From Schaalia sp. 19OD2882 (GTDB taxonomy: Bacteria; Actinomycetota; Actinomycetes; Actinomycetales; Actinomycetaceae), in the NCBI RefSeq assembly GCF_018986735.1, contig NZ_CP065521.1, positions 2,499,836 to 2,563,835 on the forward strand: a DNA stretch of 64,000 nt. The letters run 5' to 3'. The position numbers were made by a program, and so were the translations under genes. Below, in pieces: positions 1 to 64,000 of the stretch (its first letter is position 1; every line of letters begins with the position of its first letter). Under the pieces are notes generated by a model. That model was not told where the DNA came from. It saw only the letters and a program-made list of their open reading frames with translations, and searched no databases.

Positions 1-3000
1 CGCCTCACGCGCCCCGATTGCGGTGAATCCGGCTTCTGTTGCCGGTGGCCAGGTGACCACGGGGTATGCGGATGATCCGGTGAACACCGCGACCGGGAAT
101 TTCGTCGAGCCGGAGATTGATCTGGCGTTTGCGGGTGGGTGTTCGGCCTTGGCGTTCACCCGCATGTACAACTCGACCACCCGGGGTGTGGGTGGGTTCG
201 GACCGGGCTGGTCCAGCCCGGCTGATGAGCGTCTTGTCCTGGGGGACGAGGGTGCGGTGTGGCGCCGCGATGACGGCGCCGAGGTGGCCTTCCCACGCCT
301 TGGCGCGGGGTGGGACCGGGCGGTGGGGGCCAGCGTGTGGCTCACCCGCGAGGAAGGCTCCGAGGACCATGGCGGGGCAGTGTTCGTCATTTCCGATGCG
401 TTGGGCGCACGGTGGGCTTTCGACGAGGCCGGCCACCCCTTGTGGTCCTCGCGCGGCGCGGGCACGGTGGTGCGGCGCGTGTGGGACGGCAAGCGCTTGG
501 TGGCTCTGGTGCATGAGCGAGGCCGTCGCCTTGACGTGGAGTGGGAGGCCAGCGCATCGCGCGCGTACGCGCCTCGGATGGGCGTGTGGCCGAGTTCTCC
601 TATGACGAGGCCGGGCGCCTGGTGGAAGCCAGGGCCGATTCGGGGCGCCGCTCCTACGAGTGGGACGACGCCAGCGGCTTGGTGTGCCGTGTGGTGGATG
701 CCGACGGGGTGCGCGTGGTGGACAACACCTACGACGCCAAGGGACGTGTGGCCACCCAGACCTCGCCCCATGGGCGCATCTCGCGGTACGCGTACATGCC
801 GGGCCTGGTCACCGAGGTCTCCGACGAGGACGGGGCACGGGCGAACACGTGGGTCCATGACCCGATGGGCCGTTTGGTCAGTGTGACGGACGCCGAGGGA
901 GGCGAGCAACGGGCGTCGTGGGACCGGTGGGGCAACCAGGTGATGGTGACCCTGCGCGATGGTACGCGGGTGGTGCGCGAGTTCGACGATCGTGGCCGCA
1001 TGGTCACCGAAGCCGAGCCCGGGGTGCGCACCCACATGACGTGGGACGCTCTGGACCGCCTACGCCGGGTGAGCGTGACGCCCGAGGGCGGGCGCGAGGC
1101 CGTCACCGTGTTCGACTACGAGGGCGAGGGTCGGCACCCTTGCCGCATCACCGATCCCGAGGGCGGCCTGACCCAGGTGGAGTGGCGCGAGAACCTGATG
1201 GTGGGCGTGGTGGATCCGACGGGTCGGACCACCGAGTTGGAGTACGACACTTTCGGCGACATTGTCGCGGTGGTCAATGGTGCGGGCGAGCGCGCCACGC
1301 TGACTCGTGACGAGGCTGGGCGTGTGGTGGCTTCGACCTCTCCTGCGGGGCGGGTGACCCGCTTCGAGTACGACGAGCGCGGAGCGGTGGTGCGCCGCAT
1401 TGACCCTGACGGTGCCGCTTGGCGCTACGAGTACTCGGATGCTGGACGCTTGACGGCGACGGTGGACCCGCTGGGTGCCCGGTTGGAGGTCTTGCGTGAC
1501 GAGTCCGGCTCGGATGTCGGCTCGGTCGATGCGGTGGGCAGGCGATTGTCGAAGGAGATCGATGACCTGGGCAACACCAGTGCCGTGTCCTTGCCGGACG
1601 GGTCCCGCTGGGAGTTCGTCCACGACGCCTTGTCCCGAGTCAAGCAGGTCACGGATGCGTCGGGGGCGACGTGGTCCTTGGAGCACGATGCCGTGGGGCA
1701 TGTGGTGGCCGGGGTGGACCCGATGGGACTTCGCCGCCAGGCATCGATCGGAAGTGCGGGCTTCGGCGAGACGCTGAGCGACGGGACCTCCACGTGGACG
1801 ATGAAGCACGACCCACTGGGGCGCCTGATCGGCCAGGCCGGCCCCGATGGGGCCGCCACCGCGTGGCGTCATGACTTGTGTGGCCGGGTGGTAGAAATGG
1901 TCGACCCTGATGGGGGCCACACCCACCTCGAGCGTGACAAGGCGGGACGGGTCACCCGGGTCATCCTGCCCTCGGGCGCGTCGTATTCGTACGAGTACGA
2001 CCGGGCAGGCCGGTGGTGTGCGTCGGTGTCCACCGGCGGGGCCCGTTTCGGCATCGAATACGACCCCGACGGGCTGATCGTGGCGGAGACGTGGCCCACC
2101 GGCGAGGTCGTGACCACCGAGTACGACCTGTGTGGGCGACCCGTGCGCAGGGTCGAGCCCGGCAAAGGCGTGACCACCATGGCCTGGGACGCATGCGGGA
2201 GAGTGGCCCGCTTCCGCGACTCCTACCACGGCAGGGTCAAGTACGCCTACGACCCGGCAGGCCAGGTCATCGCCGTGACCAACGCCTTGGGTGGCACCAC
2301 CCGTCTGGACTACGACGAGGTCGGCAACCTCATCCGGGTCACCGACCCGGCCGGCGGGGTCACCACGCGCACCTTTGATGCGATGGGGCGTGTGGCCTCC
2401 TCCACCGACCCGTTGGGGCGCACCACCCGCTACACCTACGACGCGGTGGGACGCATGACCCGCTTGGTCGACCCGACAGGTGTGGAACGCAGGTGGGGCT
2501 TCGACCCGGCCGGCCGACCACAGAAACCGTGGGCGGACAATTGCGTCGCACCTACCACGTGGACCCGGCCGCGCGTTCCATGCGCGTGACGGACCACGTG
2601 GGCGATGAGTGCGAGGAATGGCAGTGGTGGTGGAATTGGCGTGGAGACTTGGTCCACAGCACCCAGGACGGCCTGCACACCAGGTGGGAACACGACCTCG
2701 ACGGGCGCCTGACCCGCTTGACCCGGCCTGATGGGGAGGCCACCCGTTTCGAGTACGACGCCGAGGGACGGGTGTGCGCCTTCACCCGTGACGGCGTGGG
2801 GCGCCTTGCCGTCGAACGCGACATGTTGGGGCGCACGGTTGCTGCACATGGGGACGGCATCCACGTCACGTGGCAGTGGGAGGGCGGGTTCCTCGCCCGC
2901 CAGGTCGTCCACCAGGACGGCCAGGCCACGGAGGTCACCTTCCAGCGCGACCAGAACGGCCGCATCCTGGCCCGTACCGTGGACGGGGCCACCACCAGCT

Positions 3001-4406
3001 ACACCTACGACGACGCCGGCCAACTCACCAGCGCCCGAACCCCCGATGGGAACCTGCACACCTTCACGTGGGACGTCCTTGGCCGCATGACCGGCCACGA
3101 CGGACCACCGGGCGCGTACCACTACAGTCACGACCAGGCTGGCCAGCTGGTACGGGCCATCGGCCCCGACGGCCAGGTGGACTACACCTACGACAACCTC
3201 GGCCGACGTGTGCGCGAACAGTGCCCCACCGGCCAACGCCGCTACACCTGGGACGAGAACGACCACCTCACAAAGGTCACGACCCTGGTCAAGGACGGCG
3301 ACCGCCTCCAGGCGGGCAAGGAATGGGAGTTGACCTGGGGCCCGGGCGGGGACTTGCGTTCCATCAACACCACCCCCCTTGTCTGGGACCACCACATGGG
3401 CATCCCCGTCCCCATCAGTGCTGGCAATGCGCGGGTGGATGTGGCCGCCGGATTGACATCCATCACCCAACTCGAGGGCGCAGATGGAACCCACGGTGCG
3501 AGCCCGGCCCACGGCACAGGTGACCCGGGTGAATGGACCTCGGGTCCGGCAGGTGGCGCCACCCGAACTGCCGTGGCTCCCACGTGGGCCACGACCTGGA
3601 ACGATCCGTGGGCGACCCCCACCGGGCTTGCGCGCGTGGGCGAAGGCGTCACCATCAGTTCTCGCGCCACACTCGGCTTTGACGCTCTGGAGATCATTGG
3701 GGCCCGCGTCTACGACCCCGCCACGGCCTCGTTCTTGTCGACCGACCCCCTTCTGGCACCCGCTGAAGCCGGGTGGGGGCACAACCCCTACTCCTACGCC
3801 GCGAACAACCCCATCGGCATGGCCGACCCGACGGGCCTCAAGCCCGTCACAGAGGAGCAACTCCACGCCTACGCCAACGCCCACTCGGGCGTGGTCAGCC
3901 AAGCCTGGAACGCGGCCTCAAGCTGGGTCAAGGACAACTGGCAGTACATTGCCGCGGCCGCGGTCGTCACCGCCGGCGTGGTCATGTGCGCCACCGGGGT
4001 CGGGGCGGGCATCGGCGCCGCCATCCTCATCGGCGCCGCCACCTCCGAAGCCTTCTCCGCCGGAGCCCAACTGGTCACCACCGGCACCATCGACCCCAAG
4101 CGTTTGGCCACCGACATTGCCATCGGTGGAGCCACCGGCCCCATCGGCAGCGGCGTGGGTTCAGCGGTGGGCGGGGCCTTGGCCCGCACAGGACTGTGCC
4201 AAGCAGGACGCAACATCCTCACCGGAGCCGCCTCGGCCGCCGTCGAAGGCGGCGTCTCAGGCGGCCTGGACTACCTGGCCGGCCCCGGCCCCCACAGCGT
4301 CGAAGGCTTCGTCACCAGCATGGGAACAGGCACCCTGCTGGGCGGCGCCTTCGGCGGTGGTGGTGCTGCCATCGCCAACCGCATGAAGGGCTTGACCGGG
4401 TGGGCC

Positions 4407-4823
4407 TGCTTCACAGGCGAGACCCCCGTCGTCATGGCCGATGGGACCCGCAAGCCCATCAAGGACATCGAGGTGGGCGAGCACGTCCTGGCCCACAACC
4501 CCCACACCGGAGCCGACGAGGCCCGCGAAGTCCTCCAAACCCACACCCACGACGACACACCGATCTGGCAGATCCACACCGGCGACCACGGGGTCATCCG
4601 CACCACCCGAACCCACCGCTTCTGGGTCCAGGGCAAAGGCTGGACCCGGGCCTGCGACCTCAATACCGGCGACCAGCTGCAGGCCACCCCGGACGCCCCC
4701 ACCACGCACGTCACCTCCGTGGAGGACACAGGCACCACCGCCACCGTCCACAACCTCACCATCCACGGCCTCACCAACTACTACGTGCAAACCACCACCG
4801 GCACCACAGTCCTCGCACACAAC
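4407..4823 (+). other. Hint (intein-like) self-cleavage domain of the RHS protein
   Basis: This segment starts at a Cys in CFTGETPVVMADG and ends in VLAHN. It has the Hint features: a nucleophilic Cys, IKDIEVGEHVLAHN, an internal TRTHRFWV block, NLTIHGLTNYYV and a terminal His-Asn. In polymorphic toxins such domains cut themselves and release the toxin tip. All key residues are present, so the release step should work if the full protein is made. Confidence 0.8.
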
Positions 4824-5192
4824 ACCTACGATCCAACGACCCCAGGCTTCTCACCGGCCATCGCGGTACAAGATGTTGCGCGCTCAGTGGCAGAGCAGGG
4901 TGAAGACGTGCTCAAGGCTGCCCTGTCACAAGCTCAATTGAGAGCGATGCAGCGCCATCCATGGCTGAGGCCGGTCTACTTGGGCACAGCAGTTCACAAT
5001 TTGACCGCGGACTCACTTGATGACATCTTTGGGCGAGGCGTCTTCAAGTACAATGCCAGCAACGGCCCCGATTTCATTTACACGCCGACCGGCACCAATA
5101 TCGAATTGTCAACCATCAAAGGCCTTGAGAAGCACATCATGAAAGCCGCCACAGATCCACGTTATGCAGACTGCTTTTTCGTGACAGACTAG
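4824..5192 (+). other. C-terminal toxin tip, putative PD-(D/E)XK-fold nuclease
   Basis: About 122 residues after the Hint domain. The middle carries GRGVFKYNASNGPDFIYT followed by GTNIELSTIKG. A GPDF aspartate about ten residues before an (I/V)E(L)-type glutamate resembles restriction-endonuclease-fold toxin families, but the usual Lys after the Glu is not obvious (ELSTIK). Base composition becomes visibly more AT-rich from about 4830, as is common for exchangeable toxin tips. The fold call is inference from motif spacing only; another nuclease or an unrelated toxin is possible. Confidence 0.45.
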
Positions 5193-5247
5193 CAAACCAC
5201 CGACATTGCAGCCATGGAATCACGGAAGAAAGGTGGGCCAATAGGAC

Positions 5248-5982
5248 ATGTACATCTTGAACATGCCACACAATCTGGGCACGATGCTCACCAGTGACAC
5301 ACAGAGAGTGGTTGGCGAGGACTGGTCGAATGCGAAAGTTGATGAGTTCGCCGTCAATGGAACCTTGTTCGAGGACTGCATATTCGACCGACTCAGGGTG
5401 AAACAATTCAATACCGGCGGACTTGGAGTGGTGACCGAGTTTGTCAACTGCTCCTTCGAAGATGCCAACATCATTTTCCGCTCAAGCAATCCCGCCAGCT
5501 TCATTGACTGTTCATTTCGAGGCGCGCGACTGCGTGGAATTAACCATGACAGACTCACCCTGATTGACTGCGACTTTCGGGAGGCAGTCCTACGCCAGTG
5601 CATCTTTCGTGCGCACTCGATTCTCTCCAAGCATGAGGACTCAAACCCAATCCCTAACGAAATTCGCGGAAACAATTTCTCAACTGCCACGCTCGTCGAC
5701 TGCGCATTCCGCCTTGGGGTGGACCTGACCCTGCAACAAATGCCCACAGGTGCAGACTATGCTTGGACGCCCGATGGAGACAAGGCTTTGGACCGGGTCG
5801 AAGCACTCGTCAACTCCTGGTGCGACACCTTCCCTGAAGACCATGAGGAATTCGAAGGCTGGCTTGAAATCTGGCGCGAGGACTTGCAAAACGGACAGCA
5901 CCATCTGTTTGTGACACACCACAAACCAACAATGAGTGAGCGAGGTTTCGCGCAGATCCGGCAGGCGATTCTGAACACATGA
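5248..5982 (+). CDS. Pentapeptide-repeat protein, probable immunity protein
   Basis: A 244-residue soluble protein lying 56 bases behind the RHS toxin tip on the same strand. It shows spaced pentapeptide-repeat cores (FEDCIFDRL, FVNCSFEDA, FIDCSFRGA, LIDCDFREA, LVDCAFRL) over residues about 35-170. The C-terminal 70 residues are acidic and repeat-free. Pentapeptide proteins form a right-handed beta helix; some shield DNA gyrase, others occur as immunity proteins. The position next to the toxin and the similar low-GC composition argue for immunity. A GGAAG-AAAGG stretch precedes the start; an alternative Met at residue 7 is possible. Confidence 0.65.
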   Translation: MYILNMPHNLGTMLTSDTQRVVGEDWSNAKVDEFAVNGTLFEDCIFDRLRVKQFNTGGLGVVTEFVNCSFEDANIIFRSSNPASFIDCSFRGARLRGINHDRLTLIDCDFREAVLRQCIFRAHSILSKHEDSNPIPNEIRGNNFSTATLVDCAFRLGVDLTLQQMPTGADYAWTPDGDKALDRVEALVNSWCDTFPEDHEEFEGWLEIWREDLQNGQHHLFVTHHKPTMSERGFAQIRQAILNT

Positions 5983-6042
5983 GTGTTCAGGGCAGATTCG
6001 ACAAATCGCTCAATCCTGACTCAAGCAACTTGAGTGACCCGG

Positions 6043-6282
6043 TTAGGGGGTTGAGTCGATTCCGAGGGTGGTGAGGATGGTGCGGGTGTCGCGGTTGAGG
6101 GGTCTGCGGCGGTGTAGGCGTGGGCGCCCGGGCGGATGGTGATTTCTTGGAGGGGGCGTAGGGTTCGCGCGAGTTTCTTGATGCTGATGCCGGTGGCGGT
6201 TTGGAAGTGGCGGGTCACGGCCAGGGCGGTGATGACTGACATGCACACTGCTTTTTGGACAGGTGATCGAGAGGAGATTGAG
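6043..6282 (-). mobile_element. IS1634-like (IS4-type) transposase, C-terminal relic
   Basis: Read on the minus strand, this gives ITALAVTRHFQTATG then ISIKKLARTLRPLQEI and AYTAADPLNRDTRTIL, the typical end of IS1634-family transposases. A frameshift near 6110 separates the two halves, and everything upstream of the conserved ALAV block is missing. It is a dead fragment. No inverted repeats were identified. Confidence 0.6.
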
Positions 6283-6594
6283 GTGGGTTCTGAGGGCGGA
6301 CTGTGTGTCGGAGATGCCGAGTTCTTGCGCGAGCACCTGGACGAGGTGGAAGCCATGATGGCTCCCGAGAAGTGGAACGACTTCCGACGCGATGTTCAGC
6401 GCGCCGCAGTCGAACAGCAGAAGAAGGAGAATTCCGTTCGCCACGGGACTGCGTTTGAAGGTGTTTTGCGTTTGAGTTCGGGGAGGATGTCGCTGGCGGG
6501 TTTGGTCCAAGAAAACAGTGTGCTGTGATGGTTCTGTCGCGTGTCAAACCATGTGGCGGGGCTGTTGTGCAGGTCCTGAAGGAGTGTTCGGCCA
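6283..6594. other. Gene-free or fragmentary stretch between IS relics
   Basis: On the plus strand, 6280-6528 reads as a charged helical peptide (DAEFLREHLDEVEAMM, RRDVQRAAVEQQKKEN) without a credible start. It could be the remains of a small gene. No family is recognised and no promoter or hairpin stands out. Confidence 0.3.
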
Positions 6595-7235
6595 TGGGTG
6601 GGTCACCGTCCATTCCGGCGCAGATGAAGACCCGGATCGTGTTGAGTGTGCTGGCCGGCGAGGTCTCGGTCGTCGAGGCCGCACGCAGGGAGAAGGCCAC
6701 TGAGCAGTCGATCGGCAGGTGGAAGGGGTCACTTCCTGGAGGCCGAGCGAGCCGCACTGGTGGCAGGCCGATCTGGCCGGTCCTCACGTGAACAGCACTC
6801 GGGTGGCCTCGGGTGGCTGAACCGACCCCGGGCGCTGGGTGAAGCCCACCTGGAGGTGCGGGTGTGGAACAAGGTCAGCCGAGGGCCGCTTGGGCCCCTC
6901 ACAGGACCTCGAGGTGATCCGCGTGGAGGCGGTCATGTCGAGGGCGAGGTTGTGCGGGCTGCTCGACATGCCCGAACGCACTTGGCGCCGTTGACAGGCC
7001 AAAACCCGCGCTGCGGCCCCTGTGAGGGGCCCATGACCGCCTCCTGCCCGTCAAGGGGTGCGAGACCTCGTCCTCAAGCACGCATTGACTCACCCGGCGT
7101 GAGAGCACCGTAAGATCTGGGCGAAGGTGCACCACGAGGGTCACGAGGTCTCCGTCCACAGTCTTGCATCCGCTGCGCGATGAGGGCCTGATCCTTTCCG
7201 CAGGCCACCAGAAGGAACACCGCAGACGGAAACAA
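6595..7235 (+). mobile_element. IS3/IS481-like transposase relic
   Basis: The start encodes a helix-turn-helix module (IPAQMKTRIVLSVLAGEVS, VVEAARREKATEQSIGRWK). A frame change near 6729 leads to FLEAERAALVAGRSGRS. Later frames give DLEVIRVEAVMSRARLCGLL, then LTHPA.EHRKIWAKVHHEG and RDEGLIL, the region before the DDE integrase core in this family. Several frameshifts and stops are present and the catalytic core is absent, so it cannot transpose. Confidence 0.6.
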
Positions 7236-7294
7236 CGCAGCACTTCGCGCAGACTCCAACGCAGCACTCAGACAATCAGTAAGGGATCTTTTCC

Positions 7295-7798
7295 ATGGAA
7301 ACCGTTGACCTCCCCCTCGCACCGGAGCCCCCATCCCTTGGAGGGGCCACTGACCTCCTTGGCATGTTGGGTGAACACCCGCAGCTCCACCATCTACCGG
7401 AGGTGGAAGTCTTTGCTCCGATCACCCCGGCCCGGTGGATCGCGGACCAGAGCGCCCTCGTCTTCGCCCGAGGACGTGTCGGAGAACGCCTGGCACTGGA
7501 CGCACACACGGGAGGCGTGGTCGTCCTCGTCGACATGGACGAGCACCCAAGGCCGGTCAACTCCAGCCTGGAGGCGTACAACGCCTGCGTGGACGCTCTC
7601 GCCTTCGGCGCCCCCTACAACGACGACCCCGACAGCGACCAGGACCCGCTGACAGAGGCGACCCTGGCCCTGCTGCGCACATTCGAGGAGATCGACCCGG
7701 GTTGCGCCGATGACGACCGTTTCTGGAGTGAGATCGCCTGGGACGTGTCCATGGGAAGCTGGTCCTCAGACGACCTGACCCGTAGTCGGCCAGTCTGA
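7295..7798 (+). CDS. SUKH-4-like immunity protein
   Basis: A 167-residue acidic soluble protein. The block RLALDAHTGGVVVLVDMDEH then RPVNSSLEAYNACVDAL, followed by an Asp-rich linker and LLRTFEEIDPGCADDDRFW, matches the layout of the SUKH-4 group (a beta-strand residue-type report, then VNSSLEAF, then a short helix). SUKH proteins neutralise diverse nuclease and RHS toxins. It has no visible cognate toxin here, so it may be an orphan immunity gene. AAGGGA lies about 9 bases before the ATG. A second, truncated copy of its C-terminus lies at 12924-13055. Confidence 0.55.
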   Translation: METVDLPLAPEPPSLGGATDLLGMLGEHPQLHHLPEVEVFAPITPARWIADQSALVFARGRVGERLALDAHTGGVVVLVDMDEHPRPVNSSLEAYNACVDALAFGAPYNDDPDSDQDPLTEATLALLRTFEEIDPGCADDDRFWSEIAWDVSMGSWSSDDLTRSRPV

Positions 7799-7871
7799 CG
7801 AGAGGGAGCCGAAACACTCCGCTGGGAATGCAAGCGGACCTACGGGGGCACGCCCGGTCAGAGACTTCGGT

Positions 7872-8114
7872 GTGTCAGTCGGTTCAAGCATTGTTGGTGG
7901 CGGTCCGCTTCCGCAGAGCCCGAAGGACGCGGCAAACGGAGCCTCAACTTTCCTTAGTGCAACTGATGCGCGACAACTACTCAAGAGCGGTAAACTCCAT
8001 GAGCCAACCGAGAGAACAACCTTCCGGAAGGACTTGCGGTACACGCAGACGGTGCGGATGTTGGCGGAGATGCGCCGCAGGGGCACCGAACGATTTTCCC
8101 AACAGTTCAGATGA
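7872..8114 (+). CDS. Small protein, possible orphan toxin C-terminus
   Basis: An 80-residue reading frame with a GTG start. The C-terminal half is strongly basic (TDARQLLKSGKLHEP, RKDLRYTQTVRMLAEMRRRG), as in many RHS toxin tips, and its stop overlaps the ATG of the next frame (ATGA at 8111-8114). The composition is less GC-rich than the housekeeping genes. No family is recognised. It may be a toxin tip cut from its RHS shell, which would fit the neighbouring immunity-like genes, but the start is uncertain and it may be non-functional. Confidence 0.35.
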   Translation: MSVGSSIVGGGPLPQSPKDAANGASTFLSATDARQLLKSGKLHEPTERTTFRKDLRYTQTVRMLAEMRRRGTERFSQQFR

Positions 8115-8580
8115 CAGCAGACGAGTTCAACGAAAAGCTGAAATATCTTCCTTGGAACCGTATTTCAGAAGGATGATAAGTACGCAACCCGCACAGCAGA
8201 TCATTCAGCGTTCGTGCAACCTCGCCTGGGAATCCACGAGGCTGCTTGCTCAGAGCGACGCCCGGCTTCAGCTCTACGAGGTGCTGAGATCCTGGATCGA
8301 GCCCACACCCGGCGAACACCCCACCGCGCCACTACGCCGTCGATTCGCGGATGTGGCCATGCTCGCCGGTCATCTCTCGACAGATGACTTTGCCCGCTTG
8401 TGTCCCCTGATACTTCCCACCCTGTTCATGGACAAGCGGCGCGGAACGATGCTGCGCTTGCTCGGTCACCTGAGTTTCGACCAGATGCGCTCGATCGGCT
8501 CCCCGTATCGAGGAGGAGGTCAACAGTCCCATCCAGGACTACTGGACCTACTGGGATGCCGCAGTCGTGCGCCACTGCCT
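8111..8580 (+). pseudogene. Broken gene, possible immunity protein
   Basis: The first frame (MTADEFNEKLKYLPWNRISEG) overlaps the previous stop and ends at 8176. From about 8165 a second frame continues as QQIIQRSCNLAWESTRLLAQ, then LQLYEVLRSWIEPTPGEHP and GHLSTDDFARLCPLILPTLF up to about 8490. A third frame carries IEEEVNSPIQDYWTYWDAA. The residues look like one helical soluble protein split by at least two frameshifts. Family not recognised; the overlap with the small basic protein upstream suggests an immunity role. Confidence 0.4.
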
Positions 8581-8585
8581 AGTGG

Positions 8586-8880
8586 TTGTACGAGGAGCGA
8601 GACCGAGTCATCGAGAAGGCGCGAGCCCACGAAGACCCGGAATCGCCCGTGCTGATCTCCCCGGAGGTCGACGACTCCTCGTGGGAGACTCGCAAGGTCG
8701 AGGTCTTCCCCGACGGGCGGATGGGGTTCGCCACCGCCGATCACGAGGTCGGGGGTTCCATCCGCGCGGAGGTTCCCCAGCCGTGCCTGGACGACATCAA
8801 TGCCGAAAGCGAGTTCAACGCCGTGACCATCGATGCCCGCACCTTCGAGGTTTTGTGGTCACTGGCCCACCGCGACGAAG
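8586..8880 (+). pseudogene. DUF6881-like domain fragment
   Basis: This frame reads ESPVLISPEVDDSSWETRKV then EVFPDGRMGFA, CLDDINAESEF and FEVLW. The pattern of a W-E-xRKVEVF strand, DGR, then an I-N-A-x-x-EF helix is typical of DUF6881 proteins, which often sit in toxin-immunity loci. The normal N-terminal strand is replaced by unrelated sequence (RDRVIEKARAHE), and the frame then runs into out-of-frame sequence. It is probably a remnant left by recombination. Confidence 0.45.
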
Positions 8881-9190
8881 GACGACCACGACCCCTGACG
8901 AGTTCTCCCGATTCCTCATTGACGAGGGCGTGCGCGAAGACAGTTTCGTCCACCGTCTTCGCTTCATCAGTTTCGATCCCGAGGGCGCCCGGCGCACCCT
9001 GGAAGCCGTGCGCGCCCTCGCAGACGCGCTGCCCGCGCAGGTCAACGCGCAGGCGGTTTCGGACCTCATGTACCTGCCGATTCTGGCGTACTGGCGACCC
9101 GACGCTTTGCCGGAGGAACAGCAGTCACAGCTCGACGTCTTCGTCGGCGACCTGTTCGACGCATTGCTGCCCCTGCAATCCAATCACTGA
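8855..9190 (+). CDS. Hypothetical protein fragment in the immunity cluster
   Basis: This frame encodes DEFSRFLIDEGVREDSFVHR then FISFDPEGARRTLEAVRALA and ends PEEQQSQLDVFVGDLFDALL. It is a soluble acidic helical protein of at most 111 residues. The apparent GTG start lies inside the preceding fragment, so the true N-terminus may be lost. No family is recognised. Neighbours suggest another orphan immunity gene or a piece of one. Confidence 0.4.
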   Translation: MVTGPPRRRTTTTPDEFSRFLIDEGVREDSFVHRLRFISFDPEGARRTLEAVRALADALPAQVNAQAVSDLMYLPILAYWRPDALPEEQQSQLDVFVGDLFDALLPLQSNH

Positions 9191-9530
9191 CGGCCGCTAC
9201 GCGGAAGGACCTGCCATGAACGACCTGCCGCCAAGCGGTGACCAGGCGGATCGGGGAGCAAACCAAGAAGTCCGGCGAGGAGCCTGACGCCTTCTAGCGG
9301 GCGGAACTGGTTGCCAAGATCGAGACAGAAGAGAAAGTGCGCGGGACACGCAAAGTGTTCGCAGCCTTTGACTACCCCTTCAGTGTTTCGAGGAGCCTGT
9401 CGGCGATATGGGGCTCTTTGCCGTTGAGTGTGGGGTAAGGGCGGCGCGCCGAAACGTTGGGGTGCACCGGGTAGGGGTCGAAGCCCTTGAGGATCAGAGG
9501 ACTTCTACCTCTTTTGATCGTAAGGACCTC
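9191..9530. other. Gene-free stretch before an ISL3 relic
   Basis: No supported gene. Short open frames exist on both strands. One on the minus strand ends in ARRPYPTLNGKEPHIADRLL, which could be the tail of another decayed mobile-element gene, but no family could be named. No clear terminal inverted repeat was found. Confidence 0.3.
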
Positions 9531-10400
9531 GACGTGGATGAGCCGACTTCGTGCTGTTGTCAGAGCGACCATTGCGAGCGATGCGACTTGCTGGCTGGGT
9601 TGCCAGGACTGAACGCGATCTCGGTTGTGCGTGAGGGCGGTGACGCGTTGACGATCACGGTGGATTCGCCGCCGACAGTGATGGGCTGCCGAGGATGCGG
9701 GGGCATCACCCACGCTCATGGCCGGGCCGCTGTGTACCAAATTGATGCGCCAGCTTTCAGTCCACCGATGCGGATCGTGTGGCGCAAGCGCCGCTGGCTT
9801 TGCCCAGAGGTCTGCTGCCGGGTCACTTCGTTCGTCAAGCAGGACGAGAACATCGTGGTGCCGTGCGCGAAGTTGACGGCGCGAGCGGCTCGATGGGCGA
9901 TCGAGCAGACCAATCGCGAGCACGCCTCGTCAACGGTGTCCGACGCCAGCTTGGCTGCGGCTGGCGTACGGTGTGGGACGCGATCAAACCACTCCTACAG
10001 GCTGCGGCCCAGGACCCGGCCCGGTTCGAGGAGGTCACCCGACCTCAGGGGGGCGAACACATCAGGCACCACGTGTCCACCAAGCCGATCGAGGACGGCG
10101 GGCGTGGCCCGAAAGAGCTGACCGAGATAGTCGATGTGTCCCTGCACCCCGACAGCGCAGGAGAGCTCAGGGTCAGGGCGCGACTACTGGACCTCGTCCC
10201 GGACCGCTCTGCTCTGACCTACTGCAGGTGGCTGAGCGATCGCGGCGATCTCTTCCGGGCGCAGGTTGAGGTGGCAACACTCGACCCATTCCACGGGCAC
10301 AAGAACACCATCGATGACCAGCACGAGGACGCCCGCTCGATCCTGGATGCCTTCCATGTTGTCAAGCTCGCCAGCGCCACCTCTTGGCTGATCGGAGTGC
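9531..10400 (+). mobile_element. ISL3-family transposase relic (5' two thirds)
   Basis: It reads CDLLAGLPGLNAISVV, then GCRGCGG (zinc-finger-like), RIVWRKRRWLCPEVCC and LTARAARWAIEQTNREHAS. After a frameshift near 9945 it continues QLGCGWRTVWDAIKPLLQA, RGPKELTEIVDVS, ARLLDLVPDRSALTY, EVATLDPFHGHKNTIDD and LDAFHVVKLA. These are the ordered blocks of ISL3 transposases. The remaining third of the protein is absent after about 10385. The element is inactive. Confidence 0.7.
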
Positions 10401-10583
10401 CGCTAGCGGGACCTCGGATCGCGCTCGCCTATGTCACTGCCTTTCTGGGTTGTCACACGCCTGGCAGAAGAGTTCAGAGCGAGTCCTTTCGCAGGATGTA
10501 GGGGTTCTCTCGCATTACTGACCGGATGGGTCCAGCCGACAGCGCAGTTTGATCGGCAAGTCTCCTGTGACTAGCCTGAGGGT

Positions 10584-11282
10584 ATGAGCAATGATCGTAA
10601 CAAACGCCCAAGCCGAGGGGAAGAGATTGCCTTCCTTGCCATGGAGCATGTTCTTGGCGTCGAGATCAAACTTGCTGATGCCGGCGCTGGAGACAAGATG
10701 CCGGATGGTGTCTGGGTATATCCAGATGATGGAGACAAACGAGCCATTGTTGAGATCACCTCACCACCTGACACAGAATATATGAAGAGTTGTGCGGAAG
10801 CCAAGAGGACTGGTGAACACCATATTGAGAGCGGATCGATAACATTATGCCCGGGCGGACTTGCGCAAGCATTAACCGAAATACTCTCGAAGGACTGGGC
10901 TACAGAGAATTTCGACAAGCTCTTGGCGCAGCCGGCCGATGAGCGACACCTCTTTCTGTCCGGCCTGAGCTACAGGAACCAGTTCTACTTCCACCTACTT
11001 TCCGAGAAATGTGACGACGGAATTGAGCAGGTCGGCGACCTTGTTCTGCCCGAGGGAATCTCGGATGTCTGGTTCGCTGGTTATTCGACACGTCATCATC
11101 TGCAACGGGACACGTTTGACCTTTACTTCACAAGGTTCCAAGTGTCATCGGGCTGGCACTGCCACAAGGTGCTTATTCGGGAGCAGCACTTGCCATCGCC
11201 GGAGCCAAGCATGGCCGATGACTGGTTTCCCAAGCACTTGCGACAGCCAAAGGACCGAATGATTAGGCACCCAAATTACTGA
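10584..11282 (+). CDS. Uncharacterised protein with a nuclease-like motif
   Basis: An intact 232-residue soluble protein, the only undamaged gene between two ISL3 relics. GAGGG sits just before the ATG. The N-terminal part contains DKMPDGVWVYPDDGDKRAIV then EITSPPD: an Asp followed about 12 residues later by a V-E-I strand, loosely like the PD-(D/E)XK core but with Thr where Lys is expected. The rest (ERHLFLSGLSYRNQFYFHLL, VWFAGYSTRHHLQRDTFDLY) is rich in aromatic residues. Its composition is lower in GC than the flanking chromosome, suggesting transfer. It could be a defence or toxin-related protein; the function is unknown. Confidence 0.6.
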   Translation: MSNDRNKRPSRGEEIAFLAMEHVLGVEIKLADAGAGDKMPDGVWVYPDDGDKRAIVEITSPPDTEYMKSCAEAKRTGEHHIESGSITLCPGGLAQALTEILSKDWATENFDKLLAQPADERHLFLSGLSYRNQFYFHLLSEKCDDGIEQVGDLVLPEGISDVWFAGYSTRHHLQRDTFDLYFTRFQVSSGWHCHKVLIREQHLPSPEPSMADDWFPKHLRQPKDRMIRHPNY

Positions 11283-11309
11283 GGTTGATTCGAACACCCT
11301 CACGTAATC

Positions 11310-12460
11310 ACTTGGCAGCACAACAGAGCCTTCACGCAACAAGACTTTGCTGGCTCTTCGCGACTCGCAGTTTGGTTGGGGGTCCGAGGCCTCCCGTTTC
11401 CAGGAGCGGTCTGGCATTGCAGTGGGTGAGCTTGCGGAAGCTGAAGGCTGAACTGTGTAGGTGTTCGAGCCGGCCATGATCGCCTCGGTGAGGCTGTTGG
11501 AAGCGCAAGACCGGTCGAAGTGGATGGAGATGTCTGTGGCACCTTTGTTCAGGGTTCGGTCGAGTACTATGACTCCACGCAGGGTGGAGGGCACGCCGCT
11601 GCCGATGGCGACGATGAGGGCCTGCGTGAGTCCGCACCCCTTGGCAAGGCGGGGTGACCGATAGGCCGTGATCATCTACTGGTCGACGCTTCAGAAGGCT
11701 TCAACCTCAATGTGGCGGTCAGTGGTGAACAACATGGCCAGGCGGGTCTTCTGCCCGGTGGTGAGGAGCTCAAGGCTGGTGCGCAGCATCCGGCGGGCCC
11801 GGTACGGCGGAACACAATCGCGAGCATGGTGGCCATGAAGCTGCTGCCGGGCACGTTGCCAACAGTGGTCGAGTGGGCGACCAGCCAACCGGACTACTTG
11901 GACCGGAACGCGTACGGGGGTGGCGGCCTTGGAGCCCGTGAAGGCATCCATTGCGACAACCTCCACTGCGGTCCGCCAAGCTTGCGGGCGGGCGGTGAGC
12001 CAAGTCTTGATCGCTTGCTTTGGAATTGGAATGGTCTTCGACCATGCCAACAGGCGAGCCGGGCCGGTCTCATTCCTGATTGGGGTGAAGTCGATGACCC
12101 CCGATGACGTACTTGTCACCTCAACGGGTGCCTCGCCACACATGTCCGCATTTGCTACAGCGCTAACGGAGCATGGTGACCAACAAGACGCCCGGCAGGC
12201 AAACGAACGGCTCGTACGCCATGCGGTCTCCCGGCAGACCGCTCTGGCAGTCACACCGCCGACATCACTCGCCGCGTTTGAGGACTCGGCGAATAAGCAC
12301 CACCTGATTCGGCTCGATCCGGTGGCCGACCGACGACCTCCAAGCCAAGCCCGTCTAGGCGAGTTAGCGTACTCAGGTCGAGACGAACGAAGGTAGCGTT
12401 GGGCAGCGTCGAGGTCTTCCAGATGAGCGGTGTGAGAACTTCCACCCTTGAACCCTCATC
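11310..12460 (-). mobile_element. ISL3-family transposase relic (minus strand)
   Basis: From high to low coordinates the minus strand gives LTRLDGLGLEVVGR (N-terminus, about 12350), WLTARPQAWRTAVEVVAMD (about 11950), a degraded VRLAG block, LLTTGQKTRLAMLF (about 11740), NKGATDISIHFDR with SLTEAI, and GRLEHLHSSAFSFRKLTH with RPLLETGG (about 11430). These are ISL3 blocks in the right order but in changing frames. It represents nearly the whole length of a dead transposase, from a different ISL3 member than the 9531-10400 copy. Confidence 0.65.
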
Positions 12461-12528
12461 CACAGACCGACACACCCGCCCAGACCATTACCTCTACACC
12501 CTCAACCGCCAGAAGCAGTCTCACCTGA

Positions 12529-12741
12529 GTGTTCGGGGATAACTCAGACAATTCTTGTACTGAAACCCCAAACCTCCTGGAGGACCTGGAGAAAGGCACC
12601 ATCGGCCCGGTCCACTTCTGGGTGCACAGCGATGACAAGATCGTGGAGATTGGGCTCCCCTTGGATGAAGGAAGGTCCGATGAGATCTTGGCCAACCACC
12701 CACGGGCACCAAGGCATGGAAGGTCAAGCACGCAGATCTGA
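12529..12741 (+). CDS. Small hypothetical protein
   Basis: A 70-residue frame with a GTG start. Its centre, LLEDLEKGTIGPVHFWVHSD then KIVEIGLPLDEGRSDEILAN, has the alternating pattern of a folded protein. It has no recognised family, and the start context is poor. It may be the internal part of a broken gene, given the damaged surroundings. Confidence 0.3.
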   Translation: MFGDNSDNSCTETPNLLEDLEKGTIGPVHFWVHSDDKIVEIGLPLDEGRSDEILANHPRAPRHGRSSTQI

Positions 12742-12923
12742 GGCGAGTCGGCCTCGATCATGCTGGGACACGGCTACCTGACATGGGGCACGGATGGCGC
12801 CGCCCTCGCGACTGCAGACAGTGTCCACCCGTCTCCCGCGTCCTTGCTGCACAAGACCCTGCCCTTCGCACAGAACCTCGGTCCAAACCGGAACCCGGCG
12901 AAGGGCGTGTCACCGGCTTCTCA

Positions 12924-13055
12924 GTGAACGAAGTGCACGCCGTCGCCCTGGACCTGATTCGAGCCTTCAACGAGAGCGACCCGGGTTGCGCCGAGGACGG
13001 CCGCTTCTGGAACGAGATCGCCTGGGACGTGTCGATCGCCAGTTGGTCATCTCGA
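12924..13055 (+). pseudogene. Truncated second copy of the SUKH-4-like C-terminus
   Basis: It reads LDLIRAFNESDPGCAEDGRF then WNEIAWDVSIASWSS. This is closely similar to the last 45 residues of the SUKH-4-like protein at 7295-7798 (LLRTFEEIDPGCADDDRFW, SEIAWDVSMGSWSS). The upstream domain is missing and the frame runs into the antisense of the neighbouring SDR gene. It is probably the product of duplication and recombination in the immunity cluster. Confidence 0.55.
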
Positions 13056-13885
13056 CCTGGAGGTGTGAGCCTCACGAACCGCATCCGGCCCGCCAGCGCG
13101 CGAACCGCCCTCGCTGTTGAGGACCTGTCCGGTCATCCATCGCCCCTCGTCGCTGACCAGCCATTCGATGAGGCGCGCCGGGTCGTCGGGCCGGCCCACG
13201 CGCCCCATCGGGAACATGGGCTCGATCATCGCCCACGTGTCGGCGTCCATCCAGCCGGTGTCGACGGGCCCCGGATTCACGCAGTTCACCGTGATCCCCC
13301 GGTCGGCCAGTTGATCGGCCAAGGTCAGCGTGATCCCCGCGAGCGCCGCCTTCGACGCCCCGTAGGCGACCTCGCCGGGCAAGGGTCCCAGCCCTTGCCC
13401 GGAGGTCATGAGGATGACGCGCCCTCCCGCACGCCCGTCGTGCTGGCGCGCGAATTCCTGGGTCAGCAGGATCGAGGATCTGGCGTTGACGGCCCAGTGG
13501 GTGTCGAGCATCCGGGCGTCCAATTCGCCCAGCGCTCCGTCGCCTCCAGACCGTGCGTGGTTGCACACGAGGATGTCCACATGGCCGAATTCCGAGGTGG
13601 CCCGGCCCATGAGGGCCTCGGGGCGTCGGCCTCGGCCAGGTCCGCGGCGACGTCGACCACCCGCTGGTCGGGCCGCGAACATGCCGCCTTCACCTGGGCG
13701 ACGAGGGCGTCCAGGTCGTCCCCTCCCCACGGTTGGTCGAGGTCGTGGGGGCGATGGTGTGCCAGGACGAGGTCGACGCCGCGCGCGGCCAGACGAGTGG
13801 CCACGGCGAATCCGATGCCCTTTCTGCGGCCCACGCCCGTGACGAGGGCGACCCTGCCGTCCAGCGTGTTCTCAGCTGCGTTCAT
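13047..13885 (-). pseudogene. SDR-family oxidoreductase, frameshifted
   Basis: A short-chain dehydrogenase of the FabG type. The N-terminal frame has the NAD(P)-binding GRVALVTGVGRRKGIGFAVA (TGxxxGIG). After a frameshift at about 13620 the second frame continues with GHVDILVCNHA (NNAG-like), the catalytic Ser region VILMTSGQGLG, YGASKAALAG (YxxxK) and VNCVNPGPVDTGWM. All catalytic blocks are present, so one base restores a normal 279-residue enzyme. The break could be real or a sequencing error. The substrate cannot be told from sequence. Confidence 0.75.
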
Positions 13886-14084
13886 ACTTCGACCCTGGCG
13901 GCGCCGCAGGCGACGGCGGGCCCGTTCTTCGGTCGGTCGCGACGATGCGCCCACTGCTACCGACTGTGTGACGCTCATGTCGACGTTGTGACCCACGAGC
14001 CGACGTCGCAACGTCGGCACGAAGACAGCAACGTCGGCACGAAGACATCAGCATCGATCGGACGAGCCCGAAGATTCGCCGTCG
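13886..14084. promoter_or_regulatory. Upstream region of the SDR gene with direct and inverted repeats
   Basis: This holds a perfect 20-base tandem duplication (14008-14027 and 14028-14047), each unit containing CAACGTCGGCACGAAGAC. A nearby CGACGTTG at 13981-13988 is the inverted partner of CAACGTCG. Such an arrangement upstream of a gene is operator-like, but no regulator gene lies beside it. Confidence 0.45.
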
Positions 14085-15071
14085 TCACGCCCGCGCCGGC
14101 CGTTCCTCCGCATTCTCGGACCCGATCGGGTACGAGGGCGAGGCGAGCGCCCTCGACCTCAACACCTCCCACGCTTCTCCGGGCATCCCACTGCGACGCC
14201 GGACGCCCTCGAAGAAGCGGTCGATGGCCACCATCTCCTCGGGAGCATGCTCGCAGTGGTCACTGGCCATGAGTGCACCGATCGGAGTCTTCACCAGCCC
14301 CCATGCGAGGGCGTGCAGTGCTCGGCGGCGCCACCCTGTCCTGCCTCCGACCGGGCTTGCGGGGCCCATCCGCACTCCGCAGCGGCGCAGCATCTGGTAC
14401 CCCTCGGACACGGCCTCCAGCACCCGGCCGATGTCCTTCCAGGTGGCGCGGGTCAGCCGGTAGCCTGTGGACCAGCACAGATGGACCACAGGGATGATTT
14501 GCGCCAGGTGCTGCTTGAGCCAGGCGTCCATGTTCGGCTCCCACGTGAGGCGGCACCCCGCCCCACGGAAGGCGGATTCGACCAGGGGCCGAACGGCCGG
14601 ATCGCACTGTCCCCGCAGCGGGCCGACGACCAGCGGCAGACCCCAGTGGATGGAAACGACCCTGTTTGCCTCACGTCTGCCCGCGGTGAGCTGGAAACCG
14701 AAGAGGACGCTCCTGCCAGGGCCGCCGGCTTTCATCGCCTCCAGCGCCTTCTCTCCCTCGGGATTGTTCCCGATGAAGAGCACAGTGGGGCTCGCATTCG
14801 CCGCGACGACGGGAACCACAGAGCCCAGCTGGGTCCACTGCATGGCGACCAGGAGCAGGTCGTAGCGGTCGTTCGGCGCCAAGGAGTCGATGACTCGAAG
14901 ACGATCCACCGTCGTGCGCAACTGCGCCCAGTGTCTGATCCGCAGGCCGTCGCTCTCCAGGGTCTCCTTCCACGGTCCTCGCGCAAGGACGATGACGTCA
15001 TGGCCCGCCCTGGCCAGGGTGTGCGCCGTCAGCGCTCCGATCACTCCGCATCCGAACACCAGAACCCTCAT
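14085..15071 (-). CDS. Ketopantoate reductase-like dehydrogenase
   Basis: A 328-residue protein starting at MRVLVFGCGVIGALTAHTL, which shows the N-terminal GxGxxG dinucleotide-binding motif of the ketopantoate reductase (PanE/ApbA) family. Later blocks include LLLVAMQWTQL and VLFIGNNPEGEKAL. The conserved mid-protein Lys/Asn/Ser set of true PanE is not clear, and the C-terminal half (WLKQHLAQIIPVVHLCWSTG) is divergent. It is therefore better called a family member than PanE itself. The start at 15071 was chosen because the fold begins there; the frame stays open 48 bases further upstream. It diverges from nrdH. Confidence 0.65.
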   Translation of the reverse strand: MRVLVFGCGVIGALTAHTLARAGHDVIVLARGPWKETLESDGLRIRHWAQLRTTVDRLRVIDSLAPNDRYDLLLVAMQWTQLGSVVPVVAANASPTVLFIGNNPEGEKALEAMKAGGPGRSVLFGFQLTAGRREANRVVSIHWGLPLVVGPLRGQCDPAVRPLVESAFRGAGCRLTWEPNMDAWLKQHLAQIIPVVHLCWSTGYRLTRATWKDIGRVLEAVSEGYQMLRRCGVRMGPASPVGGRTGWRRRALHALAWGLVKTPIGALMASDHCEHAPEEMVAIDRFFEGVRRRSGMPGEAWEVLRSRALASPSYPIGSENAEERPARA

Positions 15072-15158
15072 GTCCCCAGTGTTCCAGCGGCCCACCCGCG
15101 ACGCGCGGTGTCCGAACATCTCGCCCTGACCCCGACATCCAGTGCCCCTCGGGCGCCC

Positions 15159-15180
15159 GCACCCCTACATGTGGGGGTGC
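15159..15180. promoter_or_regulatory. Inverted repeat between divergent genes
   Basis: GCACCCCTACA and TGTGGGGGTGC form an 11-base dyad with one mismatch and no loop. It lies about 90 bases upstream of the ketopantoate reductase-like start, so it is more likely an operator than a terminator. Confidence 0.35.
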
Positions 15181-15388
15181 GACACGCCGATCTCGCACGC
15201 AAGTTTCTTGGACCGCGAAGCGTGATCCGGGCGTTTCCTCCACACCTTGTGCACGGCTGCGCCCACAATTGCACCGGGCGTCCTCCCGCATGATCCTCGG
15301 CCTCGCAAGGCCTCCAGAACCTCCCGCCCGGGCCCCGTCCACACCCCTTCCACAGGGCCTGTGCGGGACGTGTCACCGGACACACTCG

Positions 15389-15436
15389 CCACTACATCTT
15401 GGGGTCCGAGCCGACTTCAGCCACAAGGTGTAGTGT
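15389..15436 (+). promoter_or_regulatory. Pair of NrdR boxes upstream of nrdHIE
   Basis: Box 1 (15389-15404) reads CCACTACATCTTGGGG. Box 2 (15421-15436) reads CCACAAGGTGTAGTGT, whose reverse complement is ACACTACACCTTGTGG. Both fit the actinobacterial NrdR pattern (CACTAnATCTTGTG). Their centres are 32 bases apart, three helical turns, which is the usual spacing for this ATP/dATP-sensing repressor of ribonucleotide reductase genes. No nrdR gene lies in the window. Confidence 0.7.
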
Positions 15437-15556
15437 TGTCACACGTCGCCGGCGCAGCCCGTACCGAGCGAATGACACACACGTGATTACACGGATGTCA
15501 CCCGGCCCGCGCGCCGGATGACACGCCCCCCACAAGAGCCGAGAAGAGGTCCTGCG

Positions 15557-15820
15557 ATGACGATCACCGTCTACTCCAAGCCCCGCTGCCCCCAGTGCGA
15601 CGCCACCTACCGCGTCCTGGACAAGCAGGGCATCGAGTACACCTCCGTCGACGTCTCCCAGGACTCCGACGCGCTGGAGTACATCAAGGGCCTGGGCCAC
15701 CAGCAGGCGCCCGTCGTCGTGGCAGGCGACGACCACTGGAGCGGCTTCCGCCCCGACCGCATCAAAGCCGCCATCGCGCAGATGGGCCAGTCCGCCGGGC
15801 GCCTGGTCGCACAGGCCTGA
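15557..15820 (+). CDS. nrdH: NrdH redoxin
   Basis: An 87-residue glutaredoxin-like electron donor for class Ib ribonucleotide reductase. The redox motif CPQC is at residues 11-14 and the C-terminal GxHWSGFRPDRI block is typical of NrdH, which is reduced by thioredoxin reductase. The ATG at 15557 was chosen over an in-frame upstream start because it follows GAGAAGAGG and gives the family length. It is the first gene of nrdHIE, behind a pair of NrdR boxes. Confidence 0.93.
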   Translation: MTITVYSKPRCPQCDATYRVLDKQGIEYTSVDVSQDSDALEYIKGLGHQQAPVVVAGDDHWSGFRPDRIKAAIAQMGQSAGRLVAQA

Positions 15821-15841
15821 GTCCGCGCACGGCGCGCCGCT

Positions 15842-15867
15842 CCGCCCTCGTCCCCCGACGAGGGCGG
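15842..15867. terminator. Perfect 11-base hairpin between nrdH and nrdI
   Basis: CCGCCCTCGTC and GACGAGGGCGG pair perfectly around a CCCC loop. There is no T-tract. It may attenuate or process the nrdH-nrdI transcript. The arm is also a version of the GACGAGGGCGGGGC motif found in other intergenic gaps of this window. Confidence 0.5.
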
Positions 15868-15928
15868 CCGCATGCCCAGCCGACACCACCCTCCACAACG
15901 ACGCCCAGGACGAAGGAAGGGAACCGAC

Positions 15929-16345
15929 ATGGTCAACGTCGTCTACTTCTCCTCCGCGACGGGCAACACCCGCCGCTTCGTCGACAAGGTCGGACACCCC
16001 GCCCAGCGGATCCCCCTTCTGCCCAGTGAAGAGTTCCTGCACGTCAACCAGCCCTACGTGCTCATCGTCCCCACCTACGGGGGCGGGAACACCAAAGGTG
16101 CCGTGCCCAGGCAGGTCATCAAATTCCTCAACGACCCGGACAACCGCGCCCTGTGCATGGGTGTGATCTCCGCCGGAAACACGAACTTCGGCGCGGCATA
16201 CTGTCTGGCGGGCGACATCATCGCCGCAAAATTGGGTGTTCCCCACATGTACAAGTTCGAGCTCCTCGGAACGGCCGAGGACGTCTCACGAGTTCGCGAA
16301 GGACTGAGCGAGTTTTGGCAGAGAATCTCACCGACACCGGCGTAG
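15929..16345 (+). CDS. nrdI: NrdI flavodoxin-like protein
   Basis: A 138-residue flavodoxin-like FMN protein that helps to assemble the dimanganese-tyrosyl cofactor of NrdF. It starts [18 protein letters not shown], with the phosphate-binding loop SATGNTRR, and has [16 protein letters not shown] and [10 protein letters not shown], the standard NrdI blocks. GAAGGAAGG precedes the ATG. It lies 108 bases after nrdH, and its 3' end overlaps the nrdE start by 31 bases, suggesting coupled translation. Confidence 0.93.
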
Positions 16346-18471
16346 AGCCCGCCCCCAGCCCGGAGCTGGACTACCACGCGCTCAACGCGCAGCTGAACCT
16401 GTACGACGCCGACGGCCGCATCCAATTCGACGCCGACCGCCGCGCCGCACGCCAGTACTTCCTCACCCACGTCAACCAGAACACCGTGTACTTCCACGAC
16501 CTGGAGGAAAAACTCGAGTACCTGGTCACCGAGGGCTACTACGAGAAGCAAGTCCTGGACCAGTACGACTTCGCCGACATCAAGGCCCTGTACAAGCAGG
16601 CCTACGCCCACAAGTTCCGCTTCCCCACCTTCTTGGGCGCCTTCAAGTACTACACGTCCTACACGCTCAAGACCTTCGACGGCACCCGCTACCTGGAGCG
16701 CTACGAAGACCGCATCACCATGGTCGCCATGTACTTGGCGCGCGGCGACGTGAAGCTGGCCCGGATCTTGGTCGACGAGATCATGACCGGCCGCTTCCAG
16801 CCGGCCACCCCGACTTTCCTCAACGCCGGCAAGGCCGCCCGCGGCGAGCTGGTCTCCTGCTTCCTGCTGCGCATCGAGGACAACATGGAGTCCATCGCCC
16901 GCGGCATCAACTCCGCCCTGCAGCTGTCCAAGCGCGGCGGCGGCGTGGCCCTGTCGCTGACCAACCTGCGCGAGGCCGGCGCCCCCATCAAGAAGATCCA
17001 GAACCAGTCCAGCGGCGTCATCCCCGTCATGAAACTGCTGGAGGACTCCTTCTCCTACGCCAACCAGCTGGGTGCCCGCCAGGGCGCGGGCGCCGTGTAC
17101 CTGCACGCCCACCACCCGGACATCATGGCGTTCCTGGACACCAAGCGTGAGAACGCCGACGAGAAGATCCGCATCAAGACCCTCTCCCTGGGCGTCGTCA
17201 TCCCCGACATCACCTTCGAGTTGGCCAAGCGCAACGAGGACATGTACCTGTTCAGCCCCTACGACGTCGAACGCGTCTACGGGGTGCCTTTCAGCGAGAT
17301 CTCCGTGACCGAGAAGTACCAGGAGATGGTCGACGACGGGCGCATCAAGAAGAAGAAGATCAACGCCCGCCGCTTCTTCCAGACCCTGGCCGAGATCCAG
17401 TTCGAGTCCGGCTACCCGTACATCGTCTTCGAGGACACGGTGAACCGCGCCAACCCCATCAAGGGCCGCATCACCATGTCGAACCTGTGCTCGGAGATCC
17501 TGCAGGTCTCGGAGGCCTCGACCTTCAACGAGGACCTGTCCTTCAGCCATGTCGGCAAGGACATCTCCTGCAACCTGGGGTCCCTGAACGTCGCCAAGAC
17601 GATGGATTCGCCGGACTTCTCGCAAACCGTCGAGGCCGCCATCCGTGCGCTGACCGCCGTGTCGGACCTGTCGAACATCGCGTCGGCGCCGTCGATCGCC
17701 CGCGGCAACTCGATGAGCCACGCGGTGGGTCTGGGTCAGATGAACCTGCACGGCTACCTTGCCCGCGAGCGCGTCCACTACGGTTCGCCGGAGGCTCTGG
17801 ACTTCACGAACATGTACTTCATGACCGTCGCCTACGAGTGCATCAAGGCGTCGTGCGCCATCGCCCGTGAGCGCGGCGTGAGCTTCGAGGGCTTCGAGGA
17901 CTCCGCCTACGCTTCGGGCGAGTACTTCACGAAGTACATCGAGGGCATGTGGGAGCCGACCACCGAGGTGTGCCGTGCCCTGCTGGCCAAGTCCCCCATC
18001 CACGTGCCCACCCGCGAGGACTGGAAGGCGCTGGCCGCGGATGTGGCGAAGTACGGCATGTACAACCAGAACCTGCAGGCCGTGCCGCCCACCGGGTCCA
18101 TCAGCTACATCAACTACTCGACCTCGTCGATCCATCCGATCGTCTCTCGCATCGAGATCCGCAAGGAAGGCAAGATCGGCCGCGTCTACTACCCGGCGCC
18201 GTACATGACGAACGAGAACCTGGAGTTCTACCGCGACGCCTACGAGATCGGCCCGGAGCCGATCATCGACACCTACGCGGTGGCCACCCAGCACGTCGAC
18301 CAGGGCCTGTCGTTGACCCTGTTCTACCCGGACACGGTGACCACCCGCGACCTGAACAAGTCCTACATCTACGCTTGGCGCAAGGGCATCAAGACCATGT
18401 ACTACGTGCGTCTGCGACAGATGGCCCTTGAAGGCACCGAGGTCGAAGGCTGCGTGTCCTGCATGCTCTGA
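16315..18471 (+). CDS. nrdE: Class Ib ribonucleotide reductase alpha subunit
   Basis: It reduces ribonucleoside diphosphates to deoxy forms in the cytoplasm, with NrdF and NrdH. It is 718 residues, the usual length. Seen: the disulfide Cys in [10 protein letters not shown], the radical site TMSNLCSEI (Cys and Glu), the paired tyrosines of the radical path in KTMYYVRL, and the C-terminal CVSC reduced by NrdH. The start is assigned to a TTG at 16315 with AAGGA 11 bases upstream, because no ATG or GTG occurs near the family start; this places it inside nrdI. The nrdF partner is not next to it but at 39382. Confidence 0.93.
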
Positions 18472-18650
18472 CGCCCGCCCCGGTGCATCGGTCGCGCCCA
18501 TGGCATCCGGCGGGCCCGTGGCCTTTTCCAGGAGCCTCTGCACTGGCCGTTCATGGCCCGTGGGCCGCCACCACCGGGACTGCGGATGCCACCCGAGACC
18601 GCCAGGTCTTACCATTGATGTGATCACCACCGTCAACTCAGGGAGACCCG

Positions 18651-19139
18651 ATGTCCACCCCGTACTCACCCTCGTTCCCCGAGCAGCCCAACACCGGCCA
18701 GCAGCCCACCGGAGTCGACCCCTACGGCCAGACCTCCGCCCCACAGCCCACCTACGGGCAACCCGCCTACGACCAGACCGGATACGGGCAGCCCGCCTAT
18801 GGACAGCCCGTGTACGACCAGACCGGATACGGTGTTCCCTCCGCAGGTCCCGCCGAGGCCGAGACCCTGCGTTCCAACGCCACCGCCGCAATGATCCTCG
18901 GCATCTTGGGCCTGGTGCTCATCGGCTGGCTCGGCTCGATCCCCGCGTGGGTGTGGGGCAACTCGATCCTGAAGAAGGCGCAGGCCGCAGGAATCCCCGA
19001 GTCCTACGTCTCGAATGCGAAGATCGCGAAGATCACCGGCATCATCGGTGTCGTGCTGGGCGTCATCGCATTCGTGTTCGTCGTGTTCTTCGTCGGCTTG
19101 GGTGTCCTTGCCGCCCTCCTCCAGTCCAGCCAGATCTGA
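18651..19139 (+). CDS. DUF4190-type membrane protein with Pro/Gln/Tyr repeats
   Basis: 162 residues. Residues 1-70 are low-complexity, with repeats of YGQPAY and YDQTGYG. Two membrane segments follow: AAMILGILGLVLIGWLGSIP, and IIGVVLGVIAFVFVVFFVGL near the end. The pattern of a Pro-Gln-Tyr tail and two helices fits DUF4190 proteins, which are common in actinobacteria and of unknown role. GGGAG precedes the ATG. It is a single gene after nrdE, with a separate promoter likely in the 179-base gap. Confidence 0.75.
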   Translation: MSTPYSPSFPEQPNTGQQPTGVDPYGQTSAPQPTYGQPAYDQTGYGQPAYGQPVYDQTGYGVPSAGPAEAETLRSNATAAMILGILGLVLIGWLGSIPAWVWGNSILKKAQAAGIPESYVSNAKIAKITGIIGVVLGVIAFVFVVFFVGLGVLAALLQSSQI

Positions 19140-19234
19140 GCCAATCCGCATTCACACCCGCATCTGCGATCGCGCGCAAGTCTGAAAGCTGCCCCTTCCC
19201 GCCCCACCCTCCGCGCACCCCTAGGCTTGAGCCC

Positions 19235-21073
19235 ATGAGTCCTCGCCCCGCACACGGTTCCCACCACTCCCGCTCGCCGCGCTCCGGCGGTCAGGACCGG
19301 CCGATCAGGCACCGCAGCGGCAGTGACGCGGACCTCATCGCCTTCCTGCACGACATGGACGGTTCCGGCTACGGCGCCTACCGGGGCATCACCGGATCGT
19401 GGGACTACGGGGACTTCGTCGTGCACGTCGACCGCGTCCAATCCGACCCCTACGCCCCGCCCTCGTCCCTGCGGGTCACGGCATCGACCCAGCGCGCAGG
19501 ACTGCCCGACGAAGCCTTGGCCACCGCAGACACCCGCTTGGCCACGGCGGACTTCCTGGCCCGCGCTTTCGGCGCCGCAATCGCGCGCCTCGGCGAGAAC
19601 GCCCTGTCGATCGCCCGCACCGGCCAGGAGATCCTCCAGCGCTCCAGCGCCACCGTGACCACCGACCGGGTCCAGATCCGCTTCCAGGTGCAACTGCCGG
19701 CGCGCGGCCGCACCGTGCAGGGCCACCGCGCGGCGCGGATCATGGACCAGGACGTTCCCGACGTCGTCATGGAGACCCTGGATTTCGTCACGGACTCCGC
19801 CCGGACCACCGCCCACCGTGAGGCGCTGTTGAACCATGTGCGGGCCCTGGTGGACCACCGGGCCCTGCAGGCCGAGCTGGTCGAACACGGCTGGGTGGCG
19901 TTCGTGGCCGACGGCTCGGTGCTGGCCAGACGCAGCGGAGTCTCGCAGCTGCCGATGAGCGACGCGGTGCCCTTCACCTCCCCGCAGTCCCTGCGCGCCA
20001 GCGTCACCCTGCCCCACGCGGGCGAGGTGGCCGGCATGGCACTGGCTCCGGGTGTCACCCTGGTGGTCGGCGGCGGCTTCCACGGCAAGTCGACGCTGCT
20101 GGGCGCGATCCAGCGCGGAATCCACCCGCATGTGCCCGGTGACGGTCGCGAGCTGGTGGCCACCCTGCCCGAGGCCATGAAGGTGCGTGCCGCCGACGGG
20201 CGCGCGGTGACCGGCGTGGACGTCTCCCCATTCATCACGCACCTGCCGGGCGGGGCGGACACGACACGCTTTTCCACGGAGAACGCCTCCGGGTCGACCT
20301 CGCAGGCGGCCGCCATCATGGAGGCGGTGGAGCTGGGCTGTCCGCTGCTGCTGGTCGACGAGGACACCTCCGCCACGAACCTGCTGATCCGAGATGCGCG
20401 CATGCGCGCCCTGGTGGCCGACGAGTCCGAGCCGATCACTCCGCTGGTGGACCGGATCCGTTCGCTGGCGGATGCGGGAGGCGTCTCCACCATCATGGTC
20501 ATGGGCGGGTCAGGGGACTACCTGGACGTGGCCGACAGGGTCCTCATGCTGGAGTCCTACCGCTGCTTGGACGTCACCGACCGGGCGCGCGAAGTCGTCG
20601 CCTCCATGCCGCGTGACCTGGCCGTTCGTGGGGCGCAGGTCGGGTCCGGGGACAGGTCCGCTCCGCCCAGTGGGGACGAGGGCGGGGCTGCGACCTCGCC
20701 GTGGGTACGGGCCCCACGCATCCCCATGCGCTCACGAGGCAGGGCCGAGCGTCCCCGCACCAAGGCGCAGGGCCTGGACACGGTGGTCCTGGACAAGCAG
20801 ACCATCGACCTGGGCGACCTCGAACAGATCGTCGACCCGGGTCAGACCGAGGCGATCGCCTGGGCGCTGCGCGGTGTCCTTGAGCACCTGGCCGACGCGC
20901 GCACTCCCGTTCCGCTTCTCCTGGAGCGCCTGGAACGCCAAATCCGTTCCGAAGGACTGGACACGATGGCGAAGTTCGGTGCGCGCGAGTATCCGGCGTT
21001 CCTCGTCCGGCCACGCATGGTGGACGTGGGCGCTGCCCTGAACCGCTACCGTGCCCTCGTCCTGGCCCCCTGA
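19235..21073 (+). CDS. Predicted ATPase of the ABC class (PF09818-like)
   Basis: 612 residues. The family signature is seen: a P-loop GGGFHGKSTLL at about residue 280, then HPHVPGDGRE, FITHLPGGADT, FSTENASGSTSQAAAI and a Walker B-like LLLVDEDTSATNLL. Such proteins are soluble, and their cellular role is unknown; some have been linked to RNA or translation. A linker at about residues 480-500 ([13 protein letters not shown]) is encoded by the recurring GACGAGGGCGGGGC motif. The ATG at 19235 was chosen as the first start after the upstream stretch without homology. Confidence 0.8.
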   Translation: MSPRPAHGSHHSRSPRSGGQDRPIRHRSGSDADLIAFLHDMDGSGYGAYRGITGSWDYGDFVVHVDRVQSDPYAPPSSLRVTASTQRAGLPDEALATADTRLATADFLARAFGAAIARLGENALSIARTGQEILQRSSATVTTDRVQIRFQVQLPARGRTVQGHRAARIMDQDVPDVVMETLDFVTDSARTTAHREALLNHVRALVDHRALQAELVEHGWVAFVADGSVLARRSGVSQLPMSDAVPFTSPQSLRASVTLPHAGEVAGMALAPGVTLVVGGGFHGKSTLLGAIQRGIHPHVPGDGRELVATLPEAMKVRAADGRAVTGVDVSPFITHLPGGADTTRFSTENASGSTSQAAAIMEAVELGCPLLLVDEDTSATNLLIRDARMRALVADESEPITPLVDRIRSLADAGGVSTIMVMGGSGDYLDVADRVLMLESYRCLDVTDRAREVVASMPRDLAVRGAQVGSGDRSAPPSGDEGGAATSPWVRAPRIPMRSRGRAERPRTKAQGLDTVVLDKQTIDLGDLEQIVDPGQTEAIAWALRGVLEHLADARTPVPLLLERLERQIRSEGLDTMAKFGAREYPAFLVRPRMVDVGAALNRYRALVLAP

Positions 21074-21183
21074 GACGCCGGGTCGGCCCCCAACTGCCCC
21101 GACAACCCCCCGGGAATCCTCAGGGAACGATCAGGGACACACCCGATGTCCCCGACCTGACCGCACACGCGACGATACGTGTC

Positions 21184-21909
21184 ATGAGCGATTACCCCAC
21201 TCCCGTCGTCCACCTGTCCTCAGTGTCGAAGACCTACGGCCAAGGCGATACGCAGGTCCTTGCCTTGGACAAGGTCGACGTGAGCTTCGAAGCCGGCCGC
21301 TTCACCGCGATCATGGGCCCCTCCGGCTCCGGAAAGTCGACGATGCTCCATGTCCTGGCGGCCCTGGACACGCCCACCTCCGGGCATGTCGTCGTCGACG
21401 GAACGAACCTGTCACGCCTGGGCGACGACGAATTGACCAAGCTGCGCCGTGACCGCATCGGATTCGTCTTCCAGGCATTCAACCTGGTGCCCACGCTGGA
21501 CGCCGAAGCCAACATCACCTTGCCGCTGCGACTGGCCGGCCGCGCCCCCGACCCGGCCTGGTTCGACGAAGTCGTCAAAGCGCTGGACCTGCGGCCTCGT
21601 CTGCGTCACCTGCCCAGCCAACTCTCGGGCGGACAACAGCAGCGTGTCGCCGTCGCACGGGCACTCGTGTCCCGGCCGGCCGTCATCGTCGCCGACGAGC
21701 CCACCGGGAACCTCGACTCGGCCTCGTCGGCCGAAGTCCTGCAACTGCTGCGCACCGCCGTTGACGACCTGGGGCAGAGCGTCATCATGGTCACACACGA
21801 CCAGAAGGCGGCCCTGGTGGCCGACCGCGTCCTGGTCGTGCGCGACGGCCGGATCGTCTCCGACCTGCGTCACCCCAGCGCCGAGATCCTCGCGGAGTCG
21901 GCACGATGA
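21184..21909 (+). CDS. ABC transporter ATP-binding protein (LolD/MacB type)
   Basis: A 241-residue ATPase that energises the next-encoded permease. Walker A GPSGSGKST is at about residue 45, the Q-loop is in GFVFQAFNLVPTL, the signature LSGGQQQRV and Walker B VIVADEPTGNLDSA follow, and the H-loop is MVTHDQKA. The FQAFNLVPTLDAEANITLPL block is typical of the MacB/LolD/FtsE group that works with FtsX-type permeases. Its stop overlaps the permease ATG (ATGA), so the two are one operon. Confidence 0.9.
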   Translation: MSDYPTPVVHLSSVSKTYGQGDTQVLALDKVDVSFEAGRFTAIMGPSGSGKSTMLHVLAALDTPTSGHVVVDGTNLSRLGDDELTKLRRDRIGFVFQAFNLVPTLDAEANITLPLRLAGRAPDPAWFDEVVKALDLRPRLRHLPSQLSGGQQQRVAVARALVSRPAVIVADEPTGNLDSASSAEVLQLLRTAVDDLGQSVIMVTHDQKAALVADRVLVVRDGRIVSDLRHPSAEILAESAR

Positions 21910-24485
21910 AGGATCTGCTTGCCGCCAATGTTCGCTCCCACGCGCGCCGCTACCTGGCCACCGGCCTGGCCGTGACCATTTCGACGGCCTTCGTCGTCGC
22001 CTGCCTGTTCTTCACCTCCGCACTGGCCGAAGGGCTGATCGCCCAGACCCGCAGCGCGTACACGGGCGCCGCCATCGCGATCTCACTGGATGAGGACACT
22101 GATGCCGACTTGCCCGCATCGGGCCTGGAGGGTGTGGCCGAGAAGGTCGCCACGGTTCCGGGCGTGAGTGCGGTGGGCTACGAGCGCTCCGCACTGGTCT
22201 CCCTCAATGTCGGCTCCACGCGGATCAAGAAGGGCTTGACCACGCTGCTGCCCGAGCCCTTGGCCCAGCCGCGGCTGGTCCGTGGAGCCCTGCCCACCGA
22301 TGGGCACGGCATCGTCCTGGACGAGGAGTCCGCGCGGATCCTCGGCGTCGGTGTGGGCGGTCAGGTCGAGTTCACCGACCTTGCGGGTGGGAGGGGTTCA
22401 GACCAGTCGGGCCGCACCTTGGGAGGCTCCGCCTCCGGGCACTCCGCCCCCACCCTGACCGTGACCGGCATCAGCCCCGCAGTCAGATCCGGGATGGCCA
22501 GCGTGCGCATGAGCGCCGAAGGCGTACGGCAGCTGGGCCTTGGCACGTACATCAGATCCGTCCTGGTCGCCGGCGACGGACTGAACTTCGCCGAGGAGTC
22601 ACCGGTCAGCGCCGCCGACTCCGCCGCCCTGACGGCCGCCGTGAAGAAGGTGTTGGCCGACGAACCCGGCTATGTGGTGCTTCCCGCGCAGACGGCCCTC
22701 GAGGCACAACTGGACAAGGGGAAGGTCGGCGTGGTCTCTTCTGCCGGAGTCATCCTCCTCTTCCCCGGCATCGCCACCCTGGTGTCTGCGATCGTCGTGG
22801 CCACCACCTTCCAGGTGATCCTTGCCCAGCGTCGCCGCGAACTCGCCCTGCTGCGCGCCATCGGCGCACGTTCACGACAGGTGCGCTCACTGGTGCTGCT
22901 CGAAGCCCTGGTCGTGGGGGCCGTGTCCTCACTGGTCGGAACGGTGCTCGGAACCGTCATCACCGCTGCGTCCCTGGTGCCGTTGGGTGTTGCACGCGAC
23001 GCCGGCGAGGCCTTGGCCTTGGTCCCGTGGTTCGTCGTGGCGGGCACGGGGTTGGGTGCCACAGTGCTGACAGCGCTGCTCGGGCTGCGCCCGGCCCTGG
23101 CAGTGTCGGGTGTGGCACCCATGGTGGCCCTGTCACCCGTCGATGAAGCCGCTCCCTCCGCGCGTCGATCCACGATCGGGCGCATGGTCGTCGGCCTGGT
23201 GCTGGCTGCGGGCGGCGGAGTCGCCATGTGGTTCGGCCTGGCGGACACGGACCCCACGCGCGGCTTCCTCATCACCTTCCTGGGTGGTCTGGTCACGTGG
23301 ATCGGAACGCTGTTCATCTGTTCGGCCTGCCTGCCGGCGATCACCGGCGCAGTCGGGCTGGCGGTGCGCGGGCCCGTCGGCGAGATGGCGCGCGGCAACA
23401 CCCTGCGCAATCCCAGTCGCACCGCCGCCACAGGCACTGCGGTGGTCATCGGTGTCACGCTCATCACGATGATGGCGGTGGGCGCCACCTCCGTGCGCGC
23501 CACATTGGAGGGCGAAGTCGATGCGCGACGCCCCTTCGACCTCGTCGTCCAGTCCATCGAGGGCGACGTCCGACCGGGCCTGCTGGAGCGCATCGCGTCA
23601 ACTGACGGCATCGAGGCCGTCGCCCCGGTCCGAGGTGTGACGGCAGAACTCCGGACCGGCGGGTTCTCCATCCCCGTGTCCCTCATGGGGGTCCCTGACC
23701 TGCAGAAAGTGGCTCACTCGGAGGTCAGCGCCGTCAAGGAGCACCTGGTGCAGTTGCCACAGGATGATCACAGCATCGCGGGGCCCGTGACCGTGTGCGC
23801 GGGCGGTTCAACCGCCGCCGGTGGCGAGGCGGGGCACGGTGCGCAGGCCCGCTGCGTCGACCTCGAAGCAGAGACCTCCACGGAAGTCACCACCGGAGCG
23901 GCTATGGTCTCCGAGGCGGTCCTGGCCACGATCGCTCCCGATGCGCCCGTGGTGAGGGTCATCGTGAAACTCGCTCCGGCGGCGGACGCCGAGGTCGTCC
24001 AGTCGGCTCTGCTCTCCCTGGACGCCCAGGTGGATGTCAACGGCGCGGCACTCGAACGCGCAATGTACGGGCGCATGATCGACTTGGTCCTGGCGATCGT
24101 CGTCGGCCTGCTGGCGGTGTCGGTGGTGGTGGCGCTGGTGGGCGTGACGAACACGTTGAGTCTGTCCGTGCACGAGCGCACCCGCGAGAACGGTCTGCTG
24201 CGGGCACTCGGCATGACCCGGGCAAGCATGCGGAGGATGCTCGCACTGGAGGCCGTCCTCGTCTCACTGACGGCGTCACTGGTGGGACTCGCACTGGGCG
24301 TCTTCTTCGGAGTCGTCGGCACTTGGGCGATCCCCTTGGACGTGATCACGACGCACATCGTCATACCGTGGCAGGTGGTGGCGGCAACGGTGGTGGTGGC
24401 TGTGCTGGCGGCAACGACGGCCTCGTGGCTGCCGGGTCGACGGGCCTCCCGAACCAGCCCGGTGGAAGCCCTCGCCGCCCTCTAG
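21906..24485 (+). CDS. FtsX/MacB-like ABC transporter permease
   Basis: An 859-residue membrane protein with two FtsX units. An N-terminal helix (residues about 20-45) is followed by a large extracellular MacB-PCD-like region. Three helices follow near residues 280-400 (ILLFPGIATLVSAIVVATTF, VGAVSSLVGTVLGTVITAAS), a second set near 430-540, a second extracellular loop, and three C-terminal helices (LVLAIVVGLLAVSVVVALVG). The conserved ERTRENGLLRALGMTRASMR sits between helices. Such exporters move antimicrobial peptides or lipids, or signal to cell-wall enzymes; the substrate is unknown. It ends 8 bases from the convergent sensor kinase. Confidence 0.85.
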   Translation: MKDLLAANVRSHARRYLATGLAVTISTAFVVACLFFTSALAEGLIAQTRSAYTGAAIAISLDEDTDADLPASGLEGVAEKVATVPGVSAVGYERSALVSLNVGSTRIKKGLTTLLPEPLAQPRLVRGALPTDGHGIVLDEESARILGVGVGGQVEFTDLAGGRGSDQSGRTLGGSASGHSAPTLTVTGISPAVRSGMASVRMSAEGVRQLGLGTYIRSVLVAGDGLNFAEESPVSAADSAALTAAVKKVLADEPGYVVLPAQTALEAQLDKGKVGVVSSAGVILLFPGIATLVSAIVVATTFQVILAQRRRELALLRAIGARSRQVRSLVLLEALVVGAVSSLVGTVLGTVITAASLVPLGVARDAGEALALVPWFVVAGTGLGATVLTALLGLRPALAVSGVAPMVALSPVDEAAPSARRSTIGRMVVGLVLAAGGGVAMWFGLADTDPTRGFLITFLGGLVTWIGTLFICSACLPAITGAVGLAVRGPVGEMARGNTLRNPSRTAATGTAVVIGVTLITMMAVGATSVRATLEGEVDARRPFDLVVQSIEGDVRPGLLERIASTDGIEAVAPVRGVTAELRTGGFSIPVSLMGVPDLQKVAHSEVSAVKEHLVQLPQDDHSIAGPVTVCAGGSTAAGGEAGHGAQARCVDLEAETSTEVTTGAAMVSEAVLATIAPDAPVVRVIVKLAPAADAEVVQSALLSLDAQVDVNGAALERAMYGRMIDLVLAIVVGLLAVSVVVALVGVTNTLSLSVHERTRENGLLRALGMTRASMRRMLALEAVLVSLTASLVGLALGVFFGVVGTWAIPLDVITTHIVIPWQVVAATVVVAVLAATTASWLPGRRASRTSPVEALAAL

Positions 24486-24493
24486 GGGCGAGG

Positions 24494-25399
24494 TCAGGGC
24501 GAGGAGGTGGGGCCGGCGATCGGGAAGGTCATCGTCACGCTGGTGCCCACCGCCTCGCGCGAGGTCAGACGGACCGTGCCTCCATGCTTGTCGACGACGA
24601 TCCGCACCAATGCCAGCCCCAAGCCGCTTCCCTGTCGGCCCATCGTGTTCGATCCGCGAGCCAACTCGGACCACACGGCCCTCACATCCGCCGCAGGCAC
24701 CCCGATCCCGGTGTCAGCGACCTCCACTTGGACGGCCGACTCCACCTGGCTGCCGCGCACCTCGATGCGCGCACCGACATCGGAGTACTTCACGGCATTC
24801 ATCACGACGTTCTGCAACGCCGAATACAACAGGTCCGCGTCCCCGCGCACACGAGGCAGCGGCCACGGCGCCTTCGGAAAGACGAGGACGAACTCGCGCG
24901 CGCCGCCCACCGCAGCACGTGCAGCCTCCACGGCATCCGTGGCGGCTTCCTCCAGGTCCACATCCTCCAGGTCCAAGGGCGCCGAACTCAGATCGGAGAG
25001 TTTTCGCAGGTCCGTCACCAGGACACCCATCCGCCTGGCCTGCGCGGTGACGATCTGCATCGATTGCGGCCCCTCGGAAGCCGCCGCCGCCAGGATCGCC
25101 GTCAACGGATTCTTCAATTCGTGGTCCAGGCGGGCAAGAAACTGCCGATGCTCCAAGACCTGCTGTTCAGCCTGCTCGCTCCGCCCTCGTTCCTTGGCGC
25201 GGGCAAGCATCCACGACACGAGGATCCACACGGCCGCCAGAAGCGAGACCAGCACGCCGATCGCCGCCGTCAGGGTCGGCACAGGCAGGAACAACGTGAG
25301 GCCACGCCGCTCACCCGCAAGAACCCACACCAGCGAGGCAACCAGCCCGATGAGGGCCGGAACCATGGCGGCAAGGAGGAGGCGCACCGGGCGGCTCAC
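24494..25399 (-). CDS. Sensor histidine kinase
   Basis: 301 residues: two membrane helices (about 8-28 and 41-66) with almost no external domain, then a HisKA helix with phosphoacceptor His93 in LDHELKNPL and a HATPase domain (QNVVMNAVKY N-box, VADTGIGVP, GSGLGLALV). Kinases with a tiny sensor often respond through an ABC exporter, which fits the convergent exporter next door. The start overlaps the regulator stop (ATGA at 25396-25399), so kinase and regulator are one operon, regulator first. Confidence 0.88.
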   Translation of the reverse strand: MSRPVRLLLAAMVPALIGLVASLVWVLAGERRGLTLFLPVPTLTAAIGVLVSLLAAVWILVSWMLARAKERGRSEQAEQQVLEHRQFLARLDHELKNPLTAILAAAASEGPQSMQIVTAQARRMGVLVTDLRKLSDLSSAPLDLEDVDLEEAATDAVEAARAAVGGAREFVLVFPKAPWPLPRVRGDADLLYSALQNVVMNAVKYSDVGARIEVRGSQVESAVQVEVADTGIGVPAADVRAVWSELARGSNTMGRQGSGLGLALVRIVVDKHGGTVRLTSREAVGTSVTMTFPIAGPTSSP

Positions 25400-26148
25400 T
25401 GGAGAACCTGCCCCATGAAGCGATAGCCGACCGACGGCACCGTCTCGATGAAGGTGGGGGACGCAGCATCCTCACCCAGGGATGAACGAATCTCACGAAT
25501 CCGGTGGTCGACGGCCCGTGTCGAGGAGGCGAAGTCGATTCCCCACAATGCCGACAGCAGACGCTCGCGCGTGTGCAACTCACCCGGGTGGGTCATCAGG
25601 TAGTCGAGGAGCATCATCGCCTTGGGCGTGAGTTCCAGTTCGCGCCCGTTCCTGTGAGCACGTCGGGCCACACGGTCAAGGACCAGGTCTCCACACACCA
25701 AGCGCTGGGCCGCCGACAGGGGGCGCGGTGCCCCTTGGGTGCGGCGGAGCACCGCTCGGATGCGCGAAACCAACTCCTGCGGGTCGAAGGGCTTCGACAG
25801 GTAGTCGTCAGCGCCCTCGTCCAGGGCTGCGGACCTTTCGAAGGATGCGTCGATGCGCGTCAGCAGGATGACCGGCGTCCACGTGCCGCGGGCACGGATG
25901 CGCCGGACCATCTCACGCCCGTCCATGTGCGGCATCATGATGTCCGAGACGACGATGTCGGGGACGCAGCGTTCGAGCTCCTCCAATCCGCGCACCCCGT
26001 CCGGGGCGGTGTGGACTTCGAATCCGCAGCGCTGCAGGAAAGGGGCCAAGCCGTCGACGATGGCGTCCTCGTCGTCAACCAGGAGCACCCGAGCCGGGGT
26101 CTCGCCCCTGGCGGAGCCCGCGGGGCCCTGTGGACGTGGGGGCGTCAT
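25396..26148 (-). CDS. OmpR-family response regulator
   Basis: A 250-residue DNA-binding regulator: receiver with VLLVDDED, phosphoacceptor Asp69 in VVSDIMMPHMDG, and the Lys in DDYLSKPFDP, then a winged-helix domain (LELTPKAMMLLDYLM, RAVDHRIREIRSSLG, VPSVGYRF). ATG 26148 was chosen rather than a start six codons upstream because AGGAG lies 7 bases before it. It pairs with the kinase at 24494 and probably controls the ABC exporter at 21184-24485. Confidence 0.88.
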   Translation of the reverse strand: MTPPRPQGPAGSARGETPARVLLVDDEDAIVDGLAPFLQRCGFEVHTAPDGVRGLEELERCVPDIVVSDIMMPHMDGREMVRRIRARGTWTPVILLTRIDASFERSAALDEGADDYLSKPFDPQELVSRIRAVLRRTQGAPRPLSAAQRLVCGDLVLDRVARRAHRNGRELELTPKAMMLLDYLMTHPGELHTRERLLSALWGIDFASSTRAVDHRIREIRSSLGEDAASPTFIETVPSVGYRFMGQVLQ

Positions 26149-26230
26149 GAAACGGCTCCTTTCCACCTACGGGCCACCATCGGGCCCCGACTCGGCTTCC
26201 ACCCTACGATTGCGGCCCTCGCCCGCGGAC

Positions 26231-26875
26231 CTACTCCTCGGCGCGGATCTCGACCCGACGGTTCTTGGCCCGCGCCTCCTCCGAGTCATTGGGAACCAGC
26301 GGCTGCGCCTCTCCCTTGCCGTCGGTGGCGACCTTCAGGGACGGCACCTTCGACTTCAAGTGGTTGCCGACCGTGCGTGCGCGCCGCTTGGACAGGTCCA
26401 GGTTGTGCGCGTCATCCGCGACGTCATCGGTGTGTCCGGTGATCGTCACCGACGAGGGCGCAGCCTGCGCCCATTGAGCGGCCAGGGAGTCGAGGATCTG
26501 CTTGGCCCTCGGGGTCAGTTGGTCCGAGTCGACCTCGAAGTTCACGTCCCCCGACAGGGTGGTGGTGGCCTTTTCCAGTTCAACCGTCGTCGCGGCTCTG
26601 TCCTCGGTCTCCACGGGGAATTCGAGGACGAGCGGGGCGGGGAACTCCAGTTGTTCGGGTTCACCGAAGTCGAGGGACGGGGTGGCGGGCGCGGCGGGCG
26701 GGGCCGGGGGTGCGCTCACAGCGGGAGCAGGGTTGGGGCTCGCATGGGCGGCGGGGGCGCAGATCAGCGTGGTGAGGGCCAGCGCGGCGGCCATGACGAG
26801 GGCGGGATCGAGGGCGCCGCGCCGCCTGCCGCATCTGCCGGTGTTGTCGATTGCCGGGACGGGTCGTGGCGTCAT
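26231..26875 (-). CDS. OmpA-family protein, secreted
   Basis: 214 residues: a signal-like segment (LVMAAALALTTLICAPAAHA), a Pro/Ala-rich stretch, then an OmpA C-terminal domain at about 105-214 with FEVDSDQLTPRAKQILDSLA, ITGHTDDVADDAHNLDLSKR and the ending AKNRRVEI. This domain binds peptidoglycan. In a monoderm actinobacterium it would be an exported cell-wall-associated protein. The ATG follows AGGTGAG. It lies just 5 bases after the lipoprotein gene on the same strand, suggesting an operon. Confidence 0.85.
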   Translation of the reverse strand: MTPRPVPAIDNTGRCGRRRGALDPALVMAAALALTTLICAPAAHASPNPAPAVSAPPAPPAAPATPSLDFGEPEQLEFPAPLVLEFPVETEDRAATTVELEKATTTLSGDVNFEVDSDQLTPRAKQILDSLAAQWAQAAPSSVTITGHTDDVADDAHNLDLSKRRARTVGNHLKSKVPSLKVATDGKGEAQPLVPNDSEEARAKNRRVEIRAEE

Positions 26876-26880
26876 GGCAC

Positions 26881-27567
26881 TCACCTGCGTTCCACGGGGA
26901 TGCTCTCGAAGGGCAGGGGGGCGAACCTCCACTGGACGTTCACGGTGGACACGTCCTCAGGAAGTGCGGCGAAGGTCTGGAAGAGGACGCGGGAATCGCC
27001 GGCTTCGATCGCCTCACCCGTGACCTGCTCGGTGCACAGACAGTGGCCGTCCGCGGTCTTGCCGGGCCGGTAGAGGAGCTTCTTGGTCATGTCGACCAGG
27101 GCGAGACGATCTCCGACGAGCAGATTGTTCCCGACGGGGTCCAGCAGACGCTGCCAAGGCGTGGCGGGTTTCGTGTCGGTGTTGGTGATCGTCATGGTCA
27201 AGGTGGTGACACCGTCCTTGACGATGACGGAGTTGACGTCGACGCGGAACTTGTGGTTCCCGGCGACGATGTCCTGCGACGCATGCACCTTGCTGGTGTC
27301 GGTGGATCCGCTGGAGGCTCCCTTGGTTGCGGCCGGATGACCGGAGGCCTCCTCACCGCCGGTTTGCGGAGCCCTTGTGGCGGGCTTGTCGGACGGAGTC
27401 GCGGGGGTGGATTCACCGGATTGCGACGAGGCCGATGCGCTGCTCGACGCCCCTTCGCCCTGTTGGATGCCAAATGTTGCGGTGCAGCCGCCAAGTCCCA
27501 GGGTCAAGGGGGATGCCAGTGCGATGGCGGCGACCAGGCCGGTCGTCTTTCGCGAGAGGGTTTTCAT
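26881..27567 (-). CDS. Lipoprotein, DUF4352-like extracellular domain
   Basis: 228 residues. A lipobox ends LGLGGC with the lipid-modified Cys at 28, followed by a Ser/Thr/Ala linker to about residue 90. A beta-rich domain then reads KFRVDVNSVIVKDGVTTLTM and TNTDTKPATPWQRLL. The pattern resembles DUF4352-type domains, which are antibody-like exported modules; this is inference. AGGAG lies before the ATG at 27567; an earlier in-frame Met is ignored because the signal would be displaced. Likely co-transcribed with the OmpA-like gene. Confidence 0.75.
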   Translation of the reverse strand: MKTLSRKTTGLVAAIALASPLTLGLGGCTATFGIQQGEGASSSASASSQSGESTPATPSDKPATRAPQTGGEEASGHPAATKGASSGSTDTSKVHASQDIVAGNHKFRVDVNSVIVKDGVTTLTMTITNTDTKPATPWQRLLDPVGNNLLVGDRLALVDMTKKLLYRPGKTADGHCLCTEQVTGEAIEAGDSRVLFQTFAALPEDVSTVNVQWRFAPLPFESIPVERR

Positions 27568-27793
27568 GATGTCGCTCCTTGCTCTGTGGTCGTGTTCAGG
27601 TCCTCGGCGACGGGTCACTCACAGGTGGGGCCATGTGGTGGCCGGTTCTGCGGAATGCGTCCCGGACACGGGACCGCAGCGACCACCGCCTCAGCGGCCC
27701 TGCCCGCTGCGCCGTTGACATCGACACTACGCGGGCGATGTGTCGGCCCGGTCGCGGCGATGTCGCAGTTCAGCGACACGGTGTATCGGGGTT

Positions 27794-28801
27794 TCACATG
27801 CCGAGGAATGCTTTGAGGCAGGGCATTTCCCGTTGGATCTGGGCCGACCCGGCCCGGTAGGCGGCCTCCAACTTGTCCACGTCCATTTCCGTGGACCTCA
27901 CATTCGGCGAGTCCGGCCGGAAGACCCACGCCCGGCCCTGCTCCTCCAGACGCTCAATCGTGCGCAGGGCCGCGTTGTAACGGGACGGTCGCCGCACGAC
28001 CCCCTCGCGCACGGCAGGAAGGTGTCGGAAGCGGGCGGCCAGCGCGGCATCCAGAGCCGGACGCACCGGCCCCTTGACGTACCCACGAGGCCGGGTCAGC
28101 ACCAGGACGAATTTGCGGTAGCCCGCGCGCATGGGTGCATCCAGCGCGATCCCACCATTGGGGCCCAGCGCCCCGTCGTAGTAGGTCTCACCGTCGATGA
28201 CCAGCGGCGGCATGAGGAAAGGCAGGGTCGATGACGCCCGCACGCACCGCGCCATGTCGAACACGCCGGACATGTCCTCCTTGCCGAACCACACTTCTTC
28301 GCCGCGACTCGCATTGAAGGTCCCCACCTGGACCTGCGCGGGGTTGGCGTGGAAAGTCGCATGGTCGAAAGGCAAGGGACCGCCCGGACGGACCACCTCG
28401 TCGTAGAGGAAGTCGACGTTGAACAGTCCCTGCCCGCGCAGCCAGTACCCGGGGCCGCCGCAGCGCTCGTCACCGGCGACGTCGACGAAGCTCGCGTGCG
28501 CCCGCCACGGGTCGCGCGACACGTAGTTCATCGTGTGTGACGATCCCGCCGAAATGCCCGACACGTGAGGGAAGTGGATGCCTTCGGCCAACAGTGCGGT
28601 CAGGACCGCAGCCGTGTAGGCGCCGCGCATGCCCCCGCCCTCGAAGACGAGGGCGACGTCGTCGACGGTGGTCGTCAGCGAGGTGGGCCAGGCGAGCCCT
28701 GTGGTCGTGCCGTGGGGGTCGGCCGGTTTCGGAAAGGACGGTACGGACGGGGGCGAGGGTGGTTTCGAGGGCGAGGGCGGGGAGTTCAACTGGTCGGGCA
28801 C
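27794..28801 (-). CDS. Patatin-like phospholipase (RssA/YjjU type)
   Basis: A 335-residue lipid acyl hydrolase. Motifs: oxyanion loop EGGGMRGAY, nucleophile Ser84 in GISAGSS, and the dyad Asp in YYDGALGPNGG. The layout is that of bacterial patatin-like proteins, with a C-terminal helical part. No signal peptide is visible, so it is probably cytoplasmic or secreted by another route. A GTG at 28801 with GGAGGG upstream was chosen because longer frames would run into the divergent peptidase gene. The first 40 residues are Pro/Ser-rich. Confidence 0.82.
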   Translation of the reverse strand: MPDQLNSPPSPSKPPSPPSVPSFPKPADPHGTTTGLAWPTSLTTTVDDVALVFEGGGMRGAYTAAVLTALLAEGIHFPHVSGISAGSSHTMNYVSRDPWRAHASFVDVAGDERCGGPGYWLRGQGLFNVDFLYDEVVRPGGPLPFDHATFHANPAQVQVGTFNASRGEEVWFGKEDMSGVFDMARCVRASSTLPFLMPPLVIDGETYYDGALGPNGGIALDAPMRAGYRKFVLVLTRPRGYVKGPVRPALDAALAARFRHLPAVREGVVRRPSRYNAALRTIERLEEQGRAWVFRPDSPNVRSTEMDVDKLEAAYRAGSAQIQREMPCLKAFLGM

Positions 28802-28970
28802 CCGGCAATTGTCCCTCCGGTCGGCCGCGAGCGCACCCGTGGTTCCATCCTTTGACTCACGCACCGTGAAGGCTGATCGGTCGGCCTGCTCCAGGACCCG
28901 TGCCCCCCGGGCACGACTTCCGGACCTCAGCCCCCCGGGCTCGGCGTCGCCAGGTCGTAGGCTGGCCGAC

Positions 28971-31559
28971 ATGTCTGTCGAACCCACGCCGCCCTCGTCC
29001 TCGATCGAAAACACCCCGTCTCCCGCACGTGCCGGAGAGGATCCGACCACGACACCGGCCTCGGTGGACCTGCCCGAGGCCGTGGGGTCACAGCCGCCTC
29101 TTGCCCCGCCGGTTGCGGCCAAGAAGTACGGCCGACGTGTGCGCAATGTGCACGGCGACCACTTCGACGACCCGTGGGACTGGCTGCGCGACAAGGACGA
29201 TCCCGAGGTCCTGGCCCACCTGCGTGCCGAGAACGCGTGGACCGATCGCATGTGCGCCGCTCAGGTGGGCCTCGCCGAGTCCTTGGTGGACGAGATTCAC
29301 GCGCTCTCCCCTCGGGTGGAGGTGACAGTGCCCGTCCTGGAGGCCGGGTACTGGTGGTATTCGCGGCGCGCCGAGCCCGGAGCCTATCTCAGCCATCATC
29401 GTGTTCCCGCTCAGGGCGCCCCTGACCAGCCGCTCGCCGATGCCGCCTCGCCCACCGCCGGCGCCGACTCGCCGGCTGGGGCCGCGAACCCGTCGTCCAC
29501 CGCTTCGGCGGCTCCGCCGCTTCTGCCTCCCCGGGTGCTTCCCGGCCTCGCCCTGCCCGGCGAGCAATTGGTGGTCGACGAGAACGAGTGGGCCCGTGGC
29601 CAAGAGTTCTTCCGCTTGGTCGGCCTGACCCCGAGCCCGTGTGGGCGCTTGGTTGCCTGGGCACGCGACCTCAGTGGCGACGAGCGATGGACGTGGATCG
29701 TCATGGAGGTGGACACCGGCACCGTCATCGACCAGTCGGTGACAGGTGCGGGTCACGGCTTGGCGTGGGCGGCCGACTCCGGGTCCTTCATCTACACGCG
29801 GGTCGACGAGGCGTGGCGCCAGCACGAGGTGTGGCTGCACCGAGTGGGCGAGGAGGCCTCCAGCGACACACTGTTGCTCAGCGAAGCCGACGAGGGCTTC
29901 GACCTGTGGTTCTCGCCCTCGAACGACCCGGACCACGTGGCCGTGCACTCGACCTCGACGACGACTGGCGAAGCATGGGTGTGGCTGCCGGCTGTGCCCG
30001 AGTGCCCGCCGCTGCCGGCCACTGGCCGGCGCGAGGGAGTGCTGCTCAGCGTCGAACCGGCTGGCGACCACCTGCTGGTCGTGCATTCGGCATCGACTGA
30101 CGAAGGTTCGCTGGCGACCGCCCCACTTCCACGTGACCTGCGCGAATGCGCATGTGCTGTGGTTGGTGGAATGCGGAGGGAATCCGCTGGTGCGGCCGAG
30201 GGCGGGGAGGTCCTCGGGGTCGATGCGGCCTCGCCCACGACCTCGCCGGTGCCTGCTGGCGCACCCTGGTCCCCCTTCGCACCGGAGTCGACATGGGTCA
30301 GCGTGCGCGAGCCGGGTCCAGGTGAACGCATTGTCTCGGTGGAGGCGTGGGCGGACTTCTGCGTGGTCTCGATGCGCTCGGGCGCCTTGACGCGCTTGGA
30401 GTGCCACCAGCGCCGAATCCCCCTCGTTTCGCACACAATGTCCCGGCCCTCGCAAGCCGGCGCGGCTGAGACCTGCACTGACGCGATGCTCACGGGTGAC
30501 GGCGGCGCCACACCGGCCGCATTGTGTGCGCAACCGCTGGGGGATGTGTGGGGCCCCGGCCGATTCGTCGAGGTCGACAGCCCGATCCACACCATCGAGG
30601 TGATCTCCGGCCCATTCCATGACACGTCATTCCGCATCGTCCACCAGAGCATCACCGTGCCTCCCACATGGGAGCAGGTCGACGCACGCACCGGAACCCG
30701 CACCCACCTTCGCACCCTCGAGGTGCCCGGCTGGAACCCCGCCGACTTCGTCGAAGAACGCGTCTGGGTGCACGCCCGCGACGGCCGCACGGACGTGCCG
30801 GTGACCCTGGTGCGCCGCTCCGACCTGCGCCCCGACGGCACCAACCCCGGCTGGCTGCACGGCTACGGCTCCTACGAGATCAGTTTCGACCCGACCTTCG
30901 AGGCCATGCGCTTGCCGATGCTGCGCCGAGGAGTCGTCCACGCGATCGCTCATGTGCGCGGCGGCGGCGAGTTGGGCAGGGCCTGGTACGAGGACGGGAA
31001 GAAGCTGGCGAAGGTCAACTCCTTCACCGACTTCGTCGACGTGGGGCGCTGGCTGCTGAGCTCGGGGTGGGTGGCTGCCGATCGCCTGGCAGCCGAAGGT
31101 CGCAGCGCAGGTGGGCTGCTCATGGGCGCCGTGCTCAATGCGGCGCCGGAGACCTTCCGCGTCATTTTGGCCGGGGTGCCTTTCGTCGATGCGCTGACGA
31201 CGATCCTTGACCCGTCACTGCCGCTGACCGTGGGCGAGTGGGAGGAGTGGGGCAACCCGATCGAGGATGCCGAGGTCCACGCGGCGATGCGCGCCTACAC
31301 GCCTTACGAGAACGTCGCCGAGGGCGTCGTGCACCCGGCGGTCATGGCGACCACCGGCTTGAACGACACTCGGGTGTTCTTCGTCGAGCCGGCCAAGTGG
31401 GTGCAGCGTCTGCGTGAGGCGACGGCCTCGGACCCGCAGGAACGTCCGATCCTGCTGCGCACGGAGATGGTCGCCGGACATGGGGGCCGCTCCAAACGCG
31501 AGGACCTGTGGCGCGCCCGAGCCGAGGAGTTCGCTTTCGTCCTGACCCACCTCGGCTGA
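28971..31559 (+). CDS. ptrB: Oligopeptidase B-like serine peptidase (S9A)
   Basis: 862 residues. Matches to the prolyl oligopeptidase family: the N-terminal start of the propeller (DDPWDWLRDKDDPEVLAHL), GYEIS-type GYGSYEISFDP, HVRGGGELGRAWYEDG, catalytic Ser in EGRSAGGLLMG, Asp in TTGLNDTRV and His in VAGHGGRSKRED. Oligopeptidase B cuts short peptides after Arg or Lys in the cytoplasm. The usual length is about 700; here a 40-residue N-terminal tail and Ala/Ser/Pro-rich insertions (about residues 145-185 and 400-425) make it longer. The ATG at 28971 is the last start before the conserved region. Confidence 0.85.
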   Translation: MSVEPTPPSSSIENTPSPARAGEDPTTTPASVDLPEAVGSQPPLAPPVAAKKYGRRVRNVHGDHFDDPWDWLRDKDDPEVLAHLRAENAWTDRMCAAQVGLAESLVDEIHALSPRVEVTVPVLEAGYWWYSRRAEPGAYLSHHRVPAQGAPDQPLADAASPTAGADSPAGAANPSSTASAAPPLLPPRVLPGLALPGEQLVVDENEWARGQEFFRLVGLTPSPCGRLVAWARDLSGDERWTWIVMEVDTGTVIDQSVTGAGHGLAWAADSGSFIYTRVDEAWRQHEVWLHRVGEEASSDTLLLSEADEGFDLWFSPSNDPDHVAVHSTSTTTGEAWVWLPAVPECPPLPATGRREGVLLSVEPAGDHLLVVHSASTDEGSLATAPLPRDLRECACAVVGGMRRESAGAAEGGEVLGVDAASPTTSPVPAGAPWSPFAPESTWVSVREPGPGERIVSVEAWADFCVVSMRSGALTRLECHQRRIPLVSHTMSRPSQAGAAETCTDAMLTGDGGATPAALCAQPLGDVWGPGRFVEVDSPIHTIEVISGPFHDTSFRIVHQSITVPPTWEQVDARTGTRTHLRTLEVPGWNPADFVEERVWVHARDGRTDVPVTLVRRSDLRPDGTNPGWLHGYGSYEISFDPTFEAMRLPMLRRGVVHAIAHVRGGGELGRAWYEDGKKLAKVNSFTDFVDVGRWLLSSGWVAADRLAAEGRSAGGLLMGAVLNAAPETFRVILAGVPFVDALTTILDPSLPLTVGEWEEWGNPIEDAEVHAAMRAYTPYENVAEGVVHPAVMATTGLNDTRVFFVEPAKWVQRLREATASDPQERPILLRTEMVAGHGGRSKREDLWRARAEEFAFVLTHLG

Positions 31560-31578
31560 CTCGGCCGGGACGGCTGCG

Positions 31579-31600
31579 GCGTGTGCGGCACGGCACACGC
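31579..31600 (+). terminator. Hairpin after the S9 peptidase gene
   Basis: GCGTGTGC and GCACACGC form a perfect 8-base stem with a 6-base loop, 20 bases after the stop codon. There is no T-tract, as is usual for GC-rich actinobacterial hairpins. Confidence 0.5.
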
Positions 31601-31714
31601 AGGGCACGGCAGCCACGATCTCAAGGTTGTGACCTGTACGATCTGTGGTGTTCCCGTGTGGAGACGTCCACCGGAAAGCCATCAACCAGAACGCGCGCAC
31701 CTGGAGGCACCGCG

Positions 31715-32350
31715 ATGAGCAACGCACCCCACATCGTCGTCATCGATGACCACGAAATCGTCGGACACGGAGTCGCACACGCCTTCCACGTGCAGGGCGT
31801 CGACGCCGAGGTCACATGGTTCCCCGACCTGAAGTCGGCCACCTTGGCCAAGGGTGACATCGCCGTCCTGGATCTGCGCCTGGCGGACTCGTCCACCCCG
31901 ACCGAGAACATCCAGTCGCTGATGGCCCAGGAGATCCCCGTGGTCATCTACACCTCGGCCGACGACCCGGTGCTGGTGCGCGAGGCCATCTCGGCCGGCG
32001 CACTGTCGATCGTCCGCAAGTCCACCGGCTCGCACGAAATCGTCGAGGCCGTGCAGGAGGCCGCTGAGGGCCGCACCCGCCCGGGCCTGGACTGGGCGGC
32101 GGCCCTGGACGCCGACGACGACTTCGTCACCTCGCACCTGTCGGCGCTGGAGGCCCAGGTTCTGGCCCGTTACGCCTCGGGGGAGGCCTCGGATGCGGTG
32201 GCCCGTGCGCTCGGCATCTCGAAGAACACGGTGAACACCTACATTGCCCGCATCCGCGACAAGTACCGCCAGGCCGGCCGCACCGCCGAGTCCCGCGTGG
32301 ACCTGTTCCGTCGCGCCGCCGAAGACGGCCTGGTCAGCTACTTCGACTGA
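31715..32350 (+). CDS. LuxR/NarL-type response regulator
   Basis: 211 residues. The receiver starts HIVVIDDHEIVGHGVAHAF, has a likely phosphoacceptor Asp in IAVLDLRLAD and a Lys in LSIVRKSTGS. The C-terminal HTH is LSALEAQVLARYASGEASDA then VARALGISKNTVNTYIARIR. CTGGAGG precedes the ATG. The probable partner is the sensor kinase at 33269, with the RNase HI gene in between. Target genes are unknown. Confidence 0.88.
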   Translation: MSNAPHIVVIDDHEIVGHGVAHAFHVQGVDAEVTWFPDLKSATLAKGDIAVLDLRLADSSTPTENIQSLMAQEIPVVIYTSADDPVLVREAISAGALSIVRKSTGSHEIVEAVQEAAEGRTRPGLDWAAALDADDDFVTSHLSALEAQVLARYASGEASDAVARALGISKNTVNTYIARIRDKYRQAGRTAESRVDLFRRAAEDGLVSYFD

Positions 32351-32405
32351 CCGGACCACACCGGGCCGACGCCACCATCCGCCACGACACCGCACCCCGG
32401 GTGAC

Positions 32406-33260
32406 ATGATGACGATCACCGCTGCCGTTGACGGTTCGGCCTTGGGAAACCCGGGTCCTGCCGGTTGGGCGTGGGTGGTCTCCGAGGATTGTTGGGACGC
32501 CGGCGGCTGGGACCACGCGACCAACAACATCGGTGAGCTCACCGCCGTCCTCGAACTGCTGCGCGCCACAGCCGCGGCGGGCCTGGCCGACGAGCCCCTG
32601 CACGTCCTGGCCGACTCGCAATATGCGATCAATGTCGTGTCCAAGTGGCGTCCGGGTTGGAAGAAGCGCGGCTGGACCAAGGCCGACAAGCAGCCGATCA
32701 AGAACCTCGACCTGGTCAAGGAGATCGACCGGGCAATCCAGGGGCGCACCGTCACCTTCGAGTGGGTCAAGGGCCACGCCGGCCACCCGATGAACGAGCG
32801 CGCCGACGACTTGGCGCGCGCCTGCGCCGAAGCCTTCCGGGATGGCCGAGTCCCGCCCGGCGGCCCCGGTTTCGCCAAGACCTCCGCCCCGGGGGACGAG
32901 GGCGAGACCTCTTCTCTTCCAGCGGCTCCGACCCCCGCCCTCGTCACCGCCGAGGACGTGCGCGCCGCACACACCCGCTTCATCCGCGCCTGGGTGGCCG
33001 GCGAGACGGCAGCTCTGACGGAACTCGCGGCCCCCGGCTGCCACCGCGTGTGGCCCCAAGGGCGCATCACCGAGGAACTGGCCGGCAGTGCGCCCACCGG
33101 ACTCAAGGTGGGCGGAATGGACGTGCGCGAAGTCGCCCCCGGAGCGTGGCTGGTGTGCCACCGATCCACTTGGGCGGGCGGAAGCTCCTTCGACTCGTCC
33201 CTGTGGACCGCGGCGCCGGGCCTCAAGGTCGTCCACGTCCAGTCGACGATGCTGGCCTGA
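32406..33260 (+). CDS. rnhA: Ribonuclease HI fused to a C-terminal NTF2-like domain
   Basis: 284 residues. Residues 1-140 are RNase HI, which cuts the RNA strand of RNA-DNA hybrids; catalytic residues are seen in VDGSALGNPGPAG (Asp), NIGELTAV (Glu), VLADSQYAI (Asp) and NERADDLA (Asp). After an Ala/Pro linker that contains GDEGE, residues about 180-284 (RAAHTRFIRAWVAGETAALT, WLVCHRSTWAGGSS) resemble a DUF4440/SnoaL-type NTF2 fold. Single-domain RNase HI is about 150 residues, so this is a fusion. It lies between the regulator and the kinase genes. Confidence 0.85.
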   Translation: MMTITAAVDGSALGNPGPAGWAWVVSEDCWDAGGWDHATNNIGELTAVLELLRATAAAGLADEPLHVLADSQYAINVVSKWRPGWKKRGWTKADKQPIKNLDLVKEIDRAIQGRTVTFEWVKGHAGHPMNERADDLARACAEAFRDGRVPPGGPGFAKTSAPGDEGETSSLPAAPTPALVTAEDVRAAHTRFIRAWVAGETAALTELAAPGCHRVWPQGRITEELAGSAPTGLKVGGMDVREVAPGAWLVCHRSTWAGGSSFDSSLWTAAPGLKVVHVQSTMLA

Positions 33261-33268
33261 GGTCACCC

Positions 33269-35854
33269 ATGCGACTCCAGCCGCCTTCACTGCCCACCCG
33301 CAGCCAGGCCCGCACCATCCCGTGGGACGACCGCGAAGTCAGCGTCATCGCAGCTCCCGCAGCTTTCGGAGCGTGGCGTCTGCGTCGGGTCGGACGCAAC
33401 CACATCGACCTCAGGCGCTCCTTGGCCGTCATGGGCGGCCTCGTGTCCGTCATCATCGACCTGCTGTTCCTGTCCGACTTCGCCCCGGAGTTCCGCAGGG
33501 TCGGGGCGGCTCTCACGTGGATCGGGTACGTGCCCGTGCACGTCCTGCCGCCCGTCATCGCGCTGATCGCCGCCATCCAGCTGTACCGGGACCGCCGTCA
33601 GAAGGAGCCGGCACACCTGACGCAGGAGGACCACAATCCGACCCTGGTGACTCTGCGCCTCGGAGCCGGAAGGTCCCGCCTCGACTACGTGTGGGAGACC
33701 CTCACCGTCATCCACCTGGTCCTGTACGCGCTGTCCTCCGCCACCTTCTTCTACCTGCGTGTCACCGACCCCGCCCGCATGTGGACCGGCCAGGAGTGGA
33801 CCACTCCGCTCACGCACCAGCTGCCCGTGGCCGTGCCTCTGGCGGCCATCACGCTGTCGCTGGTCTGGCGTTTCACCTACGTCGTTGTCGTTGCGCCCGT
33901 GCACATGGTGCTCACCTCGACCGTGCCGTGGCCCGTGGACCTGCACGCGGTCGTGTCGGTGACCATGCTCTTGGCGCACGGGTTGCTGACCCTGGGGATG
34001 TTCTCCTGGCTGCTGCGCCAGACCAGCGTCCTGGACCGCTCCGAACGCGCCCACTGGAGCGAGACCGACCGCCTCGTGGAACGCCAGGCAAGCTCCCTTG
34101 CGCGCCAACGCGCCAACGACTTCATCCACGACCACGTGCTCTCCGCACTGGCCCCCGTCATCGCCGGTGTGGAGGACCGCGAGCAACTGCGTCGCGCCGC
34201 TTCCGTGGCCAAAGCGGCACTGACGATGTCAGTTGACAAGCAGGTTCCACGCCACGCCTCCGACGTCTTCGCCACCATCCGCCACCAGGTTGAGGCCATG
34301 GGTGTGCCCGTGCGCATCCAGGTGTTGGTCGAAGAGGACGTCCTGCTGCCCGCCCTCGTGGCCACCGCACTGTCGGACTGCGCCTTCGAAACCCTGTCGA
34401 ACTCCCGAAAACACGCCGTCCCAGCTCATGGTGCAGGCGCCACACGGAAGGTCGACCGCTGGGTGAGACTCTCGGCCGCCAACGGGCGAGTGGGCGTCGT
34501 GGTGGGGGACGACGGTGCAGGCTTCGAACTGCGCAAGGTCAACCGCACCCGTCACGGCTTGCAGCACTCGTTGAACACCCGGATCGAGGACGTGGGTGGA
34601 CGAGTCGGGATCTTCACCGCGCCGGGCGCCGGCACGATCATCGACATCGGCTGGTTCGAGAAGGCTCCCGTGTGTTCGCCGCTGGCACCGTGGCCGGAGA
34701 TCCTCCGCCAGGCCGAGGCCTCCGGGACCGAAGGCACCCCACGTACTCTGCCGACCCGCCCCTCCCATCCGGTCCACGCGCTGGCCTCGACAAAGCAGGG
34801 GCGCCGGGGGCGCTCCGCCGATGACGACGACCCGTCGACACTGGACGCGATCCCGTGGCAGGAGCCGTTCTCGGCCGCCATGGAGAAGCGCAGCAGCCGC
34901 TTCCTGGCGGCAGTCGGCGCCGGCGCCCACCTGTTGTGCCTGCTCCTGGCCTTGGAGTTGTACACCTCGAACATTGCCGCATGGTTGGCCTTCGGGACCA
35001 TCGCGATCAGCGCCCTGGTCCTGGTGTTGCCGCGTTCCAACACGGTCATGGCCACCCAGACGGGCTACGAGATGGCGCTGGGGGCGATCCTGGGCAACAT
35101 GACCCTGTATTCGGCCATCCCCTTGGGGGCAAGCCCCGGCTGGGCGGATTGGTCGACCTCGGCCCTGGCAATGATCTGCTACGGCCTGTTGGTGCGGGGG
35201 CGCCGCGGACCCGTGTACCTCATCCAGGGGGCCGCACTGTTCACGACCGGCGCCTGGCTGGTCCAGGGCCACCAGAGCCTGCTGGAACTGGTCCATCACA
35301 ACGGGCCACTGGTGGGCACAGTCTTCGTGTGGGGGCTGGTCACTCGCTTGGCCCAGCACACCAGCACCGCCACCCGCCGGCAGATGCGGCGCTCACAGTT
35401 GCGCACCGCGCGCAGCCGCATCGAGGAGGAGGTCACCCAGGTCATGCAGACCACCCTGTCCTCCGTCTCCCACCGTGTGACCCCCGTCCTGGACGGAGTC
35501 ATCGGCGACGGCGAGCTCACGCCTGAGCTGGTCACCCAGGCGCGCCTGGTCGAGGCCGAGTTGCGTGACGGCATTCGCGCCCAGTTCTTCGTCGGCACCC
35601 AGGTGACCAGTGCGGCACGCCGGGCGCGCGCCCGCGGGGTGGAGCTGGTCCTGCTGGACGACAATCGTGGCGCCTACATTCCCGAGGCCGTACGTCGCCG
35701 CGTCCTGGAGTACGTGGTCGTCGCCCTGGACACGACGGCGGAGGGCAGCCTCGTCATCCGCCTGCTTCCTCCGGGACGTCCTTTCCTGTTGACCATCACC
35801 CGCAACTCCCAGGCGCTGTTGCGTCTGGACGACGAAGGCCTGCCCGTCGCCTGA
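33269..35854 (+). CDS. Double-module membrane sensor histidine kinase
   Basis: 861 residues. Module 1: five or six membrane helices (about 50-255), a helix with a His-rich phosphoacceptor site (RANDFIHDHVLSALAPVIAG, near residue 287) and a HATPase with a G-box (VVGDDGAGFEL, near 412). Module 2 after residue about 550: six more helices (550-710), then SSVSHRVTPVLDGVIG, which mimics the first site, and a short degenerate ATPase-like end. It starts 8 bases after the RNase HI stop and likely pairs with the LuxR regulator at 31715. The repeated layout suggests fusion of two kinases, the second without catalytic parts. Confidence 0.7.
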   Translation: MRLQPPSLPTRSQARTIPWDDREVSVIAAPAAFGAWRLRRVGRNHIDLRRSLAVMGGLVSVIIDLLFLSDFAPEFRRVGAALTWIGYVPVHVLPPVIALIAAIQLYRDRRQKEPAHLTQEDHNPTLVTLRLGAGRSRLDYVWETLTVIHLVLYALSSATFFYLRVTDPARMWTGQEWTTPLTHQLPVAVPLAAITLSLVWRFTYVVVVAPVHMVLTSTVPWPVDLHAVVSVTMLLAHGLLTLGMFSWLLRQTSVLDRSERAHWSETDRLVERQASSLARQRANDFIHDHVLSALAPVIAGVEDREQLRRAASVAKAALTMSVDKQVPRHASDVFATIRHQVEAMGVPVRIQVLVEEDVLLPALVATALSDCAFETLSNSRKHAVPAHGAGATRKVDRWVRLSAANGRVGVVVGDDGAGFELRKVNRTRHGLQHSLNTRIEDVGGRVGIFTAPGAGTIIDIGWFEKAPVCSPLAPWPEILRQAEASGTEGTPRTLPTRPSHPVHALASTKQGRRGRSADDDDPSTLDAIPWQEPFSAAMEKRSSRFLAAVGAGAHLLCLLLALELYTSNIAAWLAFGTIAISALVLVLPRSNTVMATQTGYEMALGAILGNMTLYSAIPLGASPGWADWSTSALAMICYGLLVRGRRGPVYLIQGAALFTTGAWLVQGHQSLLELVHHNGPLVGTVFVWGLVTRLAQHTSTATRRQMRRSQLRTARSRIEEEVTQVMQTTLSSVSHRVTPVLDGVIGDGELTPELVTQARLVEAELRDGIRAQFFVGTQVTSAARRARARGVELVLLDDNRGAYIPEAVRRRVLEYVVVALDTTAEGSLVIRLLPPGRPFLLTITRNSQALLRLDDEGLPVA

Positions 35855-35971
35855 GGGTGCGGAGCCCCGAAGGTCCCTGCTCGCCACTGGCCCGCCAGCG
35901 CGACTCCACCGCCCAGGGCTCGTCCCGCCCACCCGTGCCGCGAACGCATTCCTCGACCTCCCCACTCGGCG

Positions 35972-35985
35972 GCCCCGCCCTCGTC
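35972..35985. repeat. Copy of the GCCCCGCCCTCGTC motif
   Basis: An exact 14-base copy in the gap before azlC. Identical copies on the same strand are at 38607, 41028 and 41049, and a reverse copy lies inside the gene at 20675. Confidence 0.6.
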
Positions 35986-36047
35986 ACACGTTTGCGTCCG
36001 GATGGACGATTCTGCGCGGGCAGGGCGCCGCCCGCGACAATCGGGCC

Positions 36048-36851
36048 GTGGACGTTCCCGGGCACAAGCACCACCCGCAGGAGAGGCGGGGCACTGGCGA
36101 GGCGGCGTCTCGCGTCCGTCTGCGCGCCGCCCCGGCCACCTCGACGGGCAGGGAGATCGTCGAGGGGCTGCGCATCGTCGCCCCTGCGGCGCTGGGGTAC
36201 GTGCCCTTGGGCATTGCCTTCGGGCTGCTGGTGGCCCAGTCGAACCTGCCGTGGTGGATGGCGCCGGCCCTGTCGTTGACCGCCTATTCGGGGTCGGCGG
36301 AACTGCTCCTCGTGGGCTTGGCATCGGCGGGGACTCCGCTGGCGACCATTGCGGTGACGACCTTCCTGGTGAACTCGCGCCACGTGTTCTACGCGTTCTC
36401 CTTCCCGTTGAAGGCGGTGCGTGGCCCAGGTGCGAGGCTCTACTCGATGTACGCCCTGGTGGACGAGGCCTACGCCCTGACCGTCGCTCGCCCCCAGGGG
36501 TGGACCCACACGCGCCTCCTTGCGATGCAGGTGGCTCTGCAGTCGACGTGGGTGGCGTCAGGACTTGTCGGGGTGGGGACGGGCTCCCTGCTGCCGGGCA
36601 GGATCGAGGGACTGGACTTCGCCCTGTGCGCCATGTTCATCACCCTGGCGTTGGATGCGGCTCGCACCCGGGCGGAGGTTCCGTCCGTGTTGTTGGCGGG
36701 CCTTGCCATGATCCTGGCGTGGTTCCTCGCCCCCGGGCAGTGGTTGCTCACGTCGTTGGGGGTCTTCGTGGGCCTGCTGTGCCTGCGTCACCTGTGGGTG
36801 CGCGCCGGGTCGTGGCGCACCCGTGACGAGGGCGGGCAGGTGCGCTCATGA
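36048..36851 (+). CDS. azlC: AzlC-family branched-chain amino acid exporter subunit
   Basis: 267 residues with about six membrane helices. The typical start, GLRIVAPAALGYVPLGIAFG, is followed by SLTAYSGSAELLL and NSRHVFYAFSFPLK, the AzlC signature. With AzlD it exports branched-chain amino acids in characterised cases. The start is a GTG at 36048. The stop overlaps the azlD ATG (ATGA at 36848-36851). The last residues (TRDEGGQVRS) are encoded by another copy of the GACGAGGGCGGG motif. Confidence 0.9.
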   Translation: MDVPGHKHHPQERRGTGEAASRVRLRAAPATSTGREIVEGLRIVAPAALGYVPLGIAFGLLVAQSNLPWWMAPALSLTAYSGSAELLLVGLASAGTPLATIAVTTFLVNSRHVFYAFSFPLKAVRGPGARLYSMYALVDEAYALTVARPQGWTHTRLLAMQVALQSTWVASGLVGVGTGSLLPGRIEGLDFALCAMFITLALDAARTRAEVPSVLLAGLAMILAWFLAPGQWLLTSLGVFVGLLCLRHLWVRAGSWRTRDEGGQVRS

Positions 36852-37180
36852 CCCCGACTCTTGGCTATCTGCTGGCGGTGCTCGGCATCGTCCTGGTCAT
36901 TGACTTCGCCCTGCGAGCACTGCCCTTTGCAATCCTCGAACCTTTGCGGGAGTCGCGTTTCGTGCGGGACATGGGCCGGTGGATGCCTGCCGGAATCCTC
37001 TTCGTGCTTGCTGTCGTGACCCTTCAGGGACACATGGTGGCGGTGCCCGGGAAGTGGTGGGCGGCGGCGGTGGCCACAGGGTTGACGGTGGCCACGCATC
37101 TGCTGGGTGGGCGGCGGATGATGCTGAGCATCCTCGTGGGCACTGCCAGTTACGTCGCTCTGCTCGCCCTGAGCACCTGA
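36848..37180 (+). CDS. azlD: AzlD-family partner subunit
   Basis: 110 residues, four membrane helices (YLLAVLGIVLVIDFALRALP, ILFVLAVVTLQGHMVAVP, WAAAVATGLTVATHLL, LSILVGTASYVALLAL). Length, topology and translational overlap with azlC identify it as AzlD, the small subunit needed with AzlC for amino acid export. Confidence 0.88.
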   Translation: MTPTLGYLLAVLGIVLVIDFALRALPFAILEPLRESRFVRDMGRWMPAGILFVLAVVTLQGHMVAVPGKWWAAAVATGLTVATHLLGGRRMMLSILVGTASYVALLALST

Positions 37181-37221
37181 CCGGCCCGCTCTCGCCCGGT
37201 CTGCGGGGATAGGCTTCCCCC

Positions 37222-38559
37222 ATGGGCACCGTCACCTACCGCCAGCACTCCTGCACCGTCCACGAGCACCGATTCGACGTCCCCTTGGACCACATGCGCG
37301 CGGTCGGCGCCGACAACCCGACGATCGAGGTCTTCGCCCGCGAGGTCGTGCGTGACGGCGGCGAGGATCTGCCCCATGTCGTCCACCTGCAGGGAGGTCC
37401 GGGCCACGAGGCTCCACGCAACGGTGACTTCCACGACGGATTCGTCGGCCACCTGCTCAAGGACCACCGGGTGGTCCTGCTCGACCAGCGCGGCACCGGC
37501 CAGTCGACCCGCTTGGACGTGCGCAGCCTCCTCGAAGGCGGGGACTTCACCGGCACCGGCGGCACCGTGGACGCCCAGCGCCTGGCCGACCATTTGGCAC
37601 TGTTTCGCCAGGATCAGATCATCCGTGACGCGGAGGTCGTGCGCGAAGCCCTGACCGGCGGAAAGCCCTGGTCGACCATCGGCCAGTCCTACGGTGGATT
37701 CCTCACATTGGCCTATCTCTCGGCCTTCCCCGAGGCTCTGACGAAGTGCCTGGTCACGGGGGGACTTGCGGGAATGGTCCACGTCGACGAGATCTACAGG
37801 CGCACCTACGCCGCCACCGCCGCACGCAACGAGACCTACTTCCGCCGCCACCGGGCAGATCGGCGCACCATCCGCGAGATCGCCGCCCACCTGCGCGACA
37901 CGGAAGAACTGCTGCCCACGGGTGAACGCCTGACGCCCGCCCGATTCCGCTTGGTGGGCATGTCACTGGGCGGGAGTCTGCGCACGGACCTGTTGCACTA
38001 CCTCTTCGAGGGTCCGTGGGTCACGGTGGGCGGTCGCCGGCGCCTGTCGGCGGACTTCCTGGCGCAGGTCGGCACCCAGTTGGCGTGGACACCCATGTAC
38101 GCCGTCCTGCACGAGGCCATCTACGCGGGCGCCACCCCGGACTTGGCGGGCACGGCCACGAACTGGTCGGCCGAGCGACTCTCGCGTGAGGTCCCCGGAT
38201 TCCACCCCGACGCCGACCCCTTGGACGAGGCCGAGCCCTGGTACCTGTCCGGTGAGCACATGACTCGCGCCGCGATCGCAGAGGACCCGGCCACCCGCCC
38301 CTTCCTGGAGGCGGTCGACGTCATGGCGGCGCGCACCGACTGGCCGGCCGTGTACCTGCCGGAGGTCCTCAAGGACACGGAGGTGCCCGTGGCGGCAGCC
38401 GTCTACCACGACGACATGTTCGTCCCGCGTGACCTGTCGCTGGCCACTGCGGACCTGGTGGGCGCGCGCACATGGATCACCAACGAGTTCCAGCACGACG
38501 GCCTGCGGGCATCTGGAGGCACCGTGGTGGATCGTCTGGTGGATCTGCTGGCGGACTGA
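37222..38559 (+). CDS. Proline iminopeptidase-like peptidase (S33)
   Basis: A 445-residue alpha/beta hydrolase. HVVHLQGGPG is the oxyanion HGGPG-like motif, DQRGTGQSTRL is typical of prolyl aminopeptidases, and the nucleophile Ser156 lies in IGQSYGGFLTL. Later blocks are AVYHDDMFV (Asp) and ITNEFQHDGLRA (His). Such enzymes release N-terminal proline from peptides in the cytoplasm. The length and the cap domain match the S33 family. The ATG lies 42 bases after azlD, so it could be read through from azlCD. Confidence 0.85.
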   Translation: MGTVTYRQHSCTVHEHRFDVPLDHMRAVGADNPTIEVFAREVVRDGGEDLPHVVHLQGGPGHEAPRNGDFHDGFVGHLLKDHRVVLLDQRGTGQSTRLDVRSLLEGGDFTGTGGTVDAQRLADHLALFRQDQIIRDAEVVREALTGGKPWSTIGQSYGGFLTLAYLSAFPEALTKCLVTGGLAGMVHVDEIYRRTYAATAARNETYFRRHRADRRTIREIAAHLRDTEELLPTGERLTPARFRLVGMSLGGSLRTDLLHYLFEGPWVTVGGRRRLSADFLAQVGTQLAWTPMYAVLHEAIYAGATPDLAGTATNWSAERLSREVPGFHPDADPLDEAEPWYLSGEHMTRAAIAEDPATRPFLEAVDVMAARTDWPAVYLPEVLKDTEVPVAAAVYHDDMFVPRDLSLATADLVGARTWITNEFQHDGLRASGGTVVDRLVDLLAD

Positions 38560-38560
38560 A

Positions 38561-38620
38561 GACGAGGGCGAGACCGGATGCCGCAGGTCGGGGCTTCGAC
38601 GGGGCCGCCCCGCCCTCGTC
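38561..38620 (+). terminator. Hairpin after the S33 peptidase
   Basis: GACGAGGGCG (38561-38570) pairs with CGCCCTCGTC (38611-38620), a perfect 10-base stem with a 40-base loop, beginning one base after the stop codon. Both arms are copies of the window's recurring GACGAGGGCG motif. Confidence 0.5.
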
Positions 38621-38709
38621 CCCTGGAACGAACCCCTGCCGGGGTGACGACGCAGGAGCGTGCCCACTAGGCTCGGAAGCGGACAAGACGTGGAACCTGG
38701 AGGACGACG

Positions 38710-39276
38710 ATGACCGACCTGACCGATGAAACTCCCATGGCCAACCTGTGCGAGCTGATCTCGCGTCACCCGGACAGCATCCGCCACGCGGCCATCACCG
38801 CCGCTGAAACCTTCGCCTGGTACGCCATGCCCGACCTCGTGCGGTCACGGGCAGTGCGTACAGTGCTCAAGACGGGGATCCTGGTGGACCTTGTCCGCAG
38901 GTCACTGCCCGCACACTGGTTCGGTGGGGCCGGGGAGGTCGACCCGTGGGCGGACTCCGACACCTCCGACCCGTGGGCCGGTTCCGACCAGGGCGAGGCC
39001 GCATCGGCCGGAACACCGGGCGAAGTGCTGCGCACGGTGACCGAGAACCCGGCGGGCGCCCTGCCGCCGCTGACCCTTGTCGGAGGAGTCGCCGCCTTGG
39101 GGATCGCTGCCTCGGTGGCCGCGGAGAAGTGCCTGTTCCGCAAGGGTGAGGCGCGTCGCGCGCGCGGCAACGCGGTCGGCCACACGGTGGTGGCGCTGCC
39201 GCTGGCTGCGCTGACCTTCGCCGCGGACCTCACTGCTGACATCGTCCTGGCGCAGGTGGACCAAGGCGCGAAGTGA
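38710..39276 (+). CDS. Hypothetical protein with hydrophobic C-terminus
   Basis: 188 residues, no family recognised. Residues 1-70 are helical (ITAAETFAWYAMPDLVRSRA), followed by a short acidic Asp/Ser/Trp linker and two hydrophobic segments (LTLVGGVAALGIAASVAAEK and HTVVALPLAALTFAADL). It is probably a small membrane-associated protein. GGAGGACGACG precedes the ATG. A strong hairpin directly follows the stop, so it is a single transcription unit. Confidence 0.6.
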   Translation: MTDLTDETPMANLCELISRHPDSIRHAAITAAETFAWYAMPDLVRSRAVRTVLKTGILVDLVRRSLPAHWFGGAGEVDPWADSDTSDPWAGSDQGEAASAGTPGEVLRTVTENPAGALPPLTLVGGVAALGIAASVAAEKCLFRKGEARRARGNAVGHTVVALPLAALTFAADLTADIVLAQVDQGAK

Positions 39277-40341
<1,065 letters not shown>

Positions 40342-40515
40342 GTCCTTGGGGTCAGAGCGCTGTCGGCGTCGCCAGGGCGAGGTTGAAGGCCGGTGCGTTG
40401 ACGTGGCATGTGGGCGGCCCGGGTCCGGCGCGAGACGGGTTGCCCACATTGCGTGCACATGCGCTCACCTACCGGCACACTGGTGGTGAACCCGAATTTC
40501 CCTGAGGAGGTCCTC

Positions 40516-40833
40516 ATGCTCGTCGTCACGACCAATGCCATCGAAGGTCATCCCGTCCAGCAGTACGTCGGCATGGTCTCCGGCGAAACCATCGCAGGTG
40601 TCAACCTGTTCAAGGACATTGGTGCGGGCTTTCGCAACCTTGTCGGCGGGCGTTCGTCCGCCTACGAGTCGGAGATGCAGCAGGCCGCCCAGACGGCGGT
40701 CAATGAGATGTGTGGCCGCGCCCAGCAGATGGGCGCCAATGCGATCATCGCAGTGAAGGTGGACTACTTCACGCTGGGCGCCGACAACGGCATGCTCGCC
40801 GCCTGCGCGACAGGCACTGCGGTCATCATCTGA
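40516..40833 (+). CDS. YbjQ-family (UPF0145) protein
   Basis: 105 residues. It starts MLVVTTNAIEGHPVQQYVG and has VSGETIAGVNLFKDIGAGFR, QQAAQTAVNEMCGRAQQMGA then NAIIAVKVDY, the full YbjQ pattern. These proteins form pentamers and were once proposed as heavy-metal binders; the role is unknown. GAGGAGG lies before the ATG at 40516. A strong hairpin follows 19 bases after the stop. Confidence 0.88.
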   Translation: MLVVTTNAIEGHPVQQYVGMVSGETIAGVNLFKDIGAGFRNLVGGRSSAYESEMQQAAQTAVNEMCGRAQQMGANAIIAVKVDYFTLGADNGMLAACATGTAVII

Positions 40834-40852
40834 GCATGTCGCACCCCTGACA

Positions 40853-40885
40853 TGCGGCCCTGCGGGCATCGACCTCGCAGGGCCG
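40853..40885 (+). terminator. Terminator hairpin after the YbjQ-like gene
   Basis: GCGGCCCTGCG and CGCAGGGCCGC form a perfect 11-base stem with an 11-base loop. Confidence 0.7.
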
Positions 40886-41027
40886 CCGTCCATTTCGTGC
40901 CCTTCGGGCGGGATCGCAGCAGCGCCTGAAGCGCCACCGACAACTGGCGCATCCCTTCGCCGCTTCAAAGCGCAACAGGCCAGGACCCACGGTGTTAGCG
41001 TTGATCAGTTGTGGCCGTCTGCGCGCG

Positions 41028-41062
41028 GCCCCGCCCTCGTCCCACCTCGCCCCGCCCTCGTC
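41028..41062. repeat. Two direct copies of GCCCCGCCCTCGTC before the FGGY kinase
   Basis: Exact copies at 41028-41041 and 41049-41062, 21 bases (two helical turns) apart, and just upstream of the kinase ribosome-binding site. They could be an operator or part of a dispersed repeat. Confidence 0.55.
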
Positions 41063-41088
41063 ACTGTCGACGCCCTGGAGGAACCCCC

Positions 41089-42699
41089 ATGACCAGCACA
41101 CCCGACGCCCGCACCGCCATCGAAGCCGGCCACACCGCCTTGGGCATCGAACTCGGATCCACCCGCATCAAGGCCGTCCTGGTCGACCATGCCCACAACG
41201 TCCTGTCCACCGGGTCCTCCGCGTGGGAGAACCAGCTGGTCGACGGCCGCTGGTCGTACTCGATGGAGGCCGTGCGCCAGGGGCTCCAGGACGCCTACGC
41301 CTCACTGGTGGGCGAGGTCGAAGCACGTCACGGGGTCACGCCTACGACATACGGCGCGCTGGGAATCTCGGCGATGATGCACGGCTACCTGGCTTTCGAC
41401 GCCGCGGGGGAGTTGCTGGTTCCCTTCCGCACGTGGCGCAACGTGTCCACCGGTCCTGCCGCCCACGAACTCTCGCAGCTGCTGGACGTGAACATTCCGC
41501 AGCGCTGGTCGATCGCCCACCTGCACCAGGCGATCCTCGATGCCGAGCCGCACGTTGGCGAGGTCGCTTCCCTGACCACGCTTGCCGGGCACGTGCACCG
41601 CATGCTCACCGGCCGCCATGTCCTGGGGGTGGGGGACGCCTCCGGCATGTTCCCCGTCGACTCTGTGGCCATGGACTGGGACCGCAGGCGCGTGGCCGCC
41701 TACGACGCGCTGATCGCCGACCGCGGCTTCGACTGGAAGCTGGGCGACCTGCTGCCAGAGGTCCTTGTGGCCGGCCAGGACGCGGGGCGGTTGACGGCCG
41801 AGGGCGCTCATTTGCTGGATCCGACCGGCACCTTGCAGCCCGGTGTCCCAATGTGTCCGCCCGAGGGTGATGCTGGCACCGGCATGGTGGCCACCAATGC
41901 CGTCGCACCGCGCACGGGCAATGTTTCTGCCGGCACCTCGATCTTCGCGATGGTCGTCCTGGCGAAGGCCATCGAGGGTCTGCACGAGGAGATCGACCCG
42001 GTGACCACTCCGGACGGGTCGCCCGTGGCCATGGTGCATTCGAACAATGGCGCATCGGAGCTGGACGCGTGGGTCGGCATGTTCGCCGAGTTCGCGTCCC
42101 TTGCGGGGCTCGAGATCCCCGTGGGGCGCGTGTACGACCTGCTCTACCAGCACGCGATGACCGGCGAGGCCGACGGCGGCGGGGTGCTGGCCTACAACCT
42201 TCTCTCCGGCGAACCGGTCATCGGCCTAGAGGTGGGGCGCCCTCTGATCACGCACGCCCCCGATGCGCACCTGAGCCTGGCTTCGACCACTCGCGCGCAG
42301 CTCAACGCCGTTTTCGCCCCGCTGCGCGCGGGTATGGACGTGCTCACCCGTGAGGGAGTCTCGCTGGAGCGTCTGTTGGCCCACGGCGGCATCTTCAAGA
42401 CCGAGGGCGTGGCGCAGAAGGTGCTGGCCGATGCCCTGCGCACCTCGGTGGCCGTCGGGGCGACGGCGGGTGAGGGCGGAGCCTGGGGCATCGCCGTCCT
42501 GGCACGTTTCGCGTCGGTGGTGGCGCACGAGGGCGAGGCTGCGCCTTCGTTGCCGGAGTACCTGGACCGGGTGGTCTTCGCCGATGCGTCGACCTCCGTG
42601 GTGGATCCGGATCCTGATGATGCGGCGGCTTTCGAGGTCTTCTTGGACCGCTATCTGGCGGGTCTGGACGCAGTGCGAGCGGCCTCCACGGCAATCTGA
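41089..42699 (+). CDS. FGGY-family carbohydrate kinase
   Basis: A 536-residue sugar kinase with two actin-fold halves. The N-terminal ALGIELGSTRIKAVLVDH is the phosphate-1 loop; YGALGISAMMHGYLAFD and SAGTSIFAMVVL (phosphate 2) follow. The C-terminal part has the adenosine region LLAHGGIFKTEGVAQKVLAD and AVGATAGEGGAWGIAVLA. It is closer to xylulokinase/ribulokinase-like members than to glycerol kinase, but the sugar is not determinable. GGAGG before the ATG supports the start at 41089. No sugar transporter or isomerase gene is adjacent. Confidence 0.85.
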   Translation: MTSTPDARTAIEAGHTALGIELGSTRIKAVLVDHAHNVLSTGSSAWENQLVDGRWSYSMEAVRQGLQDAYASLVGEVEARHGVTPTTYGALGISAMMHGYLAFDAAGELLVPFRTWRNVSTGPAAHELSQLLDVNIPQRWSIAHLHQAILDAEPHVGEVASLTTLAGHVHRMLTGRHVLGVGDASGMFPVDSVAMDWDRRRVAAYDALIADRGFDWKLGDLLPEVLVAGQDAGRLTAEGAHLLDPTGTLQPGVPMCPPEGDAGTGMVATNAVAPRTGNVSAGTSIFAMVVLAKAIEGLHEEIDPVTTPDGSPVAMVHSNNGASELDAWVGMFAEFASLAGLEIPVGRVYDLLYQHAMTGEADGGGVLAYNLLSGEPVIGLEVGRPLITHAPDAHLSLASTTRAQLNAVFAPLRAGMDVLTREGVSLERLLAHGGIFKTEGVAQKVLADALRTSVAVGATAGEGGAWGIAVLARFASVVAHEGEAAPSLPEYLDRVVFADASTSVVDPDPDDAAAFEVFLDRYLAGLDAVRAASTAI

Positions 42700-42741
42700 C
42701 CCAGGCACACTCCGCCCCCCGGGGGCACTGCCCCCACCCTC

Positions 42742-43123
42742 CGCGAGATTCGTCCGTCCTTCGGTGAGATTCGTCCGTCATGCCGTTCGGGTCGAGTCTT
42801 GGCACCAAAGAGGTCAAGCCGCACCCTGAAAGCCTTCCTCTCATCGGAAAGATTCATCAACGGTTTGTCGCAGACGGGTCTTTCGACAGAAGGCGAACCC
42901 AACAGGGCAGAACGTTCTCACTGGGCCGGATTCTTGTCCAGAAGCATCTTTCTTGATGGGAAGCTGGGAGGAAACAGGTGCGAACTCCGTCGAGGGAGAC
43001 ACTTCGCTCCATCCATCTCGTCGAGTGCAACAGTTCGGGCAGGTCTGCGACTCGGGCCAGGCGCAGACGTCGACCTCGTCGGTCCGACGGACGAATCTTG
43101 CGGAAGGACGGAGGAATCTCGCG
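42742..43123. repeat. Gene-free element bounded by 39-base inverted repeats
   Basis: The left arm (42742-42780) and the reverse complement of the right arm (43085-43123) match at 34 of 39 positions; both begin CGCGAGATTC. Each arm is itself two related halves built on GAGATTCGTCCGTC, 21 bases apart. The 304 bases between have no gene. No target duplication was seen. It may be a small non-autonomous (MITE-like) element or a large hairpin. Confidence 0.6.
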
Positions 43124-43131
43124 AAGACGCT

Positions 43132-43168
43132 TGCCGTAGTACGTCTGCCGTAGTACGTTGGACGTACT
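43132..43168 (+). promoter_or_regulatory. Operator-like repeats upstream of padR
   Basis: TGCCGTAGTACGT occurs twice in tandem (43132-43144 and 43146-43158), and AGTACGT-TGG-ACGTACT (43152-43168) is a perfect 7-base inverted repeat, 52 bases before the PadR start. PadR repressors commonly bind such dyads in their own promoters. Confidence 0.65.
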
Positions 43169-43219
43169 CAAGAGTTCGCGCTGCCAAGACGTTGCACACG
43201 GCACGCACAGGAGGTCCCG

Positions 43220-43549
43220 ATGATCAGCGCTGACGCCATTCGTGGCTACATCGACCTCATGGTCCTGTCGATCCTCACCTCGCACCCTTCCTACGCCTAC
43301 GAAATCGCCAAGACGATCACCGAGGTCTCCGGCGGGGAGTACACGATCAAGCAGACAACCCTTTACTCGGCGGTCAAACGCCTCGAAGGGGCCGGCCTCG
43401 TCCGACCCACCGAAGGCACCTCCGAAACAGGTAAGCCGCGCACCTACTACCACCTCACGCCCCAAGGCCGTACGCACCTGGCGGACAAACTCACCGAGTG
43501 GGAGTCCACCAAGGCACTCGTCGACCGTTTCGTGGAAGGAGTCCACTGA
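43220..43549 (+). CDS. PadR-family transcriptional regulator
   Basis: A 109-residue winged-helix repressor: IDLMVLSILTSHPSYAYEIA, YTIKQTTLYSAVKRLEGAGL and GKPRTYYHLTPQGRTHL are the PadR blocks. AGGAGG precedes the ATG. Its stop overlaps the next ATG (TGATG), a common PadR-membrane protein pairing in which the regulator controls the operon. Operator-like dyads lie upstream. Confidence 0.92.
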   Translation: MISADAIRGYIDLMVLSILTSHPSYAYEIAKTITEVSGGEYTIKQTTLYSAVKRLEGAGLVRPTEGTSETGKPRTYYHLTPQGRTHLADKLTEWESTKALVDRFVEGVH

Positions 43550-44682
43550 TGGAAGCGATCCTCACCTACCTGGACACGATGTTCGCCTCACTGCCCCAGA
43601 CCCCGCGCCTGATGGAGGCCAAGGCGGAGCTGCGGGCGATGATGGAGGACAAGTACACCGAGCTGGTGTCCACCGGCGCCTCCCACAACGAGGCAGTCGG
43701 CCAGGTCATCACCGAATTCGGAAACCTCGACGAGCTGGCCCCCATCCTCGGAATCTCCTCGGAACTGCACCTCGGTGCGCCGACGCAGACGGCCGCAGCG
43801 CCCTCACCCGGGACACCGGACAGTGCCCCCACCGCCATCCCGGTACCCGCTGCGCCCCCTGTGGATCTCGAGCGAGCCCAGCAGTGGGCCGCCGTCTTGC
43901 GAGCCACGCGCTGGCAAATCGCTGCGGGTGTCGCACTGCTGCTTCTTTCCCCGATCAGCCTGGTCCTGAACCCCTTCGGCCCGGATGACCAGATCCGAGC
44001 GCACCAACACCCATTCGGAGCAGCCCTGTCCGTCGGCCTCACGATCGTCCAGGTCGCATGTTGCGTGCTGGTGCTGGTGGCACGAAGTCAGCGACTCCGC
44101 CCGTACCGAGACCTGCGCGACGGCCATTTCACCCTCACGCCGGAGGTCCAGGCCTGGGCCGCCACATTGGAACAGCAGGAGCGTCCCGGGAGGAACAGGG
44201 CGTTCCTGGTGGCGATGGCACTGTGGATCCTCTCACCGATCTCCACGGTGGTCGGCGGAATTCTCGATGAGTCGGCGCCGATGGCAGCCCCTTTCGGACC
44301 CCTTGAGTTCTGGGCCGGACCTCATTCGCGAATGCTGGAGTTGGGTGTCGTCCTCACGCTGATCCTGGTCGCCTTCGGGTTGCTGGTGTGGCTGGCGTCC
44401 TCGTGGTCAGATCGTGTGACCCGGGTCTTCACGCCGGGCGGGGCGGCCAAGGCACGCGCCGAGGCCGGTTCCTGGGACGGCGGCAATGCCGACGAGTCCG
44501 GCGGCCGCTTCATCGGCGTGATCGCTTCCGTGTGGTGGCCGCTGACGGTGGTGACCTACTTGGTGTGGAGCTTCCTGTGGAACGCATGGGACCGCTCCTG
44601 GCTGATTTGGCCCGTGAGCGCCCTGCTCTTCGGCGCACTGTCCGCTGTCATGACCCACCGCTCGGGCCGCGGCCAGCACTGA
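43549..44682 (+). CDS. Membrane protein with permease-prefix-like N-terminus
   Basis: 377 residues. The first 75 (FASLPQTPRLMEAKAELRAM, EDKYTELVSTGASHNEAVGQ, VITEFGNLDELAPILG) match the short helical domain often found before permeases and next to PadR genes. Membrane helices follow at about 123-140, 165-185, 222-240, 260-285 and two near the end. Translationally coupled to padR. The role is unknown, possibly envelope stress or transport. Confidence 0.78.
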   Translation: MEAILTYLDTMFASLPQTPRLMEAKAELRAMMEDKYTELVSTGASHNEAVGQVITEFGNLDELAPILGISSELHLGAPTQTAAAPSPGTPDSAPTAIPVPAAPPVDLERAQQWAAVLRATRWQIAAGVALLLLSPISLVLNPFGPDDQIRAHQHPFGAALSVGLTIVQVACCVLVLVARSQRLRPYRDLRDGHFTLTPEVQAWAATLEQQERPGRNRAFLVAMALWILSPISTVVGGILDESAPMAAPFGPLEFWAGPHSRMLELGVVLTLILVAFGLLVWLASSWSDRVTRVFTPGGAAKARAEAGSWDGGNADESGGRFIGVIASVWWPLTVVTYLVWSFLWNAWDRSWLIWPVSALLFGALSAVMTHRSGRGQH

Positions 44683-44817
44683 CCCTTGGTGGGCGTGCGG
44701 GCCCGGTTCCGGCACGAGGGTCACTTCGGGCCCACGTGCACCACGAGGGCGGGGCCGCGTTCACGAAGCGGGGCGGGCGGGGCCGCGTTCGGCCGCGTTG
44801 GCTGTACCCTTTGCTCC

Positions 44818-45699
44818 ATGGGTAAAGCCAGTCGCCGCAAGAAGGTCACGACCACCACGAACCGTCCCGCGCCCCGCGCGGTCTTCCCCTTCGTCGAACG
44901 CCCCTACGAGGCACTGCCGACCGAGGTCGAGCTGGTCGCCATGCGCGAGATCATCCCCTGTGCCGTCATGAGCGCCCGCACCACCGCAGAGCACGGCGCT
45001 GTCGAATTCGACTTCGTCACCCTGCTTCCCGACGGACACTCGGTCATGATCCGTCCCGACGGCCGCATTCTCGTGGGCCTGCAGACCCGCAATTCCTCAC
45101 CCGACCTCTCCCATGACGCAGGCGCCGCACTGCTTGCCGGAATCGCCGCCAAGGAGGCCGGAGAGGAGGGCACTGTGAGCGTCGACGTGCGTGAACCCGC
45201 ACCACGCTTGCAGGACCTGGTCGACCCGAAGGGCTTCGGTGAGATGGTCCTGTGGCAGGACTACGGCTACTGGTTCGACCCCGACGGCGAACTCGACGCG
45301 GACACTGCCCGTGCCCTGGAACGCAATCGCGAAGAGGTCATCCCGACCGAGGCCGTGCCCGGCGTCCCCGGCATGTTCTGGTGCGAGATGAACCGGAACT
45401 TCGTGCGCGTGGTCACCGACACCGACGAGTACAAGCTCTTCACCGCCTTGGCCAGGCTGCGTGCAGCCGGGCAAGCGCACATGGGTGAGGGCTCACGTTA
45501 CGTGGGCGCCTTCCGCGCCTGCGGCATCGCAATCCCCGTCTTCGAACTCGCCGAGGGCGTCGGCGCCGCAGATGTCGCCGCAGACGCGAAGAGGCTGGCC
45601 GCGGGTATTGAGAAGGCCCTGAAAGTCACCGATCCTCTGACGGCCGACGAACGTCGCGCCCGCGAGGGCTTGGTCTCACGCAAGATCACCATCCGCTGA
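44818..45699 (+). CDS. DUF5926 family protein
   Basis: A 293-residue soluble protein starting MGKASRRKKV, with PRAVFPFVERPYEALPTEVE, VEFDFVTLLPDGHSVMIRPD, WQDYGYWFDPDG, GMFWCEMNRNFVR and YVGAFRACGIAIPVFELA. This is the DUF5926 pattern, widely kept in actinobacteria, function unknown. The basic start resembles nucleic-acid-associated SEC-C neighbours. The ATG at 44818 is where conservation begins; the frame stays open further upstream. Confidence 0.85.
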   Translation: MGKASRRKKVTTTTNRPAPRAVFPFVERPYEALPTEVELVAMREIIPCAVMSARTTAEHGAVEFDFVTLLPDGHSVMIRPDGRILVGLQTRNSSPDLSHDAGAALLAGIAAKEAGEEGTVSVDVREPAPRLQDLVDPKGFGEMVLWQDYGYWFDPDGELDADTARALERNREEVIPTEAVPGVPGMFWCEMNRNFVRVVTDTDEYKLFTALARLRAAGQAHMGEGSRYVGAFRACGIAIPVFELAEGVGAADVAADAKRLAAGIEKALKVTDPLTADERRAREGLVSRKITIR

Positions 45700-45819
45700 C
45701 CCACTGCGACCTCGTACACGGTCGCTCTGCCGCGTCCTCGGGCACGATTCGGTCACGGCATGCCGCGAGAGCATGCTCATTGTCAGGCGCATCCTCGCGA
45801 CAGGCATACGATTGGTCAC

Positions 45820-46689
45820 GTGAGTTCCACGGAAGGGGCAGGACGGCCGCGCACTTCGCACGCGCACGCGGTGGCCGTGGTGATTCCCGCCCACAACGTC
45901 GGCCGCGACATTGCCAGTACGGTCCGTTCCTGCCGCGCCATCCCCGGGGTGGACCTCATCATCGTCGTCGACGACGGTTCCAGCGATGACACGGCCAGGG
46001 CCGCCCGTGCCGGTGGTGCAGTGGTGGTCTCCCACACCGTTGAACGAGGGCGTTCCTCCGCCATGGAGACTGGCGTCAAGGTGGCGGCCATGCGGGACGC
46101 ATTGGAGGCGCCACTGCGACACATCCTGTTCCTGTCGGCTGATCTGGGCGAGTCCGCAGTGGAGGCAAGCGCCCTGGTCAGTGCAGTCGACGCGGGGATC
46201 GCGGACTGTGCGGTGGGCGTCCTGCCCGATGCGCAGAACAGGTCGCGCGAATCCGGGGCCGTGAACCTGGCTCGCACCGCCATCCGGCGTGCCACCGGCT
46301 GGGAGCCGGTCAATCCTTTGGCGCAGGAACGCTGCCTCACCCGTGAGGCGCTCAATGCGGCAATGCCCTTTTCCGGCGGATTCGGTCTTGAGGCGGGCCT
46401 GACCATCGACATCCTGGCTGCGGGCCTGTCCGTCGTGGAGCTACCGTGCGCCTTCGTGCACTTGGGATCGGATCCGCGACGTGGAGATCTCCACAGGTCC
46501 AGCCGCTACGCCGACACGGCGGTCACATCGCTGCGCAAGTTGCTTGCGCGCAAGGGGCTGCGGGCGCCTGATCGCCCCACGAAGACGGTTTCCACAGGTG
46601 TCGGCGATCCGTATCCCCGTCCGGCCTTCGAGCGCGCTGCGTCGCTTGCCGTTGCGGAAGGGGACGAGGGCGATCTGGCGGGTCGTTGA
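45820..46689 (+). CDS. Glycosyltransferase family 2 protein
   Basis: 289 residues with a GT-A fold start: VAVVIPAHNVGRDIASTVRS, IIVVDDGSSDDTARAARAGG and VSHTVERGRSSAMETGV; a metal-binding DxD equivalent is FLSADLGES. Later FGLEAGLTIDILAAGLSV resembles the acceptor region of glucosyl-3-phosphoglycerate or dolichol-phosphate-type enzymes. No membrane helix is seen. The start is a GTG at 45820. The substrate is unknown. The stop codon lies in a 13-base tandem repeat. Confidence 0.8.
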   Translation: MSSTEGAGRPRTSHAHAVAVVIPAHNVGRDIASTVRSCRAIPGVDLIIVVDDGSSDDTARAARAGGAVVVSHTVERGRSSAMETGVKVAAMRDALEAPLRHILFLSADLGESAVEASALVSAVDAGIADCAVGVLPDAQNRSRESGAVNLARTAIRRATGWEPVNPLAQERCLTREALNAAMPFSGGFGLEAGLTIDILAAGLSVVELPCAFVHLGSDPRRGDLHRSSRYADTAVTSLRKLLARKGLRAPDRPTKTVSTGVGDPYPRPAFERAASLAVAEGDEGDLAGR

Positions 46690-46720
46690 GCTGCGTCGTT
46701 GAGCTGCGTCGTTGAGCTGC
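46684..46720. repeat. Tandem 13-base repeat across the GT2 stop codon
   Basis: Two full copies and one partial copy of CGTTGAGCTGCGT. Each unit contains TGA, so the gene end is duplicated two more times in the same spacing. Confidence 0.7.
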
Positions 46721-46737
46721 AGGGGCTCGGCCCGGCG

Positions 46738-46947
46738 TCAGGCGAGAGCGGTCGAGGGCGTCCAGTGCTCAAGGGGTGTGCCGACACTGGAGCTCATCAC
46801 GCGATCCAGGTCCCCGAGCACTGCGGATGACCCGCCTTCTCCGCCGAGAGCTGCGATGATGATCGGGACCAGAAGGTAGGCGGCAACGATCACGACGACT
46901 GCGACAAGCGCGGCGTCGAAGGCGATACGCGCGTACCTCTTGACCAT
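46738..46947 (-). CDS. Small single-pass membrane protein
   Basis: 69 residues: a basic start (MVKRYARIAFDA), one strong membrane helix (LVAVVVIVAAYLLVPIIIAA) and a short polar tail. GGAAGG lies 6 bases before the ATG, which supports translation. It is convergent with the GT2 gene and divergent from the aminotransferase. No family recognised. Confidence 0.6.
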   Translation of the reverse strand: MVKRYARIAFDAALVAVVVIVAAYLLVPIIIAALGGEGGSSAVLGDLDRVMSSSVGTPLEHWTPSTALA

Positions 46948-47277
46948 CGGGGGCCTTCCGGAGCAGTGCTGGTGGACGGGATCATCAAATGTTTCAAAGA
47001 ACTGGTTGTTCCCAAACAAATGTCGATGTACTGAGACTACAGAATCACTCCGACTGATTGCACCCCGACAAGACGTGCGCCCCGTCATTTTTTCTGGAAG
47101 CCTCGGACAAAGTTCCTCTGTATCCCTTGCCTGTCCGGAAGATCGGGCGCCGCGCGGAAAGAACGGCCCCACGGCAGCGCCGGGCGGTCCCGGACCGGTT
47201 CTGTTCCTGGCCGTGAGGGGTGGCACACTTGGAACACGTGCCGGAAGGTCCGGCGCGACAGCAGATGGGAAGGTGCC
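46948..47277. promoter_or_regulatory. AT-richer divergent promoter region with a dyad
   Basis: The 330 bases between the small membrane protein and the aminotransferase. An imperfect dyad TGTTT-4-GAAC-5-GTTC-2-AAACA lies at 46990-47018, followed by an AT-rich run and a TTTTTT stretch near 47088. No further gene is supported. Confidence 0.4.
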
Positions 47278-48621
47278 GTGAGCGATTCGACGCACCGACA
47301 GGGTGACATGCATGGAACGAGACTGGATCCGTGGTTCGACGCCTACGCCGAACGAGCTCACAACCTTCGAGCTTCCGAGATCCGAGCTCTCTTCTCCGTC
47401 GTGTCGCGCCCCGAGGTGGTTTCGCTGGCCGGCGGAATGCCGAACCTCAAGGACCTTCCCTTGGAACGCTTGGCGGAATCCGCCAAGTCGTTGATCCTCA
47501 ACCATGGCGCACAGGCTCTGCAATACGGGTCGGGGCAGGGGTGGGAGCCCCTGCGCGAGCAGATCTGCGAAATCATGACCTACGACCACATTGTCGGGGC
47601 CGACCCGGACTTGGTCGTCGTCACCACGGGCTCGCAGCAGGCGCTGGACCTCATGGCCGAACTCTTCATCGACACCGGGGACGTGGTCCTGGCCGAGTCG
47701 CCCTCGTACGTGGGGGCCTTGGGATGCTTCCGGGCCCGCCAGGCCGATGTCGTCCACGTGGACATGGACGAGGACGGGCTGATCCCCTCGGCCCTTGAGG
47801 AGACGATTGGGCGCTTGAAGAAGCAGGGACGGCGCATCAAGTTCCTTTACACGATCCCGAACTTCCAGAACCCGGCCGGAGTGACCCTTTCCGAAGAACG
47901 CCGACCCGTCATCGCGGCGATCTGCGAACGCGAACACGTCCTGATCCTCGAGGACAACCCTTACGGCCTGCTCGGCTTTGACCGTGACCCGCTGCCGGCC
48001 CTGTACTCCTACGCCCCTGAGACGGTGGTGTACTTGGGGTCGGTGTCGAAGATGTTCGCGCCCGGCATGCGCATCGGGTGGGCGCTTGCCCCGCACGCCA
48101 TCCGCGACAAGCTCATCCTGGCCTCCGAGGCCGCGATCTTGTCGCCGACGATGTTCGGCCAGATGTTTTTGTCCCAGTACTTGGCGGACTACGACTGGTA
48201 CGGGCAGGCCAAGTCCTTCCGCTCCATGTACAGGCAACGGCGTGACGCGATGCTGTCCGCCTTGGAAGAGTTCATGCCGGACTGCACGTGGACCAAGCCC
48301 GAGGGCGGCTTCTACACATGGGTCACCCTGCCCGAGGGTCTGGACGCCAAGGCCATGCTTCCGCGCGCCGTGCGCGCTTTGGTCGCCTACGTCTCGGGCA
48401 CGGCTTTCTACTACGACGGCCGCGGCGCCAACCACATGCGTTTGTCCTTCTGCTACCCGACGCCGGAGGACATTCGCGAGGGCGTGCGGCGTCTGTCGGG
48501 TGTCGTCAATGCGGAGAAGGAGCTCGTCGAGATGTTCGGCACGGGTTCCATTCCTGCAGGCGCCGGCGACCCGGAGCACCTTCCGGGGCCCTCGACGGTC
48601 CCGGCACCCGACACCCTGTGA
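47278..48621 (+). CDS. PLP-dependent aminotransferase (MocR/2-aminoadipate type)
   Basis: 447 residues of fold-type I: VSLAGGMPNLKDLP, LQYGSGQGWEPLREQI, ESPSYVGALGCF, YTIPNFQNPAGVTLSEERR, LILEDNPYGLL (Asp), SVSKMFAPGMRIGW (Schiff-base Lys) and HMRLSFCYPTPEDI. It resembles the stand-alone aminotransferases related to MocR proteins, such as 2-aminoadipate or valine-pyruvate enzymes; no DNA-binding domain is present. The start is a GTG with GGGAAGG upstream. A perfect 12-base hairpin follows. Confidence 0.85.
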   Translation: MSDSTHRQGDMHGTRLDPWFDAYAERAHNLRASEIRALFSVVSRPEVVSLAGGMPNLKDLPLERLAESAKSLILNHGAQALQYGSGQGWEPLREQICEIMTYDHIVGADPDLVVVTTGSQQALDLMAELFIDTGDVVLAESPSYVGALGCFRARQADVVHVDMDEDGLIPSALEETIGRLKKQGRRIKFLYTIPNFQNPAGVTLSEERRPVIAAICEREHVLILEDNPYGLLGFDRDPLPALYSYAPETVVYLGSVSKMFAPGMRIGWALAPHAIRDKLILASEAAILSPTMFGQMFLSQYLADYDWYGQAKSFRSMYRQRRDAMLSALEEFMPDCTWTKPEGGFYTWVTLPEGLDAKAMLPRAVRALVAYVSGTAFYYDGRGANHMRLSFCYPTPEDIREGVRRLSGVVNAEKELVEMFGTGSIPAGAGDPEHLPGPSTVPAPDTL

Positions 48622-48626
48622 CCAGG

Positions 48627-48667
48627 GTGGCCCGTGGGACGGCATCACCCAGGCACCCACGGGCCAC
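48627..48667 (+). terminator. Terminator hairpin after the aminotransferase
   Basis: GTGGCCCGTGGG (48627-48638) pairs perfectly with CCCACGGGCCAC (48656-48667). Confidence 0.72.
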
Positions 48668-48773
48668 TGCCGACCTCGTCCTTGTTCCCGACCCCCGTTC
48701 TCGTCCTGTTCCGGCCCTGCCCCGACCGGGCATTCGACCCCAGATGATCCTCCACACGAAAGGTGCGTCCCAC

Positions 48774-49715
48774 ATGGCTCTGAAGGTCCTCATCATTGCT
48801 GGCGGTCTCACTCATGAGCGTGACGTCTCCGTGCGTTCGGGACGCAGGGTCGCCAATGTCCTTGCCCACCTGGGGCACGAGGTCCGCATTGCCGACCTGG
48901 ACCGTCGGCTCATGTCGACCATCGAGGCCTTCGCGCCCGATGTCGTGTGGCCGCTGGTTCACGGCTCCTTGGGCGAGGACGGGTCGCTGCAGGCCATGCT
49001 CGAAGCGGTGGGAGTGCCCTTCGTCGGGTCCTCGTCGACCCAGGCCAAACTCGCGTCGAACAAGCCGACGGCCAAGGCGCTGCTGGGGGCGGCGGGCATG
49101 GACACGCCCGGATGGGTGACCCTGCCGCAGGCACTGTTCCGCCAGCTCGGGGCGGATGCGGTTCTGACTTCCCTCGAGAAGGGCATTTCTTACCCGGTGG
49201 TCATCAAGCCGACGGATGGCGGTTCGGCTCTGGGAATCTCGCGCGCGGACAACACCGAGAGCGTGCGCTCCGCGATGGTCGACGCCTTCGCCTACGGCGA
49301 GCACGTCATGGTCGAGGGCTACGTCAACGGCCGTGACTTGGCTGTTTCCGTGGTGGACCTGGAGGAGGGGCCTGTGGCGCTGCCCGTGGTGGAGATTGTC
49401 ACCGACGACGGCCGGTACAACTACGAGGCCCGCTACACGACGGATTCGACCGAGTACTTCGTGCCGGCGCGCCTGTCGCCCGAACTCGCCGAGGAGGTTT
49501 CGGCAGCCGCGGTCCAGGCACACACGGTCCTCGGATTGCGCGACCTCTCGCGGATCGATTTCGTCCTGGACGAGGACGGCACCTGCTGGGTGATCGACAC
49601 CAATGTGGCGCCGGGGATGACGGACACGTCGCTCTTCCCACAGGCGGCCGAAGCAGCGGGCTCCTTTGCGCAGATCTGCGGCCGCCTGGTCGAGTTCGCG
49701 GCGGCCCGCGGCTGA
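48774..49715 (+). CDS. ddl: D-alanine-D-alanine ligase-like ATP-grasp enzyme
   Basis: 313 residues. N-terminal VLIIAGGLTHERDVSVRSGR, then PLVHGSLGEDGSLQAMLEAV, VGSSSTQAKLASNKPTAKAL, VVIKPTDGGSALGISRA (ATP-grasp loop), YNYEARYT and the magnesium site RIDFVLDEDGTCWVIDTNVA. Ddl joins two D-alanines for peptidoglycan. GEDG replaces the usual GxxGEDG, and TNVAPGMT replaces NTxPGMT; otherwise the catalytic blocks are present. Slightly short for Ddl, so another ligase of the family is possible. The start is the ATG at 48774, after AAAGGTG. Confidence 0.82.
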   Translation: MALKVLIIAGGLTHERDVSVRSGRRVANVLAHLGHEVRIADLDRRLMSTIEAFAPDVVWPLVHGSLGEDGSLQAMLEAVGVPFVGSSSTQAKLASNKPTAKALLGAAGMDTPGWVTLPQALFRQLGADAVLTSLEKGISYPVVIKPTDGGSALGISRADNTESVRSAMVDAFAYGEHVMVEGYVNGRDLAVSVVDLEEGPVALPVVEIVTDDGRYNYEARYTTDSTEYFVPARLSPELAEEVSAAAVQAHTVLGLRDLSRIDFVLDEDGTCWVIDTNVAPGMTDTSLFPQAAEAAGSFAQICGRLVEFAAARG

Positions 49716-49760
49716 GTCCTGCTCTGCCGAGGGCGGGGCTGCGCGCCGAGTGGTGGGAGC

Positions 49761-50408
49761 TCAGGCGGTGGCCAGCAGCAACCCTTCGGCGATGAAGGTG
49801 TCGCGCACATTGCGAGCGTCGTCCCAGAGGATCGGGGTGATTCCGAGCAGTTCAGCCGCCCGCAGGTTCTCCTTGCGGTCGTCGACGAAGGCCACTTGTG
49901 TGGCCGGCACGTCGAGCTGCTTCAGGGCGTGGCTGTACATGCTCCGTTGGGGTTTGCAGACCCCCAGGGGAGCGGAGAAGAACATGGCGCCGAAGCGGGA
50001 GCTCGCCCACGGGGTCGACTGGACCTTGGTGGCGATGCAGGTGGGGGCGTTGGACAGGATCGCCAATTCGGTGCCGCCGGCTCGAAGTTCGTCGACCAGG
50101 GCCAAGGCGGCTGGGTCGGGCTGGTCCATCCTGTGCACGTCTTCTTCGACGAGGGCCTCCAGGACGTCGTCCGTGATTTCTCCCAGGCCGCAGTCGCCGG
50201 CGACGCGGTCCCAGAAGGCGCGGTCCGACATGCCTCGGTCGTAGTCCTCGCGGTGGGCCCACAGGGAGTGGTCGAGCAGGTCAACGCAGGTACGCGATCG
50301 GGGGTCCAGGCCCAGGATGCTGGCAATTCGCGTGGGGTCAGGTCGAGAGTTCACCAATACGCCGCCGATGTCGAACATGACCGTTCGAATGTGTGCGGCG
50401 CCGCGCAT
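49761..50408 (-). CDS. HAD-family hydrolase, subfamily IA
   Basis: A 215-residue phosphatase-type protein: motif I FDIGGVLVNS (the first Asp precedes IGG; the second Asp of DxD is replaced, as in several haloacid dehalogenase-like IA members), motif II LAILSNAP, Lys in GVCKPQRSMY and motif IV VAFVDDRKEN. A helical cap lies at about 25-95. The substrate is unknown. It is convergent with the ddl-like gene, and 167 bases downstream of parB. Confidence 0.82.
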   Translation of the reverse strand: MRGAAHIRTVMFDIGGVLVNSRPDPTRIASILGLDPRSRTCVDLLDHSLWAHREDYDRGMSDRAFWDRVAGDCGLGEITDDVLEALVEEDVHRMDQPDPAALALVDELRAGGTELAILSNAPTCIATKVQSTPWASSRFGAMFFSAPLGVCKPQRSMYSHALKQLDVPATQVAFVDDRKENLRAAELLGITPILWDDARNVRDTFIAEGLLLATA

Positions 50409-50575
50409 CCTCGTTCCCCCGTTCGTGCTACGTGTGCTGCGAATGTCTCAATTGTGCGACATCCGCGGCCCTTGACGGGCCACCTGTGATCGGTTGCACG
50501 CAACCACTTGAGGAGAGTCTGACCTGTGAGAGACAGTGCTGACCCGCTGGTCGGCACTGTGTACCGCCGGAGACT

Positions 50576-51925
50576 TCAGTCCTGGGGCAGGATGAGGGTT
50601 GCGATGCGCTGAAGATCCTCGGGACCTGCGAATTCGATCACGATCCGCCCCTTGGTACGGCCTTCCGTGATCGTCACGCGTGTGTCATAGGCATCCTGCA
50701 GCGCGCTGACGACGTTCCGTCCCAGGCTGGAGACCGGCCTGGGCAGTCGTCGTTGAGTCTGCGCCTGGCTCTTGACCCGTCCCAGGCGTACCAGTTCCTC
50801 GGTGGTGCGCACGGACAGACCCTCGGCAACGATGCGGTCGGCCAGGATCTCCATCTCCTCGGGAGTCGACAAGGAGAGCAGCGCACGTGCGTGACCTGCG
50901 GAGATCACCTGTGCGGCCACCTTCTTCTGAACAGCAGGGGGCAGGCGCAGCAGTCGCAGGGTGTTGGCGATCTGGGGTCGTGAACGAGCGATCCGACGGG
51001 CGAGCTCTTCCTGCGTGGCACCGAAGTCGGCCATGAGCTGTTGGTATGCGGAGGCTTCTTCAAGGGGATTGAGCTGTGCACGGTGCAGGTTCTCCAGCAG
51101 GGCGTCGCGCAGAAGGTCGCCGTCTTCGGTGTCGCGGATGATCGCTGGAATTGATGTCAGCCCGGCCAACTCGCTGGCGCGCAGGCGTCGTTCGCCCATG
51201 ATGAGCTCGAAGCGAGCCTCGGGCTTGTCTTCGAGATACTTCAGAAGCAGCTCGGACGGGGCTTCGGAGACGGAGATGGGGCGGACGACGATGGGCTGCA
51301 GGACGCCGACTTCCTTGATTGAGGCGGAGAGCTCGGCCAGGTCGTCTTCGTCGAAGACCTCTCGTGGCTGGCGGGAGTTGGGCACGATCAGATCAAGTGG
51401 GATCTCCGCGAATGCGGCGCCCTTGACATCGGGAAGGTCTGCTGCCTCTTCGTGGGACGGGGAGCGCGGTTCTTCGGGTGGCGCAACCCTTGATGCCAGT
51501 TCTAAACTGTCGACATCAATTGCATTCATTTCATTGTGCTCAACAACAGTTGCTTCGACGGCATCGATGTGCTCAGACGCTTCGGCGTCCTCCATCGCCG
51601 CCTTGGTGGAAGAACGTAGATTCACCGGAGGCATTGGCTGCCGTGTCCGCGACGAGCCGCGAGACGCAGATGAACGTTTGCGCGGGGCGACACTCTTGGG
51701 ATCCAGCAGATCCCTGGCGGATCCGCCTCGCCGAACGGTTGACCCTTGGGCGCCTTCGGGGAAGAAGACGTCGATGGGGCGGGCAGAGCCCGCAACCTCC
51801 TCGGCCGACACCGAGGGAATCAACGCTCCGAGTCCTCGACCCAGTCCCGTACGCTTCTTCGGCGCTTCACTGCGCTCGTGTCCGGCACCACGTGCGGTCT
51901 TCGCGGTCTCGTCCTTCTTTGCCAT
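50576..51925 (-). CDS. parB: Chromosome partitioning protein ParB
   Basis: 449 residues. It starts MAKKDETAK with the usual RTGLGRGLGALIP; a long low-complexity stretch (about 35-165) precedes the CTP-binding domain with SRQPREVFDED, ELIMGERRLRASELAG (GERRxRA) and LENLHRAQLNPLEEA. Then come the parS-binding HTH (MADFGATQEELARRIARSRP) and a C-terminal dimer domain. ParB loads at parS and slides as a clamp. AGGGAG lies 6 bases before the ATG. A parS variant sits 37 bases upstream, suggesting autoregulation. parA is not adjacent but 6.7 kb away. Confidence 0.95.
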   Translation of the reverse strand: MAKKDETAKTARGAGHERSEAPKKRTGLGRGLGALIPSVSAEEVAGSARPIDVFFPEGAQGSTVRRGGSARDLLDPKSVAPRKRSSASRGSSRTRQPMPPVNLRSSTKAAMEDAEASEHIDAVEATVVEHNEMNAIDVDSLELASRVAPPEEPRSPSHEEAADLPDVKGAAFAEIPLDLIVPNSRQPREVFDEDDLAELSASIKEVGVLQPIVVRPISVSEAPSELLLKYLEDKPEARFELIMGERRLRASELAGLTSIPAIIRDTEDGDLLRDALLENLHRAQLNPLEEASAYQQLMADFGATQEELARRIARSRPQIANTLRLLRLPPAVQKKVAAQVISAGHARALLSLSTPEEMEILADRIVAEGLSVRTTEELVRLGRVKSQAQTQRRLPRPVSSLGRNVVSALQDAYDTRVTITEGRTKGRIVIEFAGPEDLQRIATLILPQD

Positions 51926-51961
51926 TGTCGGCTCCCTGGCGTCGTTGAACAGTGACTCGAT

Positions 51962-51977
51962 TGTTTCACGTGGAACA
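51962..51977 (+). promoter_or_regulatory. parS 1 (variant)
   Basis: TGTTTCACGTGGAACA, one base off the perfect palindrome; 37 bases upstream of the parB start. Confidence 0.85.
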
Positions 51978-52350
51978 CCATCCTCCAAGCGCGACAGGGC
52001 GGAAATTCGAATCGACGACAGACAGTGCGACGAATACGTGCGGGGATGGTGCCGTGGAGTCGATTTCTTGCCGGAGCCTCTCGCTGGTGATGCCGCCGCG
52101 TCCTGTGAGGGGATTGTGAACACATGGGTGCCCACCCTTGGTCGTTCCGAAGAGATGTGTGGTGACGATGTTGCGGGAGCGGCCTGTCGGGACCAGATGT
52201 CATCGCCTCCGTGGTTCACGATGCGCTTCACCACTGTCGATTCCTTGAAGGTGAAGGACTTCTCTGCGGAAGAGGAGAGGGGCACCCGCCAGCAGGTCGG
52301 AGCTGGCCCGGGGTGTGGCCTTGCGCAGAGCTGTGTCGATTGAGAGCCGG

Positions 52351-52366
52351 TGTTTCACGTGAAACA
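52351..52366. promoter_or_regulatory. parS 2
   Basis: Perfect TGTTTCACGTGAAACA. Confidence 0.95.
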
Positions 52367-52562
52367 GCGGTCGACGCAGGCGCCACCGATGCTCTTGATC
52401 GAGAAGCCGCGATCGGCGCATCTGTCAGGTGCGCCATGCCTTGGGCGGTCCAGTCGTGAGGTCTGGCCTCCAAGGGTGGACCGTTGACTGAGCCGCAGAG
52501 CGCACGGTATCGACAGCAAGGGGAGTCACAGAGCTGCGCCACGGACCAGGACTGCACATCAC

Positions 52563-52578
52563 TGTTTCACGTGAAACA
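52563..52578. promoter_or_regulatory. parS 3
   Basis: Perfect TGTTTCACGTGAAACA, directly before the first CRISPR-like repeat. Confidence 0.95.
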
Positions 52579-52579
52579 C

Positions 52580-52847
52580 CCATCCTTGCTCACAGGGAAG
52601 CCACGGATTCATTCCATCGGCCTTTCACGGCAGGTTCCCATCCACTCGCACAGGAAAGGCATCAATCACAGCCCTGTGTACAGCAGGCACCCACGCCAAC
52701 CATCCCTGCACGTAGGGAAGCCATGGTCATGGCCAACATCGGCTTCCCGTCCGAGGACGCCCATCTCTGTACGTGGGGAGGCCATCCGCGCGGACCAGCG
52801 AAGCCCAGTGCGCACCGCACTCACCCCTGCGCGTGGGCAGGCCATCG
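52580..52847 (-). CRISPR. Degenerate CRISPR-like array, five units, no cas genes
   Basis: Five diverged 27-base repeats start at 52580, 52638, 52700, 52761 and 52821 (steps of 58, 62, 61 and 60). The best copy begins CCATCCCTGCACGTAGGGAA. A consensus dyad CCCTGCRCGTRGGG is shared, and the reverse complement resembles type I-E repeats (a CCCC-stem-GGGG core followed by ATGG). Spacer-like parts of about 33 bases differ from each other. Possibly a sixth copy near 52872. Strong decay and absence of cas genes suggest a relic. Confidence 0.45.
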
Positions 52848-53426
52848 CCGAGACCTGTTTGCCTTCAATATACGCCCGGCTTCCAGGGAAGCCGGGTTGC
52901 CTGGAGGCGTCGGTATTCCGACCGTGTGCCAACCGTCAGGTCGGCTGAGCGTGGCGTGCCGCAAGCACTCGCGCCCATCGGAGCCATTGTCATTGACGCG
53001 GCGAACTGATTGCCGCAAGGTCTGTGAAGAGGAAGTCCAGGGCCGTCGTGTGGGAGAGGGGCCTTCCGAACTCAACAGCACGGTAGATACGACGCCCGAT
53101 GGCGACACAGCATGGACCGTGAGTGGGTAGCTCATTTCCCCACTGCGCACCACGTCAGCCGGCGTGTGTACCGGGCCGGGTTGGGCCAGGGGATGCAACT
53201 GCACCCACGTACTGCCGCATCGGAGCGGCTTGCCTGCTATGCACCTCAGGAACCGAAGTGACTTTGCAGCAGGGTTCATTCGGCATCGAGAGCCGACCTC
53301 GGGGACGGAAGGACTCCACCCTGCGCAGTGACGGCCCCGCAATCCCTGTCTCTGTCTCTTCACCGAGCGAGGGATGCGATCCCAGATCGACTCCTCTGTC
53401 CGAAGGTTCCGGGCAAGGGCTTCACA

Positions 53427-53442
53427 TGTTTCACGTGGAACA
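53427..53442 (+). promoter_or_regulatory. parS 4 (variant)
   Basis: TGTTTCACGTGGAACA. Confidence 0.85.
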
Positions 53443-53530
53443 CAGCATCTGAGCTTGCGTGTCTTCGACCTACTCGCCTCTGCATGGTTGCAGACCGGCG
53501 GTGGAGTCGCAGGTCAATCGCTTCAGTCCA

Positions 53531-53598
53531 CAAGCCCACAAGCCCACAAGCCCACAAGCCCACAAGCCCACAAGCCCACAAGCCCACAAGCCCACAAG
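53531..53598 (+). repeat. Tandem 8-base repeat (CAAGCCCA)8
   Basis: Eight perfect copies of CAAGCCCA (53531-53594) plus a half copy, preceded by CCA. Such a run is prone to slippage, so copy number may vary between strains. Confidence 0.95.
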
Positions 53599-53927
53599 GA
53601 ATTGTCGATCGCCGCTCGATTGCTCTCGCACGCATCTCATGAACGAAGACTGTCGACCAGTGCCGGCAACTCGAAGACGATGTCTCTTCGGCTCCTCGGA
53701 TGCGGCCACAGTCCCTTCACGTCCACTACGTTGGCCCGACATTCACAGTCAATGCGCAATCCCGGAACCGCGCCATGAGTGCCGATCCGCCCGTGCCTTC
53801 TGCTCCCTTCAGAAGACTCTTTGGTCCAAGCCGCGCTGCTCACCTGCACGCGTGCAGATTCACGTGGGGCTCCACGCCCAAGCCCACAGTGTCGCACAGG
53901 TGTGTGAGGTCAAAGCAGAGCGATCAC

Positions 53928-53943
53928 CGTTTCACGTGAAACC
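53928..53943. promoter_or_regulatory. parS 5
   Basis: CGTTTCACGTGAAACC; perfect core, both outer bases changed. Confidence 0.88.
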
Positions 53944-54055
53944 GTGCATCGGTGCCCGCGTCCATCGTCTTCCTCGGTTCGAGCCCCAGTCGCATCATCC
54001 GATCCTCACTCAGTATCCTTCTTCGATCTGCGCCCCGGGGCGAGTCATCTGACGC

Positions 54056-54071
54056 TGTTTCACGTGAAACA
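54056..54071. promoter_or_regulatory. parS 6
   Basis: Perfect TGTTTCACGTGAAACA, 128 bases after site 5. Confidence 0.95.
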
Positions 54072-54900
54072 GCATCTTGCGGCCTTCGGCCACCTGACTC
54101 TCTCTTGCCCGGTGTTGAGGGATGCAAGCTCTCTTGCCGCAGCTCGCCATGCGAGCCGACTCTCGGATTGCCTTTGGCAGTGCCCGCGTGACCAATCGCC
54201 CGATGCCCTGTCTCCCGGAGGCTGCTCGTGCCTGGCCCTCTCAACCGACCACGAAAGCGGGCCCGAGGTCTGCCCGGACAATGGTGGAGCCTTCTCCATT
54301 CGTGGGCTGTGAGCGGCCGATCGAGCGTCATTGCCTTCGGCACCCGATCCGCTGCACCGCTCTGGCGAGGCCACACATCTCGCAATGACGTCAGCAGCGG
54401 AACCGGCGACCCGGTCGCGAGGGCGCTGGAACTCTCCGCGCAGGACCAGGCTCTCGCCTCGCCAACGCCGGGTGCGCCACCAGGATGTCGCCTCGTCTGA
54501 ACTCCGGCTGCGGGTAACGCACGGTGGACAAAGGTGAAGCCTTGGCGTCAGCAACTACAGAGGCGACGGGCGCCTATGGCGCTCAAGTTTCACGCCACCG
54601 TTCGCCCTGGGCCGGTCAGGACGATGGGCCGAGCCATGGTCGGATCCGCCGGGGCGACCGCCTGAGCGCTCCCGCCACGGTGTACCCGTCCTTCGTGGAT
54701 CCACGTAGAAGACGTACGTCGATCGGACAGGGGCGGCATCGAGCAAAGGTTGATGCTTTTTGACCCTAGGCATTGGGTCGGCACGATGAGGTCTATCGCA
54801 CGATCGATGAGGACTGCACCCGCTCCAGGGGAAAGGGCACACCGGTTTTCGCCAGGTATCGACATCCGGCAACTTGATTTGACCTTTGGGGCCATCCTCA

Positions 54901-54916
54901 CGTTTCACGTGAAACA
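54901..54916. promoter_or_regulatory. parS 7
   Basis: CGTTTCACGTGAAACA; perfect core. Confidence 0.92.
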
Positions 54917-55076
54917 GGGGCACTTCTACTGTTGGGCATGTACATACTGCCTCCGACATCCGGCCGGCAGTGCGCGTCCATGACCAAGGACGGCAAGGCA
55001 GCGTCGACCCCCGGTCCACGAAGCCGCGTGCGCATCAGGTCTCCCGGGTAGCGGGCGTTCGTGATGCTTGTCGATC

Positions 55077-55092
55077 TGTTTCACGTGAAACA
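55077..55092. promoter_or_regulatory. parS 8
   Basis: Perfect TGTTTCACGTGAAACA. Confidence 0.95.
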
Positions 55093-55670
55093 CTCCGAAA
55101 TGCTTCCGCCAACCGCAGCCACCCACCTCTCGGACAAATGGACTCTGGGAGTGCTCCACTACCAGTCTCAGAACGGACGCTTCCGTGAATCCGCAGCGGT
55201 GCTTCAAGCACCCTTTGCCGCACAGTCGGCGGCCCACAGTCGGCTGATCCGCTTTGCGCCTGGTGTTCAGCCTCGCGCGCAAACCGCTCTCCTCGGCCGC
55301 CTCATTTCGTGGCGTCCAAGCGCCCACACCCCATTTCGCCTCCAATCTCGATACGTCGGCCAGGACTCCGAAGACTCTCAACGTCAACCCCACTCCTCTC
55401 GAAGGTGTAGGTGGCCCCATGACTGGCAGCTGGCATGGCATGCCTCGAACCCAATCACGCGGTCTGTCGACCATCTGCTCTCCCTCTTCGCCCATCTGGC
55501 CATGTCGACATGGCCAACGCGCAGCACGGACAGAATGCTCGATCGTCGACGACGACCGGCACGCCAGTGATTCCCAAGCCATTGACACCGCGTTCTGCAC
55601 TGGGTGTCAGCGTGAACGCACTCGGTCTGGCTTCGCTTCCAATGCGCGATGACGAGAAGTTCCCATCCTG

Positions 55671-55686
55671 CGTTTCACGTGAAACA
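55671..55686. promoter_or_regulatory. parS 9
   Basis: CGTTTCACGTGAAACA; perfect core. Confidence 0.92.
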
Positions 55687-56083
55687 GAGGCGACCTCCTC
55701 CCGTCCGACGGGCAAGCGCTCTCGACTCATGTGGAGGTCTCAAAGTCATGCGCCTTCGCCGCCTGCGTTCCGACATAGGGGCCCGGCGCTGTCAGCTCGA
55801 CACCAGCCAACACTGCCTCGCTTTTGAAAAGGTACCAACTCTGCGAACAGCCGATCCCGATCACCGCCGGCTCGATCTCTGGGCCCATTTCCCAAACGAC
55901 CCGATGGAACACTCATGCTCGACAAATCCGACCTGTCGCGTACGGTCCTTCTTCGTCACACGCCACATCGCAGTGCCATCCTCGGCCACCTGGCCCGTGA
56001 TCAGGAGGATCATGTCCGAAGTGAAGCCTGACCATCTCCGTGGAACGGCACCTTGGGCACGCTCCTCCGATCGCATGTGTACG

Positions 56084-56099
56084 TGTTTCACGTGAAACA
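56084..56099. promoter_or_regulatory. parS 10
   Basis: Perfect TGTTTCACGTGAAACA. Confidence 0.95.
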
Positions 56100-56807
56100 G
56101 GCGATCCAGCAAGCGTCGCACTCCCACATTCATCTTCTTGTGCTCACCCGTTCTCGGCCTCCACGGTCAGTGGGCCCATCAGATCTCAGGCCGAGCCCCA
56201 GTAGACAAATGGCAGGGTCCCACTGCGCCACGGAGTCCCACATTCGCTTCGAAAAATACGGACCCACGTTGGCATGCAGCTTCCAGCACTCTCTCTCAGG
56301 ATCATGGCTCCTCGCCGCCCGTGGCCCTTCGGACCGGATTCAAGCAATGCCCTGCTCACCAGCATCCCCGCTCAAACCCGATTGGTCACCGCGCCTCTCA
56401 TCGCTCCAAACCCAGCCCCTCGCCCATGACCTCCTGGTGCCGACGATTCACACAGCCGATGCATTGGCATCACCGAAGGGAAACCTTGCTGACTGGCTGT
56501 CGAGCCCAACACCGTTCACATCTAAGTCCGCTGCATGCTCTGGGGCTGGCCAATGGCCACAATGTCCACCAATGTCCACCGCTTGATCTGGCATTCAGTA
56601 CATCCGTCATACACAGTCCACGCCCCGTCGAGCCGCCGCAGCACCTTCAGCCCTTCCATTGGTGGCTCCAGATCCGGACCGTCGACATCCTCAGGTCTCG
56701 CCTCTGCATCACCGCAGGAGTCTCCATTGCCGTGCTCCTGGCCCTGTGCCTCTCCAACCACTCGCTGATGGTGCCGCCCAATCGACCTAGCTTGACCCCA
56801 TCCGACA

Positions 56808-56823
56808 TGTTCCACGTGAAACA
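56808..56823 (-). promoter_or_regulatory. parS 11 (variant)
   Basis: TGTTCCACGTGAAACA, the same one-base variant as site 1 in the opposite orientation. Confidence 0.85.
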
Positions 56824-57108
56824 TCCTCTGCCGGCCGCCGGAGTCCTCGATTCCACCCCATCAGCTGACAACTCGACCACAATGCGCCTCCATCTCCAAT
56901 TCGGAACGGCTCAACAGTGGGTCGCCCTTCGCTGCTACGACCACTCTTCGCCGCAGAGAATGTGGCAATTCGGCGGCACACCCCGCCTCCACGACACTGA
57001 CGCACCCGTTGTCGCCAGGCAGGTGGCTCCACGGCGGCGCGCGCTTTCGCGCATTGGGATGACTGTTTGATTCAGAGCACGACTGCACCCGGTCCACCAG
57101 GGTTGAGA

Positions 57109-57124
57109 TGTTCCACGTGAAACA
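57109..57124 (-). promoter_or_regulatory. parS 12 (variant)
   Basis: TGTTCCACGTGAAACA. Confidence 0.85.
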
Positions 57125-57212
57125 CGGCCTGTACTTGCGCAAACCCTGCAGACGGTCCACCCGCTGCGCCTCTCCAATCAATCCGCCCATCGAGAATCCC
57201 TCTTCTGGTCGT

Positions 57213-57228
57213 TGTTCCACGTGAAACA
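57213..57228 (-). promoter_or_regulatory. parS 13 (variant)
   Basis: TGTTCCACGTGAAACA, 104 bases after site 12, the closest pair in the array. Confidence 0.85.
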
Positions 57229-57787
57229 GCCCCACAGGATCGCTGCCACCCTGACTGCCTCCGAGTCCTTCTCTCCGCTTGACATGTCGCCGCGCGCAGA
57301 CACATCGCCGCCAGAGCAGCCACAGTGATCCCACGGCCAGGCCGCCACATGACTTGATGCGCTCCCTTGCCACACCAGAGCAAAGGGCACCGAGCCTCCA
57401 CCGGACAGGAGACCCATTCGTCACCATGAGCAGTCCCTCCATTGCCGGAGCCGAAAGTCAGGAACCTCCGATCCACAAGCATGAAGCCGAACTCCGCACA
57501 TGTTTGGCCGGACTTCACGCGACCCGAATTCTCCCTCGTGGGCGGGCGGGCAAGTACTCAACTCCTTCAGCAGAGTGCCTTTTCCCAAGTCTCCAATGAC
57601 TCGACGCCGGCCAGGCCATGACCGCATGATCCCAGTGCCCGTCCCTCCCAGGGTCCAGGAGCAGTTCTCGAAGGAATCGGCCGGCGCCAGGTGGCCGGTA
57701 CCAGGTGGCCTGTGCCCGATGACCGCTGATTCGAGACTCAATCTGCCCGAGGAAGACAGAACTGCTGCATGCGAGGCACCGTGAGAC

Positions 57788-57803
57788 TGTTTCACGTGGA
57801 ACG
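57788..57803 (+). promoter_or_regulatory. parS 14 (variant)
   Basis: TGTTTCACGTGGAACG. Confidence 0.82.
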
Positions 57804-58164
57804 CTGCCACGACCTGTCACTCTCGGCTGCGTACCGCACCTTGCCGAATGCACTGTCTTCGGCCACCCACTCGCCCAACCTTCGCCCACATGCCAATGCA
57901 CACTGGTCCAGACATGCTCTTCTTTGGATGCCCTTCCCCGGAACTTCCGCCATTCGGGCAGTCGGAGCACTCTCCACGACGTCTGGGAATCCTCGTACTC
58001 AGCTGCGTCAGAGGCTCCTGTCTCCGTCAAGCGCCGACCAGCCGAGCGCAACTCCTCCGGCAACCCAATTGGAGGAGAGTTCATCTGCGAGGTGTCGCAC
58101 GTCGGAGGCAACGCCGAATCAAAGAGGCATCGCTCCCAACGCCGGTTGGACATGCCCTCTCCGA

Positions 58165-58180
58165 AGTTTCACGTGAAACG
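58165..58180. promoter_or_regulatory. parS 15
   Basis: AGTTTCACGTGAAACG; perfect core, outer bases changed; 459 bases downstream of the parA stop. Confidence 0.88.
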
Positions 58181-58638
58181 CGATCACGGCCAGGACCGGT
58201 GAACAGCGCCCTGAGCGGACCCGGGCACTCCGAATCAACACACACGCTCAGTACTGACTCCGACAAAGGTCGGGCATTGAGCCCCGACAGCAGACAAATC
58301 AATTCGAAGCAGCACCGAGTGGATGTGCAAAAGACGCCAATTGGCACCCAGGCCCATCGGCTTGACAGGCGTTTTTGCAGGTCAGAAGAGGTTTGAGCTC
58401 CATCTGACAAAGCGAAGTCACGCTCCGGGAGCCATGATCCACTCGAAGCAGCAGAGCCCCGCCCTCGCCACCGTCACCGCCGTGGTCACCGTCACCGCAT
58501 GCGACGACACACGAGAAATCGACAGGAGGCGCAACCCCTCCCATCCAGCGGCGGCACTACGGCAGAAAGCGAAAGCGCCTCACCCGACCCGTGGCGCGTC
58601 CGCGACAGTCATGGCCCACCGAGCACACCTCGTCGGCT

Positions 58639-59550
58639 TCACCCCTGGCCGGTGGCCGCCTGAAGGCGCCAACTCAACTCAAGAGCGGCCTTCCGGTACG
58701 CAAGCGCACCAGCACACCTGTCGTCATAGGTGATGACCGTCTGCCCGTAGGACGGAGCCTCCGAGACACGAATCGATCGCGGAATGACAGTCTGCAGCGG
58801 AATCTCGCCGAAGTGCGAACGAACCTCTTCCTCGACCTCCTGGCTCAAACGTGTCCGCCGATCCGCCATGGTCAGCAGCATCGTCGAGACCCGAAGCCGC
58901 GGATTCAGGCTGCCCGAGATCCTTTCGATCGTCGACAGCAGCTGGCTCAGGCCCTCCAGCGCGTAGTACTCCGTCTGAACGGGGATGAGGACCTCATCCG
59001 CGGCAACCAGCACATTCAAGGTCACCAGACCAAGCGACGGCGGACAGTCCACCATGACCACATCCACCTCGGGACCGGACTCCAGGAACTCCTCCATGGC
59101 ATCAGCGATCCGGTGCTCCCGCCGGTCAAGGTCCACCAGCTCGATCTCCGCGCCTGACAGGTCGATGGTCGCCGGGCACACCAGCACATTCTCCTGGTCC
59201 GGGCACTGCTGGACGACATCGGCGAATGAGGCCTCGCCGATGATGACGTCGTAGGTCGAGGGCACACCGGCTCCGTGATCGACACCCAAGGCGCTTGAGG
59301 CGTTCCCCTGGGCATCCGCATCGACCACCAGAACTCGAAGGCCTCCCACACCCAACGCTGCTGCAAGGTTCACGGTGGTCGTCGTCTTTCCGACACCACC
59401 CTTTTGATTGGCCACCGCCACGACCCGGGGAGAGGACGGACGACCGAAGGTCGACCGGTCCAACATGATCCGGTCCCGCATGTTCTCCGCCACCTGTGCG
59501 GCAAGCGGGTTCACCCCGGAGATCTCATCCATGGACTCCACCTCTTCCAT
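58639..59550 (-). CDS. parA: Chromosome partitioning ATPase ParA
   Basis: 303 residues. Deviant Walker A NQKGGVGKTTTTVNLAAAL at about 50, Walker A' VLVVDADAQGNASSAL, Walker B VVMVDCPPSLGLVTLN, and EYYALEGLSQLL, the standard Soj/ParA blocks. An N-terminal tail of 40 residues is normal for actinobacteria. It forms the ATP-dependent DNA-bound gradient that moves ParB-parS complexes. Met1 at 59550 has weak signals; Met7 at 59532 follows GGTGGAG and may be the true start. It is 108 bases after rsmG on the same strand. Confidence 0.95.
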   Translation of the reverse strand: MEEVESMDEISGVNPLAAQVAENMRDRIMLDRSTFGRPSSPRVVAVANQKGGVGKTTTTVNLAAALGVGGLRVLVVDADAQGNASSALGVDHGAGVPSTYDVIIGEASFADVVQQCPDQENVLVCPATIDLSGAEIELVDLDRREHRIADAMEEFLESGPEVDVVMVDCPPSLGLVTLNVLVAADEVLIPVQTEYYALEGLSQLLSTIERISGSLNPRLRVSTMLLTMADRRTRLSQEVEEEVRSHFGEIPLQTVIPRSIRVSEAPSYGQTVITYDDRCAGALAYRKAALELSWRLQAATGQG

Positions 59551-59658
59551 TCCTCGCCCGTCATTCTATGGGCCATCACCCACGGCACGCCCGGGGCGCA
59601 ACCCGACCACGAGCGCCACCGACCCGCAGCGCGGGCCTGTGGGAAAGTCCTGGTCACC

Positions 59659-60399
59659 TCATACGCGAGTGCACACGACGACGTAGGTCGCCTCGTCCTC
59701 CATGACCGACGGAACCTCATGGACCGTGGCCTTGAGGTGGTGGCGCCTGAGCTCGGCTGCGGCGTCCTCGACCTCGATCGGCGCGCGACGCCCCTTGAGA
59801 GCGACCATCCGGCCACCCGGGGCGATGAGTTTGGAGGTGATGCGCACCAGTTTGGACATGTTCGCCACCGCCCGAGCCGTCACCACATTGGCCTTGCCCT
59901 TGCCGCGCAGTTCCTCGGCGCGAGCATGGTGGATCATCACATTGTCCAGACCCAGGGCATCGACCACATCCGAGAGCCACTCACAGCGCCTCTGCATCGG
60001 CTCGGCCAGGTGCACGTCCAACTCCGGCCTGGTGATCGCGACGATGATGCCCGGCAGCCCAGCCCCAGAACCCACATCCAGGACGACACCCTTGCGGGGC
60101 AGGAAGTCGAGGATCGCAGCGGAGTTGACGATGTGGCGCGACCACAGGCGCGGCAGTTCGCGCGGACCGATGAGTCCGCGTAGCTCGCCCTCCTCCTCCA
60201 GCATGTGCGCAAACTCTTCCACGTCGGCGAAGGAGGGACCGAAGAGCTTACGCACCGCATCCGTCGGCGATTCGAGCACGACCTCCCGCGCATCCGGGCT
60301 CGGCGCAGCGCCTGCGCCTCGCGGGTCGTCAGTTCGGGAGCGACCTCCAGGATCTGGGGCCGCAGCCTCCTCCGAGGCGTCGGTTCCGGCAGGAGTCAC
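59659..60399 (-). CDS. rsmG: 16S rRNA m7G527 methyltransferase
   Basis: A 246-residue SAM-dependent methyltransferase. LWSRHIVNSAAI, the SAM loop VLDVGSGAGLPGIIVAI, LAEPMQRRCEWLSDVV and VVTARAVANMSKL identify RsmG (GidB), which methylates G527 of 16S rRNA. An extra 45-residue acidic N-terminal stretch precedes the domain, so an inner start is possible. The start overlaps the jag stop (ATGA), so they are co-translated. Confidence 0.93.
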   Translation of the reverse strand: MTPAGTDASEEAAAPDPGGRSRTDDPRGAGAAPSPDAREVVLESPTDAVRKLFGPSFADVEEFAHMLEEEGELRGLIGPRELPRLWSRHIVNSAAILDFLPRKGVVLDVGSGAGLPGIIVAITRPELDVHLAEPMQRRCEWLSDVVDALGLDNVMIHHARAEELRGKGKANVVTARAVANMSKLVRITSKLIAPGGRMVALKGRRAPIEVEDAAAELRRHHLKATVHEVPSVMEDEATYVVVCTRV

Positions 60400-60962
60400 T
60401 GGTCTTCGCCCTCCGATTCGCTGTGGCCCTTCGACTCGCCTCTATCGACATCAACTTCGACATCCTCGGTCTCGACCTCGGCCAGGATGACGACCCGCCG
60501 ATGCGGCTCCACACCCTCGGACTCCGAGATCAGACCCGCCGCTGCGACCACATCGTGGCAGACCTTGCGTTCGAAGGGGTTCATCGGCTCCAGACGCTGA
60601 TCCTGCCCGGTGGTGCGCACGCGGGTGATCGCCTCCTCGGTCAGGGCCTGCAGCTGGGCCTTGCGTCCGGCCCGGTGGCCGGCGACGTCCAGCATGAGGC
60701 GGGAACGGTCACCGGTCTCGGTCTGGACGGCCAGTCGGGTCAGCTCCTGGAGGGCGTCGAGCACCTCTCCGTCGTCACCGACCAAGTGGTCCAGGGCGCC
60801 GGGGATCTCCGAAAGGATTTCCACGGAGGCACGACCGTTCTCCACGTCGATCTCGATGTCGCCGTCCAGGTCGGCGATGTCCAGAAGTTCCTCGAGGTAG
60901 TCGGCGGCCAGCTCGCCCTCTTCCTCGAGGCGGCTCAACTTCTCCTTGGTGGTGTCGCTCAT
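60396..60962 (-). CDS. jag: Jag/KhpB-like RNA-binding protein
   Basis: 188 residues. A KH-like domain (about 20-110; LSEIPGALDHLVGDDGEVLD, ALQELTRLAVQ) is followed by an R3H domain (RLEPMNPFERKVCHDVVAAA, SEGVEPHRRVVI). Jag proteins bind RNA and affect cell division and envelope growth. The usual long Jag_N domain is absent, as in other actinobacteria. It lies in the conserved yidC-jag-rsmG order. Confidence 0.9.
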   Translation of the reverse strand: MSDTTKEKLSRLEEEGELAADYLEELLDIADLDGDIEIDVENGRASVEILSEIPGALDHLVGDDGEVLDALQELTRLAVQTETGDRSRLMLDVAGHRAGRKAQLQALTEEAITRVRTTGQDQRLEPMNPFERKVCHDVVAAAGLISESEGVEPHRRVVILAEVETEDVEVDVDRGESKGHSESEGEDQ

Positions 60963-61075
60963 CGTGTTCTCACTTCCTGTACGGGGCGGCGGGGTGCGTG
61001 CTCCCCTGGGTCTGGGACGAGGGCGCCCGGGTCGCGGCGACCTCAGTACGGGCGAAGGCGCAGCCTCGCCGTGGA

Positions 61076-62530
61076 TCAGCGCTTGCGCTTTCGACGCCCG
61101 CGCATGTCCTTCTTGCGCTGCTGGCGACGACGTTCGATCTCTTCGGGGGTCAACTCGGTACTGAGGGCATCGCGGCGGGCGGCGCGGCGCTGCTCCTGCT
61201 CACTGAGCCCACTGGCACCGGCGGCGCTCGACTCCTGGCCGTTGTCACCGGCCCCGCCGGAGGTCTCGCCCGGCGCGTCCTTGGCCTCGCGCGGCGAGCC
61301 AGCACCACCGGCCGCAGCCTGACGCTCCGCCTCGACCCTGCGCTGCTCACGCGAGAGTTTGCGGCGCTGCTCGCGGCTGGCGGATTGTTCGCGCCTGTCC
61401 TGTGTGCGCTCGGCCGCCCTGTGGATGGCGCGCATCCACTGCTCGTCGGGCAGGGTGTCCCACTCCTGGCCGGCCAAGTTGCGGTAGACGCCCAGGATCT
61501 CGCCCTCGGACATGGTCTCCGGGAAGTTCGAGTTGATGCGCTGGGCCTTGGCGCGCGTACGCACATCGGTGAGGGTCCGGGTGTCCAGGTCGGCCAAGGC
61601 CTCGGAGTCGCTGCGGGCGATGCCGGCGCGGGCGCGGTCGTATTCGGCGAAGAAGGGGCGCGCCCACTCCTGGTACTTCGACTGGCGCTTGGCGACCAGT
61701 TCCGAATGGGCCTCGGAGCCGGGGGTCGGCATGTACATGATCGTCCACAGGGACTGGCCCAGCGACCACACGGTGGTGGTGACCATGTAGACCAACAGAC
61801 CCATCTGGAAGAAGAAGCCGGTGCCGATGAACATCACCGGCATCACGTACATCATCATCTTCGTGGACTGGGCCATCGGGTTGTTCGGGTCGGCCTGGGC
61901 CGGCATGTTCTTCGTCATTGACAGTCGCATGCTGAAGAACTGCATGATGACCATGGCGGCGATCATGATGATGAACACGGCCTTGCCGGCAATGTCCGGC
62001 GTGTCGGAGAACATGTGCGAGGTCGGCACGCCGAAGACGGTCGAGTCGACGATCTCCTTGGCCACGGTCTGGGTGATCGGGCCCAGTGAATCGGCGGCCA
62101 CCCCCTGGTAGGTGAAAGTGCCCTTTGCCAAGTCACTGGCGGCGAAAATCGCCCGGTACATGGCGAAGAGGATCGGCATCTGCACCAGCAGCGGCAGGCA
62201 GGAGGCGAAGGGGCTGGTGCCGTGCTTCTTGAACAGCGCCATCTGTTCCTCGCCCATCTTCTGCTTCGAAGCGGCGTCGGTCTTGCCCTTGTACTTCTCC
62301 TGCAGCTTCTTGAGTTCAGGCTGCAGGGCCTGCATCCCTCGCGAACTCTTGATCTGCTTGTAGAACAGCGGCAGGATCGCCGCGCGCACGACGATGGTCA
62401 CCAGGATGATCGACAGGATCCACGCGAAGCCCGCTCCTGAACCCAGACCCACGAACACCAGGGCGTTGTGGATCCACACCCACACCCAGGCGATGGCGAC
62501 AGCGAACGGGTGGAGAATCTGCTCCCACAT
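61076..62530 (-). CDS. yidC: Membrane protein insertase YidC
   Basis: 484 residues, Oxa1-type. Helices at about 28-48 (with Arg in VTIVVRAAILP, the hydrophilic groove residue), 118-135, 190-212, 238-258 and 262-280; the cytoplasmic hairpin contains LQPELKKLQEKYKGK. The C-terminal 180 residues are unusually long and highly charged (ending KKDMRGRRKRKR), which may bind ribosomes. It inserts membrane proteins with or without SecYEG. There is a 14-base gap from yidD. Confidence 0.95.
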   Translation of the reverse strand: MWEQILHPFAVAIAWVWVWIHNALVFVGLGSGAGFAWILSIILVTIVVRAAILPLFYKQIKSSRGMQALQPELKKLQEKYKGKTDAASKQKMGEEQMALFKKHGTSPFASCLPLLVQMPILFAMYRAIFAASDLAKGTFTYQGVAADSLGPITQTVAKEIVDSTVFGVPTSHMFSDTPDIAGKAVFIIMIAAMVIMQFFSMRLSMTKNMPAQADPNNPMAQSTKMMMYVMPVMFIGTGFFFQMGLLVYMVTTTVWSLGQSLWTIMYMPTPGSEAHSELVAKRQSKYQEWARPFFAEYDRARAGIARSDSEALADLDTRTLTDVRTRAKAQRINSNFPETMSEGEILGVYRNLAGQEWDTLPDEQWMRAIHRAAERTQDRREQSASREQRRKLSREQRRVEAERQAAAGGAGSPREAKDAPGETSGGAGDNGQESSAAGASGLSEQEQRRAARRDALSTELTPEEIERRRQQRKKDMRGRRKRKR

Positions 62531-62543
62531 GTGTGGTGCTCCT

Positions 62544-63011
62544 TCAGGACGGGCGGACGCCGGCTGCGTCCACGGTCAGCCCGGACGTTTCCGGGGAGGT
62601 CTGTGTGGTCACGAGGGCGGGCCCGTCCTCGTGGGAGTGTGCCGCGTGTGCGCGGATGGCCCTGGGCGAAACGGTGGTGCCGTCGTCCCAGTCCTCGATG
62701 CGCTCCAGGCCCATCGGGAAAGGCGGGTCGAGGTCGAGGTGTCCGGCCCAGTCCTCGGGCGGGACCCATTCTTCACTCTTCCAGCGGCCCTTGGCGGGAA
62801 CTCGGTCGACACCTCCGTGGCTCCACGGGTTGCAGCGCAGAACCCTCCATGCGGCCAAGGCCAGTCCCTTGAACGGACCGTGCACCGTCAGAGCTTCGAG
62901 GGCGTAGCTCGAGCAGCTCGGCGAGTAGCGGCAGCAGGGCGGTGTGGCCGGTGAGATGAAACGTCGGTAGACGTGGATGGGCAGGGAAAGAACCCGACTC
63001 AGGATCCTCAT
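62544..63011 (-). CDS. yidD: YidD membrane protein insertion factor
   Basis: 155 residues. The YidD core [38 protein letters not shown] and [14 protein letters not shown] fills residues 15-75. The last 80 residues (acidic, [17 protein letters not shown]) form an extension absent from most homologues of about 80 residues. ATG 63011 overlaps the rnpA stop and marks the conserved start. Confidence 0.92.
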
Positions 63012-63370
63012 CGGCCACCCCCCACTTCCCATTTGCGCCAGGCGCGTCCCAATGCGTTGTCGAGGGCGGATCCCAGGTCTGCGCTGTGGCGACCCACTGC
63101 GCCGGCGTTGACTCGCACGACGACCCGGGCCCCCACGGGCAGTGAGGGAATCCTCGATGCCATGAGGTGACGCAGTTGGCGGCGCACCCGGTTGCGTGCG
63201 GTGGCCTTGGGCACGTCCCTCTTGGCGACGACGAAACCGACGAGGGGCTCTTGGGGCTCCTCGTCGGTTCGACAGTGCACGACGACCACAGCATTGCCCG
63301 CCCGCGATCCGCTGCGGATCGCGGAGCGGAAGTCCGCCGGATCCACCATGCGGTGCGCGCGGGGCAACAC
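63008..63370 (-). CDS. rnpA: Ribonuclease P protein component
   Basis: 120 residues, basic. It starts [20 protein letters not shown]; the signature [15 protein letters not shown] (RNR motif) is at about 60-75, and [20 protein letters not shown] is the central sheet. It assists RNase P RNA in tRNA 5' processing. A GTG at 63370 was chosen as the family start; the frame is open upstream toward rpmH but without homology. It overlaps yidD by four bases. Confidence 0.92.
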
Positions 63371-63378
63371 CGAAGGTC

Positions 63379-63519
63379 TCAGGCGGACAGGCTCTTGCGA
63401 CCCTTGCGACGGCGCGCGGCCAGGATGGCGCGGCCGGCGCGGGTGCTCATGCGCAGACGGAAGCCGTGCGTCTTGGAACGACGACGGTTGTTGGGCTGGA
63501 AGGTCCGCTTGGTGGTCAC
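63379..63519 (-). CDS. rpmH: Ribosomal protein bL34
   Basis: 46 residues: [20 protein letters not shown] and [18 protein letters not shown] are the invariant bL34 sequence. The start is a GTG at 63519. It is first in the minus-strand operon rpmH-rnpA-yidD-yidC-jag-rsmG-parA and diverges from the expected dnaA. Confidence 0.95.
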
Positions 63520-63643
63520 TTGTCTCTCGTCTCCGTGGAGGAACGGGTGGGTCCCGTTCGGCGGCTGGTCCTGACGTCTCCACCGGAACTGTTGTCCGCA
63601 GGAGACGGCCGGCGCCCGGAATGCCGGGCACATACGAACACCC

Positions 63644-63673
63644 AGACTATGTGGGGCCCAGCGCACACGTCAA
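63644..63673 (-). promoter_or_regulatory. Probable rpmH promoter
   Basis: On the minus strand, TTGACG (63668-63673) and TAGTCT (63644-63649) are 18 bases apart, a good sigma-70-type match, placed 125 bases upstream of the rpmH start. Confidence 0.6.
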
Positions 63674-63723
63674 CGCGTGCCGCCTCTGTGTGGTCGAGTC
63701 CTCGTCCTCTCCTCCCCCCACAC

Positions 63724-63901
63724 TCATCCACACCTGTGGACATCTCTGTGGAACACGGCGTCCACAAAGGGTGAGCGCACCTCGCCTCGGCACCGTCGGA
63801 GCACATCGGGCTTTTCTCGGCATCGCCCCGAAACGGCCGTGTAACTACAGTCTTGTCATTATGTGAGCTCTCATCCACAGGTTCTTCCCCAACCTGTGGA
63901 A
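63724..63901. promoter_or_regulatory. DnaA-box-like motifs upstream of dnaA
   Basis: Two exact copies of TCATCCACA (63724-63732 and 63872-63880), each followed on the other arm by TGTGGA-type partners (near 63735, 63748 and 63895), plus TCCACAAAG near 63770. They are one or two bases from the DnaA box TTATCCACA. Likely dnaA autoregulation or part of the origin. Confidence 0.55.
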
Positions 63902-63990
63902 AGCCAGTGGACGGGCTACAGTTGAGGCCCGTGGACGGCGCTCACCACCCGTGACCCGTCGTGTCGGAACTCACGCGCACGAAATACTCC

Positions 63991-64000
63991 GGAGGCCCAT
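63991..64000 (+). promoter_or_regulatory. dnaA: Possible dnaA ribosome-binding site at the window edge
   Basis: GGAGG, three bases, then AT at the very edge. Gene order (rpmH divergent, DnaA-box motifs) predicts dnaA here, with its start codon at about 63999. Confidence 0.45.

Follow-up and report, generated by a model that had tools for sequence, protein, structure and literature searches.

A dense array of fifteen predicted parS sites between parA and parB in Schaalia sp. 19OD2882

Published work describes clusters of parS sites on other bacterial chromosomes. For Myxococcus xanthus, a 3 kb cluster of 22 sites is reported (PMC3899335), the count being 24 in a second paper (PMC3778016); it is placed approximately 4 kb upstream of the parA-parB operon and approximately 35 kb from oriC, and a 3.12 kb probe carrying 22 sites is shifted in vitro by the ParB of this organism (PMC3899335). 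CTP-dependent spreading of ParB from DNA with multiple parS sites has also been reported (PMC8299390). In Corynebacterium glutamicum, ten near-identical sites (parS1–10), nine of them intergenic, are spread over 35 kb at 73 kb from oriC; cells with one of the ten are described as growing near-normally, and one site is reported to let ParB spread as far as 16 kb to either side (PMC7083940).

The window analyzed here is the final 64 kb of the single contig of Schaalia sp. 19OD2882, with dnaA at contig base 1. Circular closure of the contig being assumed, the locus is close to oriC, the array lying approximately 6–12 kb from dnaA with dnaA-dnaN-recF nearby; a rough scan for DnaA boxes at the contig joint found none. 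A ParB with ParB_N (PF02195, E 1.6e-28) and HTH_ParB (PF17762, E 1.7e-35) domains, both scored on the longer ORF 50576–52285, is encoded beside a ParA ATPase (Table 1). The start of parB was picked by the GLGRGLGALIP motif and is uncertain in those loci where the motif was not found. The array resembles the M. xanthus cluster as described in being dense (15 sites in 6.2 kb) and near parAB and oriC. It differs from it in having fewer and wider-spaced sites, in its distance from dnaA and in not lying outside an intact operon, parA and parB being split by 6,713 bp. With C. glutamicum it shares an actinobacterial chromosomal ParABS whose many parS sites are nearly identical and lie near oriC, although the C. 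glutamicum sites, as reported, are not gathered between parA and parB in a single tract free of genes.

Table 1. Features of the par locus, in window coordinates.
Feature	Position	Strand	Description
parB	50576..51925	-	449 aa from ATG; ParB_N + HTH_ParB
parA-parB gap	51926..58638	.	6,713 bp, non-coding, holds entire parS array
parS site 1	51963..51976	.	motif match; ~50 bp upstream of parB ATG
parS site 2	52352..52365	.	motif match
parS site 3	52564..52577	.	motif match
parS site 4	53428..53441	.	motif match
parS site 5	53929..53942	.	motif match
parS site 6	54057..54070	.	motif match
parS site 7	54902..54915	.	motif match
parS site 8	55078..55091	.	motif match
parS site 9	55672..55685	.	motif match
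parS site 10	56085..56098	.	motif match
parS site 11	56809..56822	.	motif match
parS site 12	57110..57123	.	motif match
parS site 13	57214..57227	.	motif match
parS site 14	57789..57802	.	motif match
parS site 15	58166..58179	.	motif match
parA	58639..59550	-	303 aa; AAA_31, PF13614 E 3.4e-54; KGGVGKTTT Walker motif
rsmG (gidB)	59659..60399	-	TIGR00138 above cut-off
jag/khpB-like (R3H)	60396..60962	-	PF01424 E 1.1e-18
yidC	61076..62530	-	PF02096 E 2.3e-49
rnpA-containing ORF	63008..63631	-	PF00825 E 1.8e-18

Fifteen matches to TTTCACGTGAAA with at most one mismatch were found in the window, the first at 51964 and the last at 58178, with no further match at this threshold outside that interval; allowing two mismatches left the count at 15. 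In 100 dinucleotide shuffles, 0.08 matches were expected and the largest count was 1. Perfect palindromes make up nine of the sites, and the other six carry a single changed base (three TTTCACGTGGAA and three TTCCACGTGAAA). The 14-mer GTTYCACGTGRAAC matches all 15 (span 51963–58179) and the full TGTTTCACGTGAAACA matches five; the sites have the form of the 14–16-mer around TTYCACGTGRAA that is parS in chromosomal ParABS systems. Across the genome (one contig of 2,563,835 bases) exact GTTYCACGTGRAAC is found in the 15 array copies alone, and three single-mismatch copies lie outside the array (662407, 1082771, and 2090387); a search of the genome for the strict form TTATCCACA gave no match and was uninformative. 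Within the parA-parB gap the 15 sites have no mismatches and no site with one or two mismatches was found, which suggests upkeep of each site and, with the shuffles, rules out a chance origin.

A first-pass annotation of the window had listed 15 copies or one-base variants of this motif, their steps and their absence from the rest of the window. The count and the whole list of steps were reproduced exactly and the absence holds even at two mismatches, a start coordinate 2 bases early being immaterial. It had also identified the motif as parS, which both the sequence and the context support, parA and parB directly flanking the array and dnaA lying at approximately 6 kb, provided that the contig is circular. 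A motif count that it had proposed for the whole genome confines the exact 14-mer to the array. The position between parA and parB and the non-coding nature of the tract are absent from that annotation.

None of 65 coding-signal windows of the gap reached the minimum of the locus's own genes; the separation was clean, but parA and parB, on which this test was trained, are among its genes, and in the test with window codon usage real-gene windows extended down to -0.18 and overlapped those of the gap. The ten longest ORFs wholly inside the gap had no Pfam or PHROG match and 101 gap ORFs of at least 50 aa had no tblastn match in the other fetched loci; hidden genes were ruled out by these searches and the codon windows. 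A scan of 51800–58800 found no sigma-70-like promoters and four terminator-like sites, with 4.6 expected, and was uninformative.

We consider it likely, with a probability of about 0.75, that the array is the chromosomal ParABS centromere, formed by 15 predicted parS sites in the stretch without genes that separates parA from parB, close to oriC. From motif and context we infer ParB binding, clamp loading, Smc loading and autorepression at the array. Each parS would serve as a gate, where a ParB dimer would bind, load CTP, shut into a clamp and then slide away, and fifteen such gates spaced 104–864 bp apart would give a higher local rate of ParB loading; since the tract is without genes, encounters of clamps with RNA polymerases would be fewer in it. 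The entire array could act as one compact partition complex pulled by ParA and as one loading locus for Smc-ScpAB, the genome encoding both Smc (both SMC_N halves within one 1,191-aa frame) and ScpA (E 5.2e-39). Site 1, whose position is kept in much of the genus, is probably ancestral and autoregulatory, an old site that probably also represses parB. The first-pass annotation had suggested an unusually large ParB loading zone, which is not obviously right: given the spreading reported from one C. glutamicum site, the array would more plausibly add capacity for loading at a single compact place than make the zone wider. As one site of ten is reported to be enough in that organism, fifteen may also be redundant.

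Because similar arrays occur beside par elsewhere in relatives, this is a striking variant of the known bacterial centromere and not a new system. At least 15 exact sites were found in 13 of 213 genomes of the family, the window's included, and the number per genome within the genus ranges from 2 to 22, the genome G015 having 21 sites in the parA-parB gap and one inside parB. The first-pass annotation, which had also suggested counting the motif in relatives, was therefore right that the array is dense beyond chance; its claim that such density is exceptional does not stand against these counts or against the 22 sites in 3 kb of M. xanthus. Outside the genus, 46 genomes have at least nine sites, of which 41 were searched, one (G196) without a ParB match, and 40 loci (L094–L133) were fetched. 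The array is after parB in 27 of these 40 and before or in parA in 10, frequencies that are valid for high-count genomes only as the loci were chosen for at least nine sites per genome. Arrays of at least five sites occupy three alternative places, namely before parA (g21, g27, g29, g30, g41, and g46), between parA and parB, and after parB (g17, g26, and g31). On a quick tree of 85 rows without bootstrap, which includes rows from other families and a "no array" state (<5 sites per segment), array position underwent at least nine state changes. Other Actinomycetaceae arrays are like the window's in that a single segment no more than 6 kb from par holds at least five sites, in tracts that look non-coding (nine by window codon usage, eight of them judgeable, and five by own codon usage), and unlike it in lying on another side of par; in most of them parA and parB are next to each other. 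Citricoccus and Micrococcus terreus (L049, L055, and L046) also have the array in the parA-parB gap, smaller than the window's, with 5–7 sites in 1.5–1.9 kb; as they belong to another lineage of the tree, a separate origin is probable.

The sites of the window are spaced more evenly than under random placement (CV 0.55 vs. 0.91, P 0.014–0.016), as are those of G015 (CV 0.46, P 0.0001). A first test on 23 hand-chosen arrays gave P<0.05 in 16. The test of every array of at least six sites among 79 loci, 40 in all, gave P<0.05 in 25 and fell on the even side in 34; five of the 15 arrays without significant evenness are clearly uneven. Close neighbors are scarce in these 40 arrays, with 45 of 356 inter-site gaps under 100 bp compared to 90 expected, and array L109 has a mean step of 91 bp. 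In the window array none of the 91 spacer pairs is similar, so it is not a recent tandem duplication, and with no long direct repeats present the duplication of a parS-bearing unit was rejected. At least one similar spacer pair was seen in nine of 23 arrays compared (G015/L059 and L122 have six such pairs each), which indicates that local duplication helped to build some arrays; it could add to even spacing in these. Among the matches listed between the window and G015 arrays, those found are short and mostly centered on parS. The Pearson correlation of gap length with site number is 0.95, a value that two points drive; the Spearman coefficient is 0.44 (P 0.007, n = 36, one of these loci being from outside the genus). 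Four loci of the genus (L068, L081, L082, and L087) have non-coding gaps of 1.4–2.5 kb with just 1–3 sites, so parS is not necessarily what makes the gaps grow.

No relative with spacers alignable to those of the window was found, and the test of conservation rests on close pairs of another genus, g17. In L094/L105, 14 of 15 sites are common, with 1 of 210 site bases changed vs. 1092 of 4247 spacer bases, and across five g17 pairs, which share members, change was 0–1.4% in sites vs. 11–26% in spacers. Fifteen pairs were aligned in total, seven with spacer divergence below 40% and eight above 50%. Sites were better kept than spacers in all seven of the former, two of which hold only one or two sites. 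Among the latter, sites looked no better kept than spacers in L123/L124 and L125/L127 and little better in L132/L123; in the six of the eight that were checked locally, spacer could be aligned barely or not at all. L123 and L124, with ten sites each, are near by protein (path approximately 0.04), yet only 270 of 3,322 bp of spacer could be aligned and one site in ten falls inside this part, which points to turnover of sites there.

It may be argued that one site suffices and that the others are weakly selected spares, accumulating in a gene-poor tract beside par where new sites do no harm. The near-normal growth of C. glutamicum on one of ten sites (PMC7083940), the wide range of site numbers in the genus, the long gaps with few sites and the loss of individual sites in L123/L124 would all agree with this. 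We nevertheless regard such robustness or drift as unlikely, as it does not account for 15 intact sites with none at one or two mismatches, for even spacing in 25 of 40 arrays, for the contrast of sites and spacers in the g17 pairs, or for arrays having formed repeatedly.

A role mainly as a regulatory sink, in which the array directly upstream of parB titrates ParB and ties parB expression to occupancy, would fit the site nearest to parB. In 28 of 35 loci of the genus, a parS followed by AAT is found in the interval from parA to the parB core, and in 17 of the 21 loci listed a parS lies 40–78 bp ahead of the parB start that was chosen, the AAT not being present in all 17. With parA and parB split apart, parB probably needs its own promoter. 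The arrays of most high-count relatives lie outside the parB leader, however, and the nearest site alone holds its place, making a sink improbable as the main role. Least probable of all is a decayed phage, plasmid or other mobile element of which the sites are remains. The gap has a GC content somewhat below that of the near flanks (0.62 vs. approximately 0.66) and greatly exceeds in length the gap of most genus members, but its ORFs gave none of the matches searched for, the tract has no long repeats besides parS and an 8-bp microsatellite, and the 64-kb window contains no tRNA; this origin is disfavored.

Beyond the centromere reading of this one locus, a tentative proposal for the family, which we hold at somewhat under even odds in all its parts, is that the chromosomal centromere of Actinomycetaceae is regional, an array that can be renewed. 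Tracts without genes would grow by par and fill with selected, evenly spaced gates, arising at or moving among the three positions several times, with spacers turning over quickly while gate number and evenness are kept. Individual sites would also turn over in some lineages, such as L123/L124, and the window would be an extreme case in which even the par genes are split. The scarcity of gaps under 100 bp may reflect how much space a ParB clamp requires when it moves off its gate, although L109 shows that such spacing is no fixed limit.

These arrays bear on why bacteria carry many parS sites though one often suffices. In this family, arrays of 5–21 sites recur at different positions flanking par, mostly even and in fast-changing non-coding DNA, and the parA-parB pair can be split by its centromere. 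The range of 2 to 22 sites within one genus offers a natural series for the study of loading capacity, clamp spacing, Smc collisions and parB control.

The first-pass annotation had described 15 ParB sites packed into 6.2 kb of the window, and both their place and the steps between them were confirmed. By shuffling, 0.08 matches were expected in the window against the 15 observed. A count over the whole genome, a single contig of 2,563,835 bases of which the window forms the final 64,000, bore out this concentration, with all 15 exact copies of the parS sequence GTTYCACGTGRAAC lying in the same 6.2 kb and three single-mismatch copies all located far from the array. The sites occupy the gap between parA and parB, which contains 15 copies at zero mismatches and none at one or two.

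Coordinates of the par region in the window
Feature	Position	Strand	Remark
parA end	58639	-	
parB start	51925	-	
parA–parB gap	51926–58638		6,713 bp
First parS site of the array	51963		
Microsatellite	53528–53598		8.9 perfect copies of the 8-bp unit CCACAAGC, within the non-coding array tract

The gap is non-coding. Using the codon usage of the genome itself, with parA and parB belonging to the training set, none of the 65 gap windows (300 bp) reached the lowest parA/parB window, and a different training set likewise put each of 43 gap windows below 0, against gene averages of 0.14 to 0.53 and a lowest single window of −0.18 in real genes. No Pfam or PHROG match was found at E 0.1 for the ten longest ORFs lying entirely within the gap, and tblastn of its 101 stop-to-stop ORFs of at least 50 aa against the other fetched loci gave no matches. 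Rfam at gathering scores returned nothing for the whole window. On the minus strand the gene order, read leftwards, is rnpA, yidC, jag, rsmG, parA, the array and parB. As the contig opens with dnaA, dnaN and a RecF-like gene, the array would lie ~6–12 kb from dnaA, assuming circular closure. The plus strand has a strong C-over-G skew across the gap (−0.22 at 55–58 kb, the maximum of the 2-kb window profile), consistent with a leading-strand bias left unmasked in non-coding DNA near oriC.

Close ParB relatives include Schaalia odontolytica, S. vaccimaxillae, S. cardiffensis and several Actinomyces, placing the window in a genus of Schaalia type (Actinomycetaceae), for which the par region of 35 genomes, including the window, was compared. 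Many members have a parA–parB gap of ~165–225 bp with 1–2 sites, and five loci (L060, L068, L081, L082 and L087) have gaps of 1.4–2.5 kb with 1–5 sites. The largest gaps are those of the window (6.7 kb, 15 sites) and of the metagenome-assembled genome G015 (contig JAUNHH010000016.1; 8.2 kb, 21 sites, with one further parS within parB). These two form a clade with L068 and L087 (SH-aLRT 99) in which all four gaps are wide, yet L068 and L087 carry just 3 and 2 sites. In 28 of the 35 loci, the stretch from parA to the parB core contains a parS followed by AAT, and in 17 of the 21 inspected a parS stands 40–78 bp ahead of the chosen parB start; the first site of the window is this genus-common parS before parB. 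By the starts used, at least one parS falls inside the parB ORF of all 34 relatives (L059–L092) and none inside that of the window; in L059 (the locus of G015) and L060 it translates as VSRET. Two par loci from records titled Xylanimonas cellulosilytica 352_XCEL and Sanguibacter keddieii 250_SKED (L031, L033) resemble those of oral Schaalia/Actinomyces species, and these records are probably mislabelled.

Across the family, 211 of 213 genomes have at least one exact parS, 48 have at least nine and 13, the window's among them, at least 15. Among 40 high-count genomes whose loci were fetched, 27 carry at least five sites in the 6 kb that follow parB and 10 carry as many before or within parA, leaving three with neither. 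At least five sites between parA and parB were found in three loci of the genus (the window, L059 and L060), and also in Citricoccus and Micrococcus terreus. Treated as four states (the three positions and none), array position requires at least nine changes on an 85-row tree. Tracts at the other two positions, nine scored by the codon usage of the window and five by their own (including L121, not judgeable by that of the window), averaged below their own genes. In the order sample (297 genomes), parS counts reach 34 in G400, a genome of another family in which 15 listed of the 34 exact sites are spread across >200 kb and not packed; its genus-mate G259 has 17. Another genome of the order, G408, has 14 sites within 2.7 kb adjoining parB. 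In G457, parB and a downstream parS array occur on two contigs (C12 and C25), and the six sites listed for the second repeat the spacing of the first, representing either a duplication or an assembly copy.

Conservation of sites was analyzed in aligned close relatives of another Actinomycetaceae genus, g17, whose arrays follow parB. Loci L094 and L105 have 14 of 15 sites in common, with 1 of 210 site bases changed against 1092 of 4247 spacer bases; among control 14-mers, 4.3% were intact. The other g17 pairs were L094/L104 (13 of 15 sites common; 2/210 site bases changed against 25.7% of spacer), L104/L105 (12 of 15; 3/210 against 10.9%), L097/L115 (8 of 9; 1/112 against 18.0%) and L097/L101 (8 of 8; 0/112 against 12.3%). 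Two small pairs from the window's genus agree (L067/L072, one site; L061/L074, two sites). Loci L123 and L124 (genomes G151 and G157), close by protein, have ten sites each before parA, and their alignable spacer comprises 270 of 3,322 bp with one site in it. Turnover in this tract seems very fast with site number kept, as if the array had been built anew instead of its single sites being retained. Judged from these alignments, conservation of individual sites is evident in some g17 arrays but not in the arrays before parA. For the window, the 15 intact sites amid unrelated spacers (0 of 91 pairs among its 14 spacers are similar) suggest conservation of individual sites.

Spacing in the window is more even than random placement between the outer sites (CV 0.55 vs 0.91, P 0.014–0.016), as it is in G015 (CV 0.46, P 0.0001). 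Of all 40 fetched arrays with at least six sites in one segment, 34 lie on the even side and 25 reach P <0.05, these tests not being independent because the arrays are partly related. Clear unevenness is seen in five (L097, L101, L108, L115, L117). The 40 arrays together contain 356 gaps, of which 45 are <100 bp where 90 would be expected, and the L109 array has a mean step of just 91 bp. Upstream of parA in L122, five sites occur at exact 135-bp steps with six similar spacer pairs; this array is growing by tandem duplication.

There is a clear precedent for a dense parS cluster in M. xanthus, where 22 sites are described within a 3-kb stretch that lies upstream of parA, ~4 kb from it, and the ParB shifts the cluster in vitro (PMC3899335); the count is given elsewhere as 24 (PMC3778016). 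For C. glutamicum, ten sites in 35 kb are reported (PMC7083940). Among the matches listed from open-licence literature on parS in Actinomyces or Schaalia, on a parA–parB intergenic array and on actinobacterial parS arrays, no title or abstract opening described the arrays seen here, which leaves their absence from the literature unproven.

Other ParB proteins are reported to load as CTP-dependent clamps at parS and then slide (PMC8299390, PMC9242446), the sliding clamps being stopped by roadblocks in vitro on stretched DNA, with bypass possible on slack DNA (PMC9242446). The genome also encodes Smc and ScpA. By analogy with these findings (PMC8299390, PMC9242446) and with work on B. subtilis (PMC8357415), the gene-free array beside oriC may provide many ParB loading gates, and would act as a single compact partition complex and as a single effective point for loading Smc.
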